From NCBI RefSeq assembly GCF_006274605.1, contig NZ_CP040846.1, forward strand, positions 310,001 through 374,000: a DNA stretch of 64,000 nucleotides. Reading direction: 5' to 3'. Made by a program: the position numbers and the translations under genes. This document shows, piece by piece, positions 1 to 64,000 of the stretch (position 1 is the stretch's first letter; every line of letters starts with the position of its first letter). The notes beneath the pieces were generated by a model. It did no database searches. It saw only the letters and a list, made by a program, of their open reading frames with translations, and was not told where the DNA came from. Source of the stretch: Thermococcus indicus (lineage in GTDB: Archaea > Methanobacteriota_B > Thermococci > Thermococcales > Thermococcaceae).

Positions 1-2
1 TT

Positions 3-182
3 AATGAGGCAGAAGTCCCGGCAGAGTGGCTGTACGTCAACAGGGCGAAGGGCCGGATAGAGATGCCTGAAGAGGTCGCCGTCGAGCTGGCCGAGGCAAT
101 AGAGGGCGACGTTAGGTTCTTCATAGTCGAGGAGTACCCGACCTTCGACAGGCTTGAGGTCGAGAGGGTTCCGCTTCCATAA
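3..182 (+). CDS. C-terminal end of an unidentified protein (cut by window edge)
   Basis: An open frame enters from the left edge and ends in TAA, giving about 59 residues rich in Glu/Val that finish in VPLP. Codon use is like the surrounding genes, so this is a real 3' end rather than chance. It stops two bases before the convergent ATPase gene ends. I do not recognise the family from this fragment; the upstream sequence is needed. Confidence 0.7.
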   Translation, partial: NEAEVPAEWLYVNRAKGRIEMPEEVAVELAEAIEGDVRFFIVEEYPTFDRLEVERVPLP

Positions 183-183
183 G

Positions 184-1233
184 TCACCTGAGGGCGAGCT
201 TTGCAAACGGGTCAGTGAGGTAGTACTCCCCATTTTCCTCCTCAATCCAGCCCATCTTCTTCAGGTTCTTCAGAAGCTCATAAAGTCTCGGCTCGGGGGT
301 TCTCATTTTCTTGAGTTCTAAGTAGTCCCGTATAAGGCTCCACCTGTTGTAGCCCAGTGATATTGCCTTTAAGATTCCAACGTATCGCCTGCTCCGTCTT
401 TCAAGCTCCGACAGCTCGCCAAGGAGGAGGCCTTTGGAGATGTTGAGTGTTGAGTCCATAGCCCTTTGAAAATCCTGGGTTTCGAGGTATTTTGACCCGA
501 ACAGGACGAGCCATCCTGGTATGCCGTCGAGTATGGAGACGGCCTTGTCAATATCTTCCTCCGGCACCTCAACCCCTGCCTCTTTAAATCCTGCCCGCAG
601 GAATGCTTTTGATGTCTCGCCGTCGAAGGGTTTTACATAAATCTCTCCCCCTACCCTCCCGTAGAGCGGACTCTCGTAGTCGTCTATTCCAAGAAAATCG
701 TGCAGAAGTCCAACCTCAGAGCCCGTCAGTATGATCCGTAGATTGGGCAGGCTGTCGTAGGCGTGGGCGAATAACGCCAGTAGTTCCTTTCCACCTCGCG
801 AGCCGTAGAACCTAAGGTACTGGGCCTCGTCGAAGGCTATGATGAACTTCCCGGTTTTTTCTCCGAGTTCATTTAGCTCCCTGAATATCTCCCTGAGGGA
901 GGCATCCCGGGGTTCAATATGCAGGAACCTCAGGTTCAGTTTTACCCTGAATCTTGAGGCGATTCTCTGGAAGATGCTTCCTTTCGACTGGAGTTCCCGG
1001 ATGAGGTCGTCCTTGGTTATGTGCCCGCTCTCGGCGTAGAGTTCCCTGCAATCTATTAGAATCCCGGGGTTCTCGTTGAGGTAAGCCCTGAGGATGGAAC
1101 TCTTACCGACGCGTCTTATCCCGAGGAGAAGCGTTAGTGGATACCTCCCGATGCTCTTCTCCAGTTCTCTGAACTCCCTTTCCCTATCGAAAATCTCCTC
1201 CCTCCTGCTCTTTGGCTTCAGATCGAACAGCAC
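184..1233 (-). CDS. Archaeal AAA+ ATPase (Arch_ATPase/MloA type)
   Basis: A 349-residue P-loop ATPase of the archaeal expansion family (PF01637-like). Walker A GIRRVGKSS lies at residues 38-46, Walker B IIAFDEAQYL near 131-140 with D135/E136, a sensor-like LTGSE at 169-173, and a winged-helix-like C-terminus that ends in a short beta/alpha tail. Translation starts at GTG at 1233; there is hardly any leader because the TATA box (CTTATAAC, 1266-1273) is only about 33 bases upstream. A paralogue sits at the other end of this window (62899) with the same MLFD start and architecture. Cellular role is unknown; family members are often found near mobile DNA. Two palindromes overlapping the promoter suggest self-regulation (inference). 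Confidence 0.85.
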   Translation of the reverse strand: MLFDLKPKSRREEIFDREREFRELEKSIGRYPLTLLLGIRRVGKSSILRAYLNENPGILIDCRELYAESGHITKDDLIRELQSKGSIFQRIASRFRVKLNLRFLHIEPRDASLREIFRELNELGEKTGKFIIAFDEAQYLRFYGSRGGKELLALFAHAYDSLPNLRIILTGSEVGLLHDFLGIDDYESPLYGRVGGEIYVKPFDGETSKAFLRAGFKEAGVEVPEEDIDKAVSILDGIPGWLVLFGSKYLETQDFQRAMDSTLNISKGLLLGELSELERRSRRYVGILKAISLGYNRWSLIRDYLELKKMRTPEPRLYELLKNLKKMGWIEEENGEYYLTDPFAKLALR

Positions 1234-1273
1234 TTACGCCACCGTAAGTAACTTACGGGGGCATAAGTTATAA
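1232..1273 (-). promoter_or_regulatory. Promoter with two adjacent palindromes for the ATPase gene
   Basis: Between the TATA box (minus-strand CTTATAAC) and the GTG start lie two inverted repeats. ACTTAC (1232-1237) pairs with GTAAGT (1244-1249), extended by G1238/C1243. TAACTTA (1249-1255) pairs with TAAGTTA (1264-1270). All four half sites share the core CTTA/TAAG. The arms cover the TATA box, the expected transcription start and the start codon, which is what an autorepressor site would look like. Confidence 0.6.
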
Positions 1274-1428
1274 GGGTTTCGAAAAGGGTCAGCTGGTTCT
1301 ATGTGAGAAAAGTTGGAAACTGACGGTTCTTCTCCTTCTAGCCATAATCGTTGCCCAGCTCTGGGTGGTGTAGAGGCTGGTTTTTGATGATGAGAAACGT
1401 TAAGTAATCGGGAGCCCAATTTTTGAAC

Positions 1429-1596
1429 ATGACGGGAAATGAGAGGTCCATTTCCAAGCGGAGAAAGGAGAATAGGAGCAACTTTGACGTTCTAATGATT
1501 GCCTTTGGAACAATGAGCGAGGAAGAGGTTGAGAGGCTGAGAAAAACGCTGGAAGAAGTTGAGGAATGGATGAACGAGTGGACACGCCCTGGTTGA
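1429..1596 (+). pseudogene. Probable VapB-like antitoxin C-terminal remnant
   Basis: A 55-residue frame with the composition of Thermococcales VapB antitoxin tails: a basic linker (KRRKEN), then [19 protein letters not shown] and an acidic helix ending in EWTRPG. The DNA-binding N-terminal half expected of VapB is absent; an in-frame TAA at 1405-1407 lies upstream. No complete PIN toxin follows before ileS at 1667. I read it as a decayed toxin-antitoxin locus; a small functional peptide is the alternative. The rest of 1274-1660 shows nothing I can call. Confidence 0.4.
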
Positions 1597-1666
1597 GATA
1601 TTCACGTATTTTGAGTTGCTTCAAAAATAGTGGATTGAAGGTGAAAGTTTTAGAAAAGTGAGGGTC

Positions 1667-4600
1667 TCACTCGACCCTCTCAATCCCTATCTTCGCCTGC
1701 ACCTCTGGCCACTCGACCACGTAGCCCTTAGTCTCCTCAAAGCGGACCTCGACGGCCCTCGTCTCCTTCTTCACGTAGTCGAGGTTCTCCTTGAGCAGTT
1801 CGCGGTTTTCTTCGCTCGTCTCTATTGTAACTACAATTCTGTCGTTCACGTCCAAGTCAAGCCTCTTGCGCATCTCCTGTATTCTCCTGACGAACTCTCT
1901 GGCGAGGCCTTCAGCGAGGAGCTCCCTCGTGAGGGTCTTGTCGATGAACACCTTTCCGCCCTCAAACTCCTCGGCGACGAAGAAGTCCGGCAGCTTTTCC
2001 TCGATGGTCAGGTGCTCCCTCGTGAGGTGGAAGGTCTTTCCTTCGAGCTCGACGTCCATCTCTCCCTTCTCGTAGAGCTCCTTTCCGTGCTCGTTTATCC
2101 ACGCTATCACGATCTTGGCGTCACCTTTGAACTCTGGACCAACTTTCGCGAAGTTGGGCTTTATGACGAGCTCCCTTTCTACTTTTCCGACGACGACCCC
2201 CTTGGCGTTGAGCTGGTCGCGCAGGATTCTGTTGAGCCTCTCGACAGCTTTTGCGACGGTCTCGTCCTCTGTCTCCACTATTATCCTCCTGACCGGGTAG
2301 CGGAGCTTTATCTTGGCCCTCTGTCTCGCCGAAGAGCCGGCCTCTACTATTCTCCTGACGTACTCCATCTCGCGCTCAAGCTCCTCGTCCCTTGCCTTCT
2401 CGTCCGCTTTGGGCCAGTCGAGCATGTGGACGCTCTCCACTCCGAGGAACGGCCTTAGCATGTTCTGGTATATCTCCTCGGCTATGTAGGGCGTGAAGGG
2501 CGCCATAAGCCTCAGCAGGACGTCGAAGACCTTCCAGACGGTGTAGTATGCCGCTAACTTGTCCGGGTCGTCCCCTTCAACCCACATGCGCTTCCTGATG
2601 AGCCTCACGTACCACCTGCTGAGGTCCTCGACGACGAAGTGGTATATTGCCCTGGTCGCTTTTGTGAGCCTGAAGGTCTCTATGCCCTCGGTGACTTCAT
2701 CCACGAGGCTGTTGACCCTGCTGAGTATCCACCTGTCCTCCTCGCGGAATGGAAGTTCCTCCGGCTTGAGCTTCGTCGGGTCGAAGCTGTCGAGGCTCAT
2801 GTAGGTGGCGCTGAGAACGTAGACGTTCCAGAGTATGTTGAGCATCCTCTTGACCTGTGCCAATCCCTTCCAGCTGAAGCGCAGGTTCTCCCATGGGTTC
2901 GTTGCCCAGAGCATGTAGAACCTGAAGGGGTCCCTGCCCTCCTTCTGGACGACTTCCTCCGGCCTTATGATGTTGCCGAGGCTCTTGCTCATCTTGTCGC
3001 CCTTTTCATCCAGAACGTAGCCGTGCATAGCCACGTGCCTGTATGGGACTGTGTCGAAGGCTATAACTGAAGCCGCCTGCTGGGAGTAGAACCACTTGGT
3101 TACCTGGTCCTCACCCTCGACTATGAAGTCCGCCGGCCAGAGTTTCCTGAAGTTCTCCTCAGTTCTCGGGTAGTCGAGGGAAGCCCAGCTCGCTATTCCG
3201 CTGTCGAACCAGACGTCAACGACGTCTTTAACGCGCCTCATCTCCTTGCCGTCCACCTTTATGATGAAGGCATCGACGTAGGGCCTGTGCAGGTCTTCTG
3301 GGCCAAGCTTCTCCTCTATGGCCTTGAGCTTCTCCTCATAGCTCTCCGGGAGCTCTATTCTCTCGCCGTTAACCTCTATCGCGACGCTGAGCTCCACCAG
3401 CTCCTTGAACGAGCCGACGACGTGTATCTCGCCGTCTTCGCTCTGCCATATCGGGAGCGGTATTCCCCAGTAGCGCTGCCTGCTTATGACCCAGTCGCCG
3501 GAGTTCATGACGCCGTTGTCGTAGCGCACCTTCACCCAGTCCGGATACCAGGTGACCTTCTCGTCGTTCTCCTTGATTATGAGGTCCTTGACCTTGCTTA
3601 CCTTGAGGAACCACTGGTCTGTGGCGCGGAATATGAGCGGGGTCTTGCAGCGCCAGCAGTGCGGGTACTTGTGCTCTATCGTTCCGGCCTTCACGAGGTA
3701 GCCCTTGGCTTTGAGGTGCCCTATTATCTCCTGGTCGGCGTCCTTGACGTAGGTTCCCTTCCAGCGGCCCTCGGTGTAGCGGCCCTCGTCGTCGACCGGG
3801 CTGTATATCGGCAGGCCGTACCCTCTGCCTATCTCAAAGTCCTCCTCACCGTGACCTGGGGCGGTGTGAACAAGGCCGGTACCCTCTCCCAGCGTCACGT
3901 GCTCGCCGAGGATAACGCGGTGGGCCCACTCGTACCTTTCGCGGAACTCCTTCTGGATGGGATACTCGTCCATCAGCACGTGAACGTAGCGGAGCCCCTC
4001 GAGCTCCTCTCCCTTGAACTCCTCGACTATCTCGCCCTTAACGCCGACCTCGCTCAGAACTCTATCAACGAGGGCCTTCGCTATTATCCAGTACTCCTCG
4101 CCCTTCTCGGTCTCGACCCTAACCTTGGCGTAGTCGTAGTCCGCGTGAACGGTGACGGCGAGGTTGGCCGGGAGGGTCCAGGGGGTAGTCGTCCAGATGA
4201 GGAGGTACTCGTTCTCCTTCCCCTCGACCGGGAACTTGACGTATATGCTCGGGTCCTCCCTTACCTTGTACTCGCCGCGGACCTCGTGTTCGGCCAGGGC
4301 GGTCTCACAGCGCGGGCACCAGTGGAGGACGCGCTTGTCCTTCTCAAGCAGCCCCTTCTCGTGGGCCCTCTTGAGTGTGAACCAGCCCGATTCGATGTAC
4401 TCGTTCTTTATGGTCATGTAGGGGTTGTCCCAGTCCATCCAAACGCCGAGCTGCTTGAACTGCTCGGTCATTATCTTGAGGTTGTTGAGGGCGAACTCCT
4501 TACACTTCCGTATGAAATTGTCGACGCCTATCTCGGTCTCTATGTCCTTCTTGGTCTTTAGGCCCAAAGCCTGCTCGACCTTGACCTCTATTGGCAGTCC

Positions 4601-4867
4601 GTGCATGTCGAAGCCCGGCTGCCTGCGGACGTTGTAGCCCTGCATGGTTCTGAACCTTATCACCATGTCTTTGATTATCTTGTTCCAGGCCGTTCCGAGG
4701 TGTATCGCACCGCTGACGTAGGGCGGCCCGTCGAGGAAGTAGTACTTCGGGCCGTTCTGGCGTGTGGTCTTCACCTTCTCGTAGGTGTTGTTCTCCTCCC
4801 AAAAGCGCTCGACCTTTTCCTCAAGCTTCCCTGGGGTGTACTCCCTAAACTCCGGTTCCTTTATCAT
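1667..4867 (-). CDS. ileS: Isoleucyl-tRNA synthetase
   Basis: A 1066-residue class Ia aminoacyl-tRNA synthetase that charges tRNA-Ile with isoleucine in the cytoplasm. The HIGH-type motif appears as GAIHLGT near residues 53-59, followed by the large CP1 editing insertion (TTTPWTLPANLAV, TAPGHGEED), and the KMSKS loop DKMSKSLGN near residue 625. The C-terminal anticodon-binding and tail regions are complete, and the length is normal for the archaeal enzyme. The ATG start is preceded by GGAGGG. It stands alone between a minus-strand permease and the antitoxin remnant. Large antisense frames inside it are by-products of codon bias. Confidence 0.97.
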   Translation of the reverse strand: MIKEPEFREYTPGKLEEKVERFWEENNTYEKVKTTRQNGPKYYFLDGPPYVSGAIHLGTAWNKIIKDMVIRFRTMQGYNVRRQPGFDMHGLPIEVKVEQALGLKTKKDIETEIGVDNFIRKCKEFALNNLKIMTEQFKQLGVWMDWDNPYMTIKNEYIESGWFTLKRAHEKGLLEKDKRVLHWCPRCETALAEHEVRGEYKVREDPSIYVKFPVEGKENEYLLIWTTTPWTLPANLAVTVHADYDYAKVRVETEKGEEYWIIAKALVDRVLSEVGVKGEIVEEFKGEELEGLRYVHVLMDEYPIQKEFRERYEWAHRVILGEHVTLGEGTGLVHTAPGHGEEDFEIGRGYGLPIYSPVDDEGRYTEGRWKGTYVKDADQEIIGHLKAKGYLVKAGTIEHKYPHCWRCKTPLIFRATDQWFLKVSKVKDLIIKENDEKVTWYPDWVKVRYDNGVMNSGDWVISRQRYWGIPLPIWQSEDGEIHVVGSFKELVELSVAIEVNGERIELPESYEEKLKAIEEKLGPEDLHRPYVDAFIIKVDGKEMRRVKDVVDVWFDSGIASWASLDYPRTEENFRKLWPADFIVEGEDQVTKWFYSQQAASVIAFDTVPYRHVAMHGYVLDEKGDKMSKSLGNIIRPEEVVQKEGRDPFRFYMLWATNPWENLRFSWKGLAQVKRMLNILWNVYVLSATYMSLDSFDPTKLKPEELPFREEDRWILSRVNSLVDEVTEGIETFRLTKATRAIYHFVVEDLSRWYVRLIRKRMWVEGDDPDKLAAYYTVWKVFDVLLRLMAPFTPYIAEEIYQNMLRPFLGVESVHMLDWPKADEKARDEELEREMEYVRRIVEAGSSARQRAKIKLRYPVRRIIVETEDETVAKAVERLNRILRDQLNAKGVVVGKVERELVIKPNFAKVGPEFKGDAKIVIAWINEHGKELYEKGEMDVELEGKTFHLTREHLTIEEKLPDFFVAEEFEGGKVFIDKTLTRELLAEGLAREFVRRIQEMRKRLDLDVNDRIVVTIETSEENRELLKENLDYVKKETRAVEVRFEETKGYVVEWPEVQAKIGIERVE

Positions 4868-5035
4868 GTCAAAACCCTCCAGAAATGATCTTTAGGATGG
4901 ACTACCCTAGAACAGGGGGACTCAAGCCGCGAAACGGGCGAAGCGAAGGATAAAACACTCCCCCCTCATGGGCATCGGGGCAGAATTGGGAACTTCCCTT
5001 ATAAGGTTTTTGGATGGAGAACTGCAGAATATATG

Positions 5036-5863
5036 CTATTGGTTTCTAATCTCGTTCCATATCCCCGCCATTATCAGCGCGGCGCCCAGGTAGCCCTTGA
5101 CGCTGAGAACTTCCCCTATCGTTGCGAAGGCCGCTATGTGTCCGAAAATTGGCTCCGCGGAGTATATCAGCGCGGCTTTGTGGGCCTTTGTGTTCCTCTG
5201 GTGCTTCACCTGGAGGGTGAACGCTATAACCGTCGCGAAGACCGAGGTGTAGAGCACCCCCGCCCAGGGCAGCGGGTCTCTGGGAAACGTGAAGGGCTCG
5301 AAGAGCAGTGCAAAGCCCAGTGAGAAGACGAAGTTCCAGGTTATCTGCCAGAAGGCTAAGCTGAGGTAATCCTTCTCGCCAAAGCGCTGAACGAGGACTA
5401 TCTGGAAGGCGAAGCTGAGGGCGCAGAGAACCGTAAGCAGGTCGCCGTAGTTGAAGTTCAGGCTCGCCCCGGAGATTAGGTAGAGACCTGTTAGGGCGAT
5501 TGCAAGAGAGGCGGCATCCCTGAGCTTGAGCCTATCCCTGAGTATGAAATACGCTATGAAGGGAGTGAAGACGACGTAGAGCGACGTTATGAATGCCGAG
5601 TTCGAGGCCGTGGTGTACTTCAGCCCGACTATCTGGAAGCCGTGACCGAAGAAGAGTGTCAGTCCGAGGATGAAGCCCTCCTTGAAGGTCTCCCGCCTCA
5701 AAACCTTCGAGCGGAAGAGGAGGAGCATCAGGAGAGACGCTATGCCAAAGCGGTAGGCTAGGAAAAGTATCGGCGGCAGATAATCGAGGCTAACCTTCAT
5801 AGCCGGGAAGGTAAAGCCCCATATCGCGGTGATGCCGAGGAGTACGAGCTCGGAGCGGTTCAT
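5036..5863 (-). CDS. DMT-superfamily (EamA) permease
   Basis: A 275-residue integral membrane protein with about ten hydrophobic segments arranged as two EamA repeats; it begins LVLLGITAIWGFTFPAMK and carries the typical GPT-less linker between repeats. Drug/metabolite transporters of this type export or import small metabolites across the cytoplasmic membrane; the substrate cannot be told from sequence. The gene is monocistronic, with its own start 30 bases before the next minus-strand gene ends. Confidence 0.9.
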   Translation of the reverse strand: MNRSELVLLGITAIWGFTFPAMKVSLDYLPPILFLAYRFGIASLLMLLLFRSKVLRRETFKEGFILGLTLFFGHGFQIVGLKYTTASNSAFITSLYVVFTPFIAYFILRDRLKLRDAASLAIALTGLYLISGASLNFNYGDLLTVLCALSFAFQIVLVQRFGEKDYLSLAFWQITWNFVFSLGFALLFEPFTFPRDPLPWAGVLYTSVFATVIAFTLQVKHQRNTKAHKAALIYSAEPIFGHIAAFATIGEVLSVKGYLGAALIMAGIWNEIRNQ

Positions 5864-5893
5864 CGCATGGATTAAGGGAGAGGATTTAAAAGA

Positions 5894-6202
5894 TTATTCG
5901 CCGGGCCCGTGGACGCAGGACATGTTCATGGCTAGGAGCATCTCGACGTAGCCTGACTCAAGGTTCTCCTTTATTTTATCCGCCAGCCTCTTGAACTCCT
6001 CAAGGGTGAGCGGTCTTTTGTTCTTCAGCCACTTGATCTTCCCGTCGTTCTTGTCGAGTATTACTATCTCCCCCTCCGTGATCAGGGGCACGTAGTTCAT
6101 CTTTATGCCGTAGAGCTCCTCGGCAAAGGCCAGCTTGGCCCTTACGAGTTCGAGGTAGTTCGCCAGATCCTCCCCGAGAATCAGCCTGAATTCGCGCTCC
6201 AT
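5894..6202 (-). CDS. Small conserved-type hypothetical protein
   Basis: A 102-residue soluble protein, predicted mostly helical, with charged N- and C-terminal helices around a short beta region (VPLITEGEIVILD). A conserved-looking CVHGPGE tail holds the only cysteine. The start ATG at 6202 follows GGTGGGAAG, and an AT-rich TATA-like stretch (ATTAATAAA) lies about 30 bases further up, next to the divergent GH57 promoter. I do not recognise the family and assign no function. Confidence 0.7.
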   Translation of the reverse strand: MEREFRLILGEDLANYLELVRAKLAFAEELYGIKMNYVPLITEGEIVILDKNDGKIKWLKNKRPLTLEEFKRLADKIKENLESGYVEMLLAMNMSCVHGPGE

Positions 6203-6326
6203 CTTCCCACCGCTGGGATCTCAATGCACAGGTTTATTAATCTATCGGGCAGGTGTGGGTAAAAATGTCCTTTAATTCTTCCGAAATCCAAATAAGTGTC
6301 GGCGATGTATCACTCCCGGTGAGACA

Positions 6327-8054
6327 ATGGAGATGAAGTACGCCCACCACTTCCACGCCTACCAGCCCGGCGACATAGTTTACGTTAAAGACGGCGACGG
6401 TAGCAGGTCCATCGAGTACGAGGAAAGGAAGAGCCCCGTTGCGATAAGAATCCGCGGGGAAGAAGTTAAGGGTGAGAACTGGACACGGGCGATGCTCTAC
6501 TCCTACGAGCACATAGCAGATACCCTCTCCCGCATGAAGGGGGTCAGCATTGATATAGAACCCTTCACATTTCTGATGCTCCTCCGCTACCATAAAAACA
6601 CCTTTGAGGACGCCGTTGAGCTTCTCCGTAGGTTCGACGCCGTTCCGACGACGCCTTTCCACCCGATAGTGCCCCACCTTGATGAGTTTGAGCAAAGGAT
6701 CCTGGCGAGGGTTTCCTTCGACTTCTATGCTCCGCTGATTAAGGACAAGCCTGTACTCGGCTACTGGCTTCCCGAGGCTGTGATAACGAGAAGAACGGCT
6801 CAAATAATCGAGTCCCAGACGGACAAAAAGCTGGTCTTCCTCCTCGACGAGAGGCAGCTCCTCTATGACTTTCCCCAGGCGAAGCACTCCTGCAACCGCT
6901 ACGGTAAATCCTTCGTCTTCGGAAGGGAGTGGGGCATAAGCGACGCCTTCGCCTTCAACACCCTCGACGTTCCCGGTCTGGTCTCGGCTACCCTATCCCA
7001 CCGCGACGACCACAAGGAGAACCTCGGCGTTCCCTATCTGATCTTCACCGCGGGCGACCTTGAGAGCCTCCTGGGAAACCCGGCACAGCTCGACCGCTTT
7101 ACGGCATGGATGGAAGGGCTTGAGGCGAACGGCGTCGAGAGGGTCTCGGCGATGGAGTTCGTGAGGAGGAAGCTCTCAGGGGAATATAGGCGCCTCAACG
7201 GCGAGTGCTCCTTCGGGATGGGGGTTAAGGACTACTCCGCCTGGAGCGACTACTTCGACCTGAGCCTTGATGGAAAGACGAGCGACTCCAGGTGGCTTGG
7301 CTATAGACGGGCCGACGGAAAGGTCTTCGCAAGGGAAGTGAACGGCAGGAAGATTTCCCAGCTCTGGAAGGTCGCCTTCACGAGGCTCTTTGGGGAGCTC
7401 AACAGAACCGTCAGACTGGGGGTTCTGAAGGGTCTCGCGGAGCTCGGGGCCAATTCCGAGGAGTTCTTAATCAGATACGCCAGGATTTTCTTCAGGGACT
7501 ACTACGATTACTTCGGCATGGAAACCTCCCCCGATTACGCCCTTGAGCCGGCCAACGGCGACAGGAAAGCCCTAAAGCTTGGACGGGCCTACTACCTCAT
7601 GCTCCTCGCCAACCACTCCTGCCCACGCTTCTGGGAAAACCTCGACACGCGCGTCGCCTTCGGCAACGTCTCGGTCATGGCCAAGGCCCTCATCGAGCTT
7701 ATGGAGTATTTCGACGGCAGTGAACTCCAGAGTCTCTTCGTGGAGTCATACCTAAAACTCCTAAACTTCGAGGGTCTCTACCACCTCTGGAACCTTGGAG
7801 CGATGCCTTCCCGGGAGGGCTGGGAGACTGATGAGAGAGCGTGGCTCGATGCGTTGAAATCTGAGGTTCCCAACAGCAGGTACAACGTCGTCACGAGAGC
7901 TTCTCTTTACGTTGGGAAGCGTGACCTGGAGGGCGAGCTCAGGAGTCTAATCGAACCTTACAACCTCGACTGGGCAGTAGCGGATACCGGCCATATCCCG
8001 GGCGAGGTTCACGGGGAGTGGGAGAATCAGAGGTGGTGTGAACACAGGGGATGA
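6327..8054 (+). CDS. Glycoside hydrolase family 57-like enzyme
   Basis: A 575-residue protein of the GH57 (beta/alpha)7-barrel family, which acts on alpha-glucans by retaining hydrolysis or transfer. The first conserved region is HHFHAYQPGD at residues 7-16, the counterpart of the family HQP motif. GYWLPE at 145-150 matches conserved region 3, so E150 is the likely nucleophile. D244 in TAGDLE is a candidate acid/base of region 4. No signal peptide is present, so it should be cytosolic. It lacks the long C-terminal domains of amylopullulanases; substrate is uncertain. RBS GGTGAGA precedes the ATG. Its promoter region faces that of the small gene at 5894. Confidence 0.8.
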   Translation: MEMKYAHHFHAYQPGDIVYVKDGDGSRSIEYEERKSPVAIRIRGEEVKGENWTRAMLYSYEHIADTLSRMKGVSIDIEPFTFLMLLRYHKNTFEDAVELLRRFDAVPTTPFHPIVPHLDEFEQRILARVSFDFYAPLIKDKPVLGYWLPEAVITRRTAQIIESQTDKKLVFLLDERQLLYDFPQAKHSCNRYGKSFVFGREWGISDAFAFNTLDVPGLVSATLSHRDDHKENLGVPYLIFTAGDLESLLGNPAQLDRFTAWMEGLEANGVERVSAMEFVRRKLSGEYRRLNGECSFGMGVKDYSAWSDYFDLSLDGKTSDSRWLGYRRADGKVFAREVNGRKISQLWKVAFTRLFGELNRTVRLGVLKGLAELGANSEEFLIRYARIFFRDYYDYFGMETSPDYALEPANGDRKALKLGRAYYLMLLANHSCPRFWENLDTRVAFGNVSVMAKALIELMEYFDGSELQSLFVESYLKLLNFEGLYHLWNLGAMPSREGWETDERAWLDALKSEVPNSRYNVVTRASLYVGKRDLEGELRSLIEPYNLDWAVADTGHIPGEVHGEWENQRWCEHRG

Positions 8055-8160
8055 GGGGCTGCCCCTCCCCTGACGTTTGGTTATCTAATTTTGCTAGCCT
8101 AACCTTTAAAACCGGTGTAACATAATACCGGGAAGACGATCCGGAGAGGGGGGATAAGGG

Positions 8161-8376
8161 TTGAAGAAAAAGAAACATCCGGGGGAGTTGTCAGTTCTCA
8201 GCACCATGCTGATGAAGCTCGGTGGAAAGGAGTACCTGAGGCTCAAGCGCATACTCAAAGATGCGGAGAAGAAGGGAGTGGGAAAGAAAACTCTACTGCT
8301 GGCCCTTCAGGTTCCACTTCTCTCTGCTCAGGAAGAGGTAGGCCTCGTCCTCCAGCTCCTTCGGAACGTAGTCTAG
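8161..8376 (+). CDS. Small basic hypothetical protein, 3' end overlapping cca
   Basis: A 71-residue frame starting with TTG, supported by a TATA-like CTTTAAAA near 8103 and a strong GGAGAGGGGGG site. The first 50 residues are Lys/Leu rich and helical (KKKKHPGEL, KLGGKEYLRLKRIL). The last 28 residues are encoded by the complement of the convergent cca 3' end, so the original C-terminus may have been lost. Function unknown; it could be a truncated gene. Confidence 0.45.
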   Translation: MKKKKHPGELSVLSTMLMKLGGKEYLRLKRILKDAEKKGVGKKTLLLALQVPLLSAQEEVGLVLQLLRNVV

Positions 8377-9666
8377 CATTATCCCGGCGTCCCTGATGTT
8401 TTCTCTAACGCTTTTTCCCATGGCAACCTGGTTCTTCTCCAGAAGTTCAACGATGACATCGATGACATCTTCCTTCACGGTCTTTTCCGCGAAGAGCCTC
8501 TTCCCGATGAGCCACACCCTCTCGTTCTTCCGGTAGAAGTCCCAGCCCCTCTCCGTGAAGAACTCCGGGCCGGGCTTTATTTTCACCCTCTCCCTTTCCC
8601 TGCGGTCCACCTCCAGCATTATGAACGCTTTGTTACCGCTATGCCCGACGTTCCAGCCAAGGACGCTGAAGCCTTCCCTCGAGAGGGCCCTCTCAAAGCC
8701 TCTCGCCGTTCTCTCCAGCTGGGGGAGCAGGATGTCCTCCACGAGCTCTGGAGCCTGAAAGACCAGCGTCACGAGGTGGGTTCCCTTCCTCCTAAGTTCG
8801 GAGAGGTAGCTTCCACTTCTCGTGGCTCTCCCGAAGAGGAACTCCTCGGAGGGGCTCTCCAGAAACTGATGTGCCTTGAAGTAGAAAAATCCATAGCGCT
8901 CCCAGCCCAGGTTTGCCGCGACGTTCCTCCTCGGGTCTACTGGGTCGATGACTATCAGGGGCCTGTCGGCCTCGGCCTCGCGCCTGACGGTCCTCATGGC
9001 TGTCTCGTACTCCCGCTTGAGCCAGTTTCCGGGGTCGATTATCTTCTGCCTCAGCATGAAGTCGGCGTTTTTGAGGACTTCGAGGAACGAGCCGTATTTG
9101 ATAACGAGTATCTCGGCGAGGTAGCCGGAGAAGCCCCGGATGTATATCTCGCTCCCGTAGGCGTTTATCCCCTTCAGAAAGCGCTTGAGGAGCCTGACCT
9201 CGTCGTTCCTGCCCCGGAGGTTCTCAATGACCCAGCGGTTGTGAAGTATCGAGCGGTCCACCGCTGTTCTCACGTCCCTCCAGCTTTTCACATCGTAGCA
9301 GGGAACGAGGTCAACCTTTACCCCCTTATAGCTCGCCCTCACGTAAGGATGTTCCGCGTAGGCGATTTCGTAGAAGTCGAGCTTCTCCGCGATAGCTCTG
9401 CCAAGTTCTAGGCCTTTTTCCCGGAGTCCTTCGAGGGGGGTGTCTAGAGGGAAGGCCAGGAAAAGGTCGACGTCGTGGTCTCCGGCTAAATAAGTGTCCT
9501 TCGCGAGCGAGCCGACGAAGTGGGGCTTAACGTCGAGGCCCAGGCTTTCGATGGTCTCCTTCGCTATGCCCTCCAGTTCCCTCATCAGGCCCTCCACGAA
9601 GGCCCTCTCCTCATCCGTCGGGCGTATTTTCGGGAGAATCTTCTGGAGCACGGCCTCGACGTCCAT
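8293..9666 (-). CDS. cca: CCA-adding tRNA nucleotidyltransferase (archaeal class I)
   Basis: Builds or repairs the 3'-CCA end of tRNA from CTP and ATP. The nucleotidyltransferase signature is GSLAKDTYL at 52-60 followed by the metal-binding pair D65/D67 in HDVDLF; the remaining domains (central, body and tail) match the class I archaeal enzyme in order and length (about 457 residues). An in-frame GTG two codons upstream is possible, but ATG at 9666 sits better behind GAGGTG. It is 9 bases downstream of thpR and probably cotranscribed with it. Confidence 0.93.
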   Translation of the reverse strand: MDVEAVLQKILPKIRPTDEERAFVEGLMRELEGIAKETIESLGLDVKPHFVGSLAKDTYLAGDHDVDLFLAFPLDTPLEGLREKGLELGRAIAEKLDFYEIAYAEHPYVRASYKGVKVDLVPCYDVKSWRDVRTAVDRSILHNRWVIENLRGRNDEVRLLKRFLKGINAYGSEIYIRGFSGYLAEILVIKYGSFLEVLKNADFMLRQKIIDPGNWLKREYETAMRTVRREAEADRPLIVIDPVDPRRNVAANLGWERYGFFYFKAHQFLESPSEEFLFGRATRSGSYLSELRRKGTHLVTLVFQAPELVEDILLPQLERTARGFERALSREGFSVLGWNVGHSGNKAFIMLEVDRRERERVKIKPGPEFFTERGWDFYRKNERVWLIGKRLFAEKTVKEDVIDVIVELLEKNQVAMGKSVRENIRDAGIMLDYVPKELEDEAYLFLSREKWNLKGQQ

Positions 9667-9675
9667 TTCCACACC

Positions 9676-10230
9676 TCACTCTGCCAGCTCGAACCTCGCA
9701 ACGGTCTCGTAAATCGGGCCCTTTGGAGTGAGCGTGCTCTTCTTCAGCTCTATGGCCTCGACATCGAACTCCCCGAAATCCTCGTTGGCGAGGTCTTTGA
9801 GGGCCATCGCCAGCTCCAGCTTGTCCCTGACGAACTTCACCCTGCCTATGGTTATGTGCGCCACGAAGTCCCTGTCCTTTTTGAAGCCGAGCCTCCTCAT
9901 TTCCCGCTCGACGTCCTTTGCTATCGCCTTTATCCCATCGTCGTTCTCTATTCCAGCCCAGATTACGCGGACGTAGTTCGGGTTCGGGAAGACTCCTATC
10001 CCCTTGACCCTGACGCGGTGCTTCCTGTGCTTCTTCGCTATTTCCTCCAGGGCCCTCTTGACCTCCTCCGCTAAAACCTCGTCAATCTCGCCGAGGAACT
10101 TGAGTGTGACGTGGAAGTTCTCCCTCTCGACGAACTTTATCTTAGCGGATTTGCTCCCTATTCTCTCCTGGGCCTTTACGAGGTTGTCGCGGACTTCATC
10201 GCTAACCTCAATGGCTATGAACGCCCTCAT
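9676..10230 (-). CDS. thpR: RNA 2',3'-cyclic phosphodiesterase / 2'-5' RNA ligase family
   Basis: A 184-residue member of the 2H phosphoesterase superfamily. Two catalytic H-x-T/S-h motifs are present: HVTL at residues 40-43 and HITI at 125-128. The family hydrolyses 2',3'-cyclic phosphates and can act as a 2'-5' ligase on tRNA halves. It directly precedes cca, a common archaeal pairing that fits tRNA repair. The ATG follows GGTGGT. Confidence 0.92.
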
Positions 10231-10336
10231 ACCACCACCGAGAAAAGTTGGGGGAGGGGGTTAAAGAGGTTTTGTGCTTGCCTACTGATCTAATTGGGTA
10301 GAAAATTACAAAAAGGAACGTGGTTGCTTAGGCTCG

Positions 10337-11515
10337 CTACTTTTGATTTATGAACCATGGATACATCTCAACGGTGAACTCTATTGGAGGGGCGTTCACT
10401 GCCTGTCTTGGATGTGAGACCCAGCATCCAAAACTTCCACATGTGGCAACGGTCTCCTCGTAAACAAAGGTTGCTTCTGCTCTCAGTTTCATCTCAACCA
10501 TATGGAATGGTGTTCCTTTTTTCACAAAGGGGACAACTACAGGGTGTGTTATGAATACCCGACCCCATGCAGGGGAACTGCCAAACTGTTCCTTCCTTTC
10601 CAGGTCATAAAACTCGAACTCAATGTCTCTGTTGGCATCGATGTCGTCGGTGTACCATTTGAACCTGAGCCCTTTTGTGTATGTTTCACTGAAGCCTGCT
10701 CCTGCGTTTGGAAGTCCTGTTGTGTCAACACCAACGTTTAGGCCCCATGTGATGGTGGGCTCCGACGAAGAACCACTGCCTTCGGGCTTAAAGCTTCCCA
10801 CTCCAAAATATGCCCGCTCGCGTGGGGGATTCAAGATAGTGGCTCGTTCCCTGACCTCTTTTACTGCAACTTTGAAGTCTGTTGGGAAGTCCCTCTCGTT
10901 GGGCACTTTTGCCTCATGGCTTATGTAGACGTAGTAGTAATATCCCATCCTTGCCTCAGCTACCCAGAAGTCCACTCCCATTTTGTTGTAGACGGTAACT
11001 TTGTCTCCTCTCCGTGTTGTGATATCCCTGGAAGTTGTTACCGTACTAATACGGCCTATTGGGTTCCAGTCTCTGGATGGCTCGTCTCCAAGCGCTCCTT
11101 TTACCTCAAGCGGAAGGTTTACGAACCTGATAGCTTCTGAATTGAACAGCTCTTTTATACTTTGTAAATTGGTGTGTCCGGAATCCCCGCTGGCAAAGTA
11201 GTAGAGTGGAGCGTACATTCCATTTGGAAGGGGCCTGAGGACTATCCCTACAAAAGTGCAGTTCCTGAACTCATCAAGGTCTATTCTGAGAGTTAGTTTG
11301 TCCCGATACTTCTGAAGGAACTCCTCCGCCATACAAGCGCTGGATTTTCCAGTAAATGTTCTCATAATGAGTTCTTTCTTGAGGATAGGTGAGATTTTGG
11401 GCTTTTCGCCTCGGGAAATGCTATTTTTTCCATTGTCCTGCAATAAGGCCGCAGAAACTATGCTCGCTACCATCAGTAGTCCCAACAGGACTGCGGACAG
11501 CGGCTTCCATCGCAA
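10337..11515 (-). CDS. Secreted protein of unknown function
   Basis: About 392 residues starting at TTG 11515: GGGGGTGA lies five bases upstream and a TATA box (CTTATAAG type, 11562-11571) places the transcript start near 11540, which excludes the longer frame starting at 11557. The N-terminus is a signal peptide (WKPLSAVLLGLLMVASIVSA). The mature part is beta-rich with many Tyr/Phe/Trp, a Ser/Gly-rich linker, and late cysteines in CGSFGCW that may form a disulfide. No catalytic motif was recognised. It stands alone. Confidence 0.8.
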   Translation of the reverse strand: MRWKPLSAVLLGLLMVASIVSAALLQDNGKNSISRGEKPKISPILKKELIMRTFTGKSSACMAEEFLQKYRDKLTLRIDLDEFRNCTFVGIVLRPLPNGMYAPLYYFASGDSGHTNLQSIKELFNSEAIRFVNLPLEVKGALGDEPSRDWNPIGRISTVTTSRDITTRRGDKVTVYNKMGVDFWVAEARMGYYYYVYISHEAKVPNERDFPTDFKVAVKEVRERATILNPPRERAYFGVGSFKPEGSGSSSEPTITWGLNVGVDTTGLPNAGAGFSETYTKGLRFKWYTDDIDANRDIEFEFYDLERKEQFGSSPAWGRVFITHPVVVPFVKKGTPFHMVEMKLRAEATFVYEETVATCGSFGCWVSHPRQAVNAPPIEFTVEMYPWFINQK

Positions 11516-11520
11516 GTGGT

Positions 11521-11571
11521 TCACCCCCTTAAGCCGTCTGCAACACTCACTATGCAACTCTTGCTTATAAG
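11521..11571 (-). promoter_or_regulatory. Promoter and RBS that fix the start of the secreted protein
   Basis: Reading the minus strand: TATA box GCTTATAAG-like at 11562-11571, then about 35 bases of leader, then CTTAAGGGGGTGA (11521-11533) five bases before TTG. The arrangement supports the TTG start. Confidence 0.6.
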
Positions 11572-11717
11572 TTTTTCCATCTACTCTTAGTAATTAATCT
11601 TCCTTTCGTTTTTTAGTATGATTTTATTCAGAGTGAATGTTTCCTTTTGGGATCGTCCAAAAGAAGCCTGAGTAAAGGAGTTGCATGGCGATGCAAAGAA
11701 AGTGCAAAAAAGAAACC

Positions 11718-12182
11718 TCATTCTCTCACGACAACCGGGAACTCCTCCCAGGGGAAGACTATCCACTTGTCGGTGCGGAAAACGTAGAAGTCCGGGACCA
11801 CCTTCGTCCAGGGCTTCATGCTGAGGCAGGCCACTTTAACCTTCTCCGCCCCGGCCTTCTTGACCTCCTCGATGACCACTTCGAGGGTCTTCCCGGTATC
11901 GCTGACGTCGTCGACGATAACGACCTTCTTGCCCTCCAGCGAGCCGTGGAGGGGGATGGTTATGAGCGGCTTCTCCATCCTCTCCTCGATGTCCTTGTAG
12001 AACTTGACGTCGATGACCTTGACCTCCAGATCGCCGAGGATGTGACTGAGCCTCACGGCCGGGATGAGTCCGCCGCGAGCTATCCCAACGATTACATCGG
12101 GCATGAAGTTCTTTCTGAGCTCATCGGCGAGCGCGAAGATGGCCCTGTCAATCTGCCACCACGTGAGATAGACTTTGTCCAT
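11718..12182 (-). CDS. Purine (hypoxanthine/xanthine-guanine type) phosphoribosyltransferase
   Basis: A 154-residue type I phosphoribosyltransferase. The PRPP-binding loop VVIVDDVSDTGKT covers residues 87-99, and an upstream IARGGLIPAVRLS loop (34-46) is typical of xanthine/guanine salvage enzymes. It transfers ribose-5-phosphate from PRPP to a purine base in the cytosol. The exact base preference is not resolvable. A TATA-like CTAATTAAG lies about 40 bases upstream of the ATG. Confidence 0.88.
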   Translation of the reverse strand: MDKVYLTWWQIDRAIFALADELRKNFMPDVIVGIARGGLIPAVRLSHILGDLEVKVIDVKFYKDIEERMEKPLITIPLHGSLEGKKVVIVDDVSDTGKTLEVVIEEVKKAGAEKVKVACLSMKPWTKVVPDFYVFRTDKWIVFPWEEFPVVVRE

Positions 12183-12319
12183 GACAACACCTCCGAATAT
12201 CCAGTGTTTGGGTGAAACCTAATTAAGGCTTTCGTCTGAGTGGCAGAAGTTAAAACCTTTAGCTTAAAAATGATGTGTTGACACAAAAATGTTGAACAGA
12301 AAAATGGAATGAAACGGCT

Positions 12320-16219
<3,900 letters not shown>

Positions 16220-16417
16220 TTATCTATCGTTGCCCCCTCTTAGTAGAAGCATCAGCGTGCCACTATGATGTGTGGGGTAAATATACCTTGCCCCGCTCAG
16301 TGTTGCCACGGTGACGAATTTATCCCTGTGACTTTGCCTCCGGTGTGAAGCGGTAGAAAAGGGAGACGTCGGATAATTTGTCCAAATATCAAAGGGGAGA
16401 TGAAAAATAAAAGGGTG

Positions 16418-19400
16418 TTATGTTCCTGCGAGGGCGTTCTCCAGGAGTTTTACGGCCTTCATGAGGTTAAGGTACGCGTTCCTGAGGGGCGGTAGTACCT
16501 TTGGATTCGCAAGATTCAGGATGATCGGTCCGTAAGCCTCCGCCTGTGAATACCACCGCTCCGCGAGTTCTCTGTACTCAAGTGCTTTCTTTATGGTTTC
16601 GTTATCAACTCCACTCTCGTTGGCTTGGGCCAGGAGCTTCTCAAAGGTTGCGTTGGTGAGGGAGTAGTACCGGTAGTAAATGAAGTTCAATGTGGCTATA
16701 CCACCGCCCGATCTGTGCTTGGGTGAGGCCTGCTCCCTGTTCACCACGGTCACCAGTGAGGACGCTTCATTGTTCGTTTCGTTACTCTCGGTAACCTGGT
16801 CGCCGTAGTCAACTACCGCCCTTAAAACGTAAGTCTTGTTCGTCGGCGGCTTCCACGAGAACTCTACCGTCCTGGTCTCCCCACTTCCAATGCCATCCAC
16901 CTGCTTTATGTCCTGAATCGTCTCATCAACGTAGAGGGCAAGTTTGAACGGCTTCTCCGTTGGGCCGCCAAGGTTCTTGATGGTTACTTTAACCGTAGTA
17001 TCCTCTCCCGCGTACGCTGTCGCGGGTGAAATGCTCACCACAGTCAGGTCGGGCAGTTTCACGGCCAGCGTGTACTCGCTCAGGTGACTGACGTTGGCCC
17101 AGACGTAGTTGCCCTCTTCGTCTCTTCCAAAACCAAAGACAGTTATGTTACCGTACGGGGAGTTGTCAGGTATCGTTTTTCCAACGCTTTCGCTAAGGTC
17201 TATCCACTCGCTTCCGTTCCAGTAGAACAGCGTTACTGCCGACTCCGGAATGCCGAGCCTCTTCAGGACGCTCTCGTCGTACGTGAGGTTCAGAATGACC
17301 CAGTTGTAGTTAATCGTCTCGTTCGTCTCGACCTTGACGTACTTGAGGTCCTCGTAGCCCTCCCCCTCCATCTTGAACTTTGCGGTGTCGTTCTCTATCT
17401 CTGACGAGACCGTAACGTTAACTGTGACCGACTTGTTATCGTTCGCGTTTATGGCTATTTCAGTCGTGTTGGCGACGTTTATCTCGTGGGTTTCATTGTT
17501 CTCAAGCTCCATTCTCTTCTCCTCCCTGACTCTTCCGAAGAAGTTGGTTATCCTGTATATTGAGTTGCCCCTGGTGTCGTTGGCCCAGACTTTCACCATG
17601 TAATCCTCGAGCGCCCTTATGGTGAAGTTGAACTCGTGGGTAACCTCCGAGTCGCCGCCGGCGGTTATCGTTTTGTTCAGTATGGTGTCCGTTATGTTGG
17701 TCACTTCCACCTTAACTGTGTCCACTCCGCTCGTGTCCCTCACGTCCAGGCTTATGGTGACGTTCTTCCCAACGTCCTGAACCTCAGGCAAAACCCTAAG
17801 GTCAATCGCCGGAGGCTGGGTGTCCTCTGTTACGCGTATCTCTATATCCTTTCCAAGACCCACGAAAGCGTACTTCTCCGTGACGAACCCGTAGGTTATG
17901 TCGTACCTGAACCATTCCTGCCCCGTCGGGACGTATATCTTGACGACGCCGTTCCCGTTCTCGTCGGTCTCGTTGAAGTAGAATCTGTATCCATCATTCC
18001 AGTATCTGACGAAGAACACGCCTTTGGATGGCAGTTTGACCGGTATCTCTATGAACCCCGTTCTGTCCGTGGTGTACCAGTCCTTCTCAAGGAAGGAGGT
18101 GTTCTCCGGGAATACCGTCAATATCCTGTGTGTGAATAGTCCTCCACCCTTGCCGGCACGGCCTTCTTTTAGGCTTAGCCATTCGTTGGGTAGCACTCTT
18201 ATCTCGTAGATTCCCGGCTTGAGGGTAACCGTCAGGTTGTCTGAGGAAGTTAGGTACTTACTTAGGATAATCCCTGTGTGCTCCCGATCATGGTAGTCCC
18301 AATCCCAGTAGTTAGTGCCCGCTTTCATAACTTCTACTACAGCGGGTGCGCTTCCACGGATTTTGCTTATCCACAGTTCGTTTTCTGCCAGTCTGGCAGC
18401 TACAGTGTCCCTGTGGATTGTTATTCCTGCTGTGTCCCACGCCCCGGATTTGTGAATAGTTAGAACATACTGTTTTTGTGTGTCCCCATCTATGGAAAAT
18501 GCAATTGGGAGATCCTTGTCAATGTTTGCTGGAACCTCCTTTCTAAAGTACCCCCATTCGTTGGTTCTTACAATTGTGGTTCCGTTCCAGTAGAAGATAT
18601 GGACCGTTTCGTTGGTCAGTGGCTTGTAGTACTCCGCCCACTCTTTCCACCAGTCTTTCGTTCTGTTGGTGAGGGCGCCGCCGATAATCGTATTGTTCTC
18701 TACCTGAAACGTGTGTGTGGTTTCGTTGTACTCTGCGGGTATGCTGTATCCCCAGGCCCATAGGGTTGGTTTAGGTATATACACCCTTGACCTTGCATTC
18801 CCGAGGGTTATCTCTCCCCAGTAAGCGTTCTCCGGGACCTTTATCCTCCTCATAACCTCGTTCCGGTCCCCGAAGTAAACCTTGGTCTCGTTGGAGCTCA
18901 AGTGAATCCTTCCCCATCCACGGCCGTCCCATGCCCACCATTCTATACGCATGGTGTAATTGCCCTTTGGCGGCGAGTTGTCCGTCGTGTTGTATCCACG
19001 TATCACGAGCGTTATTGACTGTCCAGGATAGGCTATCTGTTTTTCGGGCTCTATCTCGAACCTGACCTCTGGAATCTTGCCTTCTAGTTCTGGTTTTGGA
19101 TTTACCCATACGTGGAATCCTCCAGGGAGTTCAACTCCTCTTGTGTAGATGTCTATGTACCTTGTACCGTTCGTGTTGAGGTTCACCACTGCATAGCCGT
19201 CCCTGACGTTGATTTCCCTGGTTTCTGAAACCCTGCTCCAGTTTTTGAGTGTGTATTCAAATGTGATGTTGACCTTCCCCGACAGCGGCTGGAGGGTGAA
19301 GGGGTTGTAGAGGAAGAGAACCACCGTTGCGTTGTCTCCTTCCTTTACTTCACTTGTTCCCGTTATGTGGGCGGCTTTTTCCTCTTTGACCACTCTAATG

Positions 19401-20056
19401 TTTGCGGCTTCCCTTCCGTCAAGGTACACCCGGAGCCATGTGGATGTTGGTGACAGCTCGCTCAGGTTGAGGGTATAGGTTACCGTGCCGTTCTTTGGCG
19501 TGAGCTTCTCCTCCACATCCAACCCGGATATCGTCAGGTTAACCGGCTTGGAGTACGGAATCCTTGTGAAGGGCTCTATGAGGGTCCACTTCAACGTTAC
19601 TGTGGAGTTCGGCGTGGTTATAATGTTCTTTGGTGTGAAGTAGTAGTCCTCCACCTTCACAACCTTGAAGTCCCCGTTCCATCTGTCAGAGCAAACGTTG
19701 CCGTAGCATGCTTGGACTATATATCGCCCGGTTTCCTCGGGCTTGAACGTTGCCTTTGCGAAGCCGTTCGCATCGGTTTCCAGGGTGAACTCCTTGACGG
19801 GTTCCTCCCAGGTGTCCTCATAGTACACCTTTATCGTTACCTCGGCACCCTGGATGGGCCCCTTATTTATTCTCCACAGCACCGCGAATACCGTGACGTT
19901 GTCGCCGAGTGCGTACACGTCCCTGAAGCTTCCTCCGAAAACCTGTATTCCCTGCTCGCTCTCAAATCCAAAACCGATACTGGCGCTCGCCGGGATGGCA
20001 CTCCCCAGCAGAACGGCCAGGATTATGGAGGCCAGTACCGCTCTGCGTCTTATCAT
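16418..20056 (-). CDS. Very large secreted/surface protein with Ig-like and CARDB domains
   Basis: A 1212-residue exported protein. A signal peptide (residues 1-26, ending SASA-SA like) is followed by several beta-sandwich (Ig/MG2-like) repeats rich in N-x-T/S sequons, a region resembling the PGF-pre-PGF type module (SEWIDLSES, LSEYTLAV) near 930-1010, then a CARDB-type adhesion domain beginning PDLTVVSISP. A helical C-terminal domain of about 90 residues ends the protein without an obvious membrane anchor. Role: cell-surface structure or binding; a substrate cannot be named. It is preceded by an unusual structured leader of roughly 285 bases. Confidence 0.85.
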   Translation of the reverse strand: MIRRRAVLASIILAVLLGSAIPASASIGFGFESEQGIQVFGGSFRDVYALGDNVTVFAVLWRINKGPIQGAEVTIKVYYEDTWEEPVKEFTLETDANGFAKATFKPEETGRYIVQACYGNVCSDRWNGDFKVVKVEDYYFTPKNIITTPNSTVTLKWTLIEPFTRIPYSKPVNLTISGLDVEEKLTPKNGTVTYTLNLSELSPTSTWLRVYLDGREAANIRVVKEEKAAHITGTSEVKEGDNATVVLFLYNPFTLQPLSGKVNITFEYTLKNWSRVSETREINVRDGYAVVNLNTNGTRYIDIYTRGVELPGGFHVWVNPKPELEGKIPEVRFEIEPEKQIAYPGQSITLVIRGYNTTDNSPPKGNYTMRIEWWAWDGRGWGRIHLSSNETKVYFGDRNEVMRRIKVPENAYWGEITLGNARSRVYIPKPTLWAWGYSIPAEYNETTHTFQVENNTIIGGALTNRTKDWWKEWAEYYKPLTNETVHIFYWNGTTIVRTNEWGYFRKEVPANIDKDLPIAFSIDGDTQKQYVLTIHKSGAWDTAGITIHRDTVAARLAENELWISKIRGSAPAVVEVMKAGTNYWDWDYHDREHTGIILSKYLTSSDNLTVTLKPGIYEIRVLPNEWLSLKEGRAGKGGGLFTHRILTVFPENTSFLEKDWYTTDRTGFIEIPVKLPSKGVFFVRYWNDGYRFYFNETDENGNGVVKIYVPTGQEWFRYDITYGFVTEKYAFVGLGKDIEIRVTEDTQPPAIDLRVLPEVQDVGKNVTISLDVRDTSGVDTVKVEVTNITDTILNKTITAGGDSEVTHEFNFTIRALEDYMVKVWANDTRGNSIYRITNFFGRVREEKRMELENNETHEINVANTTEIAINANDNKSVTVNVTVSSEIENDTAKFKMEGEGYEDLKYVKVETNETINYNWVILNLTYDESVLKRLGIPESAVTLFYWNGSEWIDLSESVGKTIPDNSPYGNITVFGFGRDEEGNYVWANVSHLSEYTLAVKLPDLTVVSISPATAYAGEDTTVKVTIKNLGGPTEKPFKLALYVDETIQDIKQVDGIGSGETRTVEFSWKPPTNKTYVLRAVVDYGDQVTESNETNNEASSLVTVVNREQASPKHRSGGGIATLNFIYYRYYSLTNATFEKLLAQANESGVDNETIKKALEYRELAERWYSQAEAYGPIILNLANPKVLPPLRNAYLNLMKAVKLLENALAGT

Positions 20057-20376
20057 GGTATCCCCTCCGGAGGTTTACTCACGATTCCTGACCTCCTCCC
20101 CGCCCGGAAGGGTTAACCCCTCTCCAAAGACGGTTCGGTTTGGGTTCAGCCCGCAGGCCCGGTCTCGGGCCCATTACCCCCACCGGCGAACCCGGATTGG
20201 GGGTCTTGCCTAAAGGCCACCTTTAGAATTTCCGACCGCCATGATAGGCAGTCTTTTGAAAGACGCCTAACGGCGTTAGTCCTCCTGCCGGAGGTAACGT
20301 GAAACCCTTGATCACATCGGATTGTTTCACGGTGGCCTCTTCAGGACCTTATTACGATGTCGGGGCTTAAAAGGGT
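20057..20376 (-). other. Long structured leader of the large surface-protein gene
   Basis: A TATA box CTTTTAAG (20366-20373, minus strand) predicts a transcript from about 20342, giving an unusually long leader for this genome. Stems visible: CGTGAAAC/GTTTCACG (20298-20305 with 20324-20331), CCTC/GAGG (20281-20294), TCTTT/AAAGA near 20250-20264, and an ACCCCCA/TGGGGGT stem around 20175-20200. The 3' part is a copy of an IS200/IS605 right end. It may be a transposon-derived RNA (omega-RNA-like) or a MITE that now serves as leader; no known riboswitch was recognised. Confidence 0.45.
20088..20120 (-). repeat. IS200/IS605 right-end-like sequence, minus orientation
   Basis: Read on the minus strand it matches the right end of the IS element at 45930-45960: AACCC, a short CCC/GGG hairpin, then GGGGAGGAGGTCAG. 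The 5' arm is degenerate. It sits 32 bases upstream of the surface-protein start. Confidence 0.6.
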
Positions 20377-20401
20377 TTTCGTTGATATTTTTCTTTTGTT
20401 C

Positions 20402-20437
20402 AAACCTCGCCCTTCAGGACGGGGAAGAGGTCAGCGC
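20402..20437 (+). repeat. IS200/IS605 right-end-like sequence, plus orientation
   Basis: The hairpin CCTCGCCC-TTCA-GGACGGGG (20405-20424) and the following AAGAGGTCAG differ from the intact element's right end at only a few positions. Together with the inverted copy at 20088 it brackets about 315 bases of structured DNA with both ends facing outward. The rest of 20438-20496 shows no gene. Confidence 0.65.
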
Positions 20438-20496
20438 ATTCCGCCGTGAACTGCGGGGTTTTCGGGAGAGAATGTATTAGGGCATTTCGTCAGGGG

Positions 20497-20931
20497 TCAT
20501 AATCCTTCGTAGATCAGTTTAAGCCGGTAGGCGTGTTTTAGCTCCTCCCCGGCCATCATTTTGAATATATGGCTTAAGGAACCGTCCAGGATCTCTGCCA
20601 GCCTTGTGTAGATCTCGTAGGCGTGCTTCTCCCTCACGAGGGCCTCCAGAATCAGCTCCTCGAGGCTCTCGGGTTTTGCCCTCCCATCACCCAGCATCGG
20701 CTCGAGGGACAGGGAATCGAGGTAGTCTATGACCGCGGTTCCCTCCAAACTGCCCTCGGCGAGCATTGCCTCGAGGGTTCTCCTGTGCCTCAGCTCCTCC
20801 TCAGCCATCAGCTGAAACGTCTCTACCAGATCGGGCCTCCCGAAGGTGGCGAAGGTCTCGCCGAGCTTGTGAAGGTTGTAGAGCTCGTTCTCCTGCCATA
20901 TGAGCCTTTCAAGGAGTTCCCCGAGTCTCAT
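20497..20931 (-). CDS. Ferritin-like (rubrerythrin-type) di-iron protein
   Basis: A 144-residue four-helix protein. Iron ligands of the ferritin-like fold are visible as paired E-x-x-H motifs: EEELRH in helix 2 and EELKH in helix 4, with matching Glu residues in WQENELY and REKHAYE. Such proteins act in oxygen/peroxide protection or iron handling. There is no rubredoxin domain. Its ATG overlaps the stop of the upstream HAD gene (ATGA), so the two are translationally coupled. Confidence 0.8.
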   Translation of the reverse strand: MRLGELLERLIWQENELYNLHKLGETFATFGRPDLVETFQLMAEEELRHRRTLEAMLAEGSLEGTAVIDYLDSLSLEPMLGDGRAKPESLEELILEALVREKHAYEIYTRLAEILDGSLSHIFKMMAGEELKHAYRLKLIYEGL

Positions 20932-21755
20932 TCCGATGCCCCCACGAAGGTCTTCAGGTAGTCGAGGAGTTCCTTAACGCTGGGGAGGACGAGGTCTGGT
21001 TTTATCCCAGTTTCTTCAATGTCCTTTAGCGTGTTTACGCCCGTCAGAACCATCACCGCCTTCATGCCGAAGCGTTTGGCGAAGACGATGTCGGTGTCGA
21101 GCCTGTCGCCGACCATCCATATTTCACCAACGTCCCCGAACCCCATCAGCCTCTCCCTGGCCACCTCGAAGGCAGGTTCGTTTGGCTTGCCTATTATCAG
21201 GGGCTCGACGTCGGTTGAGGCCCTCAACGCGGCTATTATCGCCCCGGCCCCGGGGTGAATACCGTCCTCCGCGGGGTACGTTGTGTCGGGGTTGGTGCCT
21301 ATGAACCCGGCGCCGTTCCTTACCGCCAGCGTGGCGTACTTTAGCTTCTCGTATGTTAAATTCGGATCGAGGCCGACGACGACGTGTTTGACCTCTCTCC
21401 ATCCTCCGTTTCTGGCTTCATCGACGCCAACGATCCCCCATCCGAGGCGCTCCATTTCCCTGAGCAGCCCTTCCCCGCCGATGACGAAGATTTTCCCAGG
21501 TTTGAGGTGCTTTTCCATGTAGAGCCTCGTTGCCAGGCCGGAGGTTACTATCGCCTCCTCGGGGACGTCTATGCTCATCGAGATGAGCTTTTCCCTGTAC
21601 ATGGAGGGGTCCCTTGTGGAGTTGTTGGTGAGGAAGATGAACGGAATGCCCGCCTCCTTCAGGAATTCTATCAGCTCCCTTGCACCGTCAACCGGTTTGT
21701 TTCCCCTGTAGAGAACGCCGTCCATGTCGAAGATCAGGCCGATTTTTCTCCGCAT
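20928..21755 (-). CDS. HAD-superfamily hydrolase, NagD/p-nitrophenyl phosphatase type
   Basis: A 275-residue class IIA HAD phosphatase. Motif I is DMDGVLYRG (residues 9-17), motif II is FLTNNST, and motif III/IV appear as GKPNEPAF and MVGDRLDTD. A large cap domain lies between. The family dephosphorylates small sugar or nucleotide phosphates in the cytosol; the substrate is unknown. It ends overlapping the ferritin-like gene by four bases. Confidence 0.9.
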   Translation of the reverse strand: MRRKIGLIFDMDGVLYRGNKPVDGARELIEFLKEAGIPFIFLTNNSTRDPSMYREKLISMSIDVPEEAIVTSGLATRLYMEKHLKPGKIFVIGGEGLLREMERLGWGIVGVDEARNGGWREVKHVVVGLDPNLTYEKLKYATLAVRNGAGFIGTNPDTTYPAEDGIHPGAGAIIAALRASTDVEPLIIGKPNEPAFEVARERLMGFGDVGEIWMVGDRLDTDIVFAKRFGMKAVMVLTGVNTLKDIEETGIKPDLVLPSVKELLDYLKTFVGASE

Positions 21756-21785
21756 GAAAAAAGAATGGAGTTGGGGTTTAAAAGC

Positions 21786-22376
21786 TCACTGCTCCGCGCT
21801 TACCGTCAGGTTCACCTTTACCCCGTCCGTCTGGCATTCGTTCCCAACGGTCTTGGGCAGGGCGAAGCGTATCCTTATCCTCATGGTTTGTCCCGGGGTT
21901 AAGGAACCCCTGAAGATTGGGATACTCTTCCCGCTCAGCCTGGCTAAGCTTACCCCCGCGGCTTCCCTCACAGTTTGCTCGCCGTTTGGCCCTTCAACGG
22001 TCATCTCCACCACGATGATATTTCTGCTCAGCTCCCCTTCGTCGGGGGTATCATCGATGGACCTCTCGGCGGGAGAAAGCTCGCCCACCTCGTAGTCTTG
22101 AACGTGGAACGTCAGGGACACCTTCGATACCGGCACGTCTCCCCTGTTCTTCACGGTGAGAATCACGGTTTCTTCGTCTCCCGGCTTCATGTCGGAGAAC
22201 TCAAATGCCTTCACGTCCCTGTAGAACCTCGACCCGTCTTTGCTTATCCCTATCGAGAATTCGCCCGTCTCTATGGTTCCCCTGGACGTTACCGCGTCAG
22301 TAAAGAGTGCCTTCCCCGCGGTTGTGGCTATGAGGACGGCCAGGATCCCCAAAATAACGATGGCCTTTGGTTTCAT
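21786..22376 (-). CDS. TasA/CalY (camelysin)-like secreted filament protein
   Basis: About 196 residues from ATG 22376, which follows GGTGGTC; a GTG four codons upstream is less likely. The N-terminus has a signal peptide with KALFTDAVTSRGTIETGEF, the hallmark FTD...G-x-F/L segment of the TasA/camelysin family. The rest is a single beta-sandwich. Bacterial TasA forms biofilm fibres and archaeal homologues form bundling pili, so a surface filament role is likely (inference). A TATA box TCTTATAAG lies about 45 bases upstream. Confidence 0.75.
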   Translation of the reverse strand: MKPKAIVILGILAVLIATTAGKALFTDAVTSRGTIETGEFSIGISKDGSRFYRDVKAFEFSDMKPGDEETVILTVKNRGDVPVSKVSLTFHVQDYEVGELSPAERSIDDTPDEGELSRNIIVVEMTVEGPNGEQTVREAAGVSLARLSGKSIPIFRGSLTPGQTMRIRIRFALPKTVGNECQTDGVKVNLTVSAEQ

Positions 22377-22470
22377 ACTGACCACCAATAATGGTTATCG
22401 CTGGATTTTCGATGGAATTGCTTATAAGACTTTCTATCAACAAAAGAAAAATCGAGATTATTAGAGGTCG

Positions 22471-23466
22471 TCAGCTGACGCGGACGTTCAGTTTTAAGCT
22501 CTGCACTGTGCCGTTTATTGCCTCCAGGATAAGGTTCTTTGCATCCGTTTCTGCGTAGTTTCCGTCGGGCGGCGCGGGGGGAAGCTCTGGAGGTTTATCT
22601 TTGAAGAGGAGGAACCAGACCTGCCACTGGCCGGGTTTATCGATGCTGAAGGTGTAGTTGGTCTCGAACTGCGGCGTCCAGTTGCCCTCTATGTTCACGG
22701 GGACGTTCGGCAGTGTCACGTTGAACCAGCCTGGCATGGGGTACATCTCGTGGATTAGGGTGGTGTTGGTCGTGTTGTCCCAGGTCAGGTTGACCAGCCA
22801 GATCTGGACGTAGTAGGTCACGTTCCTGTGCTCGTGGTTCACTATGCCGATGATTACCGTCCCGTTCTCCCCGACGAACAGGTCTGTGGGGTAGTTGTCA
22901 GCTATCCCCTCCGGTCCGAGGATGTAGAACTCGGTGAACGCTTCGCCGGGCTTTGGGTGCGTAACCACGTAGGCGAGGGTCCCGATGGAGGTTATTATGG
23001 CGATTATCAGGATGACGGTGAGGGCCTTGTCGAGTTTGCTTGACTCGTCCCATTCGAGTTCTTCCTTTATCTTTTCAATGGTTATCCGGGGTATCCAGGG
23101 TTCGATCGCGGTCTCCCTGCGGTAGATTGCGGCGAGGGCGAAGGCGGTGTTGAAGACGGTTAGGCTGACGAGGATGGGGGTGAGCCTTATGCCCCAGGGT
23201 GTGTAGTTTAATGCTAATCCTATGAGCGGGACGATGGCTATGCTAAGGCCGAAGCTGAGGGCGAGCCTTTCGAGGTTGTCTAACTCCTTCTTTTCGGGGA
23301 ATAGTGCGGTTATGAAGACGTAGCCCGGGAAGAACAGAACGAACGCCAGGCCGAGGGCTTTTCTAACGATACTGTCCGGAAAGAACACGATGAGGAAGTC
23401 CAGGAACAGTGAGAGGATGATTATTGTGAGCGTGTCCCAGTGTTTTCTCCACTCCATTTCATCCAC
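22471..23466 (-). CDS. DUF1616 membrane protein
   Basis: A 331-residue protein. The first half has four to five membrane helices (LFLDFLIVFFPDS, ALGLAFVLFFPGYVF, LALSFGLSIAIVPLIGLALNYTPWG) matching the DUF1616 pattern, a further helix near residue 155, and an extracytoplasmic beta-domain with N-x-T sequons (NLTWDNTTNTT). DUF1616 proteins often accompany envelope or polysaccharide genes; function is undefined. It heads away from the divergent MoxR operon as part of a minus-strand set with the next two genes. Confidence 0.85.
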   Translation of the reverse strand: MDEMEWRKHWDTLTIIILSLFLDFLIVFFPDSIVRKALGLAFVLFFPGYVFITALFPEKKELDNLERLALSFGLSIAIVPLIGLALNYTPWGIRLTPILVSLTVFNTAFALAAIYRRETAIEPWIPRITIEKIKEELEWDESSKLDKALTVILIIAIITSIGTLAYVVTHPKPGEAFTEFYILGPEGIADNYPTDLFVGENGTVIIGIVNHEHRNVTYYVQIWLVNLTWDNTTNTTLIHEMYPMPGWFNVTLPNVPVNIEGNWTPQFETNYTFSIDKPGQWQVWFLLFKDKPPELPPAPPDGNYAETDAKNLILEAINGTVQSLKLNVRVS

Positions 23467-23495
23467 CCGCTGCTTTTATGGTTTCAACCATCGTG

Positions 23496-23738
23496 TTAGC
23501 CCGAGAGCACCTCGTAGACTTTCTTCAGCACTATGAGGGCGAACAGGAAGATCAGCAGCTCCACGATGGGCTTTATCTCCCCTTTCTTCTCCCTGCTGAG
23601 GAAGAGGCCGCCCACCTCGAGCGTCACGAGAAGGCCTATAAGGGTGAGCGTTATGAACACGTCCACGGATTTGACCGCGAGGGCGCTGATCAGGATCCAC
23701 AGGGAGATGAACAGCACTACCCCGTCCTCTACATCCAT
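23496..23738 (-). CDS. Small membrane protein (80 aa)
   Basis: Starting at ATG 23738 (MDVEDG) this 80-residue protein has two to three hydrophobic segments (VVLFISLWILISALAVK, VFITLTLIGLLVTLEVGG, LLIFLFALIVLKKV). It overlaps the end of the preceding gene by ten bases, indicating an operon. The longer in-frame extension upstream is antisense-like noise. Function unknown; probably a partner of its neighbours. Confidence 0.75.
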   Translation of the reverse strand: MDVEDGVVLFISLWILISALAVKSVDVFITLTLIGLLVTLEVGGLFLSREKKGEIKPIVELLIFLFALIVLKKVYEVLSG

Positions 23739-24514
23739 TCTTCGACTCCCCCGAGCGTTCTTGCCTGGACTTCGACTCCATACTCCTTCCGTTCGATGCT
23801 CTCGGTGACCACGAGCCTGCCCGTTGCTTTGGCCAGTGAGAGCATTATCGAGGAGCAGACTGGACAGGCCACTTGGTCGCAGCCCTCTGGACTGCACTGG
23901 AACGCTGGCCTTACCACGACCCTGAATCCCTCTTCCTTTTCCTCGATGTAGACGGTTTTGGCGAGGTTAAGCGCCCTCAGGACCGAGCCAGCGACACTCT
24001 CCACGACCTCGGCTCCCGTCCCCTCAAGGGAACCCTCGAAGAAGTCCTCGAACTCCCTCACAAGCTCTAGCCCAGTGGGCCTTATTGAGAGACCCATCTC
24101 CCGTTCGTTGCTCACGTTCGTGAGGAAAACCGTCTCGCTGTCCAGCTTTCCAAGGCTGGGTTCGAAGTCCTCGCGCAGGGGAATGAAGGTTCCGCCCTCC
24201 GGGAGGTTCTCGTAAGGGGGTATGTAGACGGCCTTTCCCTCCAGGCCGAGATCCTCGACCATCTTGAGGAGGAGCTTTCTGTAGGATTTCATGACCGCCT
24301 CAAGACTCTCCCTGTGGACGTAGCCGGGGCTTTTGAACGTGAAGACAACTGCCCCGAGGAAGAGGCCCGCAAGACCTATGTTTATGAGCCCCACTTCTCC
24401 CCCGATCGCACCGGCGATGGCCGTTGCCCCGCCGATCACCGCGAGGAGGGCGCTTGCGGCGTTCTTTTCGTTGAGCTCCAGCTCCATCTGCTCACCTCTT
24501 TCATCTCCGGGCAA
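23729..24514 (-). CDS. Membrane-anchored protein of unknown function
   Basis: A 261-residue protein with two N-terminal membrane helices (LLAVIGGATAIAGAIGG and IGLAGLFLGAVVFTF) and a cytoplasmic alpha/beta domain of about 190 residues. A CSPEGCDQVACPVCSS segment near residues 208-223 could bind a metal. It is divergent from the MoxR-type operon starting 40 bases away, suggesting a shared control region. I do not recognise the soluble domain with certainty. Confidence 0.75.
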   Translation of the reverse strand: MPGDERGEQMELELNEKNAASALLAVIGGATAIAGAIGGEVGLINIGLAGLFLGAVVFTFKSPGYVHRESLEAVMKSYRKLLLKMVEDLGLEGKAVYIPPYENLPEGGTFIPLREDFEPSLGKLDSETVFLTNVSNEREMGLSIRPTGLELVREFEDFFEGSLEGTGAEVVESVAGSVLRALNLAKTVYIEEKEEGFRVVVRPAFQCSPEGCDQVACPVCSSIMLSLAKATGRLVVTESIERKEYGVEVQARTLGGVEEWM

Positions 24515-24553
24515 AAATTTAAAACGTTTACCAATCGACGGTGATTGGGGACA

Positions 24554-26386
24554 ATGAGGCGGTTAATAATCCCTGCCCTAATAATCGGTCTGCTTCTTCT
24601 AACCTCGCCCCTTGGGCTAGCCCTGGAAAGGCAGGTGCCCGTTGAGGAGTCCCAGCCCAGCGATGGCGGGATTTACGACTTTCTCTCTGTCCTGATCGAC
24701 CTTTCTGAGTCCCTGACCGGCGCGGTTCTCGATGAGAGCAACGCTTCGCTGGGATACCTTGAGAGGCTGGGGTTTGCGGTCAACGAGACCTCCCGTGAGA
24801 TGCTGCTCTACAGGGAGAGGGGGGTGAGCACGAGGCTCGATGAATACTTTCCACCTTTCATTGATCTCTACATCGCCATGGTTGATGTTGTTGAGGGTCA
24901 GCTTAAGTTCGCTCGGTACTTTCCTATGGTAACCGATGGCAACTCAAGCGCCTACCTCCCGGCGCTCCATGGTGTTGAGCTTGGAATGGAGGGGGTTTCA
25001 AGTGCCAGGGATGCCCTGAACGAAATAGCCGGACTCTCCTTCAGAACGTCCTCCGGCAACGTCACCCTGGACACATCGAGACTGGCGGGGAACCTAGACG
25101 AAGTGGAGCGGCTGTTCGAACGCTATGAAGCCCTTCTCAGAAGGTACCAGCCCCCGGAGAGCCCGCTCGTTCTCTACGTTTCGGACGACACCCCTCCCGT
25201 TGGCTCCAACGTCACCGTCTACGGATTGGCAAGGGGAATGGGCTCGGTCACCCTCCACATGGTTTCCCCAAGCGGTTCCGAGGACATAGCCGGCGTCCTC
25301 GTCAGGGACGGTTCCTTCAGCAGGGCCTACACCCTGAGAGAACTGGGCCTTTACATGGTCTTTGCCACGGGCTACCTCAACGGGAGCCCCGTCCGCTCCA
25401 ACACCGTCGAGATAAACGTAACACGCATTCCAACTAGGATAGTGGCCGGCAACGGGAGCGCCTACATAGGAAGGCCCTTCCAGGTGACGGCGGTTCTTCA
25501 GGATTACCTCGGCAGGCCGATCCCCGGGGAGAAGGTCTTTGTTAGAATTCCCGGCGGCACAACGACCCTGCGGACCGACCGGCTTGGCTATCTCCGCTTC
25601 AACGTCACCAGCGGTGTGGAGGGTACCCTACACGTTGTCCTGACGTACCCGGGTTCCGAACTCTATGCTCCGAGCAGGGCTAATGTTTCCATCTTCTTCA
25701 CCCGGTATCCGCTCAGGATAAACCTGGTGGGGCCCGAGAGGGTCAGGGTCGGGCGGAACTTTACAGTTACGGTTAACCTCACCCCCGTTCATCCGGTTCT
25801 CATCCGTGTACTCGTCGACAACTCGACCTATGCGGTCGTGAACGCCTCGGCCCCGTTCAACGTCTCCGTGGTTCTCAGTGACGAGGGAACCCACACCATA
25901 GCCGCGGTTTTTTCGGGGGACTCGCTCTACGCTCCCTCCCGCTCCAACGTTCTCTCGGTTGAGGCCGTTCCGGGACCGCCCTACCTGCGGTTTGTTCTTG
26001 TGGTTGTTGCGACGGTTGGGGCACTGCTCATCTACCGCAGGCTCTCGGGTGGAAAGATCGGTGGGGAGGGCATCACCGACGAGGAGCTGGTGGCCCTTCT
26101 CCGTGCGGAGGAGGAAGGCAAAAAGCGCGGCAAGAGACTTAACGAGTACTACCGGCACGTGTACCTCCGTTTGTTGTCCCGCTACAACCTGCGGAGGAGT
26201 ACCACACCAAGGGAGCTTCTGACGTTCGTCCGGGGAGAACCCTTCGAGGGGCACCTTGAGTCGGCCACCGACTACCATGAGCGCTACACCTACGCGGGGA
26301 GGAGGCTCACCGCCGAGGAGATAGTGGACTTCATCCGCTCCACCGCCAACGTTCTCCTTAAGCTCTTTGTGGGGGATGAGCTGTGA
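24554..26386 (+). CDS. Secreted/membrane protein with Ig-like repeats and C-terminal DUF4129
   Basis: A 610-residue protein from ATG 24554 (the TTG three codons earlier is less likely). Signal peptide LIIPALIIGLLLLTSPLGLA, a helical domain to about residue 190, three Ig-like beta domains with many N-x-T/S sequons, one membrane helix (FVLVVVATVGALLIYRR) near 490, and a cytoplasmic DUF4129-type tail (LNEYYRHVYLRLLSRY...TPRELL). In bacteria and archaea DUF4129 travels with MoxR and DUF58, exactly as here. It opens a five-gene operon with overlapping genes. Confidence 0.85.
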   Translation: MRRLIIPALIIGLLLLTSPLGLALERQVPVEESQPSDGGIYDFLSVLIDLSESLTGAVLDESNASLGYLERLGFAVNETSREMLLYRERGVSTRLDEYFPPFIDLYIAMVDVVEGQLKFARYFPMVTDGNSSAYLPALHGVELGMEGVSSARDALNEIAGLSFRTSSGNVTLDTSRLAGNLDEVERLFERYEALLRRYQPPESPLVLYVSDDTPPVGSNVTVYGLARGMGSVTLHMVSPSGSEDIAGVLVRDGSFSRAYTLRELGLYMVFATGYLNGSPVRSNTVEINVTRIPTRIVAGNGSAYIGRPFQVTAVLQDYLGRPIPGEKVFVRIPGGTTTLRTDRLGYLRFNVTSGVEGTLHVVLTYPGSELYAPSRANVSIFFTRYPLRINLVGPERVRVGRNFTVTVNLTPVHPVLIRVLVDNSTYAVVNASAPFNVSVVLSDEGTHTIAAVFSGDSLYAPSRSNVLSVEAVPGPPYLRFVLVVVATVGALLIYRRLSGGKIGGEGITDEELVALLRAEEEGKKRGKRLNEYYRHVYLRLLSRYNLRRSTTPRELLTFVRGEPFEGHLESATDYHERYTYAGRRLTAEEIVDFIRSTANVLLKLFVGDEL

Positions 26387-27405
26387 GGCGAGTAGTTTAC
26401 GCGGTACTGCTGGTGGTCGGCCTGTTCCTCGTCATCGCTCCCCTCTCGATCCCCGTGTTCACCAGCAATACCCCGTTCAGCGTGCTCAACACCGGCTGGG
26501 ACGGTTGTTCCAGGTTTGGAAAGCTCCTCTACGGCACCGCGGATGGGAAGATAGTACCGGTGTTCTCGCCCTTTGATTCCTTCGGGCTGTCCGGCAAAAG
26601 GGGAACACTCCTGATCATCGGTCCGGATATGGGATACAGCTCTGCGGAGATAGACGAGATACGGGAGTTCCTGAAGAACGGCGGTACGCTCGTGCTGATG
26701 GACGACTTCGGGACCGGGAACGAGATACTCGTCGGCCTGGGCCTGAGCGCTCGCTTTTCGGGCAAGCCCTACCGGGACGTGTTCTACTACAAAAACGAGA
26801 ACTTTCCGGTTCTGGTGAGGATACTCGACCCTGCCCTGGCCCAGAACGTCAGCGGTGTTATCCTGAACGTGCCGTCCGTTCTCCAGGGCGTTGGGGGTGA
26901 GATTTACACGAGCAAGGTGGCGGTGGTGGGGAGCGACTTCTCCCAGTATCCCGTTATGGCGGAGGTTGGTTATGGGGAAGGTAGGGTTATTCTTTTCTCT
27001 GACCCGAGCGTTTTCATAAACGATATGTACGGGCTGAATGAGAACTTTATACGGAACTTCGCCGACTACGCCTTTTCGGGGCCGGTCTACATCGACGAGG
27101 CCCACCACTCCAACTTCAACCTGTATCAGAGGGGGTACATTACTGTGAGGAGGAGCGCGGACAGTGAGACGATTTTCTACGTCTTCCTGTTCGTTGCGCT
27201 CATTGCCCTCTTTGTGGAGAGCGGGCTTGCCTGGCTCGTGGTTGAGAAAACTCTGGCCCTGGTTTCCCGCCTCCTTCCGTCTGAGGCCGGTGAGCCCGTA
27301 GAGGCGGTGGTTCGGCGCCTCTCCGAGAGGGGGTACCGTGAGGATATACTCTTAAAGATGGTCCGCGAGATTGAGACGGGTAGAAAACTGGGTGGTGGAA
27401 AATGA
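26383..27405 (+). CDS. DUF4350-type membrane protein
   Basis: A 340-residue protein with an N-terminal helix (VVYAVLLVVGLFLVIAPLSI), a large extracytoplasmic domain resembling glutamine-amidotransferase-like DUF4350 (LLIIGPDMGYSSAEIDEI, LMDDFGTGNEIL), and a second membrane helix (FYVFLFVALIALFVESGLAWL) before a helical tail. The GTG start overlaps the preceding stop. The context (DUF4129, MoxR, DUF58) is the standard neighbourhood of this family. Confidence 0.8.
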   Translation: MRRVVYAVLLVVGLFLVIAPLSIPVFTSNTPFSVLNTGWDGCSRFGKLLYGTADGKIVPVFSPFDSFGLSGKRGTLLIIGPDMGYSSAEIDEIREFLKNGGTLVLMDDFGTGNEILVGLGLSARFSGKPYRDVFYYKNENFPVLVRILDPALAQNVSGVILNVPSVLQGVGGEIYTSKVAVVGSDFSQYPVMAEVGYGEGRVILFSDPSVFINDMYGLNENFIRNFADYAFSGPVYIDEAHHSNFNLYQRGYITVRRSADSETIFYVFLFVALIALFVESGLAWLVVEKTLALVSRLLPSEAGEPVEAVVRRLSERGYREDILLKMVREIETGRKLGGGK

Positions 27406-28331
27406 AGGGTACCGACTTCCTCGAGAAGCTCAAAGATGAGATGCACAACGCCGTTGTCGGCAAGGATGACGTTATAGAGATGCTCGCGATAGCCCTACTG
27501 GCGGAGGGCCACGTTATACTTGAGGGAATCCCCGGGGTGGCCAAGACCACAATAGCCAAGAGCTTTGCCCAGGCCATTGGACTGAAGTTCTCCAGGATTC
27601 AGCTTACCCCGGATCTGCTTCCCGCGGATATAATCGGAACCGTCTACTACAATCAGAAGACGGGCGAGTTCAAGATAAAGAAGGGCCCAATCTTCGGCAA
27701 CGTCGTGCTGGCGGACGAGATCAACCGCGCCCAGCCCAAGACCCAGTCCGCGCTGCTCGAGGCCATGCAGGAGGGGCAGGTGACCATAGAGGGCCGCACC
27801 CTTAAGCTCCCGCGTCCGTTCCTGGTTATAGCCACGAAAAACCCCCTGGAGTTCGAGGGCGTCTATACGCTTCCGGAAGCCCAGCTCGATAGATTCATGA
27901 TCAGGGTTAAGGTGGGCTATCCCGACAGGGGGGAGGAGCTTGAGATGCTCCTGAGAAAGGACAGGGGCAAGTTCGTTGAGGTCAGACAGGTCTTCACGGC
28001 CAAGCAGGTTCAGGCCCTCATATTTGAGGTCAGGAAGGTCGGCACGAGCGAGCCGGTTCTTGAGTACCTGTACGAAATAATCTCGCGGACGAGGAGCGAC
28101 GACAGGCTGCTCATCGGTGCCTCCCCCAGGGCTGGTGAGCATCTCCTCTACGCGTCAAAGGCCAGGGCATTCCTCCAGGGCAGAACGTACGTCATACCCG
28201 ACGATATAAAGGCCGTTGCCGTTAACGTCCTGGCCCACAGGCTCATAGTGAGGGCCGAGTACGAGCTGGAGGGCCTCAAGCCGGAGACCGTCGTCAGGGA
28301 GATACTTGACTCCGTTGAGGTGCCTGTATGA
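27402..28331 (+). CDS. MoxR-family AAA+ ATPase
   Basis: A 309-residue AAA+ chaperone-like ATPase. Walker A EGIPGVAKTT at 41-50, Walker B VVLADEINRA at 101-110 with D105/E106, sensor 1 VIATKNPLEFEG, and a lid domain with sensor 2 (GASPRAGEHLL). MoxR proteins remodel or activate partner proteins carrying VWA or DUF58 domains; the DUF58 gene is next, overlapping by four bases. Confidence 0.95.
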   Translation: MKGTDFLEKLKDEMHNAVVGKDDVIEMLAIALLAEGHVILEGIPGVAKTTIAKSFAQAIGLKFSRIQLTPDLLPADIIGTVYYNQKTGEFKIKKGPIFGNVVLADEINRAQPKTQSALLEAMQEGQVTIEGRTLKLPRPFLVIATKNPLEFEGVYTLPEAQLDRFMIRVKVGYPDRGEELEMLLRKDRGKFVEVRQVFTAKQVQALIFEVRKVGTSEPVLEYLYEIISRTRSDDRLLIGASPRAGEHLLYASKARAFLQGRTYVIPDDIKAVAVNVLAHRLIVRAEYELEGLKPETVVREILDSVEVPV

Positions 28332-29607
28332 AGCGGGAGGACGTGCTGTGGACGCTCGCGGGACTGGGCTTCGTTCATGCCTACCTCACTTCCAACGTCT
28401 TCAGCGCGATGTTTGGGATGGGGTTAGTTGCGTACATTCTCCACCACGACTCATCGTTTTCCCCCTCCCTGGAGGCCTCCGTTGAGGTTCCCGGCGAGGT
28501 GGAGGAGGGGGAGGAGTTCAGGATCAGAATCCGGCTCAAGAACACCGGGGGCCCGGTGGGGGTGGAGGTCTTTACTGAGACCCCCCGGAAGTCGAATCCC
28601 GTCCGGTCCGGCTTTTCCTCGGTCGGGGGGAGTCCAGGGTTGTGGATTATCCCGCCCGGGCCTCCATGAAGGGCATCTACCGCGTCTCGACTGTCCTTCG
28701 CCTCTACGATCCGAGCGGCATGTACTTCGAGGAAATCGGGCTGGGGAAGGGGGAGCTGAGGGTATATCCGTCGGTCGATTCGATCCGAGAGGCCGCGAGG
28801 GAGGAGGCCAACATCAGGATCGCCCGGAGGATGAAGAAGGGTATCACCTCCGGTATCGACAGCATGGAGGTTCACGGCCTCAGGGAGTACTATCCCGGCG
28901 ACGACCTCAGGAAGATAGACTGGAAGGCCAGCGCCAGGCTGGGCGAGCTGATAGTTAGGGAGTTCCTCCGCGAAACGGAAAGCCCGGTGTACATAGTTCT
29001 CGACGCCACCAGAGGCATGCGGCGGCGCGTGAAGAGGGCCAGGATAGATTACGCCACCAGCCTGGTCCTCTACCTCGCCACGCTCCTGGTGATGAAAAAC
29101 CGCCGCGTCGGCCTGGTGGTGTACTCCGAGGACGGATTCAGACTCGTTCCCCCCTCCGCTGGGAAGGAGCAGGTAAACCGCATTCGGAACGCTCTGGAGT
29201 TCAGACCTGCCCGGGGGAGACCGGGCTTCAGAGCCAGGCTTGGCGAACTCTCCCCCCGGGGCAGGCGCTTCCTCTCGCTCATCTTTCCCCGCAGGAGGGC
29301 GGGCCTGGCGGAGGCTCTCCTGGGCATCAAGGGGTCGGCGCATCTCCTCTTAGTTACCGACCTCATGAGCGACACGTCCAGGCTCTACAGGCTGGTCTCA
29401 ATGCTGAAGAAAAAGCACACAATAGCCATCCTCTCGCCAAACCCGGTGCTCTTCCACCCCGGCCCCCTGGATGAGGAAACCCTTAAAATCCTCTACGAAA
29501 GGTACCTTGAGAGGGAGGAACTGATCAGGAAGTTCAACTCCCTGGTACCAACCCTTGATCTCGGGCCCGGGGACTACGCAAGGGAAGTCGTGAGGGAACT
29601 GAGATGA
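28328..29607 (+). pseudogene. DUF58 protein interrupted by a one-base frameshift
   Basis: Two frames together encode one DUF58 protein. The first (from 28328) has one or two N-terminal helices and a beta domain, then runs off frame at a C6 tract (28581-28586). In the next frame the expected sequence continues as PPEVESRPVRLFLGRGES, through YDPSGMYFEE, to the VWA-like core with REYYPGDDLRKIDWKASAR. One extra C would restore a 427-residue protein. Either a real mutation, a slippery homopolymer, or a sequencing error. The rest of the operon is intact. Confidence 0.85.
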
Positions 29608-30197
29608 TGTGGCTCTTCGTTGCCCTCCTCGGTGGACTGGCACTGGGCGCCAGATCGGTTCTCCTGCTGCCCTTGGCCTACCTGGCCTCGTGGAAGCGGC
29701 GGGACTGGGGCCTGGCGGTCTACTTCCTGTTCGGTGTTCTGGCCCTCAACGAGGTGCGCATCGGGGACGTCCTCTCCTACGCGGCCGTTAAGGCGGTTTT
29801 CTTCCTCATCCTGCCATCCTTCATGGCCCTGCGTGAGATGATGTCCTGGACTTCCCTTCCGAGTCTTCCGAAGGACTACCGCGAGATCAGGCTGGAGAAT
29901 GCGGTTCCTGCCGTCCTGGTGCTCCTTGGGATGGTCTACTGGCCCCTCTTCCTCGCGGGCGTTCCTCTGCTCCTGTTCTCGGGCGGCGATATGAAGGATT
30001 TGATGCCCTCAATACCGCTCCTTGTTGTGGTGACCCTTCCCCTGCTGGCGCTGGCCGCTCTGAGGGTGCTGCGTAATGAACTCTACACGCCGGAGACCCA
30101 GGTCGCGCTGCTGGCGGCGTTCTCAATCTTTGCCCTCCTATGGCGCTGGAGGGAGAGAAAAAGGGTGGATTTCAGGCTCTACGGGGATTCGATGTGA
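29604..30197 (+). CDS. Integral membrane protein, last gene of the MoxR operon
   Basis: A 197-residue protein with about six hydrophobic segments, no charged catalytic motif and a basic C-terminus (WRWRERKRVDFRLYGDSM). ATG overlaps the DUF58 stop by four bases. Similar short membrane proteins close MoxR/DUF58 operons in Thermococcales; function unknown. Its 3' end overlaps the convergent epimerase gene by 19 bases. Confidence 0.8.
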   Translation: MMWLFVALLGGLALGARSVLLLPLAYLASWKRRDWGLAVYFLFGVLALNEVRIGDVLSYAAVKAVFFLILPSFMALREMMSWTSLPSLPKDYREIRLENAVPAVLVLLGMVYWPLFLAGVPLLLFSGGDMKDLMPSIPLLVVVTLPLLALAALRVLRNELYTPETQVALLAAFSIFALLWRWRERKRVDFRLYGDSM

Positions 30198-31141
30198 TGG
30201 AGGAGCTCCCGCACCGTTCTCTTCACGGCCCCGTAGCTGTTGAGCCTTGGCCTCCAGCCGGTTTCCTTCGCCTTCTCTATGCTCAGGCGCATGAATTTGA
30301 CGTCCCCCTTCCAGCCGCGGCCGCCGTCGACGCCGCCGGTGAAGCGGAACTCCGGCTCTAGTCCCATCCCCTCGCTGACTATCTCCGCTATCTCCCTCAC
30401 CGTTATCCAGTCGTCGTTGCCGAGGTTGTAGAAATCGACCGTTTTATCGCTCCCCCTGAAGTGCTCGAAGATCTTAAGCATTCCATCAACGGTGTCGCTC
30501 ACGTGGAGGTAGCTCTTCCTCTGGGTTCCATCTCCAAGTATCTCAAGCTCCTCCGGGTTCTTCCTGAGCTTGTTTATGAAGTCGTAGATGACCCCGTGGT
30601 TGGAGCGCTCGCCTATGATGTTGGCCAGGCGGAATATCAGAGCTTTGAACCCGAAGGTATGGGTGTAGCCGCTGATTAAAGCTTCGGCGGCCAGCTTTGC
30701 CCCGCCGTAGACGCTTATCGGCTCGAGCGGGGCGTAGTCCTCGGGCGTTGGAATCACAGATGCGTCGCCGTAGACCGTCGATGAGCTCGTGAATATGAGG
30801 TATTTGGCCTTTGAGTCCCTCATCGCGTTGAGCAGGTTGTAGGTTATCAGCACGTTTGTCTCGTAGAGCAGCTCCGGGCTCTGGGAGCCTATTCTAACCT
30901 CGGGGTTCGCCGCGAGGTGGAAGACGGCATCGACGCCCTCAACGGCCTCCTCAACGATCCCCGGGTCCCTCATGTCTCCCTCGATGAACTCAAAGCGCTC
31001 GTGGTTCAGCCACCGCCTTATGTTTTCCAGACTGCCCGCACTGAGGTCGTCGAGAACCCTGACCTCCCAGCCAAGCTCCATGAGTTTATCCACCAGGTGT
31101 GAGCCTATGAACCCGGCACCTCCCGTTACCAGGACCTTCAT
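30179..31141 (-). CDS. NAD-dependent nucleotide-sugar epimerase (GalE-like)
   Basis: About 320 residues from ATG 31141, chosen because MKVLVTGGAGFIGSH places the Rossmann GxxGxxG (7-13) at the N-terminus and GGTGG lies upstream; the longer frame to 31267 is not needed. The extended SDR catalytic residues Y145-x3-K149 are in SVYGGAKLAAE, with S119-S121 upstream. The family interconverts UDP-glucose/galactose or related sugars. A TATA-like TTTAATA lies about 35 bases upstream. It is divergent from mntA. Confidence 0.9.
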   Translation of the reverse strand: MKVLVTGGAGFIGSHLVDKLMELGWEVRVLDDLSAGSLENIRRWLNHERFEFIEGDMRDPGIVEEAVEGVDAVFHLAANPEVRIGSQSPELLYETNVLITYNLLNAMRDSKAKYLIFTSSSTVYGDASVIPTPEDYAPLEPISVYGGAKLAAEALISGYTHTFGFKALIFRLANIIGERSNHGVIYDFINKLRKNPEELEILGDGTQRKSYLHVSDTVDGMLKIFEHFRGSDKTVDFYNLGNDDWITVREIAEIVSEGMGLEPEFRFTGGVDGGRGWKGDVKFMRLSIEKAKETGWRPRLNSYGAVKRTVRELLHHIESP

Positions 31142-31223
31142 TCGTACCACCAAACCTATTGATGTGGTCAGGCTATTAAACTTTGGGGAAAGTTTTTTGT
31201 ATCCTTCCAGCGGAGTTAACCAC

Positions 31224-31628
31224 ATGAAAGTGTACCGTCTCTCGATTCCGGAGCGGGATGCCCTCAAGGAGCGGATAAGGGCGTGCCTTGCGTCCAGGGA
31301 GGAGGTTCTCTTCGCGTACCTTCACGGTTCTTTCCTGGAGAACCGTCCTTTTAGGGATATAGACGTTGCGGTTTTTGTGGGGTCAAAACCGGGCCGATTT
31401 TATGAGATGGAGCTTGAAGATGAGCTATCAAGGTTAACCGGATTTCCGGTTGATGTGAGGCTGCTGAACGATGCCCCCGTGGAGTTTAGGTTTCATGTTA
31501 TCGGCGGGGAGCTCATCTTCAGCAGGGACGAAAAGGCCAGGTGTGACTTTGAAGAGAGGACTATGAGGGAATACCACGATTATTCCCACTACCTCGAACT
31601 GTACCGGAGGGAGGCCCTTGGAATATGA
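31224..31628 (+). CDS. mntA: MntA-type minimal nucleotidyltransferase antitoxin
   Basis: 134 residues from ATG 31224. The MNT signature GSFLENRPFRDIDVAVF has GS at 35-36 and metal ligands D45/D47; a second acidic residue lies in VDVRLLND. In characterised pairs MntA AMPylates the HEPN toxin on its tyrosine. It overlaps the HepT gene by 11 bases. A frame extending 250 bases upstream runs antisense into galE and is not real. Confidence 0.9.
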   Translation: MKVYRLSIPERDALKERIRACLASREEVLFAYLHGSFLENRPFRDIDVAVFVGSKPGRFYEMELEDELSRLTGFPVDVRLLNDAPVEFRFHVIGGELIFSRDEKARCDFEERTMREYHDYSHYLELYRREALGI

Positions 31629-32037
31629 TACCGAAAAGGTAACCCGGCTCATGGTGGAAGCCAGGAACGCACTGGATGCCCTTTATGAGCTTGCGAAACT
31701 CCCCCGGGAAGAGTTCCTTGGCAGCAGGCATTACGTTTCGAGTGCCAAGTACAACCTCCTGGTTGCGATCGAGGCGTGCATTGATATAGCGTACCATTTG
31801 ATTTCAAAAAACCGCATGAGGCTTCCAAGGGATTATGCTGACTCTTTCAGGGTTCTTCAGGAGAACGGAATCCTCGACGGGGAGCTGACCAGACGGCTCA
31901 TTCTGATGTCCCGCTTTAGAAATCGACTGGTGCATATATATTGGGAAGTTGATGACGAGGTTATCCATTCGATAATAAACGAGAACCTCGGGGACATTGA
32001 GGAGTTCCTCACGCGGATTGTGGAAATAATCAAATGA
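31618..32037 (+). CDS. hepT: HepT-type HEPN ribonuclease toxin
   Basis: A 139-residue all-helical HEPN protein, TTG start. The catalytic R-x4-H-x-Y motif is complete: R101, H106 and Y108 in RNRLVHIYW. Family members cleave RNA unless the tyrosine is AMPylated by MntA. The pair sits between two nucleotide-sugar genes; the stop overlaps the following upstream region of the pyrophosphorylase gene. Confidence 0.9.
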   Translation: MEYDTEKVTRLMVEARNALDALYELAKLPREEFLGSRHYVSSAKYNLLVAIEACIDIAYHLISKNRMRLPRDYADSFRVLQENGILDGELTRRLILMSRFRNRLVHIYWEVDDEVIHSIINENLGDIEEFLTRIVEIIK

Positions 32038-32054
32038 TCAACGGGGGGTGTGAA

Positions 32055-33050
32055 ATGAAGATCCTCATAATGGCCGGCGGCTACGCGACGAGGCTGTGGC
32101 CCATAACCAAGGACAACCCGAAGGCCCTGCTTCCTGTCGGGAACAGGGTAATCCTCGACTACATCCTTGAGAACGCCATGGAGCTTGGACTCGAGACCTA
32201 CATCTCCACGAACCGCTTCTTCGAGGCTCACTTCCGCCCCTACGCGGAGGGGCGGGGGGTTGAGCTCATCGTCGAGGACACCCTTCACGAGGAGGAGAAG
32301 CTCGGCACGATAGGGGCCATGAAGAAGGCCGTCGATGAGCTGGGCCTTGACGACTACCTCGTCATCGCCGGCGACAACCTCTTCTCCTTCTCCCTGGCTG
32401 ACTTTCTCAGGGCCTACGACGGCAGGACGCTGATAGCGGTCTACGACGTCGGCGACCTCAACCTGGCGAAGCGCTACGGCGTGGTAGTCCTTGAGGGCGA
32501 CAGGGTGATTTCCTTCGAGGAGAAACCGGCCCAGCCGCGCTCGACTCTCATAAGCACCGGCGTCTACGTCTTTCCAAAGGCCGTCATGGAGCGCATCGAT
32601 GAGTACCTCTCCAACGGCAACCGCGATTCCCCTGGCTACTTCCTCCAGTGGCTCCTCTCCAAAGGTGAGCCGGTAAAGGCCTACCGCTTCTCCGAGTACT
32701 GGTACGACATAGGCTCCGCCGACAGCTACCTTGAGGCCCTCAAGACCCTCCTGAAGGAGAGTCACGTCGAGGAGATTCAGATAAGCCCCTACGCGAAAAT
32801 AATCCCTCCGGTCGTCATAAAGAGGGGCGCCAAAATACTCGGCCGCTCCATAATCGGCCCCTACGCCTACATAGGCGAGGGCTGCGTCATCGAGAACTCG
32901 GACATAAGCGACTCGATAGTCTTCAGGAACACGGTCATCAGGAACTCGACGATATGGCGCTCCATCATCGACGAGAAGTGCGAGATAAGGAACCTCGAGC
33001 TCAGGAAGAGCCTCGTCGGCGGGCACGCGAAGATACAGAGGGGTGAGTGA
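32055..33050 (+). CDS. NDP-sugar pyrophosphorylase (sugar-1-phosphate nucleotidylyltransferase)
   Basis: 331 residues from ATG 32055 behind GGGGGGTG. The nucleotidyltransferase signature GGYATRLWPITKDNPKALLP opens the protein (8-27), with a catalytic D-x-D-like VIAGDN near 110. From about residue 250 a left-handed beta-helix begins (IIPPVVIKRGAKILG, IIGPYAYIGEG). It makes NDP-glucose or a similar activated sugar. A strong terminator hairpin follows directly. Confidence 0.9.
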   Translation: MKILIMAGGYATRLWPITKDNPKALLPVGNRVILDYILENAMELGLETYISTNRFFEAHFRPYAEGRGVELIVEDTLHEEEKLGTIGAMKKAVDELGLDDYLVIAGDNLFSFSLADFLRAYDGRTLIAVYDVGDLNLAKRYGVVVLEGDRVISFEEKPAQPRSTLISTGVYVFPKAVMERIDEYLSNGNRDSPGYFLQWLLSKGEPVKAYRFSEYWYDIGSADSYLEALKTLLKESHVEEIQISPYAKIIPPVVIKRGAKILGRSIIGPYAYIGEGCVIENSDISDSIVFRNTVIRNSTIWRSIIDEKCEIRNLELRKSLVGGHAKIQRGE

Positions 33051-33087
33051 GACCCTACCCGTTTCGGGTGGGGTCTAATGCTTTTTT
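33051..33087 (+). terminator. Hairpin plus T-tract terminator
   Basis: GACCC-T-ACCCG / CGGGT-G-GGGTC (33051-33075, loop TTT) followed by TTTTTT at 33082-33087, immediately after the stop codon of the pyrophosphorylase gene. Confidence 0.7.
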
Positions 33088-33144
33088 GGGAAAGGAATAC
33101 ATCATCTTTCAGACGTGATGTTTTCAGACGACGTTAGAAGGAGT

Positions 33145-33304
33145 GAGGAGTGCCCCGTCGGAAAGGCTGGAGTTAAGTTCCACTCTTTACGGGCCTTCGC
33201 CATTAAATGCAATCCACGACCCCTCACGAATCATGGATCGCGTTTCAGTTCCGGTCCGCAGCCGGGTGAAGCTTTCGCTTCAGTCTCCCCGCGGGACACT
33301 CCTC
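33145..33304 (-). ncRNA. Putative structured non-coding RNA (about 160 nt)
   Basis: On the minus strand the 5' end GAGGAGTG (33297-33304) pairs with CACTCCTC at the 3' end (33145-33152); four further CCCG/CGGG pairs extend this closing helix after one U.G. Inside are a six-pair stem with a GAAA tetraloop (UGAAGC-GAAA-GCUUCA, 33267-33282) and a nine-pair stem (33211-33219 with 33231-33239). A consensus TATA box lies exactly 26 bases before the predicted 5' end. There is no open frame. GC content is well above the AT-rich flank. I cannot match it to RNase P, SRP, or box C/D or H/ACA guides. Confidence 0.65.
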
Positions 33305-33325
33305 AAATACATGTAGGGTCTTTAA

Positions 33326-33334
33326 CTATATAAA
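33326..33334 (-). promoter_or_regulatory. TATA box for the putative ncRNA
   Basis: Minus-strand TTTATATAG in an AT-rich context, centred 26 bases upstream of G33304, where the closing helix begins. Positions 33335-33512 otherwise contain only AT-rich DNA and the aglB leader. Confidence 0.65.
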
Positions 33335-33512
33335 TCTTTGCTTTTAATTAAAACAAAATTTTTTTGAAATAATTCGAAATAATTCTGTCCCCGCTGGACC
33401 CTTTCCCCACGCTCAACGGAGGTGGGTAACTCATCCGGTGGTTGCGCAACGCTTTTATTACTCTGTGATGGTAGTGAACTGGAGGATAAATTACCGCGAG
33501 AGGGGAACTTTA

Positions 33513-35894
33513 ATGGGACGGTGGTTGAGATCTGAAACGGCATCCTTTCTTTACCGGAAGCTCATCGAGCCGAAGTTCGCGGCCACCATCATAGCCGTTA
33601 TCGCCCTCGTTCTCAGGCTCCTCCCCATGCGCTTTAAGTACCTCCTCGGCTACGACCCTTACTTCCACCTCGCCTACATCAGGTACTCCCTTGAGCGGGG
33701 GGAGTGGGTGAACTTCATCACCTACGCTGGGGGGCCGTGGGGGTTCCGGATCACAGGATTCCATCCCTTGGGCCTGTGGATGGCGCCGGCTTATGTTTAC
33801 AAGTTCCTTTCGGTCTTTGGCGTCTCGCTCTACAACGCCTTCAGGATAACACCCGTCATCTTCGGCCTTCTCACCGTACTGTTCACGTACTTCGCCGTGC
33901 TGAGGCTCCACGGCAAAAGGGAGGCCTTCCTCTCTGCCTTCCTCCTGGCGGTGAGCTTCGGCCACGTCTTCCGCTCGATGGCCGGCTACTACCGCGGCGA
34001 CAACTACATGCTCTTCTGGTACAGCGCGGCGCTCCTTGGAATCGCCGTTCCTCTCTCCCTCAGGGGCCCCCGGTGGAGGAACGCCCGGCTGACCATCTAC
34101 ATCCTTCCGGGAATCTTCGCCGGCCTTTCCGCGGCCTTCTGGCAGGCTTACTACCCAATATTCGCCATCGTTACCGCCAACGCCCTGCTCATCGCGGTTG
34201 GTGGCTTCCTTCTCGGGAGGGACAGTTACCTGAGGGACGCGCTGGTTCTCGTAGCCTCCCTGGCCGCCGGCGCCCTTCTGGCAAACTCAATAGGCTCCCA
34301 CCTCGGGTACGGCATGGTGGGCTCAACCCGCTGGCTCGGGAAGAAACTGGCGGAGGAGCTCGGGGTTCAGTTTGGATTTATCGGGGACCTCTTCCTTTTG
34401 CTGTACCTTAAATACATCATTCCCCTAACAGCTGCGGCGGTTCTTGCCCTCCTGGCTCTTTCCAGGCTGGTTCGCGGCAGACGGGCTAGGGGCGCGGTGG
34501 TTCTTCTTGGAGCCGCCGCCTCCATCTGGCTTGCTTTCAGATACTACGGCGTCATAAACGATGCCTTCCTCCGTCTGTTCCCCACCAGCCCGATAGCCGA
34601 GACTCAGAGAACCTCCTTTGGGGATTGGTGGGAGGCCTACGGCATCGCAGGACTGCTCGTACCGCTGTTCTTCCTGCGCTTCCTTAAACGGCCGAAGATG
34701 GGGGATTTTCTCCTCCTGGGCACTGCCATCGTCATGATACCGATGGCCGTCGTCTGGACGAGGTTCCTCTTCATATCCTCCCTCGCAGTAGCCACCATGG
34801 CCGGCATCGGGCTGGTGGCCCTCTATGATACGGCGGGTGCTTTGATTGAGGGTGTCCTTGAGAACAAACGAAGATGGCTCTCCGCTGCCCTCCCCCTGCT
34901 TCTGGTTGGCGTTCCTGCCATCTCGGCCTATCAGGGAACCAGCACGACCATGGCCGTTCATCCGTTTGTGACGGAGGAGGGGGAGTCCGCGCTGACTTAC
35001 CTGGGTGAAATCTCCAGCCCCAACGACGTCGTCCTGACCTGGTGGGACCAGGGACACTGGGTGACCTACTACTCGATGAGGCCCCCCGTTGCCCAGGGCG
35101 GCCCCAGCGGGTGGGTGGCCAAGTATTATCTGGGACTGGTGAATGAGAAGGGCCTGATGAACGCGGGCGTTGACTACGTCATCGTCTCCTACGACACCCT
35201 GACGAAGTTCGGGGCGGTCGTCGATACCGCGGGTGTCTCCTCCGGAGACTACGTCCTGATGGTTCTCCCCTGGGCGGGTTCCTACGGCAACCTCATGGTA
35301 TTCTCCAGCGGCTCTTACTCGGTCATGGCCGCCCCCGGCGGAGGGGAGTGGGACGTCAAGGTTCGTGCAGGGAAGGGCGTCGTGATACCCGGGAGGGTGT
35401 TCGTTGAGAGGGGGGACGTCGTTAGGGAGGTGAACGTCTCGGGAACGCCAAAAGCCGATGCCTACGTTTACATCAACCTGAACTACGGCTACGCCGTTCT
35501 GATGAACGGAAAAGCCTTCGACACCCCCCTAGCGCGGCTGATGTTCACCGACGATTACCCAGGGAACTACACCCCCGTGTACTCGGACGGTGGTTACGTT
35601 AAGATATTCCGCTTTGAGCACCCGAACGTTGCCGTTGCCGCGGAGAACGGTTCCATCGTTCTCAGGTTCACCAACGCCACCGGAACCGGCCTCGGGATCT
35701 ACGGCTACCTCGACAACGGCACGCTCGTCTTCAAGAGGTGGTACGGCGTCGGTGGAAAGGATGCGTTTGTGCTCCCGGCTGACATCAACGGGAGCGTCGT
35801 CGTGAGGTACGTCTACGTCCGGAAGAAGACGGTGCTGGATAGGGGGGTTTTCAGGATAGACGATGTACTATTTGGTGCAGGTGGTACGGATTAA
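33513..35894 (+). CDS. aglB: Archaeal oligosaccharyltransferase AglB (short form)
   Basis: About 793 residues from ATG 33513 (GAGAGGGG eight bases upstream). It transfers lipid-linked oligosaccharide to Asn of N-x-S/T sequons outside the cell. Thirteen-odd membrane helices fill residues 1-430; the first-loop metal aspartate is in LGYDPYFHLAY and the second acidic motif in YYRGDNYM. SPIAETQR is the external-loop TIXE/SVSE equivalent. WWDQG at 510-514 recognises the sequon, followed by a beta-rich periplasm-side domain. It neighbours nucleotide-sugar genes and the sulfate cluster. Confidence 0.95.
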   Translation: MGRWLRSETASFLYRKLIEPKFAATIIAVIALVLRLLPMRFKYLLGYDPYFHLAYIRYSLERGEWVNFITYAGGPWGFRITGFHPLGLWMAPAYVYKFLSVFGVSLYNAFRITPVIFGLLTVLFTYFAVLRLHGKREAFLSAFLLAVSFGHVFRSMAGYYRGDNYMLFWYSAALLGIAVPLSLRGPRWRNARLTIYILPGIFAGLSAAFWQAYYPIFAIVTANALLIAVGGFLLGRDSYLRDALVLVASLAAGALLANSIGSHLGYGMVGSTRWLGKKLAEELGVQFGFIGDLFLLLYLKYIIPLTAAAVLALLALSRLVRGRRARGAVVLLGAAASIWLAFRYYGVINDAFLRLFPTSPIAETQRTSFGDWWEAYGIAGLLVPLFFLRFLKRPKMGDFLLLGTAIVMIPMAVVWTRFLFISSLAVATMAGIGLVALYDTAGALIEGVLENKRRWLSAALPLLLVGVPAISAYQGTSTTMAVHPFVTEEGESALTYLGEISSPNDVVLTWWDQGHWVTYYSMRPPVAQGGPSGWVAKYYLGLVNEKGLMNAGVDYVIVSYDTLTKFGAVVDTAGVSSGDYVLMVLPWAGSYGNLMVFSSGSYSVMAAPGGGEWDVKVRAGKGVVIPGRVFVERGDVVREVNVSGTPKADAYVYINLNYGYAVLMNGKAFDTPLARLMFTDDYPGNYTPVYSDGGYVKIFRFEHPNVAVAAENGSIVLRFTNATGTGLGIYGYLDNGTLVFKRWYGVGGKDAFVLPADINGSVVVRYVYVRKKTVLDRGVFRIDDVLFGAGGTD

Positions 35895-35987
35895 TGTTTC
35901 TGATTCCACTATTTTCCGAAATCTTTATATTGTATGTCCCTGCTTAATTAAATGTCATTAAATATAATTAAAACTGGGGTGTTTGCC

Positions 35988-36215
35988 ATGGCTGAGGAGA
36001 AGAAGTACACGACTGTTTCCATACCCAAGCCCCTCTACGACAAGATAAAGGCCAGGATAGAGGGTACGGGCTTCACTTCGGTCTCGGACTACGTCACCTA
36101 CGTCCTCCGCGAGGTTCTGGCGAGCCTCGAAGAGGAGGAGAAGGAGGAAGTCTTCACCGAGGAGGAGGAAGAGAAGGTTAAGGAGAGGCTTCGCGCCCTC
36201 GGCTACCTTGACTGA
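35988..36215 (+). CDS. Small ribbon-helix-helix-like protein before sat
   Basis: 75 residues from ATG 35988 (GGGGTG upstream; the longer frame is not needed). The N-terminal half KYTTVSIPKPLYDKIK reads as a CopG/RHH strand and first helix, the middle TSVSDYVTYVLREVL as the second helix, and the tail is a Glu-rich coil ending in LRALGYLD. It sits 25 bases before sat, so it may regulate or stabilise that operon (inference). Confidence 0.75.
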   Translation: MAEEKKYTTVSIPKPLYDKIKARIEGTGFTSVSDYVTYVLREVLASLEEEEKEEVFTEEEEEKVKERLRALGYLD

Positions 36216-36240
36216 GGCCTTTCCTTTTTGAGGTGATACC

Positions 36241-37380
36241 ATGGTCTCAAAGCCCCACGGAGGCAGGCTCGTCAGAAGGCTCGTTGCCGAGAGAACCCGC
36301 GAGAGGATTCTGGGCGAGCAGAAAGAATACCCCCGCGTCCAGATCGAGCATGGTCGCGCTATAGACCTTGAGAACATCGCCCACGGCGTTTACTCGCCCC
36401 TCAAGGGCTTCCTCACAAGCGACGACTTCGAGAGCGTCCTCGACCACATGCGCCTGAGCGACGACACGCCCTGGACGATTCCGATAGTGCTCGATATCAA
36501 AGAGAAAACCTTCGACGAGGGCGACGCGATACTCCTGTATTATGACGACCTGCCGATAGCCAGGATGCACGTCGAGGAGATTTACACCTACGACAAGAGG
36601 GAATTCGCGGTCAAGGTCTTCAAGACCGACGATCCGGCCCACCCGGGTGTCGCCAGGGTTATGAACATGGGCGACTACCTCGTCGGCGGCGAGATTGAAC
36701 TCCTCAACGAGCTCCCGAACCCCTTCGCGAAATACACGCTCAGGCCAGTTGAGACGAGGGTTCTCTTCAAGGAGCGCAGATGGAAGACGATAGTCGCCTT
36801 CCAGACGAGGAACGTTCCCCACCTCGGCCACGAGTACGTCCAGAAAGCTGCTCTTACCTTCGTCGACGGCCTCTTCATCAACCCCGTCCTCGGGAGGAAG
36901 AAGAAGGGCGACTACCGCGATGAGGTCATAATCAAGGCCTACGAGACGCTCTTCGAGCACTACTATCCCAAAGATGCGGCAACCCTCGCCACAGTCCGCT
37001 ACGAGATGCGCTATGCCGGACCAAGGGAAGCCGTTCACCACGCAATAATGAGGAAGAACTTCGGTGCGACGCACTTCATCGTGGGAAGGGACCACGCAGG
37101 CGTTGGCGACTACTACGGGCCCTACGAGGCATGGGATATGTTCAGCAACTTCCCCGACCTAGGCATAACTCCGATGTTCATCCGTGAGTCCTTCTACTGC
37201 AGGAAGTGCGGCGGCATGGTCAACGCGAAGATATGCCCCCACGACAGGGAGTTCCACATCCACATAAGCGGTACCAAGCTCAGGAAGATGATAATGACCG
37301 GCGAAAAGCCGCCGGAGTACATGATGAGGCCGGAGGTCTTCGAGGTCGTGAGGAGCTTCGAGAACCCGTTTGTGGAATGA
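36241..37380 (+). CDS. sat: Sulfate adenylyltransferase (ATP sulfurylase)
   Basis: A 379-residue enzyme forming adenosine 5'-phosphosulfate from ATP and sulfate. The PUA-like N-domain (residues 1-160) is followed by the catalytic domain with QTRNVPHLGHEYVQ (QxRN and HxxH) and VGRDHAGVGDYYGPYEA. A CRKCGG...CPHD cluster near 320-337 may bind zinc, as in thermophile enzymes. It heads a cluster with a DHH hydrolase, an AlkP-family enzyme, APS kinase and a TauE permease. Confidence 0.96.
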   Translation: MVSKPHGGRLVRRLVAERTRERILGEQKEYPRVQIEHGRAIDLENIAHGVYSPLKGFLTSDDFESVLDHMRLSDDTPWTIPIVLDIKEKTFDEGDAILLYYDDLPIARMHVEEIYTYDKREFAVKVFKTDDPAHPGVARVMNMGDYLVGGEIELLNELPNPFAKYTLRPVETRVLFKERRWKTIVAFQTRNVPHLGHEYVQKAALTFVDGLFINPVLGRKKKGDYRDEVIIKAYETLFEHYYPKDAATLATVRYEMRYAGPREAVHHAIMRKNFGATHFIVGRDHAGVGDYYGPYEAWDMFSNFPDLGITPMFIRESFYCRKCGGMVNAKICPHDREFHIHISGTKLRKMIMTGEKPPEYMMRPEVFEVVRSFENPFVE

Positions 37381-37427
37381 AGCAAAACGTTATTACATTT
37401 TCAGTTTATTTTCTAGTGGTGACGAAA

Positions 37428-37607
37428 ATGGAGGAAGTTGAGGTAGTTTACGAGAACGGTGTCTTTAAGCCCCTGAAAAAGGTTAATCTCAAGGAAGGCA
37501 CTCACGGAAAAGTAATCCTCGAGCTTGGGTTAGCTGACATCATTGAAAAATTCGGCAAGAAGGTAGAGAAAGATGCCCTCAGAGAGTTCCTGGAGGAGCG
37601 GAGATGA
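37428..37607 (+). CDS. AF2212-like (DUF104) antitoxin
   Basis: 59 residues from ATG 37428 with GGTGA upstream. The beta-rich start EEVEVVYENGVFKPLKKVNL is diagnostic for the AF2212/DUF104 VapB class; a helical tail (EKDALREFLEERR) would bind the toxin. It overlaps the PIN gene by four bases. The pair interrupts the sulfate cluster. Confidence 0.85.
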   Translation: MEEVEVVYENGVFKPLKKVNLKEGTHGKVILELGLADIIEKFGKKVEKDALREFLEERR

Positions 37608-38050
37608 TAGTGGTAGATACCTCCGTCTTCATCGACGCTATCTTTGAGTACAGAGAGGAGAGAACAGCCATTGCAAGGAAACTTTTCAGAACTCTCCAGG
37701 AGGCAAAGACTCAGGTCTTAGAACCCGATGTTTTCAAGATAGAATTGATAGGACAGCTAGTCCGGAGAATGGAAGTTCAAAAAGCCATGAACCTGTACGA
37801 GCTCCTGATTGGGAGAGTCGAGACCGTGAACACGGCCAAGTTAAAGGAAGTGGCGTTTGAAATCGCACTCAAAACCGGGTGCAGGGCCATCGACTCGTTC
37901 TACATAAGCGTTGCCCACTCCCGAAACGCCATCTTGGTCTCCAATGACAGGTTTCAGGTTGAGAGCGCCTTAAAATACGGAATCAAGGCGTTTTATCTAC
38001 TTGAAGAATGGCAAGAGTTAAATAAACTTCTGAAAAATCGGGTTGGGTGA
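37604..38050 (+). CDS. vapC: VapC-type PIN-domain ribonuclease toxin
   Basis: A 148-residue PIN protein. Acidic metal ligands are D5 in VVDTSVFIDAI, E47-type Glu in VFKIELIGQ, D97-type Asp in RAIDSFYIS and D114-type Asp in VSNDRF. PIN toxins cleave tRNA, rRNA or mRNA. It is coupled to the DUF104 antitoxin just upstream. Confidence 0.88.
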   Translation: MIVVDTSVFIDAIFEYREERTAIARKLFRTLQEAKTQVLEPDVFKIELIGQLVRRMEVQKAMNLYELLIGRVETVNTAKLKEVAFEIALKTGCRAIDSFYISVAHSRNAILVSNDRFQVESALKYGIKAFYLLEEWQELNKLLKNRVG

Positions 38051-38055
38051 GTTAG

Positions 38056-38991
38056 GTGAACCTAATCGTCCACCACTGGGACACCGACGGAATAACCTCG
38101 GCGGCGCTTCTCGTGAGGGCACTGAAGCTCGATGAGTTCACCAACATGACGGCACCGATAGGCGAGTTCCGCTTTGACGGGCGGATTTGGGAGGCAATTG
38201 AAAAGGCCGAGAGGCTCTATGTCCTCGACTTCAACGTTCCAGGCGAGGTTGAGAAGGTCAAGGTTCCGACTCTCTTCATCGACCACCACACCCAGCCTAG
38301 AATAGGGAATCCGCTCGTCGAGCAGATAAACCCCTCCCTGAACGGGGAGTACTGGCCGGCCAACTCCCTCGTCGTCTCGGAGCATTTTGGAATATGGAAC
38401 GCCTGGAGCGCCCTCGGCGTCGTTGGGGATATAGGGGAAAAGGCCTTCGAGCTGGAGGGGGTCAGGAAGCTCCTTGATAGGGAGGGACTACCGCGGGAAG
38501 GGGCTTTAAGGCTCGTCGAGCTTATCGATTCAAACTACATAACGATGGACAGGGGAGCGGTCGAGGAGGCCGTTTACGTCCTCCTGGGACACGATGTCAG
38601 GGAACTCCTCGAATACGAGCCGTGGGTACGGAAGGCGGAGGCCATAAGGGAGGCCATTGAAGAGGCCGTCTCAAGCGCCGAGGAGCGGAACGGCTTCGCC
38701 ATCGCTCACTTCGAGAGTCCCTTCAACATAATCTCAAAGGTTGCCAGAAAGCTCGTCTGGGAGCTAGGTTACAGGGGTGCGGTGGTCATCAACGGGAACT
38801 TCCAGGGAAAGGGGCAGCTCTACTTCAGGATCTCCGGCGAGGAAGCGGAGAGAATAAACATGGGAGAAGTCATCGAACGCATTAAAGCCCTCGGAACCAA
38901 CGCCGGCGGCAAGAGAGAGGTTTTAGGCTGCGTCTGCGGGAGGGATAAAATCGAAGACGCGCTCAAGATCGTTGAAGAATACCTGAGGTGA
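38056..38991 (+). CDS. DHH-family phosphoesterase
   Basis: A 311-residue DHH protein with GTG start. HHWDTDG (residues 6-12, D9 and D11) and FIDHHT (D76-H77-H78) are the metal-binding motifs, and a C-terminal DHHA1-like domain ends GKREVLGCVCG. DHH enzymes include nanoRNases and pAp-phosphatases. Next to APS kinase a pAp-clearing role is attractive, but this is inference. It overlaps the following gene's upstream region. Confidence 0.85.
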   Translation: MNLIVHHWDTDGITSAALLVRALKLDEFTNMTAPIGEFRFDGRIWEAIEKAERLYVLDFNVPGEVEKVKVPTLFIDHHTQPRIGNPLVEQINPSLNGEYWPANSLVVSEHFGIWNAWSALGVVGDIGEKAFELEGVRKLLDREGLPREGALRLVELIDSNYITMDRGAVEEAVYVLLGHDVRELLEYEPWVRKAEAIREAIEEAVSSAEERNGFAIAHFESPFNIISKVARKLVWELGYRGAVVINGNFQGKGQLYFRISGEEAERINMGEVIERIKALGTNAGGKREVLGCVCGRDKIEDALKIVEEYLR

Positions 38992-38996
38992 GGGAA

Positions 38997-40427
38997 ATGG
39001 AGTTTGAAAGGAAGGTTAAGGAGGGAATGGAGCGGACGAAGAAGGTGCTCGTCATAGGCCTCGACTCCGCCCCGCCGGAGCTGCTCTTCAACCGCTTCAT
39101 CGACGACATGCCTCACGTGAAGAAGCTCCTCGGAAAGTCCGTCTACGGCCCGATGCAGACGGGAATTCCGGCGATAACCATTCCGATGTGGATGGTGATG
39201 GTCACCGGCAAGACGCCGGGCGAGCTCGGCCTCTACGGCTTCAGGCACAGAACCGGCTATTCCTACACAGACTACTGGATAGCCCACAGCAAAAAGGTCA
39301 AGGAGCCGACCCTCTGGGACTACCTCGGCGAGCGCGGAAAGAAGTCGATAATCGTCGGCGTTCCTCCGACCTACCCGCCAAAGCCCATAAACGGCCACCT
39401 CGTGAGCTGCTTCATAACCCCTGATGCCAGCGTGGACTACACATACCCAAAGGAGCTCAAGGGCGAGATCGAGCGCCTGGTCGGCGAGTACATCTTTGAC
39501 GTCCCCTTCAGGAGGGAAGCCAAAGACGAGGTCAAGGAAGGCATCTGGGAGATGACGGAAAAGCGGTTCGAGGTCATCCGCTACCTCATCCAGGAGAAGG
39601 AGTGGGACTACTTCCACTTCGTCGAGATAGGCCTTGACCGGCTCCACCACGCCTTCTGGCGCTACTTCGATGAAAACCACCACCTCTACCCGGGTAAGGG
39701 GAACAGGTACGAGAGCGTCATTCCGGACTACTACAGGCTCTTGGACAAGGAGATAGGAGAGACGCTCAAGCTCGTAGACCTCGACGAAACAGCCGTCTTC
39801 ATAGTCTCCGACCACGGGATAAAGGCCATGCACGGCAACTTCGCGGTCAACCAGTGGCTGGCGGAGGAGGGCCTGCTGAAGGTCAGGAACCCCTCCGCTC
39901 TGCACGACGGGAAGGTCAAGCGCTTCGAGAGCCTCGACGTGGACTGGAAGGAGACCATCGCTTGGGGATGGGGCGGCTACTACTCAAGGGTTTTCCTCAA
40001 CGTCCTCGGCAGGGAGAGGGAAGGGAAGATACCGCTCTCCAGGTTCGAGAAGGTAAGGGACGAGGTTGCCGAGCAGATACGCTCCATACGCGGCCCGAAC
40101 GGCGAGAGGTGGGACACGAAGGTGTTCTACCCCGAGGACATCTATCCGATAGCGAAGGGAAGCAAGCCGGACATAATGGTCTACTTCGACAACCTCAACT
40201 GGCGCGCGGCAGGAACCGTCGGCCACCCAAGCAACTATCTACCGGAAAACGACACCGGGCCTGACGACGCGAACCACTCAGAGTTCGGAGTGTTCTCTAT
40301 GTACTTACCTGGCTTCGACGAGAGCAAGGCAACCCGGCTCACCATCTACGACTTTGCCCCGACAATGCTTAGGCTCTTCGGCATAGAGGAGCCACTCGCT
40401 GGAATGCACGGGAGGAGCATCCTCTGA
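38997..40427 (+). CDS. Alkaline-phosphatase-superfamily phosphodiesterase/nucleotide pyrophosphatase
   Basis: About 476 residues from ATG 38997; GTG 38988 is an alternative. VIGLDSAPPELL carries the first metal Asp, PAITIPMWMVMVTGK the nucleophile Thr region (ITIPMW), and IVSDHGIKAMHG the second metal cluster. Superfamily members hydrolyse phosphodiesters, phosphomonoesters or sulfate esters. Placement between DHH and cysC suggests a role with sulfonucleotides or sulfated products. Confidence 0.85.
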   Translation: MEFERKVKEGMERTKKVLVIGLDSAPPELLFNRFIDDMPHVKKLLGKSVYGPMQTGIPAITIPMWMVMVTGKTPGELGLYGFRHRTGYSYTDYWIAHSKKVKEPTLWDYLGERGKKSIIVGVPPTYPPKPINGHLVSCFITPDASVDYTYPKELKGEIERLVGEYIFDVPFRREAKDEVKEGIWEMTEKRFEVIRYLIQEKEWDYFHFVEIGLDRLHHAFWRYFDENHHLYPGKGNRYESVIPDYYRLLDKEIGETLKLVDLDETAVFIVSDHGIKAMHGNFAVNQWLAEEGLLKVRNPSALHDGKVKRFESLDVDWKETIAWGWGGYYSRVFLNVLGREREGKIPLSRFEKVRDEVAEQIRSIRGPNGERWDTKVFYPEDIYPIAKGSKPDIMVYFDNLNWRAAGTVGHPSNYLPENDTGPDDANHSEFGVFSMYLPGFDESKATRLTIYDFAPTMLRLFGIEEPLAGMHGRSIL

Positions 40428-40475
40428 CTTTCAATCTTTCGCCTTCCAATCAACGGCTGAAGCGAGGTGGATGGA

Positions 40476-41021
40476 ATGGACGAGCTGAAGAACCTTGAGA
40501 AGGGATTCACCATCTGGCTCACGGGGCCGAGCGGTGCCGGGAAGACAACCCTGGCCGTGAAGCTCGCGAGGAAGCTCAGGGAGATGGGCTACCGGGTTGA
40601 AATACTCGACGGGGACACGATAAGGAAGACCCTCTATCCGAACCTCGGATTTTCCAAGGAAGCCAGGGAGATGCACAACCGCGTTGTCATTCACATGGCC
40701 AAGCTCCTCAGCAGGAACGGGGTCATAGCCATAGTCTCGCTGATCTCGCCCTACAGAGCGGTGAGAGAGTACGCGAGGAAGGAGATAGGGAACTTCATGG
40801 AGGTCTACGTCTACGCCCCCCTGGAGGTGAGGATCCAGCGCGACCCCAAGGGGCTTTACGCGAAGGCGTTGAGGGGAGAGATAAAGGGCCTGACCGGCTA
40901 CGATGGCGTCTATGAGGAGCCTGAAAACCCCGAGGTAAAAGTGGACAGCTCGAAGATGACGCCCGAGGAGGAAGTCGCGGCTGTAATAGAAAAGGCCCAA
41001 GAGCTCGGTTACCTACCGTGA
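40476..41021 (+). CDS. cysC: Adenylylsulfate kinase
   Basis: 181 residues from ATG 40476 with GAGGTGG upstream. P-loop GPSGAGKTT at 17-25, then DGDTIRKTLYPNLGFSKE, the APS-binding signature. It phosphorylates APS to PAPS, the universal sulfate donor. Followed by a TauE permease; sat lies upstream in the same orientation. Confidence 0.95.
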   Translation: MDELKNLEKGFTIWLTGPSGAGKTTLAVKLARKLREMGYRVEILDGDTIRKTLYPNLGFSKEAREMHNRVVIHMAKLLSRNGVIAIVSLISPYRAVREYARKEIGNFMEVYVYAPLEVRIQRDPKGLYAKALRGEIKGLTGYDGVYEEPENPEVKVDSSKMTPEEEVAAVIEKAQELGYLP

Positions 41022-41036
41022 ACGGGGGGTAAGGCC

Positions 41037-41777
41037 TTGAACCCGCTGACCTTCGTAGGACTGGGCTTCCTCGTCGGCTTTCTCGTGGGCCTAACGGGGG
41101 TCGGCGGCGGGGCTCTGATGACCCCTTCCCTCATATTTCTCGGTGTTGAACCCCTAACGGCAGTTGGAACCGACCTGCTCTACGCCACCGTCACGAGAAT
41201 CTTCGGCGTTTTCTTCCACGGGAGGAAGGGCAGGATAAGGTACGACATAGCGCTCCGCCTCCTCGCTGGAAGCGTCCCGGCGGTAATCCTGGGTGGGGTA
41301 ATCCTCCGCGGGATAGATAGGAACGCCCTCAACGATTATCTAACCCTCCTCCTGGGTGTTATTCTGGTCGTCAGCGCGGTTCTGAGCCTCCTCAAGGGCG
41401 AATTCAGCTTTTCTGTGAGGCCAAGGTGGGCCTACGTTTACCTCCTAGGCTTCATCGTTGGCCTGACGGTTCAGTTCACCTCCGTCGGTGCCGGCGTTAT
41501 AGTGAGCTTCACCCTTATGAACGTCGCCAGGCTCGACCCGAAGGACGTGGTTGGGGTGACGATAACCTACGGGTTAGCGCTTTCTTCCCTCAGCTTCCTG
41601 AACTACGCGGGAATGGGAAGCGTGGACTACCACCTCGCGGGAACCCTTATCCTCGGAACGATCCCCGGGGTTTACCTCGGCACTCACGTGAACCGTGCAA
41701 CGGACAGGGAGAAGCTTAAAAGGGCCATGAACGTGATAATCCTGCTGATCGGACTGTTCACGCTGCTGGGCGGGTGA
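41037..41777 (+). CDS. TauE/SafE-family permease (sulfite/sulfonate type)
   Basis: A 246-residue membrane protein with seven to eight helices in two TauE repeats (FLVGFLVGLTGVGGGALMTP; GFIVGLTVQFTSVGAGVIVS). TTG start behind GGGGGGT. These proteins move sulfite or organosulfonates; being last in the sulfate cluster it may import or export a sulfur anion. Confidence 0.85.
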   Translation: MNPLTFVGLGFLVGFLVGLTGVGGGALMTPSLIFLGVEPLTAVGTDLLYATVTRIFGVFFHGRKGRIRYDIALRLLAGSVPAVILGGVILRGIDRNALNDYLTLLLGVILVVSAVLSLLKGEFSFSVRPRWAYVYLLGFIVGLTVQFTSVGAGVIVSFTLMNVARLDPKDVVGVTITYGLALSSLSFLNYAGMGSVDYHLAGTLILGTIPGVYLGTHVNRATDREKLKRAMNVIILLIGLFTLLGG

Positions 41778-41845
41778 GGGGCTTGGCGCGCTCTGGGGGT
41801 ACTCTGCCGTTTCTCTCAAAAAGAACAGTTAACGGAGGCATTCAC

Positions 41846-42709
41846 CTAGAGGTATTCCCTCTTCGTTAGATACTCCCTCAGCCCCCCTTTCCAGTGCGGC
41901 ATCTTCAGGCCAATTTTGTGGAGTTTTCTGTTTTCAAGAGCCGAAAACCTCGGTCTCCTCGCCAGCCGGTTGAGCTCGCTTGACTTTATAGGCTTCACCT
42001 CAACGTCCCAGCCTAAGATTTCAAAAATTGCCCTGGCGAACTCGTACCACGAGCAGTGGCCTTCGTTCACCATGTGGTAAACTCCCCACTCCGGCTGAAT
42101 TTTCAGAAACTCCTTCAGAGTCCCCGCGACGTCCACAGTATAAGTCGGGCTCATGAACTGGTCGTCCACTATCCTCAGCTCCTCCCCGCGCTTGGCCTTC
42201 TCGATGACCCAGTTCACAAAGTTGCCTCCCTTCCCGCTCGCGCCAGCCCTTCCGTAGAGGCTTGCCACCCGGATGATGTAGTGCTTTGTCGAATAGTTCC
42301 TCGTGAAGATTTCACCAGCGTACTTGCTGGCACCGTAAACGTTTATCGGATTCGGGACGTCTTCCTCAGTATAGGGCTCACCTTTCTTGCCGTCGAAGAC
42401 GTAGTCCGTGCTGATGTAGACGTTGATTGCGCCGATTTCCTCGGCAATCCTCGCGATGTTCAGAGCACCTATAGCGTTGACCGCAAAAGCTTTCTCCGGG
42501 TAAAGCTCGGCATCATCCACTCTAACATAAGCAGCCGTGTTGATGATTACGTCGGGCTTTAGGTTCCTTAGGATCTTCAGGGTCTTGGGAGCTGTGACGT
42601 CTAAATCCTTGTGAGTCAAGGGGATGACCCCAAAAAACGGATCTCCTCCAAAGACCTTTACCAGGTCGGTTCCGAGCTGGCCGTTGGCACCGATTACAGC
42701 GACCCTCAC
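41846..42709 (-). CDS. rmlD: dTDP-4-dehydrorhamnose reductase
   Basis: A 287-residue SDR enzyme for the last step of dTDP-L-rhamnose synthesis. GANGQLGTDL (NADPH loop) is at 8-17, ISTDYVFDGKKGEPYTEED is the family signature, and VYGASKYAGE holds the Y-x3-K pair. GTG start overlaps the stop of the PIN gene by four bases. rmlC is three genes upstream; rmlA and rmlB are not recognised in the window. Confidence 0.93.
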   Translation of the reverse strand: MRVAVIGANGQLGTDLVKVFGGDPFFGVIPLTHKDLDVTAPKTLKILRNLKPDVIINTAAYVRVDDAELYPEKAFAVNAIGALNIARIAEEIGAINVYISTDYVFDGKKGEPYTEEDVPNPINVYGASKYAGEIFTRNYSTKHYIIRVASLYGRAGASGKGGNFVNWVIEKAKRGEELRIVDDQFMSPTYTVDVAGTLKEFLKIQPEWGVYHMVNEGHCSWYEFARAIFEILGWDVEVKPIKSSELNRLARRPRFSALENRKLHKIGLKMPHWKGGLREYLTKREYL

Positions 42710-43176
42710 AAGGCATCACCAAGTTTAGATATCTCCTCCGGATCACTGATAAGAGATATACCCTCACTTTCACAGGCGTTGGCAAAATCGCTGTCAAACG
42801 AAATCAGGTATTTAACGTCGTAGAACTTGCAGGTTGCGAGAATAAGGGCATCGTTCGGAAGCAGGCCGTATTTTATCATATACTCCACTGCAAGGGTTTC
42901 AATAGCTCTGTTTATTTCAAGATCGAGGAAAAGCTCAAAAAGCCGTGAGAAGTCCAAGAGATCCTCCCTCAGATTTCTGATAAGAGCGGGATTGTGTTTT
43001 AGTGTATATGGCCTTTCACCTGTTAATGCCCTCATGTACACCATAAGCGCCTCGCTGAACACTATGCTGTTGGAATACAGAACATTAAAACGCTCCCTTA
43101 GGTCGAGGAGGTCAATGTTACCTTTTAAATGTTCGATTATTACGTTTGTATCCACAAATGCCGCTAGATGGCCCAT
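42706..43176 (-). CDS. PIN-domain toxin embedded in the rhamnose operon
   Basis: A 156-residue PIN protein. D9 in FVDTNVIIEHL, E43-type Glu in VFSEALMVY, D117-type Asp in LPNDALILAT and SFDSDFANA supply the metal site. It overlaps both the upstream antitoxin (13 bases) and rmlD (four bases), so toxin and sugar gene are translationally linked. Confidence 0.88.
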   Translation of the reverse strand: MGHLAAFVDTNVIIEHLKGNIDLLDLRERFNVLYSNSIVFSEALMVYMRALTGERPYTLKHNPALIRNLREDLLDFSRLFELFLDLEINRAIETLAVEYMIKYGLLPNDALILATCKFYDVKYLISFDSDFANACESEGISLISDPEEISKLGDAL

Positions 43177-43352
43177 TCCTCCTCGACCTCTCTGAGGAGT
43201 TTTTTAAGGTCAAGGTCCCTAAACTTTCCGTGAAGCTTTTGGACACTGTGCTCTACAAGGATCTCCCTCTCAACCATCCGTTTCAACCGCTTGAGGTCAA
43301 TCGTCTTCAGGATTTCGTCAGGAACGTTAAGTTCAATGGCGATTTTTCCCAT
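43164..43352 (-). CDS. Probable VapB-type antitoxin
   Basis: About 62 residues from ATG 43352 (GGTGA seven bases upstream; TTG 43358 is possible). IAIELNVPDEILKTIDL looks like a short strand and helix of a DNA-binding half; the tail LHGKFRDLDLKKLLREVEEEWAI is acidic and helical, as expected for toxin binding. Overlap with the PIN gene supports the assignment. Confidence 0.75.
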   Translation of the reverse strand: MGKIAIELNVPDEILKTIDLKRLKRMVEREILVEHSVQKLHGKFRDLDLKKLLREVEEEWAI

Positions 43353-43414
43353 ATCCAATCACCGCCGGTGTATTTTTATCATGTGGCTATAAAATGTTTT
43401 TGCGATGTAGTGTC

Positions 43415-43981
43415 TCAGAACACCCATCCCCTTTCAACCGCTTCCCTCAGCGTCGGCCACTTCCCGTCCTTCTCCGAGACTATGGGGTCGTCAATCGGCC
43501 AGTCTATGTCTATCTCCTGGTCATTCCAGATTATTCCTCCCTCGTAATCAGGAGCGTAGACGTTGTCCACCTTATAGACGACCTCTGCAACGTCACTCAG
43601 CACAACAAACCCGTGGGCAAAGCCCCTCGGGATGTAGAGCTGGTATTTGTTGTGCTCCGAGAGTATTACCCCCACCCACTTCCCGAATGTTGGTGAGTTC
43701 CTCCTCAAATCCACGGCGACGTCGTAGATGACCCCCCTAACGGCCCTCACGATCTTGGCCTGGGCGTAGGGCTCGCGCTGGAAGTGAAGACCTCTGAGCA
43801 CGCCGTACTTGGAGCGGGAGTGGTTGTCCTGGACGAAGTCTCCTTTGATCCCAGCCTTCTCAAAGTCAGACTTCTTGTAGGTCTCCATGAAGAAGCCGCG
43901 CTCGTCCTCGAAGACTTTGGGCTTAATCAGGATAACATCGGGAATCTCTAAACGTCTGAACGTGAATGGCATCGTTATCAC
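43415..43981 (-). CDS. rmlC: dTDP-4-dehydrorhamnose 3,5-epimerase
   Basis: A 188-residue cupin enzyme. SKYGVLRGLHFQRE carries the catalytic His, YVDLRRNS-like VAVDLRRNSPTFG and YIPRGFAHGFVVLSD are diagnostic. GTG 43981 or ATG 43972 may start it. Its start overlaps the stop of a truncated PIN gene, showing that a toxin once lay directly upstream in the same operon. Confidence 0.94.
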   Translation of the reverse strand: MITMPFTFRRLEIPDVILIKPKVFEDERGFFMETYKKSDFEKAGIKGDFVQDNHSRSKYGVLRGLHFQREPYAQAKIVRAVRGVIYDVAVDLRRNSPTFGKWVGVILSEHNKYQLYIPRGFAHGFVVLSDVAEVVYKVDNVYAPDYEGGIIWNDQEIDIDWPIDDPIVSEKDGKWPTLREAVERGWVF

Positions 43982-44075
43982 CCCATTGCCTGAAGTGGCG
44001 TGATCCTGCCGATATCGGTTGCATCAAAATCCGAATCGTAGCTGACTATGCGGAGACCGTATTTACGTTTTTCTT
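43978..44075 (-). pseudogene. C-terminal remnant of a PIN-domain toxin cut off by the IS element
   Basis: In one minus-strand frame: KYGLRIVSYDSDFDATDIGR, then ITPLQAMG and TGA. SYDSDFD is the typical last acidic motif of PIN toxins. Upstream the frame enters the left end of the IS at about 44080. No N-terminal half appears beyond the element's right end, so DNA was lost at insertion or later. Confidence 0.65.
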
Positions 44076-44187
44076 TTGAAAGCCTCGCCGTTCACGGCGG
44101 GGATGCAATAAACCACCCAACAGCCATTAAGCAGGAAAGCACAAAATGTTTAAACCATGAAGCAAACCATACATTAAGGGATTCACA

Positions 44188-44621
44188 ATGAAGCTAGAAA
44201 CACCAACTCTCTCAAGAACAAGACATGCAAAACACTATTTAGCCTACCACTTCGTCTGGATACCAAAATACCGGCAGGACATTCTCGTCGGAAAAGTTGA
44301 TGAAAGGCTAAAACAAATGCTCAAAGAGTATGCCGAGGAAATTGACTGTGAAGTTATCGCCCTCGAAGTAATGCCCGACCACGTGCACGTTTTTCTCAGG
44401 CAAAACCAAATCTCTCCCCGGCCAAAATAATCAACCACTTGAAGGGCAAGACAGCCAGAAAACTCCTCCAAGAATTCCCCGAGTTGAGGGCAAAGACCAC
44501 CAATGGTCGCTTATGGTCTCGCTCTTATTTTGTCGCCTCAGTCGGATACGTAACGGACGAGATTGTCAAACACTACGTCGAAACCCAATGGGAGCGTGAG
44601 TTAAAACGAAAAGGACTGTAA
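44188..44621 (+). pseudogene. tnpA: TnpA, Y1 HUH transposase, frameshifted
   Basis: The first frame ends early after DHVHVFLRQ (the HUH metal site). From about 44398 the next frame continues the expected protein: AKIINHLKGKTARKLLQ, then GYVTDEIVKHYVETQ with the catalytic Tyr region. One missing base near 44400 (AGG-GCA became AGGCA) explains it. The product would be about 144 residues. It normally cuts and joins single-stranded transposon ends. Confidence 0.88.
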
Positions 44622-45913
44622 CCATCAAACTCCAACCCTCAAAGGAGCAGGCGAAAATCCTCTCCAAGTTAGCCGACGCTGGAGCCAAAGTCTGGAACAG
44701 AGTAAACTTTCTCAGACGACAACAATACTTCAAAGAACAAATCGTGGACTTCAATTCGACCGAGAAAACCGTTTATGAAGAGTTTAAGAGGGAAATTGGT
44801 TCTGCTACAGTCCAGCAAATAGCGAGAAAAAACGCTGAAGCTTGGCGGAGTTACTTCTCCTTATTAAGGAAAAAGCGGAATGGAGAACTCCCCAATTGGC
44901 TTAAACCTCAACCACCAAACTACCTGAAAGAAGACGGGAGGAGGAAACCCTTAATCGTTCTCAGAAACGACCAGTACAAAATTGAAGGGAACAAGCTTAT
45001 CCTCAAAGGTCTTGGAAAGTTCAAACGCTTGGAAGTTCAATTCAAGGGAAGAATACACCTGAAGGGCAAGCAAGGGCGGTTGGAAGTAACCTACGACCCC
45101 GTAAAGCGGAAGTGGTATGCTCACCTAAGCCTCATAGTCGAGGAAAAACTTGAGGGTGGAGAATGGGTTAAACTCCCAAGAACACCAAAGGGGGACCTTT
45201 CAGCGGGAATTGATTTAGGGGTAAACAACTTGATGGCCGTTTATGTCGAGAATGGGGAGAGCTTTCTGGTCAATGGAAGGCCCCTCAAGAGTATTGACTT
45301 CTACTGGCGGAGGAGGATTGCTGATTACCAGTCAAAACTCAACAAGTCGGGCTGTAAAAAGAGTAGAAAACTCAGGAGAATGCATGAGAAGGCCAAACTT
45401 CAGGCGAAGCACTACATCAACACGGCGGTAAGACAGACTGTTAAGAAACTCTATGAGCTTGGAGTTTCTAAAATCGTCGTGGGTTATCCGAAAGGCATAG
45501 CTCGGAATTCTGATAAGGACAAAAGGCAGAATTTTATCATCTCTCACGTGTGGCGGTTCAATACGGTTATTAAACGTTTAACCGAGGTTGCTGAGGAGTA
45601 TGGTATTCGAGTTTTGGTTGTTAATGAGGCTTTCACGTCTAAGCTTTGTCCCGTTTGCGGGAAGCCCCATGAGAGGGCTCGTTTTGTTCGGGGTTTATTT
45701 AAGTGTCCCGTGACGGGGCTTATCTTCAACGCTGACTTGGTTGGAGCGTTTAATATTTTAAAGAAGGTTGTGGGAACCATAACCCCGAGCTTGGGTGGTT
45801 TGTATGCCCAAGGGAGGGGTAACTGGGGGAAGACCGTCCCAGAGGGGTTCGAAGAACCCTCTCTGAGGGTTGCCCTGATGAGAACCCCTCAAACCTCCCT
45901 GCCAGTTGGGTAG
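44606..45913 (+). CDS. tnpB: TnpB RNA-guided nuclease (RuvC type), start codon degenerate
   Basis: The homologous frame begins KRTVTIKLQPSKEQAK right after ACG at 44606-44608, where family members have ATG; the first standard start is GTG 44744, which would remove about 46 residues. RuvC residues are D in SAGIDLGVNN, E in VVNEAFTS and D in FNADLVGAFN. A zinc-finger CPVCGKPH...FKCPVTG has lost the fourth Cys. About 435 residues if read from 44606. TnpB with its omega-RNA cleaves DNA beside a TAM and keeps the element in place. Confidence 0.85.
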   Translation, partial: TKRTVTIKLQPSKEQAKILSKLADAGAKVWNRVNFLRRQQYFKEQIVDFNSTEKTVYEEFKREIGSATVQQIARKNAEAWRSYFSLLRKKRNGELPNWLKPQPPNYLKEDGRRKPLIVLRNDQYKIEGNKLILKGLGKFKRLEVQFKGRIHLKGKQGRLEVTYDPVKRKWYAHLSLIVEEKLEGGEWVKLPRTPKGDLSAGIDLGVNNLMAVYVENGESFLVNGRPLKSIDFYWRRRIADYQSKLNKSGCKKSRKLRRMHEKAKLQAKHYINTAVRQTVKKLYELGVSKIVVGYPKGIARNSDKDKRQNFIISHVWRFNTVIKRLTEVAEEYGIRVLVVNEAFTSKLCPVCGKPHERARFVRGLFKCPVTGLIFNADLVGAFNILKKVVGTITPSLGGLYAQGRGNWGKTVPEGFEEPSLRVALMRTPQTSLPVG

Positions 45914-46016
45914 GGGGTTCCCCGCTGGAACCCTCGCCCTTCAGGGCGGGGAGGAGGTCAGTAAGAGGGCGATATGTTTTTAATGCCACATGTTCACAAT
46001 CTTTATGGTGTGAGAA

Positions 46017-46277
46017 ATGAATGAAGTTCTAGTTTCCTTTCCCCAAGATCTGGCGAGAATTTTAAGGGTTAGTGGAAAGGAGCTCCCTAAGACTGTTAGA
46101 ATTTACCTTGCCCTTGAGCTTTACCGTGAGGGCATAGTCAGCCTCGGCAAAGCTGCGGAGATTGCAGGGGTGAGCAGGTGGGAGATGATGGAGATTCTAG
46201 CGTCAAAAGGAATACCCCTCCAGTACAGCGAGGATGACTTGAAGGAGGACATTGAGACCCTGGAGAGGTTGTTATGA
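46017..46277 (+). CDS. UPF0175-family antitoxin
   Basis: An 86-residue protein: strand-helix start VLVSFPQDLARIL, then AAEIAGVSRWEMMEILASKG, a helix-turn-helix that is characteristic of UPF0175. The acidic tail is helical. It overlaps the PIN gene by four bases. The IS right end lies 57 bases upstream. Confidence 0.85.
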   Translation: MNEVLVSFPQDLARILRVSGKELPKTVRIYLALELYREGIVSLGKAAEIAGVSRWEMMEILASKGIPLQYSEDDLKEDIETLERLL

Positions 46278-46780
46278 TAGTTGTCTCTGACTCGGGGCCG
46301 TTAATAGCACTGGCCAAGGTCAGGAAACTGAACATTCTTAATGAGCTTTTTGGAGAGGTTATAATTCCGAGGGCAGTCTGGGTTGAGGTTGTGGAAAGAG
46401 GAAAAGGAAAGCCCGGCTCTGAGGACGTTGAGAGCGCAACCTGGATTAGAGTTTTGGAGGTTAAGGATAAGCTGAGCGTTGAAATCCTCACGCGGGAAAT
46501 TGAAGTCGGAGAGGCCGAGGCGATAGTCCTCGCTAAAGAACTCAATGCTGACCTGATAATTCTGGATGAGAAAATCCCCCGGATTATTGCCAAGTCTCTC
46601 GGGCTGAATGTTGCTGGGAGTCTGGCTCTTCTCTTTATTGCAAAGAAGAAGGGGATAATAAACGAAGATCTGGAACTTATAATAGGGGAGTTAAGAGCCA
46701 GGGGTGTTCGTTTCAGTGATAAAGTCGTTGAAGAGCTGAAAAGAATGTACAATACCAGTGATGCAAAAATGAAGCAATAA
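46274..46780 (+). CDS. DUF3368-type PIN-like toxin
   Basis: A 168-residue PIN-fold protein: VVSDSGPLIALAKV (first Asp), EVGEAEAIVLAKEL (Glu), LIILDEKIPRIIAKSLGL (third acidic site) are the DUF3368 pattern. UPF0175 plus DUF3368 is an established toxin-antitoxin pair. Its last codons run into GATGCAAAA repeats (46760, 46782, 46791) that lead directly to the first flippase-start copy. Confidence 0.85.
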   Translation: MIVVSDSGPLIALAKVRKLNILNELFGEVIIPRAVWVEVVERGKGKPGSEDVESATWIRVLEVKDKLSVEILTREIEVGEAEAIVLAKELNADLIILDEKIPRIIAKSLGLNVAGSLALLFIAKKKGIINEDLELIIGELRARGVRFSDKVVEELKRMYNTSDAKMKQ

Positions 46781-46796
46781 TGATGCAAAAGATGCA

Positions 46797-46898
46797 AAAA
46801 GGTGACTCCCATGAGTGAGGCAAGCCAGGCTTTGCAGAAGATTGCCAGGGGGACGGGGGTTGTTTTTTTCTCCATTAATGCTGAAAAGCTTATTAACT
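46797..46898 (+). repeat. Flippase 5'-end copy 1 (R1), truncated
   Basis: AAAAGGTGACTCCC, then ATG at 46811 with MSEASQALQKIARGTGVVF, identical in layout to the flippase start at 49831. Similarity stops after GVVF; the frame then closes (FSINAEKLIN). RBS and start codon are intact, so a 29-residue peptide could be made. Confidence 0.85.
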
Positions 46899-46929
46899 GA
46901 TTACTCCCTCAAAATGTTAGGTGGGCTGT

Positions 46930-48273
46930 ATGAATGTTAGTGACCTGCTTAAGAAAGGCGAGAGCGAAACCAGTGAGTTTAAGAGGGAGCTGAATGATTC
47001 CGTGTATAAGACACTGTCAGCCTTTGCTAACACCCACGGTGGAATTTTGCTTCTCGGTGTTGGCGATGATGGAAAGGTTTTTGGCTTTTCTGGGGACTTA
47101 GACAGTCTAGCCAGGTCAATAAGGCACAACCTCGGGATAAACCCATCCATAAAGGTTGAAGAGATTAGTGGAAAGAGAGTCGTCATTATTGAGGTCCCCC
47201 AGTCACCCATCCCGGTTTCTTTTAGAGGGCGCTACTACAGGAGGGTCGGTGCCCAGACCGTTGAGATGGGCTGGGAGGAGTTGGGGAGGTTTTTCCTTAA
47301 AAAATCCGGAGTTACATGGGATTCCTTGCCATCTTCCGCAGCGTTAAAAGACCTGGATGAGGAAACGATTAGAAAGTTTGTCCGTATGGCTAAGAACAGG
47401 CTGCCGTACATCAATGAAAACGAGGACGTCGAGTCAATTCTGGATAAGCTGGGACTTCTGGAAGATGGAAAGATAACCAACGCCGCACTGCTGCTCTTTG
47501 GAAAAGAGCCGCAGAGGTATTATATCCAGGCTAGGGTTAGAATAGGCAGGTTTAAAGACCCGATGACTATCATAGACGACAAGGAGATTGAGGGAAATCT
47601 CTTTACACAGGTTGAAGAGGCTATGAAGGCGATAATGGGCCATATTGGAGTCAGGTATGAGTTTGAGGGAGAGCTGAGGAGAAGGGAAATCTGGGATTAT
47701 CCATTGGATGCCCTCAGGGAGGCCATAATAAACGCCCTGATTCACAGGGACTACACCGACCCGAGCAGTATACAGATTAAGATCTTTGATGACTTCATCT
47801 GGATCTGGAATCCCGGGAAGCTGCCGGAAGGGATTAGCCTTGAAGACCTGAAAAAGGAGATGCACCCATCCAAGCTGAGAAACCCCACGATTGCCCAGGT
47901 CTTCTACTACGCCGGACTGATCGAGAGGTGGGGAACAGGAACGTTTAAGATGGTTCGCCTCTGTCTGGAGAACGGCTTACCCGAGCCCGAGTTTAAGGAA
48001 GAGGCCGGGGGATTCCTGGTTCTTTTGAGAAAGGATATTTATACTGAGGATTACCTGAGAAAGTTAGGTTTGAATGACAGACAGATTAGGGCAGTACTCT
48101 ATGTGAAGGAGAAGGGGAGGATAGGGAATAAGGAATATCAGGAGCTGTTCGGGGTTTCAAAACCAACCGCTTCCAGGGAATTAGACAGTCTTGTTAAGAA
48201 AGGAATCCTGGCGAGAATCGGGGCCACGGGGAGGGGTACTCATTATGTGTTAAAGGGCTCAAAGGAATCATAA
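46930..48273 (+). CDS. AlbA_2/Schlafen-type putative regulator with GHKL-like domain and wHTH (paralogue 1)
   Basis: 447 residues from ATG 46930 (AGGTGG six bases upstream). N-terminal AlbA_2 (SETSEFKREL...FANTHGGILLLGVGDDG), a middle HATPase_c_4-type region (LREAIINALIHRDY, FDDFIWIWNPGKLP, GLIERWGTGTFKM), and a C-terminal winged helix (NKEYQELFGVSKPTASREL). COG2865-like: usually called transcriptional regulators, function poorly known. The tail is followed by TCATAAAGG repeats (48268, 48279, partial 48290). It is about half identical to the next AlbA_2 protein. Confidence 0.85.
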   Translation: MNVSDLLKKGESETSEFKRELNDSVYKTLSAFANTHGGILLLGVGDDGKVFGFSGDLDSLARSIRHNLGINPSIKVEEISGKRVVIIEVPQSPIPVSFRGRYYRRVGAQTVEMGWEELGRFFLKKSGVTWDSLPSSAALKDLDEETIRKFVRMAKNRLPYINENEDVESILDKLGLLEDGKITNAALLLFGKEPQRYYIQARVRIGRFKDPMTIIDDKEIEGNLFTQVEEAMKAIMGHIGVRYEFEGELRRREIWDYPLDALREAIINALIHRDYTDPSSIQIKIFDDFIWIWNPGKLPEGISLEDLKKEMHPSKLRNPTIAQVFYYAGLIERWGTGTFKMVRLCLENGLPEPEFKEEAGGFLVLLRKDIYTEDYLRKLGLNDRQIRAVLYVKEKGRIGNKEYQELFGVSKPTASRELDSLVKKGILARIGATGRGTHYVLKGSKES

Positions 48274-48298
48274 AGGGCTCATAAAGGTATCATAAATT

Positions 48299-48352
48299 GA
48301 AAAAGGTGACCCCCATGAGCGAGGCGAGCCAGGCTTTGTAGAGGATTGCCTG
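48299..48352 (+). repeat. Flippase 5'-end copy 2 (R2), degenerate
   Basis: AAAAAGGTGACCCCC then ATG 48315 and MSEASQAL, closed by TAG where copies 1 and 3 have CAG. Similarity ends around ATTGCC (48350). The following 48353-48436 holds the promoter of the next gene (AAAGTTATAGAC and GGAGGAA). Confidence 0.8.
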
Positions 48353-48436
48353 GAATGCGGTTCCAACCTAATTTAAAACCTGAAAAGATAAAGTTATAGA
48401 CAAAATGGCATTTATGGGTGAACGGAGGAAGTATTT

Positions 48437-49804
48437 ATGTGCGACGTTGAAAGGTTAATATCCACCGGTGAGAACGAAGAGATTGAATTCAAGGAAAACT
48501 TTGACTTTAACGGGATATTGGAAACGGCGGTTGCTTTTGCTAATAAAAGGGGTGGCGTGATATTAGTCGGAGTCAGGAACAATGGGGCCGTCGTTGGGGT
48601 TCAAATAGGCAGGGAAACACTGAGGGACTGGGCCAACAGAATTTCCCAAAATACCGATCCGCCGGTGATACCTGAGCTTGAGGTTGAAGAGGTTAATGGC
48701 AAAAAAGTCCTCTGCATAAAGATTGATGAATATCCAGTAAAGCCGGTCATGTTTAGAGGCAGGGCCTATCTAAGGGCCGGCAGTTCAAACAAAAGGTTGA
48801 ATGCCAGAGAAATAGCAGAGCTTTACTATAGAAGTATAAGGCACAGCTGGGATTATATAACGGTCAATGCGGGTTTGGATGAGGTTGATTTCGGAGTGGT
48901 CGGGAAATTTGTTGAGGCCGCAAAAAGCAGGGGCAGGCTTAATGTTCCTGATGGGGAAGATTTAGAGACAGTTCTGGAAAAACTTGAGCTTGTTCGCGAC
49001 GGGGAACCAACAAGGGCCCTGATTCTCCTTTTTGGAAATGATCCCCAGAAATACTTCCCACATGCCGTTGTGAGGATCGCCAGATTCAGGGGAAGCGAGA
49101 TTGAAGATGATATAACAATCGATGGAAACCTCGTTAATCAGGTGGATGAAGCTTTGAAGTTCATAAGGAAGCACATAAACGTCAGGTTCAGGATTGGGGG
49201 GAAAGCGCAGAGAGAAGAAGTCTGGGACTATCCTCCAGAAGCGCTGAGGGAAGCCGTGATTAATGCCGTTGCGCACCGGGACTATGCGGAGCCTGATGAG
49301 GTACAGATAAAAATACTCGACGACAGGATAATATTCTGGAATCCGGGTAAGCTGCCCTTTGAACTGAAGGTTGAAGACCTGTACAAACCCCACCCCTCAA
49401 AACCGAGGAACAAGCTTATTGCCAAGGTCTTCTACTACTCCGGCCACATTGAGAAGTGGGGCAGCGGCATAGGGAGGATTCTGAGGGCACTGGGGGAGTA
49501 TAACCTGCCGGAACCCAGGTTTGAGGAGGTTTTTGGAGGATTCCAGGTTACATTTTACAGGGACGTTTACACCGAGGATCACCTGAGGAACCTGGGGCTG
49601 AATGACAGACAGATTAGGGCAGTACTTTATGTGAAGGAGAAAGGCAGTATAACTAATAAAGAATATCAGGAGCTGTTTAAAGTTTCAAGACAAACAGCGA
49701 CAAGGGATCTTGGCAGTCTGGTTAAACTGGGAATTTTCGAGCGTGTTGAAAAAGGTAAGTATAAACTAAAGACTCAACATGAGTCAAATATGAGTCAACC
49801 ATGA
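48437..49804 (+). CDS. AlbA_2/Schlafen-type putative regulator (paralogue 2)
   Basis: 455 residues, ATG start with GGAGGAA. Same domain order as paralogue 1: AlbA_2 (EEIEFKENFDF...ANKRGGVILVGVRNNG), GHKL-like middle (LREAVINAVAHRDY, FWNPGKLPFEL, GHIEKWGSGIGR), winged helix (NKEYQELFKVSRQTATRDL). DNA around the winged helix (48065-48165 and 49590-49690) is far more alike than the rest, suggesting gene conversion. The last codons are made of ATGAGTCAA repeats (HESNMSQP). Confidence 0.85.
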   Translation: MCDVERLISTGENEEIEFKENFDFNGILETAVAFANKRGGVILVGVRNNGAVVGVQIGRETLRDWANRISQNTDPPVIPELEVEEVNGKKVLCIKIDEYPVKPVMFRGRAYLRAGSSNKRLNAREIAELYYRSIRHSWDYITVNAGLDEVDFGVVGKFVEAAKSRGRLNVPDGEDLETVLEKLELVRDGEPTRALILLFGNDPQKYFPHAVVRIARFRGSEIEDDITIDGNLVNQVDEALKFIRKHINVRFRIGGKAQREEVWDYPPEALREAVINAVAHRDYAEPDEVQIKILDDRIIFWNPGKLPFELKVEDLYKPHPSKPRNKLIAKVFYYSGHIEKWGSGIGRILRALGEYNLPEPRFEEVFGGFQVTFYRDVYTEDHLRNLGLNDRQIRAVLYVKEKGSITNKEYQELFKVSRQTATRDLGSLVKLGIFERVEKGKYKLKTQHESNMSQP

Positions 49805-49818
49805 GTCAAATGAGTCAA
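49779..49818 (+). repeat. Four ATGAGTCAA repeats at the gene junction
   Basis: Copies at 49779, 49790, 49801 and 49810, spaced 11, 11 and 9 bases, covering the end of the AlbA_2 gene and the space before the flippase RBS. Comparable but different short repeats precede R1 and R2. Confidence 0.85.
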
Positions 49819-49830
49819 AAGGTGACTCCC

Positions 49831-50169
49831 ATGAGCGAGGCAAGCCAGGCTTTACAGAAGATTGCCAGAGGGACGGGAATAGTTTTTGCCGGGACGGTTA
49901 TTTCGATGTTCTTCGGGTTCCTGAGCAGGGCGGTTATAGCGAGGTATTTTACGACTTCAGAGTACGGGGTGTTTAATTTAGCTTTGACCGTTCTGAGCAT
50001 CGCCCTCGTTATAGCCACGCTTGGCTTCCAGAACGCTCTACCCAGGGAGGTTGCCTTCTACAGGGAGAGGGAACCTTCAAGAGTCGGGGATTTGGTTTCA
50101 ACGGCTCTGGTGATTGTTGCGGTGAGCACTATGAAGAGTGATGTTCACAGAAACATGATGGGCACTTAA
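49831..50169 (+). pseudogene. Polysaccharide flippase (Wzx-like), 3' truncated; contains copy 3 (R3)
   Basis: From ATG 49831 (GGTGACTCCC upstream): MSEASQALQKIARGTGIVFA, then two membrane helices (VISMFFGFLSRAVIARYF, LTVLSIALVIATLGFQNALP), REVAFYREREPSRVGDL and a third helix. Homology ends near 50128 and the frame closes 13 residues later. About 100 of an expected 400-500 residues remain, so transport function is lost. Confidence 0.85.
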
Positions 50170-50242
50170 GCCCCTGCAGGAACTCCGAAGAGAATACCTT
50201 TTAAATGAAAAATACACAGTCAGAACGGTGCCATCGCGATAA
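50159..50242 (+). pseudogene. Possible 3' remnant of an unknown gene
   Basis: A 27-residue open stretch (WALKPLQELRREYLLNEKY, ending VRTVPSR) with good codon use and a TAA at 50240-50242, directly before the RBS of the next flippase. No start codon fits. It may be the C-terminus of the gene that replaced the flippase body. Low certainty. Confidence 0.3.
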
Positions 50243-50266
50243 AGGAGTTCAATTTGGGGAGAGGAT

Positions 50267-51484
50267 ATGACGGTGTTGCAGTTGATTAAAAATGAAATCA
50301 AGAACCTCAAGAGTCCCCTTTACAGGAATTCCTTGTATATAACGTTAGCCATGTTCACTACTGCCGTTACAGGTTTTGTGTTCTGGAATGTTGCCTCAAG
50401 GATTTATTCCCCTGCTGACGTTGGTGTGGCGTCTTCTTTGGTGTCAATTCTTAACCTTATCTTTGGAGTCTCAATGCTTGGTCTAAACACTGCGCTGATA
50501 AGATTCTATCCTGAGTACAGGGAGCGTGCCGTAGGAAGTGCCCTTGTTGTCTCGGCGAGTTTTGCCTTTATTGTTTCAGGAGCTTACGTTTTAATTGCCA
50601 GAAACTCTGAGGACTTCTCCGAGGTGTTCTCTTTAGAGTTCACGCTGGCCTTCATTGCATTCTCAGTTATAGGCACATCCTCCAATATTCTTGGAACTGC
50701 AGCGATAGCAATGAGAAAAGCGAAGCACAGATTCATTCAGAACCTTCTTTTTGGGTTTCGATTTGTTTTATTGTATTTTCTTGTTTCGCTTGGTGTGTCT
50801 GGTATAATTGGATCATTTGGTCTGGGTTTATTGTTAGCACTTATTTATGGAGTGATGGTTCTTAAAGATTACATCTCACTTTCAGTCGATAGGGAGTACC
50901 TGTCAAGTGCATTCAGATTCTCTCTTGGTAACTATATAGCGAACATCGCCAACATAGCTCCCAATTATTTGATGCCTTCAATTGTATTGACAATGCTCAG
51001 TAAGGAAGAGGCGGCATATTTTTTCATAGCTTTTACTATTGGGAATCTACTGCTCATAGTTCCCAACTCTATAAACATGTCCTTTTTTGTGGAGGGAAGC
51101 CATGGGCTGGCTAACATGAAAAGGGCACTGAAGAAGGCGATAATTTTTAGCTACGCCTATCTTGCAGCTATTTCCATTTTTATATGGTTTTTTGGCAGGT
51201 TTATTCTTGTCTTTTTCGGGTCTGAGTACGTGCGGGGACTCGATTTGTTAAGGATTGTAACGCTCTCTGGGTTCTTGGTTGTTGTGGTGAATTTCTATGT
51301 TACCATTCTGAACATCCAGAAAAGGGTCAGAGAGGTTGCAACGATATACATACTGAAGGCCATCCTTTTCCTTGGGCTGAGCTATTTGCTAGTACCGAGG
51401 TTTGGGATTGTTGGAGTGGGATGGGGGTGGTTAGGTGCGTATCTCTTAATATTCTCTGGAATACTCATTATTAATACCATATAA
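50267..51484 (+). CDS. Polysaccharide flippase (Wzx/MOP type)
   Basis: A 405-residue membrane protein with about twelve helices, starting LKSPLYRNSLYITLAMFTTAVTGFVFW, a typical oligosaccharide flippase N-terminus. It would move lipid-linked glycans across the membrane. It is on the plus strand and overlaps the convergent membrane protein by 14 bases. It is a different lineage from the truncated flippase at 49831. Confidence 0.88.
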   Translation: MTVLQLIKNEIKNLKSPLYRNSLYITLAMFTTAVTGFVFWNVASRIYSPADVGVASSLVSILNLIFGVSMLGLNTALIRFYPEYRERAVGSALVVSASFAFIVSGAYVLIARNSEDFSEVFSLEFTLAFIAFSVIGTSSNILGTAAIAMRKAKHRFIQNLLFGFRFVLLYFLVSLGVSGIIGSFGLGLLLALIYGVMVLKDYISLSVDREYLSSAFRFSLGNYIANIANIAPNYLMPSIVLTMLSKEEAAYFFIAFTIGNLLLIVPNSINMSFFVEGSHGLANMKRALKKAIIFSYAYLAAISIFIWFFGRFILVFFGSEYVRGLDLLRIVTLSGFLVVVVNFYVTILNIQKRVREVATIYILKAILFLGLSYLLVPRFGIVGVGWGWLGAYLLIFSGILIINTI

Positions 51485-53201
51485 TTACACTTTTTGTAGT
51501 GTATATCGTGTCTTTTGTTAAGTAACCTTCTTTGAGGACATTAGACACATCTCTTCCCAAGGGCATGTACTGTCTCTTTCCCCAGCGGGGACCTAGCTCA
51601 AAGAGTCTATCTTGGGTGAGGTCTTTTCTAAATACAAATAGATAACCATCGCTTTCAAACACTTCTGAGAGACTTTTTGGGAATTTAGCATTTATAACCC
51701 ATCCAATATCTCCATATTTTGGGGGATTAGATGGTAAACTATCTCTAAAAGTCCACATTAAGTTATTTAACTCGGCTATATAATCCCAGTCAGAGGCTAC
51801 TGCATAGTCTCCCATATTGTGTAATAGGAATAAACCAGCTTGAATCTCCGAGTCAAACCATCCGGTTCTTATTGAATATGTTTTTATGAGTGGATTGTCA
51901 TCATTAGAAATAGATGCAACAAACATCAGCCAAGAAAGCAAGAGCACTACTACTAAGACGATGATTCGTCTAAGTTTCTTTGGGCTCATCCAGATTTCAT
52001 GAAGTAAATAAGCCACAAAAAGGCTTCCAAGTATCTCGCCATAGTACCAGAATCTGTGTGCAATTTCTGGCCATATTAAAAATGTGAGCGATCCAAAGCC
52101 AACAAAAAATGCGCTACTAATTACAACGTTCGATTTAATCATGTCAAACTGTTTGAATCTTGTATTGAAATAGTACCACAAGAGTCCAATTCCAGAAATT
52201 CCAAAGTACACGAGCATTCCTAACCTAGAAAACAAAACAAACTTGAAAGGTACCATTAGTGATGATTCATATCCTTGTATGTTTAGACCTTGAACTAATC
52301 TCTCAGCTAAAATAATAAACACTGTCAAATAATGAAGTGAGATAAATCCCCACACTAAAATTGCAATAACCCATATAAACGCGTAATAGAATACCAAGCT
52401 TGATAGATGAATTTTATCTCGTAATAAAATCGCTAGAACAAGAATAAATGTCGCCTGAATTATCATAAACATGTAACTTACAGTATGCATGAAAGCTAAA
52501 CTTATAATAAATATCCCAACCAAAATTTTGAATTTGATTGAACCGCTTTTCTTTAGAAACATGTAAAAAATTAAGAGAACAATGACAATCCCAATTGAAT
52601 TTGGAAATATAGTTTTTCCTGTTTTGTCTAAAACGTTATCGGAAATTGCTAAGAATAAGATAGATACTAGAGCTACTTTGCCATTATTGAAGACATATTT
52701 TCCCAGTTTATATATGACTAATATTTCTATGATTAAGGTAGTCATCCCAACTGAAATATATGACGCCCATTTGTATGTTACATTTCCAATCAACATTAAA
52801 GTGCTTATCCATAAATGAAAATTTGGTATCCAGACATAGGGAGTTTTTATTTGTTCATATGTTGGGATATTATAATTTTTCAAAATTTGAGCAATCAAGG
52901 CTCCATGAGTCCAGGGGTCTCTCCCTAGCACTGTTTTATAAAGTGCCTGTTGGGTCAATGTAAAACTTATAGATATAAGAATTATCTCAACAAACACTAT
53001 TACTTTTTCTAGTTCATTATCGTTATTGATAGTGAGAATCTGATAGAATACAATAACTGCCATCAAAGAAAGAATGTAAAAGTAAAAATCAGGTCTAATG
53101 TATATATCGTGTCTGAAATAGTACATTGTGTTGGATATAAGAGACATTATAAAGAATAACATTGAAAAGAATATTGTTTGTCTATTTGTGTTCATCTTCA
53201 T
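51471..53201 (-). CDS. Large multi-pass membrane protein of the glycan locus
   Basis: About 576 residues from ATG 53201 (GAGGCGGGG upstream). Around twelve hydrophobic segments are followed by a soluble C-terminal part (residues 450-576). An extracellular loop with LGRDPWTHGALIAQILK resembles loops of GT-C glycosyltransferases and oligosaccharide polymerases, but I cannot assign a family. AT-rich compared with the chromosome, as are its neighbours. Last gene of the minus-strand operon. Confidence 0.75.
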   Translation of the reverse strand: MKMNTNRQTIFFSMLFFIMSLISNTMYYFRHDIYIRPDFYFYILSLMAVIVFYQILTINNDNELEKVIVFVEIILISISFTLTQQALYKTVLGRDPWTHGALIAQILKNYNIPTYEQIKTPYVWIPNFHLWISTLMLIGNVTYKWASYISVGMTTLIIEILVIYKLGKYVFNNGKVALVSILFLAISDNVLDKTGKTIFPNSIGIVIVLLIFYMFLKKSGSIKFKILVGIFIISLAFMHTVSYMFMIIQATFILVLAILLRDKIHLSSLVFYYAFIWVIAILVWGFISLHYLTVFIILAERLVQGLNIQGYESSLMVPFKFVLFSRLGMLVYFGISGIGLLWYYFNTRFKQFDMIKSNVVISSAFFVGFGSLTFLIWPEIAHRFWYYGEILGSLFVAYLLHEIWMSPKKLRRIIVLVVVLLLSWLMFVASISNDDNPLIKTYSIRTGWFDSEIQAGLFLLHNMGDYAVASDWDYIAELNNLMWTFRDSLPSNPPKYGDIGWVINAKFPKSLSEVFESDGYLFVFRKDLTQDRLFELGPRWGKRQYMPLGRDVSNVLKEGYLTKDTIYTTKSVIIWY

Positions 53202-53220
53202 GGAGACCCCGCCTCTGATA

Positions 53221-54528
53221 TTATCCGGTGGTAGATTTGAGTCTTCTGCTCGAGACAACTGCCTCCAAGAACTTTATAACTGACCGTTTAATTTCTGGAT
53301 TACTTAGTCCTTTAGGGTGTTCAAATTTCCAGTCAGTCACATTAAATATAGCTTTTTCTCCTCGTGTATACACTGCGATTCTGTACTTCTCCAAAGAGTT
53401 AACGTATTCCTGTTCTTCCCTATTTGTTGGTCTTATTCGTTCTGGGATACCATACGACTCTGCGAATACTGTTGGGGAATACAATATTGAATCATCTATT
53501 GTATCATTATGCACTGCCTGAATGACCAGGGGTTTTATTTTTGTTAGACTTATATAATCAGTATCTTCTTGTTCGTTAATGATAACTTTTCTATTCTCTG
53601 GATATTTTATTGCCAAAGGGACTCTTAGTAGTTCATCGTATAGATATGTCCCATGACCTATGATGCCATGTTCTCCGAGCATTTGACCATGGTCACTAGT
53701 AACTATAATAAGTGAGTCGTCAAATAATCCAAATTCCTCGAGAAGTTTCATGATTTCAATGAGTTTATCTTTTAAGTATTCCACTTGTTCTGGATATCTA
53801 CGTTGCCATCTCCTGGTAACTCTGTCTGATGGAACATGCCCTTTCCTGTTACTTTCTCGAAGTTTTGAGACATTTTCACCCTTGACGTATGGCTCATGGA
53901 CTTCGAGTAGGTTAATCATGACAAATAATGGAGTCTCCTGTGAGTTGACTGCTAACAAATCTTTTAAATGATGAACTGTGTTTATGGCACCTTTGTCTTT
54001 TGGCCATCTTAGTCGTTTTAAACTGTAACCTGCAAACACCTTAAAAAATAGTCGTGGATGCTTTTCTTTCAAAACAGCCTTGATTGTGGGGAGTATTTTC
54101 GTGTTAGTCTTGTAAATAATTTTTGAAAATTCCTCAACGTCTTTCTCATTTAAAATTCTAGGTATAGAAGTGTCAATAAATTTATTAAACCCCCTAAATC
54201 CAAAATATGGACTTACATAGATATTTGGACTTAAAAGAAAGCTTTTGTAGCCTTTATCTGAAAGGGTATTTACAAAACTAAACTCATGTTTCTCCAATTT
54301 TATTCTGATATCTTTCTTTTCTTTGGTCTCGTGAGCTCCGTGGAATGCAGGATATAATCCTGTAACCATAGAAGCATGAGAAGGAGTTGTCCATGGAGCG
54401 GTAGCTATGGTATTTTGATATGTTATAAATCCAAACCTACTCAATTCCTTGATTATTGGTGTCGCATAGTCCTCTCTGAGGGTATCCAACACTATCAAAA
54501 AGATATTTGGAGAATTTATATTGTTCAT
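53221..54528 (-). CDS. Sulfatase-superfamily (alkaline phosphatase fold) hydrolase or transferase
   Basis: About 435 residues from ATG 54528 behind a strong GGAGGTGA. IFLIVLDTLREDYATP holds the first metal Asp; TAPWTTPSHASMVTGLYP is the active-site block where Thr replaces the Cys/Ser of true formylglycine sulfatases; IIVTSDHGQMLGEHG is the second metal cluster. It may act on sulfate or phosphate esters of surface glycans. Overlaps the GT4 stop by four bases. Confidence 0.85.
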   Translation of the reverse strand: MNNINSPNIFLIVLDTLREDYATPIIKELSRFGFITYQNTIATAPWTTPSHASMVTGLYPAFHGAHETKEKKDIRIKLEKHEFSFVNTLSDKGYKSFLLSPNIYVSPYFGFRGFNKFIDTSIPRILNEKDVEEFSKIIYKTNTKILPTIKAVLKEKHPRLFFKVFAGYSLKRLRWPKDKGAINTVHHLKDLLAVNSQETPLFVMINLLEVHEPYVKGENVSKLRESNRKGHVPSDRVTRRWQRRYPEQVEYLKDKLIEIMKLLEEFGLFDDSLIIVTSDHGQMLGEHGIIGHGTYLYDELLRVPLAIKYPENRKVIINEQEDTDYISLTKIKPLVIQAVHNDTIDDSILYSPTVFAESYGIPERIRPTNREEQEYVNSLEKYRIAVYTRGEKAIFNVTDWKFEHPKGLSNPEIKRSVIKFLEAVVSSRRLKSTTG

Positions 54529-55691
54529 TGCAGAATCACCTCCTTGTATACTTCCAGCACTTTCTTCGCAATATTCTCCCATGTAAACTGCCTAGCATAT
54601 TTTCGTATTTTCTCTCTGTCCCACTCCTTCTCAAGAGCTATTAAAATTTTCTCTGCCAGACATTCTGGGTCTTTCGGTGGACAGAGTAGACCATAATCTT
54701 CGGAGGTTATTACTTCCTCACTACCCCCGTTTATCGTTGCTACTACGGGGATACCAACTGCCATTGCTTCTATCTGGACAATTCCAAAGCTCTCGCTCAA
54801 GCTCGGTAAAACAAACAGGTCAGCCGCATTCACCCACAAAGCTAACTGGTCATCTGGAACGAAGCCGAGAAGTTTCACGTGCTCCTGAAGGCCGAGCTTG
54901 TTTATCTGCTCTTGGAGCTTCTCTTTGAGTGGGCCACTACCCCCGATAAAACACACAATGTCATCCCTCTCTTTCACAACAATGGACATGGCATCAATGA
55001 GGTATCTATGCCCCTTGTATGGAAGGAGGCGAGCCAAATTAAATAAAATCTTTACATCTTGGGAAAGTCCAAGCTTTTTCCTTGCTTCACTTTTTGGAAT
55101 TGTCCTAATTCTATCCTGGTTATATCCATTTGGAATATGATAAACCTTTAAACTTGGACAAAACTCTTTTATAAGGGGAATATCTCGTTTGTTGACCCTA
55201 ATTAGGGCGTCAGTATTCTTCCATGTCCACTTTAGTGTCCTATCTTTTCTCTCAATCATTTTCCTCAATGTTATATGAGTGTGTTCCGTAATAACCACGG
55301 GAACACCAAATTCCTCCTTCAACCTAACGGCAACCGCACCAGAAGGCCAGGAGTAATGAGCATGAATCAAATCGAACTCAATGCCCTTCTTCTTGATGAA
55401 CTTCGAGACTGCCCTCGATTCTACCCATATCCACTCATCCTTAAGTTTAGAATACGCCAAGGGAAACAGGGGATTGTTATATTTCACAAAGTGAACATGA
55501 ATTTTGTGCCCGATAATATAATTTTGATAACTCGTTTTTCTTTTTAACTCAATCCCTCTTGGGAGAGGAACAACAACGTTTATCTCATCCACGAACTTCT
55601 GAATAGCCTTTAGTTGTTCCTTCACGAAGATGTTCGCTCCATATGAGTTATCCTCGTTTGGGAAATCATTGACTATTACCAGCAACTTCAT
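54525..55691 (-). CDS. GT4-family glycosyltransferase
   Basis: About 388 residues from ATG 55691 (GGAGGTGA upstream). GT-B fold: N-terminal EDNSYGANIFVKEQLKA, C-terminal FIGGSGPLKEKLQ and LSESFGIVQIEAMAVGIPVV with the E-x7-E motif. It transfers a sugar from an NDP- or lipid-activated donor at the inner membrane face. Its start overlaps the AsnB-like gene by 26 bases. Confidence 0.92.
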   Translation of the reverse strand: MKLLVIVNDFPNEDNSYGANIFVKEQLKAIQKFVDEINVVVPLPRGIELKRKTSYQNYIIGHKIHVHFVKYNNPLFPLAYSKLKDEWIWVESRAVSKFIKKKGIEFDLIHAHYSWPSGAVAVRLKEEFGVPVVITEHTHITLRKMIERKDRTLKWTWKNTDALIRVNKRDIPLIKEFCPSLKVYHIPNGYNQDRIRTIPKSEARKKLGLSQDVKILFNLARLLPYKGHRYLIDAMSIVVKERDDIVCFIGGSGPLKEKLQEQINKLGLQEHVKLLGFVPDDQLALWVNAADLFVLPSLSESFGIVQIEAMAVGIPVVATINGGSEEVITSEDYGLLCPPKDPECLAEKILIALEKEWDREKIRKYARQFTWENIAKKVLEVYKEVILQ

Positions 55692-57315
55692 TATCTTCAC
55701 CTCCAACTATGGAACACTTTGCCCTTTTTAGACACCATTCAGCCACAATACCGTGGAATTCAGAGAATGAATATTTTCTGTTTAACTCACGTAAGATTGG
55801 TGTAGCGACTACCTTCATGTTGTTCTCATCTGGCCACACAAAATCCCTTAGTGGCCGCTTAATTTGATATGGAAGGTGTAATTCAGCGAAATATCTTAAA
55901 TTCTTAAAAATTCCCTTTGCCTTGAATACTCTGCGGTAAAATTTTTCCCGTAGAGTGAAGGCTTTTTCATCCTGCTTTATTAAAACCCCCATTGGTTTGA
56001 AGATACGATTTTCAAGCACTTCATTATACAACACCCTAGTATATTTTAATTCTATAGGCAACCTTCTGAAAAACTCTACAAGCTCAATGTCCCATAGGGG
56101 GACAGCATGCTCGTATCCGAAGAACTCATAAGCCCTGTTTGAGTTTATTATAAATTTTGCCTGCCTCTCTACCATGTTCCAGTTATCATCCAGGGAGTAC
56201 ACCAAAACATCGTCTGGGTATCTGTTCAGATATTGCCAGAACTTGTCCCTTACGGAATTGGGAAGTTTTATGTGTTCGTTTAAGATATAGTGCATAGCTA
56301 AAGCTCTTTTCCACACATCCTCTCTGCTCTTTGGAAGGAGCAACTTTCTCAGATGAGAGCCACCTAAAAAGTCGCCACTATGCCCGGGGACAACAATTGC
56401 CTTGTTCGGGATAAGATCATTGTCAATCAAATGTCTAAACACAAAAAAGTCTTGGAGATGAATCGTTGAGACGTGATTAAACGCGAACTTGTAAAATTCA
56501 ATGAACCAATCTTCATAGGGATAACCTGAAGGAACTATTTCATCCGTTATCTCTACGTAAATCCACTCGCATCCAAGAACCCCTGCAACATCTTTGGCAG
56601 TATTAACCTCCGAGCTATCTCTCCTTCCGTAGGTGTAACAGATAACATCGTCGTAGCCTTTTTCTGTTAATAATGTGGCGATAACTCTCGAATCATAACC
56701 CCCGCTCAGGGGTATCACGATTGTTCTACCGTTAGCATAGTCAATAAGCCTGTCTATCACGCGGTTTAAAATTGTGTATAACTCCTGCGATAGTTTATCA
56801 ACTGGTTTAGTGGTTATTTCATGTCTTTTTACAGTATAGTCATAATAAAAATGCCCACTAATATCACCACTCTGAGAAAGATGAACTATCTCCCCAGCTT
56901 GAACTTGGTAAATTCCATCGAGTAGCGTGTATGGTCCTGTTACATACAGGCACCTAAGAAACTCAGCGCAAAAATCTGGATTAAATTTGGCGTTTAGCTT
57001 GTCCCTCAGATAAAAGGTGTCATCGGTGATTATTATGTCATCTCCTGCTTTTGCATAGAAAAGAGGGAACGTTCTTGTTATGTCCTCAATTAAATATATG
57101 TCTCCGTCTTTCTGTATCACAAGGGCAAAAATTCCCTGTAACTTGGGCATTATGCTATCAATGTTTTCAAAATCCTCAAGCTCCAAAAACATCTTTATCA
57201 ATTGTTTACCAGTATAAAGTTCTCCATTTAAAAATGCAAATCCTTTGGCATAGTTTCCCTCATACTCTTCCCATTTATATCCATAGTCGTTTTGAAGCTT
57301 TATCGAAATACCCAT
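55666..57315 (-). CDS. Asparagine-synthetase-like protein of the glycan locus
   Basis: 549 residues. The N-terminal domain resembles class II amidotransferases, but the protein starts MGIS, without the catalytic Cys2, so glutaminase activity should be missing. The synthetase domain has the PP-loop SGGYDS at 204-209. AsnB-like proteins in surface glycan loci are thought to amidate sugars or proteins. It sits directly after a GT4 stub. Confidence 0.85.
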   Translation of the reverse strand: MGISIKLQNDYGYKWEEYEGNYAKGFAFLNGELYTGKQLIKMFLELEDFENIDSIMPKLQGIFALVIQKDGDIYLIEDITRTFPLFYAKAGDDIIITDDTFYLRDKLNAKFNPDFCAEFLRCLYVTGPYTLLDGIYQVQAGEIVHLSQSGDISGHFYYDYTVKRHEITTKPVDKLSQELYTILNRVIDRLIDYANGRTIVIPLSGGYDSRVIATLLTEKGYDDVICYTYGRRDSSEVNTAKDVAGVLGCEWIYVEITDEIVPSGYPYEDWFIEFYKFAFNHVSTIHLQDFFVFRHLIDNDLIPNKAIVVPGHSGDFLGGSHLRKLLLPKSREDVWKRALAMHYILNEHIKLPNSVRDKFWQYLNRYPDDVLVYSLDDNWNMVERQAKFIINSNRAYEFFGYEHAVPLWDIELVEFFRRLPIELKYTRVLYNEVLENRIFKPMGVLIKQDEKAFTLREKFYRRVFKAKGIFKNLRYFAELHLPYQIKRPLRDFVWPDENNMKVVATPILRELNRKYSFSEFHGIVAEWCLKRAKCSIVGGEDNEVAGNSQ

Positions 57316-57423
57316 TTATACCCCCCCAGAGGCTCCGGATAACTCAATCTTTCGCGGAAGAAGCATTTCTGTAAAATCCTTGATAAAAAATCTATAGAAC
57401 GGGGCGATTGTTAGGATTTTCAT
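57316..57423 (-). pseudogene. 5' stub of a GT4 glycosyltransferase
   Basis: ATG at 57423 overlaps the galU stop (ATGA). MKILTIAPFYRFFIKDFTEM is a classic GT4 N-terminus; after about 25 residues the frame drifts and ends at TAA (57316). The following gene starts one base later. A normal operon gene was thus reduced to its first codons. Confidence 0.7.
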
Positions 57424-58253
57424 TGAATCCCACCTCGTTTCCCAAGTTCCATGTTAGCCCTTAACCACCCTTCCAGTGTCCCAACGTCATATCTTTGTCC
57501 CAAGACTTCTTTTGCAACTATCCGTTGTCCTTTACGTAACAGCAATCCCAGTGCGTCTGTGAGTTGTACCTCTCCTCTGGAATCGGGGGGAACTTCCCTC
57601 AATGCATCGAATATCTCCGGCTCAAGGATGTATCTTCCAATTATTGCCACGTTGCTTGGGGCTTCCCCTCTTTTAGGTTTTTCTATTAGGTTGTTGACCT
57701 CATAGATACCATCTTCAATCTGGTTTCCAGAAATAATCCCATATTTCTCAACATCTTTCCAAGCAACCTTCTCGACTCCCAACACGGTACACTTGAACCT
57801 TGAATAGACGTCCATCATCTGTTTCATCGCGGGTTTTTCGCTTGTGACTATATCATCTCCAAGGAGAACCGCGAAAGGTTCTCCGTTCACATGTTTTTCC
57901 GCATACCTTATAGCATCCCCGAGACCTAAGGGCTTCTTCTGCCTAACATAATAAATATCAACCATCTCCCCTATCTCTTCAACAACCCTCAGCTCCCTAT
58001 CTTTGCCCCGCTCTTTTAGGTAGTACTCCAGCTCAAAGTTCCTGTCGAAGTAATCCTCTATCGCCCTCTTGCCCTTCCCAGTTATGATTAGGATGTCATC
58101 AATACCCGCCCTGATGGCCTCCTCAACCACGTAGTGAATGACGGGCTTAGTGCCCACAGGTAGCATTTCCTTTGGCATTGATTTCGTTATTGGGAGCATT
58201 CTCGTTCCCAAGCCAGCCGCCGGAATGACGGCCTTTCTAATCCTCACCAGCAC
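57420..58253 (-). CDS. galU: UTP-glucose-1-phosphate uridylyltransferase
   Basis: A 277-residue enzyme making UDP-glucose. AVIPAAGLGTRMLPITKSMPKEMLPV is split over residues 8-33 (G-x-G-T-R-M-L-P...K-x-x-P-K-E), and IEKPKRGEAPSNVAIIGRY holds the sugar-binding site. GTG start; overlaps ugd by ten bases. It supplies Ugd. Confidence 0.95.
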   Translation of the reverse strand: MLVRIRKAVIPAAGLGTRMLPITKSMPKEMLPVGTKPVIHYVVEEAIRAGIDDILIITGKGKRAIEDYFDRNFELEYYLKERGKDRELRVVEEIGEMVDIYYVRQKKPLGLGDAIRYAEKHVNGEPFAVLLGDDIVTSEKPAMKQMMDVYSRFKCTVLGVEKVAWKDVEKYGIISGNQIEDGIYEVNNLIEKPKRGEAPSNVAIIGRYILEPEIFDALREVPPDSRGEVQLTDALGLLLRKGQRIVAKEVLGQRYDVGTLEGWLRANMELGKRGGIQ

Positions 58254-59527
58254 ACCCCCTCATAGACTTTTGCCGTTTCTTCAGCCTTTCTCACACGTCT
58301 CCCGTCAATTACAATCTTTCCAGAATAATCCAGCTCCTCAAACTCACTCCACTCGGTCACGATGAGGACTGCGTCACTCCTATTCAGGACTTCCTCACCA
58401 GAACTCGCGTACTCAATATTCTCGCCGACATCCGGGTAAAACCTCTTAAAATTCTCCATCGCCTGCGGGTCGTAAGCAATAACCCTTGCCTCCTCTTCGA
58501 GCAGCTTTTTAACCACCACGTGGGCCCTCGTCTCCCTAACATCATCCGTGTCCGGCTTAAAGGCCAGTCCAAGGACACCAATAGTTTTTCCCTTCAACTC
58601 AGGGATGTGCTTCTTGAGAAGCTCGATTAGCTTCAAAGGCTGCCTCTCGTTTACCTCAACGACGGCCTTTAGGATTAAAGGCTCCTCTCCAAGCTCTTCG
58701 GCCTTCCTAATGAGTGCCCTTGTATCCTTCGGGAAGCAGGAGCCGCCCCAGCCAATTCCAGTCCTGAAGAAGTGGGGACTAATCCTGTGGTCGAGGCCAA
58801 CTCCTTCAAACACCTTCCACGAGTCTATGCCGAGTTTCTTGCAGATGTTTCCAATCTCGTTGGCGAAGCTTATTTTTGTGGCTAAAAAAGCATTCGAAGC
58901 GTACTTAATCATTTCGGCGGTTTTAATGTCCGTGAAGAGCTTTGGAGCGTTTATAGGAGCATAAAGCTCTTCAAGAACTCTCTTTGCCCTCTCATCCTGA
59001 ACTCCAATCACAATCCTGTCCGGGTTGAGGAAATCACTCAGCGCAATGCCCTCGCGGAGAAATTCAGGGTTCATGGCAAGTCCAAAGTCCTGAAAGGCCT
59101 TCTTGTCAGAATAATTCTCGAGAATTGGTTTCACAATCTCCTCAGTGGTGCCTGGAAGGACAGTGCTCTTGACGACGACAACGTGGTAGTTTTTCTTTTC
59201 TCTTAAAGCTTTCCCAAGTTCCTTGGCAACTTGTTTAACATAGGTTAAGTCGATTGAACCGTCTTCTCTTGATGGTGTTCCAACGCAGATGAAAGTGACA
59301 TCAGAGTTTAGAATTGCCTTGCGGTAGTCTTTTGTCGCGTGATACTTGCCTTTGAATTGTTTCATTAACTCTTCGAGGCCCTCCTCGTAGATCGGGGGCT
59401 GAGCGTTGTTTATCATCTCGACCTTCCTCTCATCAACGTCCACGAAGATTACCTCGTTTCCGAGCTTGACGAAGCCCGTGCCTGTCACAAGGCCAACATA
59501 GCCAGAACCAATCACCGAAATCTTCAT
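58244..59527 (-). CDS. ugd: UDP-glucose 6-dehydrogenase
   Basis: A 427-residue enzyme oxidising UDP-glucose to UDP-glucuronate with NAD. GSGYVGLVTG at 7-16 binds NAD, GIGWGGSCFPKDTRAL (C264) is the catalytic segment, and the C-terminal UDP-binding domain has LGLAFKPDTDDVRE. ATG behind GGAGGTG overlaps the alg13 stop. With galU it gives UDP-GlcA for the glycan. Confidence 0.96.
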   Translation of the reverse strand: MKISVIGSGYVGLVTGTGFVKLGNEVIFVDVDERKVEMINNAQPPIYEEGLEELMKQFKGKYHATKDYRKAILNSDVTFICVGTPSREDGSIDLTYVKQVAKELGKALREKKNYHVVVVKSTVLPGTTEEIVKPILENYSDKKAFQDFGLAMNPEFLREGIALSDFLNPDRIVIGVQDERAKRVLEELYAPINAPKLFTDIKTAEMIKYASNAFLATKISFANEIGNICKKLGIDSWKVFEGVGLDHRISPHFFRTGIGWGGSCFPKDTRALIRKAEELGEEPLILKAVVEVNERQPLKLIELLKKHIPELKGKTIGVLGLAFKPDTDDVRETRAHVVVKKLLEEEARVIAYDPQAMENFKRFYPDVGENIEYASSGEEVLNRSDAVLIVTEWSEFEELDYSGKIVIDGRRVRKAEETAKVYEGVCW

Positions 59528-60019
59528 ATCGGCACACCTCCTCCAGAAGCAATCCTCTCAGTTAGAATTCTTATCAGCCGGGGGGAATAAGCTCTTACCG
59601 GTCTTGGCTTAGCGTTTAACTCAAGGGCATCCAATATTGCCTGCCCAAGATGTTTTATTTCGTATACTGGTATTACCAGCCCTTGCTGTTCCAAGGCTCT
59701 TGTAAATCTCCAGTTGATGGTCATCTATATGTTCTTTAAATTTTCTTAGACGAGGGGCTACTATGGGTGTTTTGCCTAGGAGCAAAATGTCAAGGATTGT
59801 TCCAGCCCCCGCATGAGTTATTATTACATCTGCCTTTTTGAAATACTCCATCATTGCCTCATAACTGGCATATCTGAACCATTCACAATTTTGGGGTATA
59901 TAGGAACTTGACCCAATCTGCATTATAACTTCATAGGGCAATTTAGGTGCGAGTGCATCCATAGCCTTTATTAATCTCTCAAATCCTATGTTTGAATTTC
60001 CTACGGTTACAAAGATCAT
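59524..60019 (-). pseudogene. Alg13-like glycosyltransferase catalytic subunit, frameshifted
   Basis: From ATG 60019: MIFVTVGNSNIGFERLIKAM, GSSSYIPQ, VIITHAGAGTILD and DDHQLEI, the EpsE/PssE/Alg13 C-terminal GT-B domain. At a T-triplet (59704-59706, GATTTACA) the frame shifts; the other frame continues RALEQQGLVIPVYEIKHLGQ to the stop at 59524. Removing one T restores a 164-residue protein. Overlaps alg14 and ugd by four bases each. Confidence 0.85.
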
Positions 60020-60510
60020 AGGATCCCTCCAAAGTATTTTGCTTTCTTGCCGTACTTCTCTAAAAGTTGTGGCCACTGAACTATGAAGATGTCTGAAAGA
60101 TAATATAGAATTCTCCCACTGTCTGACTTTTTTGTAACTCTTGACCAGGAATGTATGTAAATCGTCGGTATCCTAAACACAAGTTTCGCAAGGATAAATG
60201 TGGGAATAGAAACCCATCCTGCAGTGGATAAAATCACCTCTGGACGCTCTTTTTTCAAGATTTTGGCGATTTCAAAAAAGACGGATGGACTGAACGCATG
60301 GAGGTATCTTAGATACTTGTTTTTATGTTTGCTCATTTCCAGGAGGTACACCTTGACGAAGATATCATCACCCGAATCCCGAGTTCTAGTGCTGTCTTCT
60401 GTAACAAGGACAACATTAAGGTCGCTTTTTTTGGTTAATTTAATCTGCTTTAATATGTGGATCATTTGGGTCAGATGCCCTCCACTCTCGCATGCCGCAA
60501 GTAGTTTCAT
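60016..60510 (-). CDS. Alg14-like membrane anchor subunit
   Basis: About 164 residues from ATG 60510. MKLLAACESGGHLTQMIHI and VILSTAGWVSIPTFILAKL match the Alg14/PssD/EpsF family, which binds the acceptor lipid and recruits the Alg13 catalytic half. Overlap with the Alg13-like gene supports a two-subunit transferase. Confidence 0.88.
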   Translation of the reverse strand: MKLLAACESGGHLTQMIHILKQIKLTKKSDLNVVLVTEDSTRTRDSGDDIFVKVYLLEMSKHKNKYLRYLHAFSPSVFFEIAKILKKERPEVILSTAGWVSIPTFILAKLVFRIPTIYIHSWSRVTKKSDSGRILYYLSDIFIVQWPQLLEKYGKKAKYFGGIL

Positions 60511-60533
60511 AATGCCCCCCCACAACTAGGTAG

Positions 60534-60587
60534 TTACCGTGCCATCTTTGGGCCTATGTACCCGAGACCGAGGACTGAGATTTTCAT
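60534..60587 (-). pseudogene. 5' stub of a UDP-sugar dehydrogenase
   Basis: MKISVLGLGYIGPKMAR and stop, preceded by GGAGGCG. MKISVLGLGYIGLP is the start of WecC/UDP-N-acetyl-hexosamine dehydrogenases; only twelve residues are left before divergence. It lies between the GT2 gene and alg14. Confidence 0.7.
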
Positions 60588-60608
60588 AGGTTTCGCCTCC
60601 ATAATGTC

Positions 60609-61541
60609 TTACTCCAGGGGTTTTGTTTTCGACCCTACTTCCCGTATCTCCCTCTTCAAATCCGCCATGCTCTTGAAGATGTACCCCATGATGAACCCGA
60701 AGATCACCATGTTAACCCCAGTGATCACAAACATCGACGTCAGCGGCGCCATGAGGTAGTGGGTCACTCCCCTCTGCCACTCCCGGACAACATATACCCC
60801 CATCACAAGGCCAATAAGGAGCGACAGAAAGCCGAGCAGGTAGAGGTACCTCCCCGGGTTGTACCTCACCAGCAGTTCAATTATCGTCTTCCCTATGTGG
60901 AAGCCGTCCTTTATCGGGTGGAGGTTTGCTTTGCCCTTTCTTCTATAGTAGTTTATTGGAACCTCTGCTATTCTGAAACCTTTCGCTATCGTTTCAACCG
61001 TTAATTCTGTCTCCACCTCAAAGCCGTGCTTCTCCAGTTCCACATTTTTATATAACTCCTTCGTCAGCGCCCTGTAGCCGGTAAGCAGGTCGTGAACCTC
61101 AACGCCATACATAAAGCGGAAGAGGGCGTTGAAGATCTTGTTGCCTATCAAGTTCAACCTGGTAAAAGCTCCTTTCTCAAAGTTGATTAGCCTGTTGCCT
61201 ATTATGTGGTCCGCGATTCCTCTTCGTATTGGCTCAAGCACCATCTCAATATCGTTCGGGTCGTAGGTTCCATCGCCGTCAATCATAACGACGACATCCG
61301 TATCAATGAGCTTAAATGCCTCAGCAACGGCCTGTCCCTTCCCCTTTCCAGTCTGGAGCACGACCATGGCACCCTTCTCTTTGGCGATTTCTCTGGTTCT
61401 GTCCGTGCTGTGGCCATCTATGACTAGAATGTTATTATAGCCCAGCTTTTTGAACTCATCAATAACCCACCCGATGCCGTCCTCCTCGTTCTTCGTTGGA
61501 ATCAGGATTGTAACATCCTGGGGAGTAATTACGCGCTCCAT
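60609..61541 (-). CDS. GT2 dolichol-phosphate glycosyltransferase (AglJ/Dpm1-like)
   Basis: A 310-residue enzyme: VTILIPTKNEEDGIGWVIDE, then MIDGDGTYDP (metal-binding DxD near 92-94), HDLLTGYRAL, and two C-terminal membrane helices (YLYLLGFLSLLIGLVMGVYV; MFVITGVNMVIFGFIMGYIF). Such enzymes attach the first sugar to dolichol phosphate in archaeal N-glycosylation. ATG follows GAGGAGGTC, which itself belongs to a transposon-end-like sequence. Confidence 0.92.
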   Translation of the reverse strand: MERVITPQDVTILIPTKNEEDGIGWVIDEFKKLGYNNILVIDGHSTDRTREIAKEKGAMVVLQTGKGKGQAVAEAFKLIDTDVVVMIDGDGTYDPNDIEMVLEPIRRGIADHIIGNRLINFEKGAFTRLNLIGNKIFNALFRFMYGVEVHDLLTGYRALTKELYKNVELEKHGFEVETELTVETIAKGFRIAEVPINYYRRKGKANLHPIKDGFHIGKTIIELLVRYNPGRYLYLLGFLSLLIGLVMGVYVVREWQRGVTHYLMAPLTSMFVITGVNMVIFGFIMGYIFKSMADLKREIREVGSKTKPLE

Positions 61542-61545
61542 TATT

Positions 61546-61579
61546 CAGGACCTCCTCGCCCCCTATGGCGGAACGGTTC
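61546..61579 (-). repeat. Degenerate IS200/IS605 right-end-like sequence
   Basis: Minus strand: AACCGTTCCGCC, then GGGGGCGAGGAGGTC. It resembles the right end at 45930-45956 in order and spacing, with mismatches in the hairpin. It separates the PIN stub from the GT2 start. Confidence 0.4.
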
Positions 61580-61611
61580 TAAGTCATCACTTCGGCATCA
61601 ACGACTATCAT
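61579..61611 (-). pseudogene. 5' stub of a PIN toxin (VapC)
   Basis: ATG 61611 overlaps the antitoxin stop by four bases. MIVVDAEVMT then TAG: MIVVD is the standard VapC start with the first metal Asp. Everything downstream has been lost at the transposon-end-like sequence. Confidence 0.65.
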
Positions 61612-61793
61612 CGTCTTTCCTCCAGGAAAGTCACCAGGGCATCCTCTTGAACCTTCTTTCTGTGCTTTCTGGCGAATTCCACGAGTTCCTCGCCGGAAGT
61701 TAGAATAACAACCCCCCGCGCTCCCTCCCTGACGTGGACTTTCTTTAGGGGGACAAAGACCCCGTCCCTGTAAACCACCTCAATTCTCTCCAA
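61608..61793 (-). CDS. Orphan AF2212-like (DUF104) antitoxin
   Basis: About 61 residues from TTG 61793 (GAGGTGG upstream; GTG 61802 also possible). ERIEVVYRDGVFVPLKKVHV matches the antitoxin at 37428, and the tail EDALVTFLEERR is nearly the same. Its toxin survives only as a ten-residue stub. Confidence 0.8.
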   Translation of the reverse strand: MERIEVVYRDGVFVPLKKVHVREGARGVVILTSGEELVEFARKHRKKVQEDALVTFLEERR

Positions 61794-61805
61794 AGCCGCC
61801 ACCTC

Positions 61806-61912
61806 GAGTCCATTTTCAAAACATCCCCGTACTTCCTGGCGAGGGCAACGACTGACCCGATCGTCAGCTCCTCGTTGTAAGCTGGAATCACCACCAAAAT
61901 CCCCTGCACCAT
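61806..61912 (-). pseudogene. 5' stub of a GT2 glycosyltransferase
   Basis: ATG 61912: MVQGILVVIPAYNEELTIGS, then VVALARKYGDV, the beginning of a dolichyl-phosphate-sugar synthase, cut at about residue 32 where GDVIVVDDGS would follow. A TATA-like GATTTAAATC lies about 40 bases upstream. Beyond it, 61913-62227 holds no gene I can support. Confidence 0.7.
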
Positions 61913-62227
61913 GATTTTCACCGGTTTCCTTGTTACACCGTCCCCATGGTCTGTGATTTAAATCATTCTGGGGATTACTGCATCACCCTGCAGGTTCCAT
62001 CGCGTATTATTGGGATTTTGCTCTTAAATCTTTCTAACCATCGTGGGTACTCCGGTTTGTACAAGGGGCGTTAGTCTTTGTTAAATCGGCAGGGAGTGGT
62101 ATAAATTGTAACGGCTATCGCCTTCGATGTTCTGTTGTGTGTTTTGTAAATAGCCGGGCTCCCCGCTCTGTTCCATTTTGCGTCTGGTGACCATCTTGGG
62201 CCGCGACCTCCTGACTCGACCGAAAAC

Positions 62228-62237
62228 TTTTTAAACC
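62228..62237 (+). promoter_or_regulatory. TATA box of the tRNA pair
   Basis: TTTTTAAACC about 30 bases upstream of tRNA-Glu. Confidence 0.6.
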
Positions 62238-62262
62238 CTCCCGCCTCCCTAATCTCGGACAC

Positions 62263-62340
62263 GCCCCGGTGGTGTAGCCCGGTCAATCATGCGGGACTCT
62301 CGATCCCGCGACCCGGGTTCAAATCCCGGCCGGGGCACCA
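62263..62340 (+). tRNA. tRNA-Glu (anticodon CTC)
   Basis: Acceptor GCCCCGG/CCGGGGC with encoded CCA; anticodon stem CGGGA/TCCCG enclosing CTCTCGA; T-loop GGTTCAAATCC. The encoded CCA end is common in this group. Confidence 0.95.
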
Positions 62341-62353
62341 GAATCCTTCTCCT

Positions 62354-62431
62354 GGGCCCGTGGCTCAGCCTGGTCAGAGCGCCCGCCTGATAAGCGGGAG
62401 GTCCGGGGTTCGAAGCCCCGCGGGCCCACCA
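62354..62431 (+). tRNA. tRNA-Ile (anticodon GAT)
   Basis: Acceptor GGGCCCG/CGGGCCC with encoded CCA; anticodon stem CCCGC/GCGGG enclosing CTGATAA; T-loop GGTTCGAAGCC. It lies 13 bases after tRNA-Glu, so one transcript probably carries both. Confidence 0.95.
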
Positions 62432-62434
62432 CAA

Positions 62435-62458
62435 GAAACTTTGCGCAAGCAAAGTTTC
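62435..62458 (+). terminator. Perfect hairpin after the tRNA pair
   Basis: GAAACTTTGC-GCAA-GCAAAGTTTC, ten pairs. No T-tract follows, so it may be a processing or termination structure, or a dispersed palindromic repeat. Confidence 0.5.
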
Positions 62459-62852
62459 ATCAAAGTTCGTAGCTCTTTCTAAAGTGCTATCGCTCGATTG
62501 TGATTCTCGAATTATGGCCCTCACTGATGGAATCCCTGAAAAAGGCTTTTGCTATGGAGCTTTCTCACACTCGACGCCCTTCGGGCGTCTAAAAAAGTTG
62601 AACTCAAATTTATATGGGCAATTGGCTGGAATTCACTACTATTTTAATGATTACTTTTGGATGGGAATGTCTGTGTCCTAAGCTTGGAAATGAGGGTTTA
62701 ACTCTTTTCGCGAGCCTTTTCCCAAAGGTTCGTTCGCTTCACTGTACCTATTTCCTCATGTGTTCCACCTCTGTATGAATCTTCAATGGCGAGGATGAGT
62801 CCTGGATGAAAGATACGATTGAGAGGTTTATTGACGGTTAAGCCCCGCAACT
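62459..62852 (+). other. Intergenic region between tRNAs and ATPase gene
   Basis: About 400 bases without a gene. Two further hairpins are visible: GACGCCC-TTC-GGGCGTC (62573-62589) followed by TAAAAAAG, and AGCCTTT-TCCC-AAAGGTT near 62722-62740. No RNA family was recognised. Confidence 0.4.
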
Positions 62853-62894
62853 CTTATATACATCTTTGGACATCCCCCATAATGGGGTGTGTCC
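62853..62894 (+). promoter_or_regulatory. TATA box and near-perfect palindrome before the second ATPase
   Basis: CTTATATAC (62853-62861) is followed by a 27-base palindrome centred on 62881 (62868-62894): GGACA and CCCCAT pair with ATGGGG and TGTCC, 11 of 13 positions matched. TGTCCA occurs again at 62890 and 62911. The start codon is at 62899, so the palindrome lies over the transcription start. Confidence 0.65.
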
Positions 62895-62898
62895 AGAC

Positions 62899-63987
62899 AT
62901 GTTGTTTGATGTCCAGCCAAAGACGTCAATTGACGAACTGTTCGGGAGAAGAGCGGAGTATTTGAGCTTTCTTGACGCTATCGAGAAGAGGAGGAACTTC
63001 TTCATAATCACCGGGCCGCGCAGGATAGGAAAGACGAGCTTTCTCTACGCCGCGCTCAACGAGCTTGAAAAGGAGTACGGTATTCCATACGCCGTGATTG
63101 ACGCGAGGGCCGCCACATCCCTAAACTCAAAGTACCCGCAGAGGGTCATTGCCGAGCGTCTGTACAAAGCTATCGCGAGGAAGGGCTTCGTTGGGGGTGT
63201 AATCTCAAGGATAAAAGGGATCAGAATCAGCGGCATTGAAGTTGAGCTGCAGGAAAAGGGCTTTGACATCATAGATGTTCTCTCGGCGATAAACGAGGGG
63301 AACGAGCTCGCTGTGATAGCCTTTGATGAGGCCCAATACCTCCGCTTTTCGAATGAAGACCTCACAAAGCTCTTTGCATGGGTTCTTGACAGCCTTCACA
63401 ACATAGTGCTCGTGTTTACTGGCTCCCAGGTGGGCGTTCTTGAGAACTTCCTTCGCCTTGATGAGGGGGACTCCCCTCTTTTCGGGAGGTACGAGGTGAG
63501 GATAAGCTTACCGCGCTTCAACCCCTCGGAGAGCCTTGAGTTCCTGAGGAGGGGCTTTGAGGAGTACGGGATCGACGTGAACGAGCGGGAACTCCTTCCG
63601 GTGGTGAACACTCTCGATGGGGTTCCAGGGTGGCTTGTTCACTATGGGGCCCACAGAATTGATGGGCTTACTAATGAAGAAGCCATTGAGAAGGTTTTGG
63701 AAAAGGCCATGAAGTACGTGCAAACGGAGTTTGAAGAGTTGGACAAGCTCTCTCCTCGTTATCGTGTTGTGGTAAGGGCGATAGCACGGCTGAGCGAAGG
63801 AAAGGGTTATGCAAGGTGGGAGAGGATAAAGGGACTTGTTGAGGAGGAATTGGGGGAGAAAATGGATGAAAAGGCAATAAGGGGGTACTTATCAAAGCTA
63901 ATGGACTATGGCTTCGTGGAGACGATTGGGTACGGAAAGTATAGAATCCCTGATCCGGTTATGTACCGAGTCTTCAGGAGAATGTGA
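62899..63987 (+). CDS. Archaeal AAA+ ATPase (Arch_ATPase/MloA type), paralogue 2
   Basis: About 362 residues from ATG 62899; this start aligns with MLFD of the gene at 1233, whereas TTG 62866 would place the palindrome inside the coding region. Walker A GPRRIGKTS at 39-47, Walker B VIAFDEAQYL with D143/E144, sensor TGSQVG, arginine-rich lid region and a C-terminal winged helix (AIRGYLSKLMDYGFVETIGYGKYRIPDP). Function unknown. It stands alone downstream of the tRNA pair. Confidence 0.88.
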   Translation: MLFDVQPKTSIDELFGRRAEYLSFLDAIEKRRNFFIITGPRRIGKTSFLYAALNELEKEYGIPYAVIDARAATSLNSKYPQRVIAERLYKAIARKGFVGGVISRIKGIRISGIEVELQEKGFDIIDVLSAINEGNELAVIAFDEAQYLRFSNEDLTKLFAWVLDSLHNIVLVFTGSQVGVLENFLRLDEGDSPLFGRYEVRISLPRFNPSESLEFLRRGFEEYGIDVNERELLPVVNTLDGVPGWLVHYGAHRIDGLTNEEAIEKVLEKAMKYVQTEFEELDKLSPRYRVVVRAIARLSEGKGYARWERIKGLVEEELGEKMDEKAIRGYLSKLMDYGFVETIGYGKYRIPDPVMYRVFRRM

Positions 63988-64000
63988 GAGTATGTACTAT

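Follow-up and report, generated by a model that had tools for sequence, protein, structure and literature searches.

Does the minus strand around positions 33145-33334 of the analysed stretch encode a structured non-coding RNA and, if so, does this RNA belong to any known family? The window is the whole 64,000-nt stretch of Thermococcus indicus DNA (NZ_CP040846.1, positions 310,001 to 374,000). An earlier note, made from the sequence alone, proposed an unassigned structured RNA gene of about 160 nt with pairing ends, a GAAA-capped stem, a TATA box and flanking nucleotide-sugar and aglB genes. We therefore studied first whether the element is real, then whether it is conserved as an RNA and as a gene of its own, and finally what it might do.

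First, we folded the minus strand of 33145-33334, which yields an energy of -83.3 kcal/mol compared to -55.9 +/- 4.3 for shuffled sequences (z -6.3, 0/200 as low). The RNA gene spans 33143-33305 (minus strand, 163 nt, TGAGGAGTG...CACTCCTCAC) and folds into a compact multi-branched structure. It starts and ends in a closing helix (P1), whose 5' strand covers 33285-33305 (RNA 1-21) and whose 3' strand covers 33144-33165 (RNA 141-162). That is, the closing helix is real but longer than the 12 positions given in the earlier note (about 20 pairs). The GAAA-capped stem is the P2 hairpin UGAAGC-GAAA-GCUUCA (33267-33282), followed by an arm composed of P3 (5' strand 33253-33258, RNA 48-53; 3' strand 33190-33195, RNA 111-116), P4 and the long distal stem P5 (33209-33241, RNA 65-97). 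A last hairpin, P6 (33170-33185), shows a conserved loop core RAACUY (here GGAACUUA between GAGU and ACUC). The element has a GC content of 58%, while the 100 bases upstream have 28%. The note's statement that the element contains no open frame needs a small correction, since the opposite strand carries a 72-codon open frame (33115-33333). It is kept only in close relatives and copies differ in length by non-multiples of three, such that we do not take it for a gene.

Next, we tested whether the element is a diverged member of a known family, i.e., RNase P, SRP, an H/ACA or C/D guide, a TnpB omega-RNA or HgcC/SscA, since GC-rich stable RNAs with paired ends are common in Thermococcales. None of the 4227 models of Rfam 15, including those of RNase P and SRP RNA, matches the RNA in the window or in 13 homologous loci at the gathering threshold. 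Also for E-values up to 10 only chance hits were observed (E 1.4 or worse). No canonical kink-turn was found, but guide boxes and kink-turns were looked for by eye only, which leaves this point open for the guide RNAs. Overall, we consider membership in one of these families very unlikely. Searches of plasmid, phage and viral collections gave no match either, while an exact 20-mer search of genome contigs found four Thermococcales MAGs plus three chance bacterial hits.

We then searched for homologues. With blastn, the element was found in 14 of 61 genomes. A covariance model built from 14 sequences (R1) found it in 38 of 94 Thermococcaceae genomes, covering six of six genera, but in none of the other 21 genomes of the phylum that were searched. 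The weaker, more distant hits were used alone to build a second model (R2), which finds 40 of 94 genomes and recovers the R1 set independently. That is, two models from disjoint sets detect each other's members. The window copy scores 175.6 bits with R1 (E 1e-38) and 60.1 bits with R2 (E 9e-12). Since P1 is almost symmetric, weak antisense hits occur, but these are explained by the P1 repeat and not by genes on that strand; the respective scores in the window are 175.6 (sense) vs. 52.1 bits (antisense). When using laxer filters, 30 genomes without a strong hit still show no convincing copy, except for a remnant in one genome (G034; genomes are named by their working labels).

To assess whether selection acts on the structure, we counted base pairs that change on both sides. 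For clade 1 (24 sequences), 94.5% of the cells are paired and 20 of 43 pairs show two-sided change (shuffled mean 12.6, 0/500 reaching this). For clade 2 (18 sequences), the respective values are 96.1% and 23 of 53 (shuffled 11.6, 0/500). Sliding the partners by 1-3 columns leaves only 34-51% paired. These alignments were fitted to the models, so the counts lean somewhat towards the structure. A MAFFT alignment not fitted to a model gives the same picture (22 of 53, shuffled 10.0), though its structure was derived from that same alignment. Two-sided changes are found in 10 of 20 pairs of P1, 5 of 6 pairs of P3 and 4 of 6 modelled pairs of P5, which evolves fast in sequence while its pairing is kept. 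In contrast, P2 is almost invariant in sequence in both clades.

We also compared G-U with A-C cells among the paired positions, since G-U on this strand would be A-C on the other. G-U cells far outnumber A-C cells in both clade 1 (142 vs. 26) and clade 2 (158 vs. 20), so the constraint acts on the minus-strand RNA and not on a DNA cruciform. This bears on the alternative of a DNA-level element (MITE, cruciform or recombination site) with terminal inverted repeats TGAGG...CCTCA. In its favour, there is a long inverted repeat, the element is found at several sites within one gene region, and two copies in genome G081 (loci L074, 2028-2187, and L075, 2025-2184) are identical exactly between the repeat ends. 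The strand-specific G-U excess, the far lower antisense score, a promoter conserved outside the repeat at fixed distance, mostly one copy per genome and mostly vertical inheritance speak against it. While target duplications were not examined, we regard this alternative as largely refuted and very improbable.

Next, we investigated whether the RNA is its own gene. A TATA box TTTATATAG is located at 33326-33334 (minus strand), 29 nt before the first base of the conserved element (33305). TTTATATA begins 27 to 29 nt before the conserved first base in 44 of 47 copies; in addition, a degraded TTTGTATA is found at -28 in G016 and TTTACATG at -27 in the G081b copy, such that only G008 has none. An extended upstream promoter element (33335-33387, minus strand, AATTATTTCGAA...TTTTGTTTTAATTAAAAGCAAAG) is conserved in 26 clade-1 copies, which share about 45 bp. 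Its core plus TATA, searched with up to three mismatches in 94 genomes, matches 23 times, every time in front of this RNA and never in a genome without it. That is, no regulon sharing the promoter was found. The 3' end is followed by a T-rich stretch.

To study the history of the gene, we mapped its presence on an rpoB tree of 70 genomes. Here, 10 changes are needed compared to 23.6 for shuffled labels (0/500), which rejects random patchiness or horizontal spread as the main history. Copies are on average 59% and at least 39% identical, with the fold kept. Clade 2 sequences belong to one deep branch plus a deep-branching Thermococcus (G031), while clade 1 belongs to one large Thermococcus clade plus one Pyrococcus-like genome. 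A sister clade of 19 Thermococcus genomes lacks the RNA, yet G034 inside that clade keeps the promoter and the last ~45 nt of the RNA, fused by an internal deletion (locus L013, near 1501-1547). The simplest history is presence in the ancestor of the family Thermococcaceae and repeated loss.

Some genomes carry more than one copy. G080, G079 and G074 show a second subtype in tandem about 320 nt upstream of the first (L071 2333-2488, L072 2273-2429 and L073 2342-2498, respectively), which is 87-96% alike among the three genomes but only about 60% like the first copy. G004 and G081 carry a second copy elsewhere. The two G081 copies are 27.8 kb apart and identical over exactly the 160-nt RNA, while flanks and promoters differ and one promoter is degraded (TTTACATGG). 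This points to gene conversion or a similar homogenising process, whose borders at the RNA ends are unexplained.

We then evaluated the genomic neighbourhood. In the window, the RNA lies between a convergent NDP-sugar nucleotidyltransferase (PF00483, 32034-33050, plus strand) and the divergent aglB oligosaccharyltransferase gene (AglB/STT3, plus strand, open frame 33438-35894, probable ATG at 33513 matching homologues), in accordance with the earlier note. A linked sulfate-activation cluster follows (36241-41777, plus strand) with ATP-sulfurylase (36241-37380), phosphodiesterase (38988-40427), APS kinase (40467-41021) and TauE exporter (41037-41777). Inside this cluster, a probable VapBC-type pair was observed, i.e., a small protein followed by a PIN-domain protein (PF01850; 37206-38050, plus strand). 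On the other side, a small open frame that looks like an MNT-type nucleotidyltransferase followed by HepT (PF01934) forms a likely HepT/MNT toxin-antitoxin pair between the epimerase and the nucleotidyltransferase (30972-32037, plus strand), and similar frames occur near the RNA in other genomes.

Immediate neighbours change between genomes (nucleotidyltransferase, epimerase, AglB, Gfo/Idh oxidoreductase, UDP-sugar dehydrogenase, ATP-sulfurylase, TauE, ATPases) and no protein partner is constant; ATPases, AbiEi and HepT/MNT recur but are not general. The nucleotidyltransferase family is found near 25 of 39 RNA loci and AglB beside the RNA in several genomes. Next to the RNA in G097 (locus L107, 207 to 2963 relative to the RNA), a UDP-sugar/GDP-mannose dehydrogenase gene shows what looks like an intein insertion. 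In four genomes (L071-L073 and L084 regions, gene cluster c18), a membrane-anchored protein of 217-259 aa made of repeated V-P/D-V/L-like segments and without a Pfam match is located beside the RNA. Nevertheless, 35 of 39 loci (the window, 37 RNA loci and the G034 remnant) lie within 10 kb of the sugar-nucleotide/AglB/sulfate-activation cluster, in all six genera. Of the exceptions, three are second copies and one (G102) lies by other sugar genes. Two of the second copies (G004, G081) lie 400-473 bases before a family-2 glycosyltransferase.

The changing neighbours also bear on the possibility of a leader, attenuator or antisense RNA acting only on a neighbouring gene. Its promoter diverges from aglB and its 3' end points at the tail of the nucleotidyltransferase gene. 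However, neighbours are of many unrelated families while RNA and promoter stay the same, the next gene is usually convergent, and in most loci no gene follows in the same direction, such that this reading is very unlikely. The absence from many genomes, island neighbours including archaeal ATPases, AbiEi-like and HepT/MNT genes, as well as second copies and tandem paralogues would fit a selfish, addiction or defence RNA carried in a variable genomic island, which we consider improbable but a rival.

We also tested for co-occurrence with proteins of the cluster. ATP-sulfurylase is present in 34 of 36 RNA-bearing and 15 of 34 RNA-lacking genomes of the tree (Fisher p 4e-6, ignoring relatedness). 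With relatedness taken into account, phylogenetically independent pairs are 3-5 concordant to 0 discordant in nearly all pairings, which is not significant, and co-deletion of one island could explain the association. Two RNA-bearing genomes (G014, G102) lack ATP-sulfurylase, while in several genomes the two genes lie more than 100 kb apart and are both kept (e.g., G008, G010, G027, G074). The linkage could be only an ancestral position. This is a lead, not proof. AglB-like matches were found in all 75 genomes searched, so AglB presence says nothing.

Taken together, we are nearly certain that this is a genuine gene for a non-coding, strand-specific structured RNA of about 160-180 nt, ancestral to the family, vertically inherited and repeatedly lost, whose independent transcription is inferred from its conserved promoter without expression data. 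The reading of the earlier note is thus supported. With the ends closed in P1, nearly all bases paired, and the conserved unpaired bases located in two short hairpin loops and the junction, we infer that the RNA behaves like a scaffold or protein-bound RNA more than a seed-pairing sRNA. Our preferred but tentative reading, inferred without a test of protein binding, is a long-lived RNA that acts in trans bound by protein, with the P2 and P6 loops as contact points and the variable P3-P5 arm as a spacer or a species-specific specificity part. That it serves, or is regulated with, surface glycosylation and sulfation is suggested by the linkage but remains doubtful. The main rival is a base-pairing regulatory sRNA whose loops or variable arm pair with mRNAs, perhaps those of the neighbouring glycan genes, and change their translation or decay. 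The stand-alone gene with a conserved, possibly regulated promoter and the linkage to glycan genes would agree with this, and such sRNAs apparently occur in archaea. Since there is no long conserved unpaired seed, most bases are in helices kept by compensatory change and neighbouring genes differ between genomes, we consider it unlikely, although targets were not searched systematically. It is also conceivable, but rather unlikely, that the RNA is the founding member of a new functional class, i.e., an ancient archaeal RNP RNA made from a dedicated promoter that controls or takes part in cell-surface glycan sulfation/N-glycosylation.

Stable structured RNAs that have survived since the ancestor of an archaeal family are few, and most are known housekeeping RNAs. 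Here, the novelty is at the level of the RNA family, which is new to Rfam 15, while its mechanism may still prove to be of a known sort. Natural losses, a promoterless copy and duplicated copies make genetic comparison easy.

Finally, we compared the RNA with known systems. Orphan ncRNAs are reported from dRNA-seq of T. onnurineus NA1, with 57 intergenic ncRNAs, 22 of them given an Rfam function (PMC5316973), and of T. kodakarensis (PMC4247193). Neither main text, as far as searched, describes this structure or family. T. onnurineus seems to carry two tandem copies, given that G074 probably is this genome judging from its length, such that its transcripts may be among the intergenic ncRNAs without an Rfam name. 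The sRkB/sRkC, sRk48, sRk52 and sRk33/SscA RNAs of Pyrococcus abyssi (PMC3124441) are also structured Thermococcales ncRNAs (100-343 nt) with own promoters. However, sRk48/52/B/C relate to OrfB transposons and several bind L7Ae, while sRk33 is unique and about 100 nt; most complete Pyrococcus-group genomes lack our RNA. More generally, the published HgcC, SscA/sRk33 and sRk11/28/48/52/B/C (PMC3124441, PMC4247193) differ in origin, context and distribution. HgcC (RF00062), likewise a GC-rich stable non-coding RNA of hyperthermophilic archaea, is present in the window at 45853-45974. There, it overlaps the 3' end of a tnpB/orfB-type gene (PF01385 plus Cas12f1-like TNB domain; 44744-45974, plus strand) and looks like the omega-RNA (right end) of an IS605/IS607-type element, and several copies come from transposase genes in T. 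kodakarensis (PMC4247193). In contrast, our RNA is stand-alone with its own promoter, no tnpB was found among the immediate neighbours examined, and its models do not credibly match this HgcC (R1 without hit, R2 11 bits, E 0.64). Bacterial 6S RNA, as an analogy only, has about the same length, a long closing helix and a stand-alone gene; no binding of our RNA to polymerase is known, and 6S is one long hairpin with a bubble while this RNA is multi-branched.
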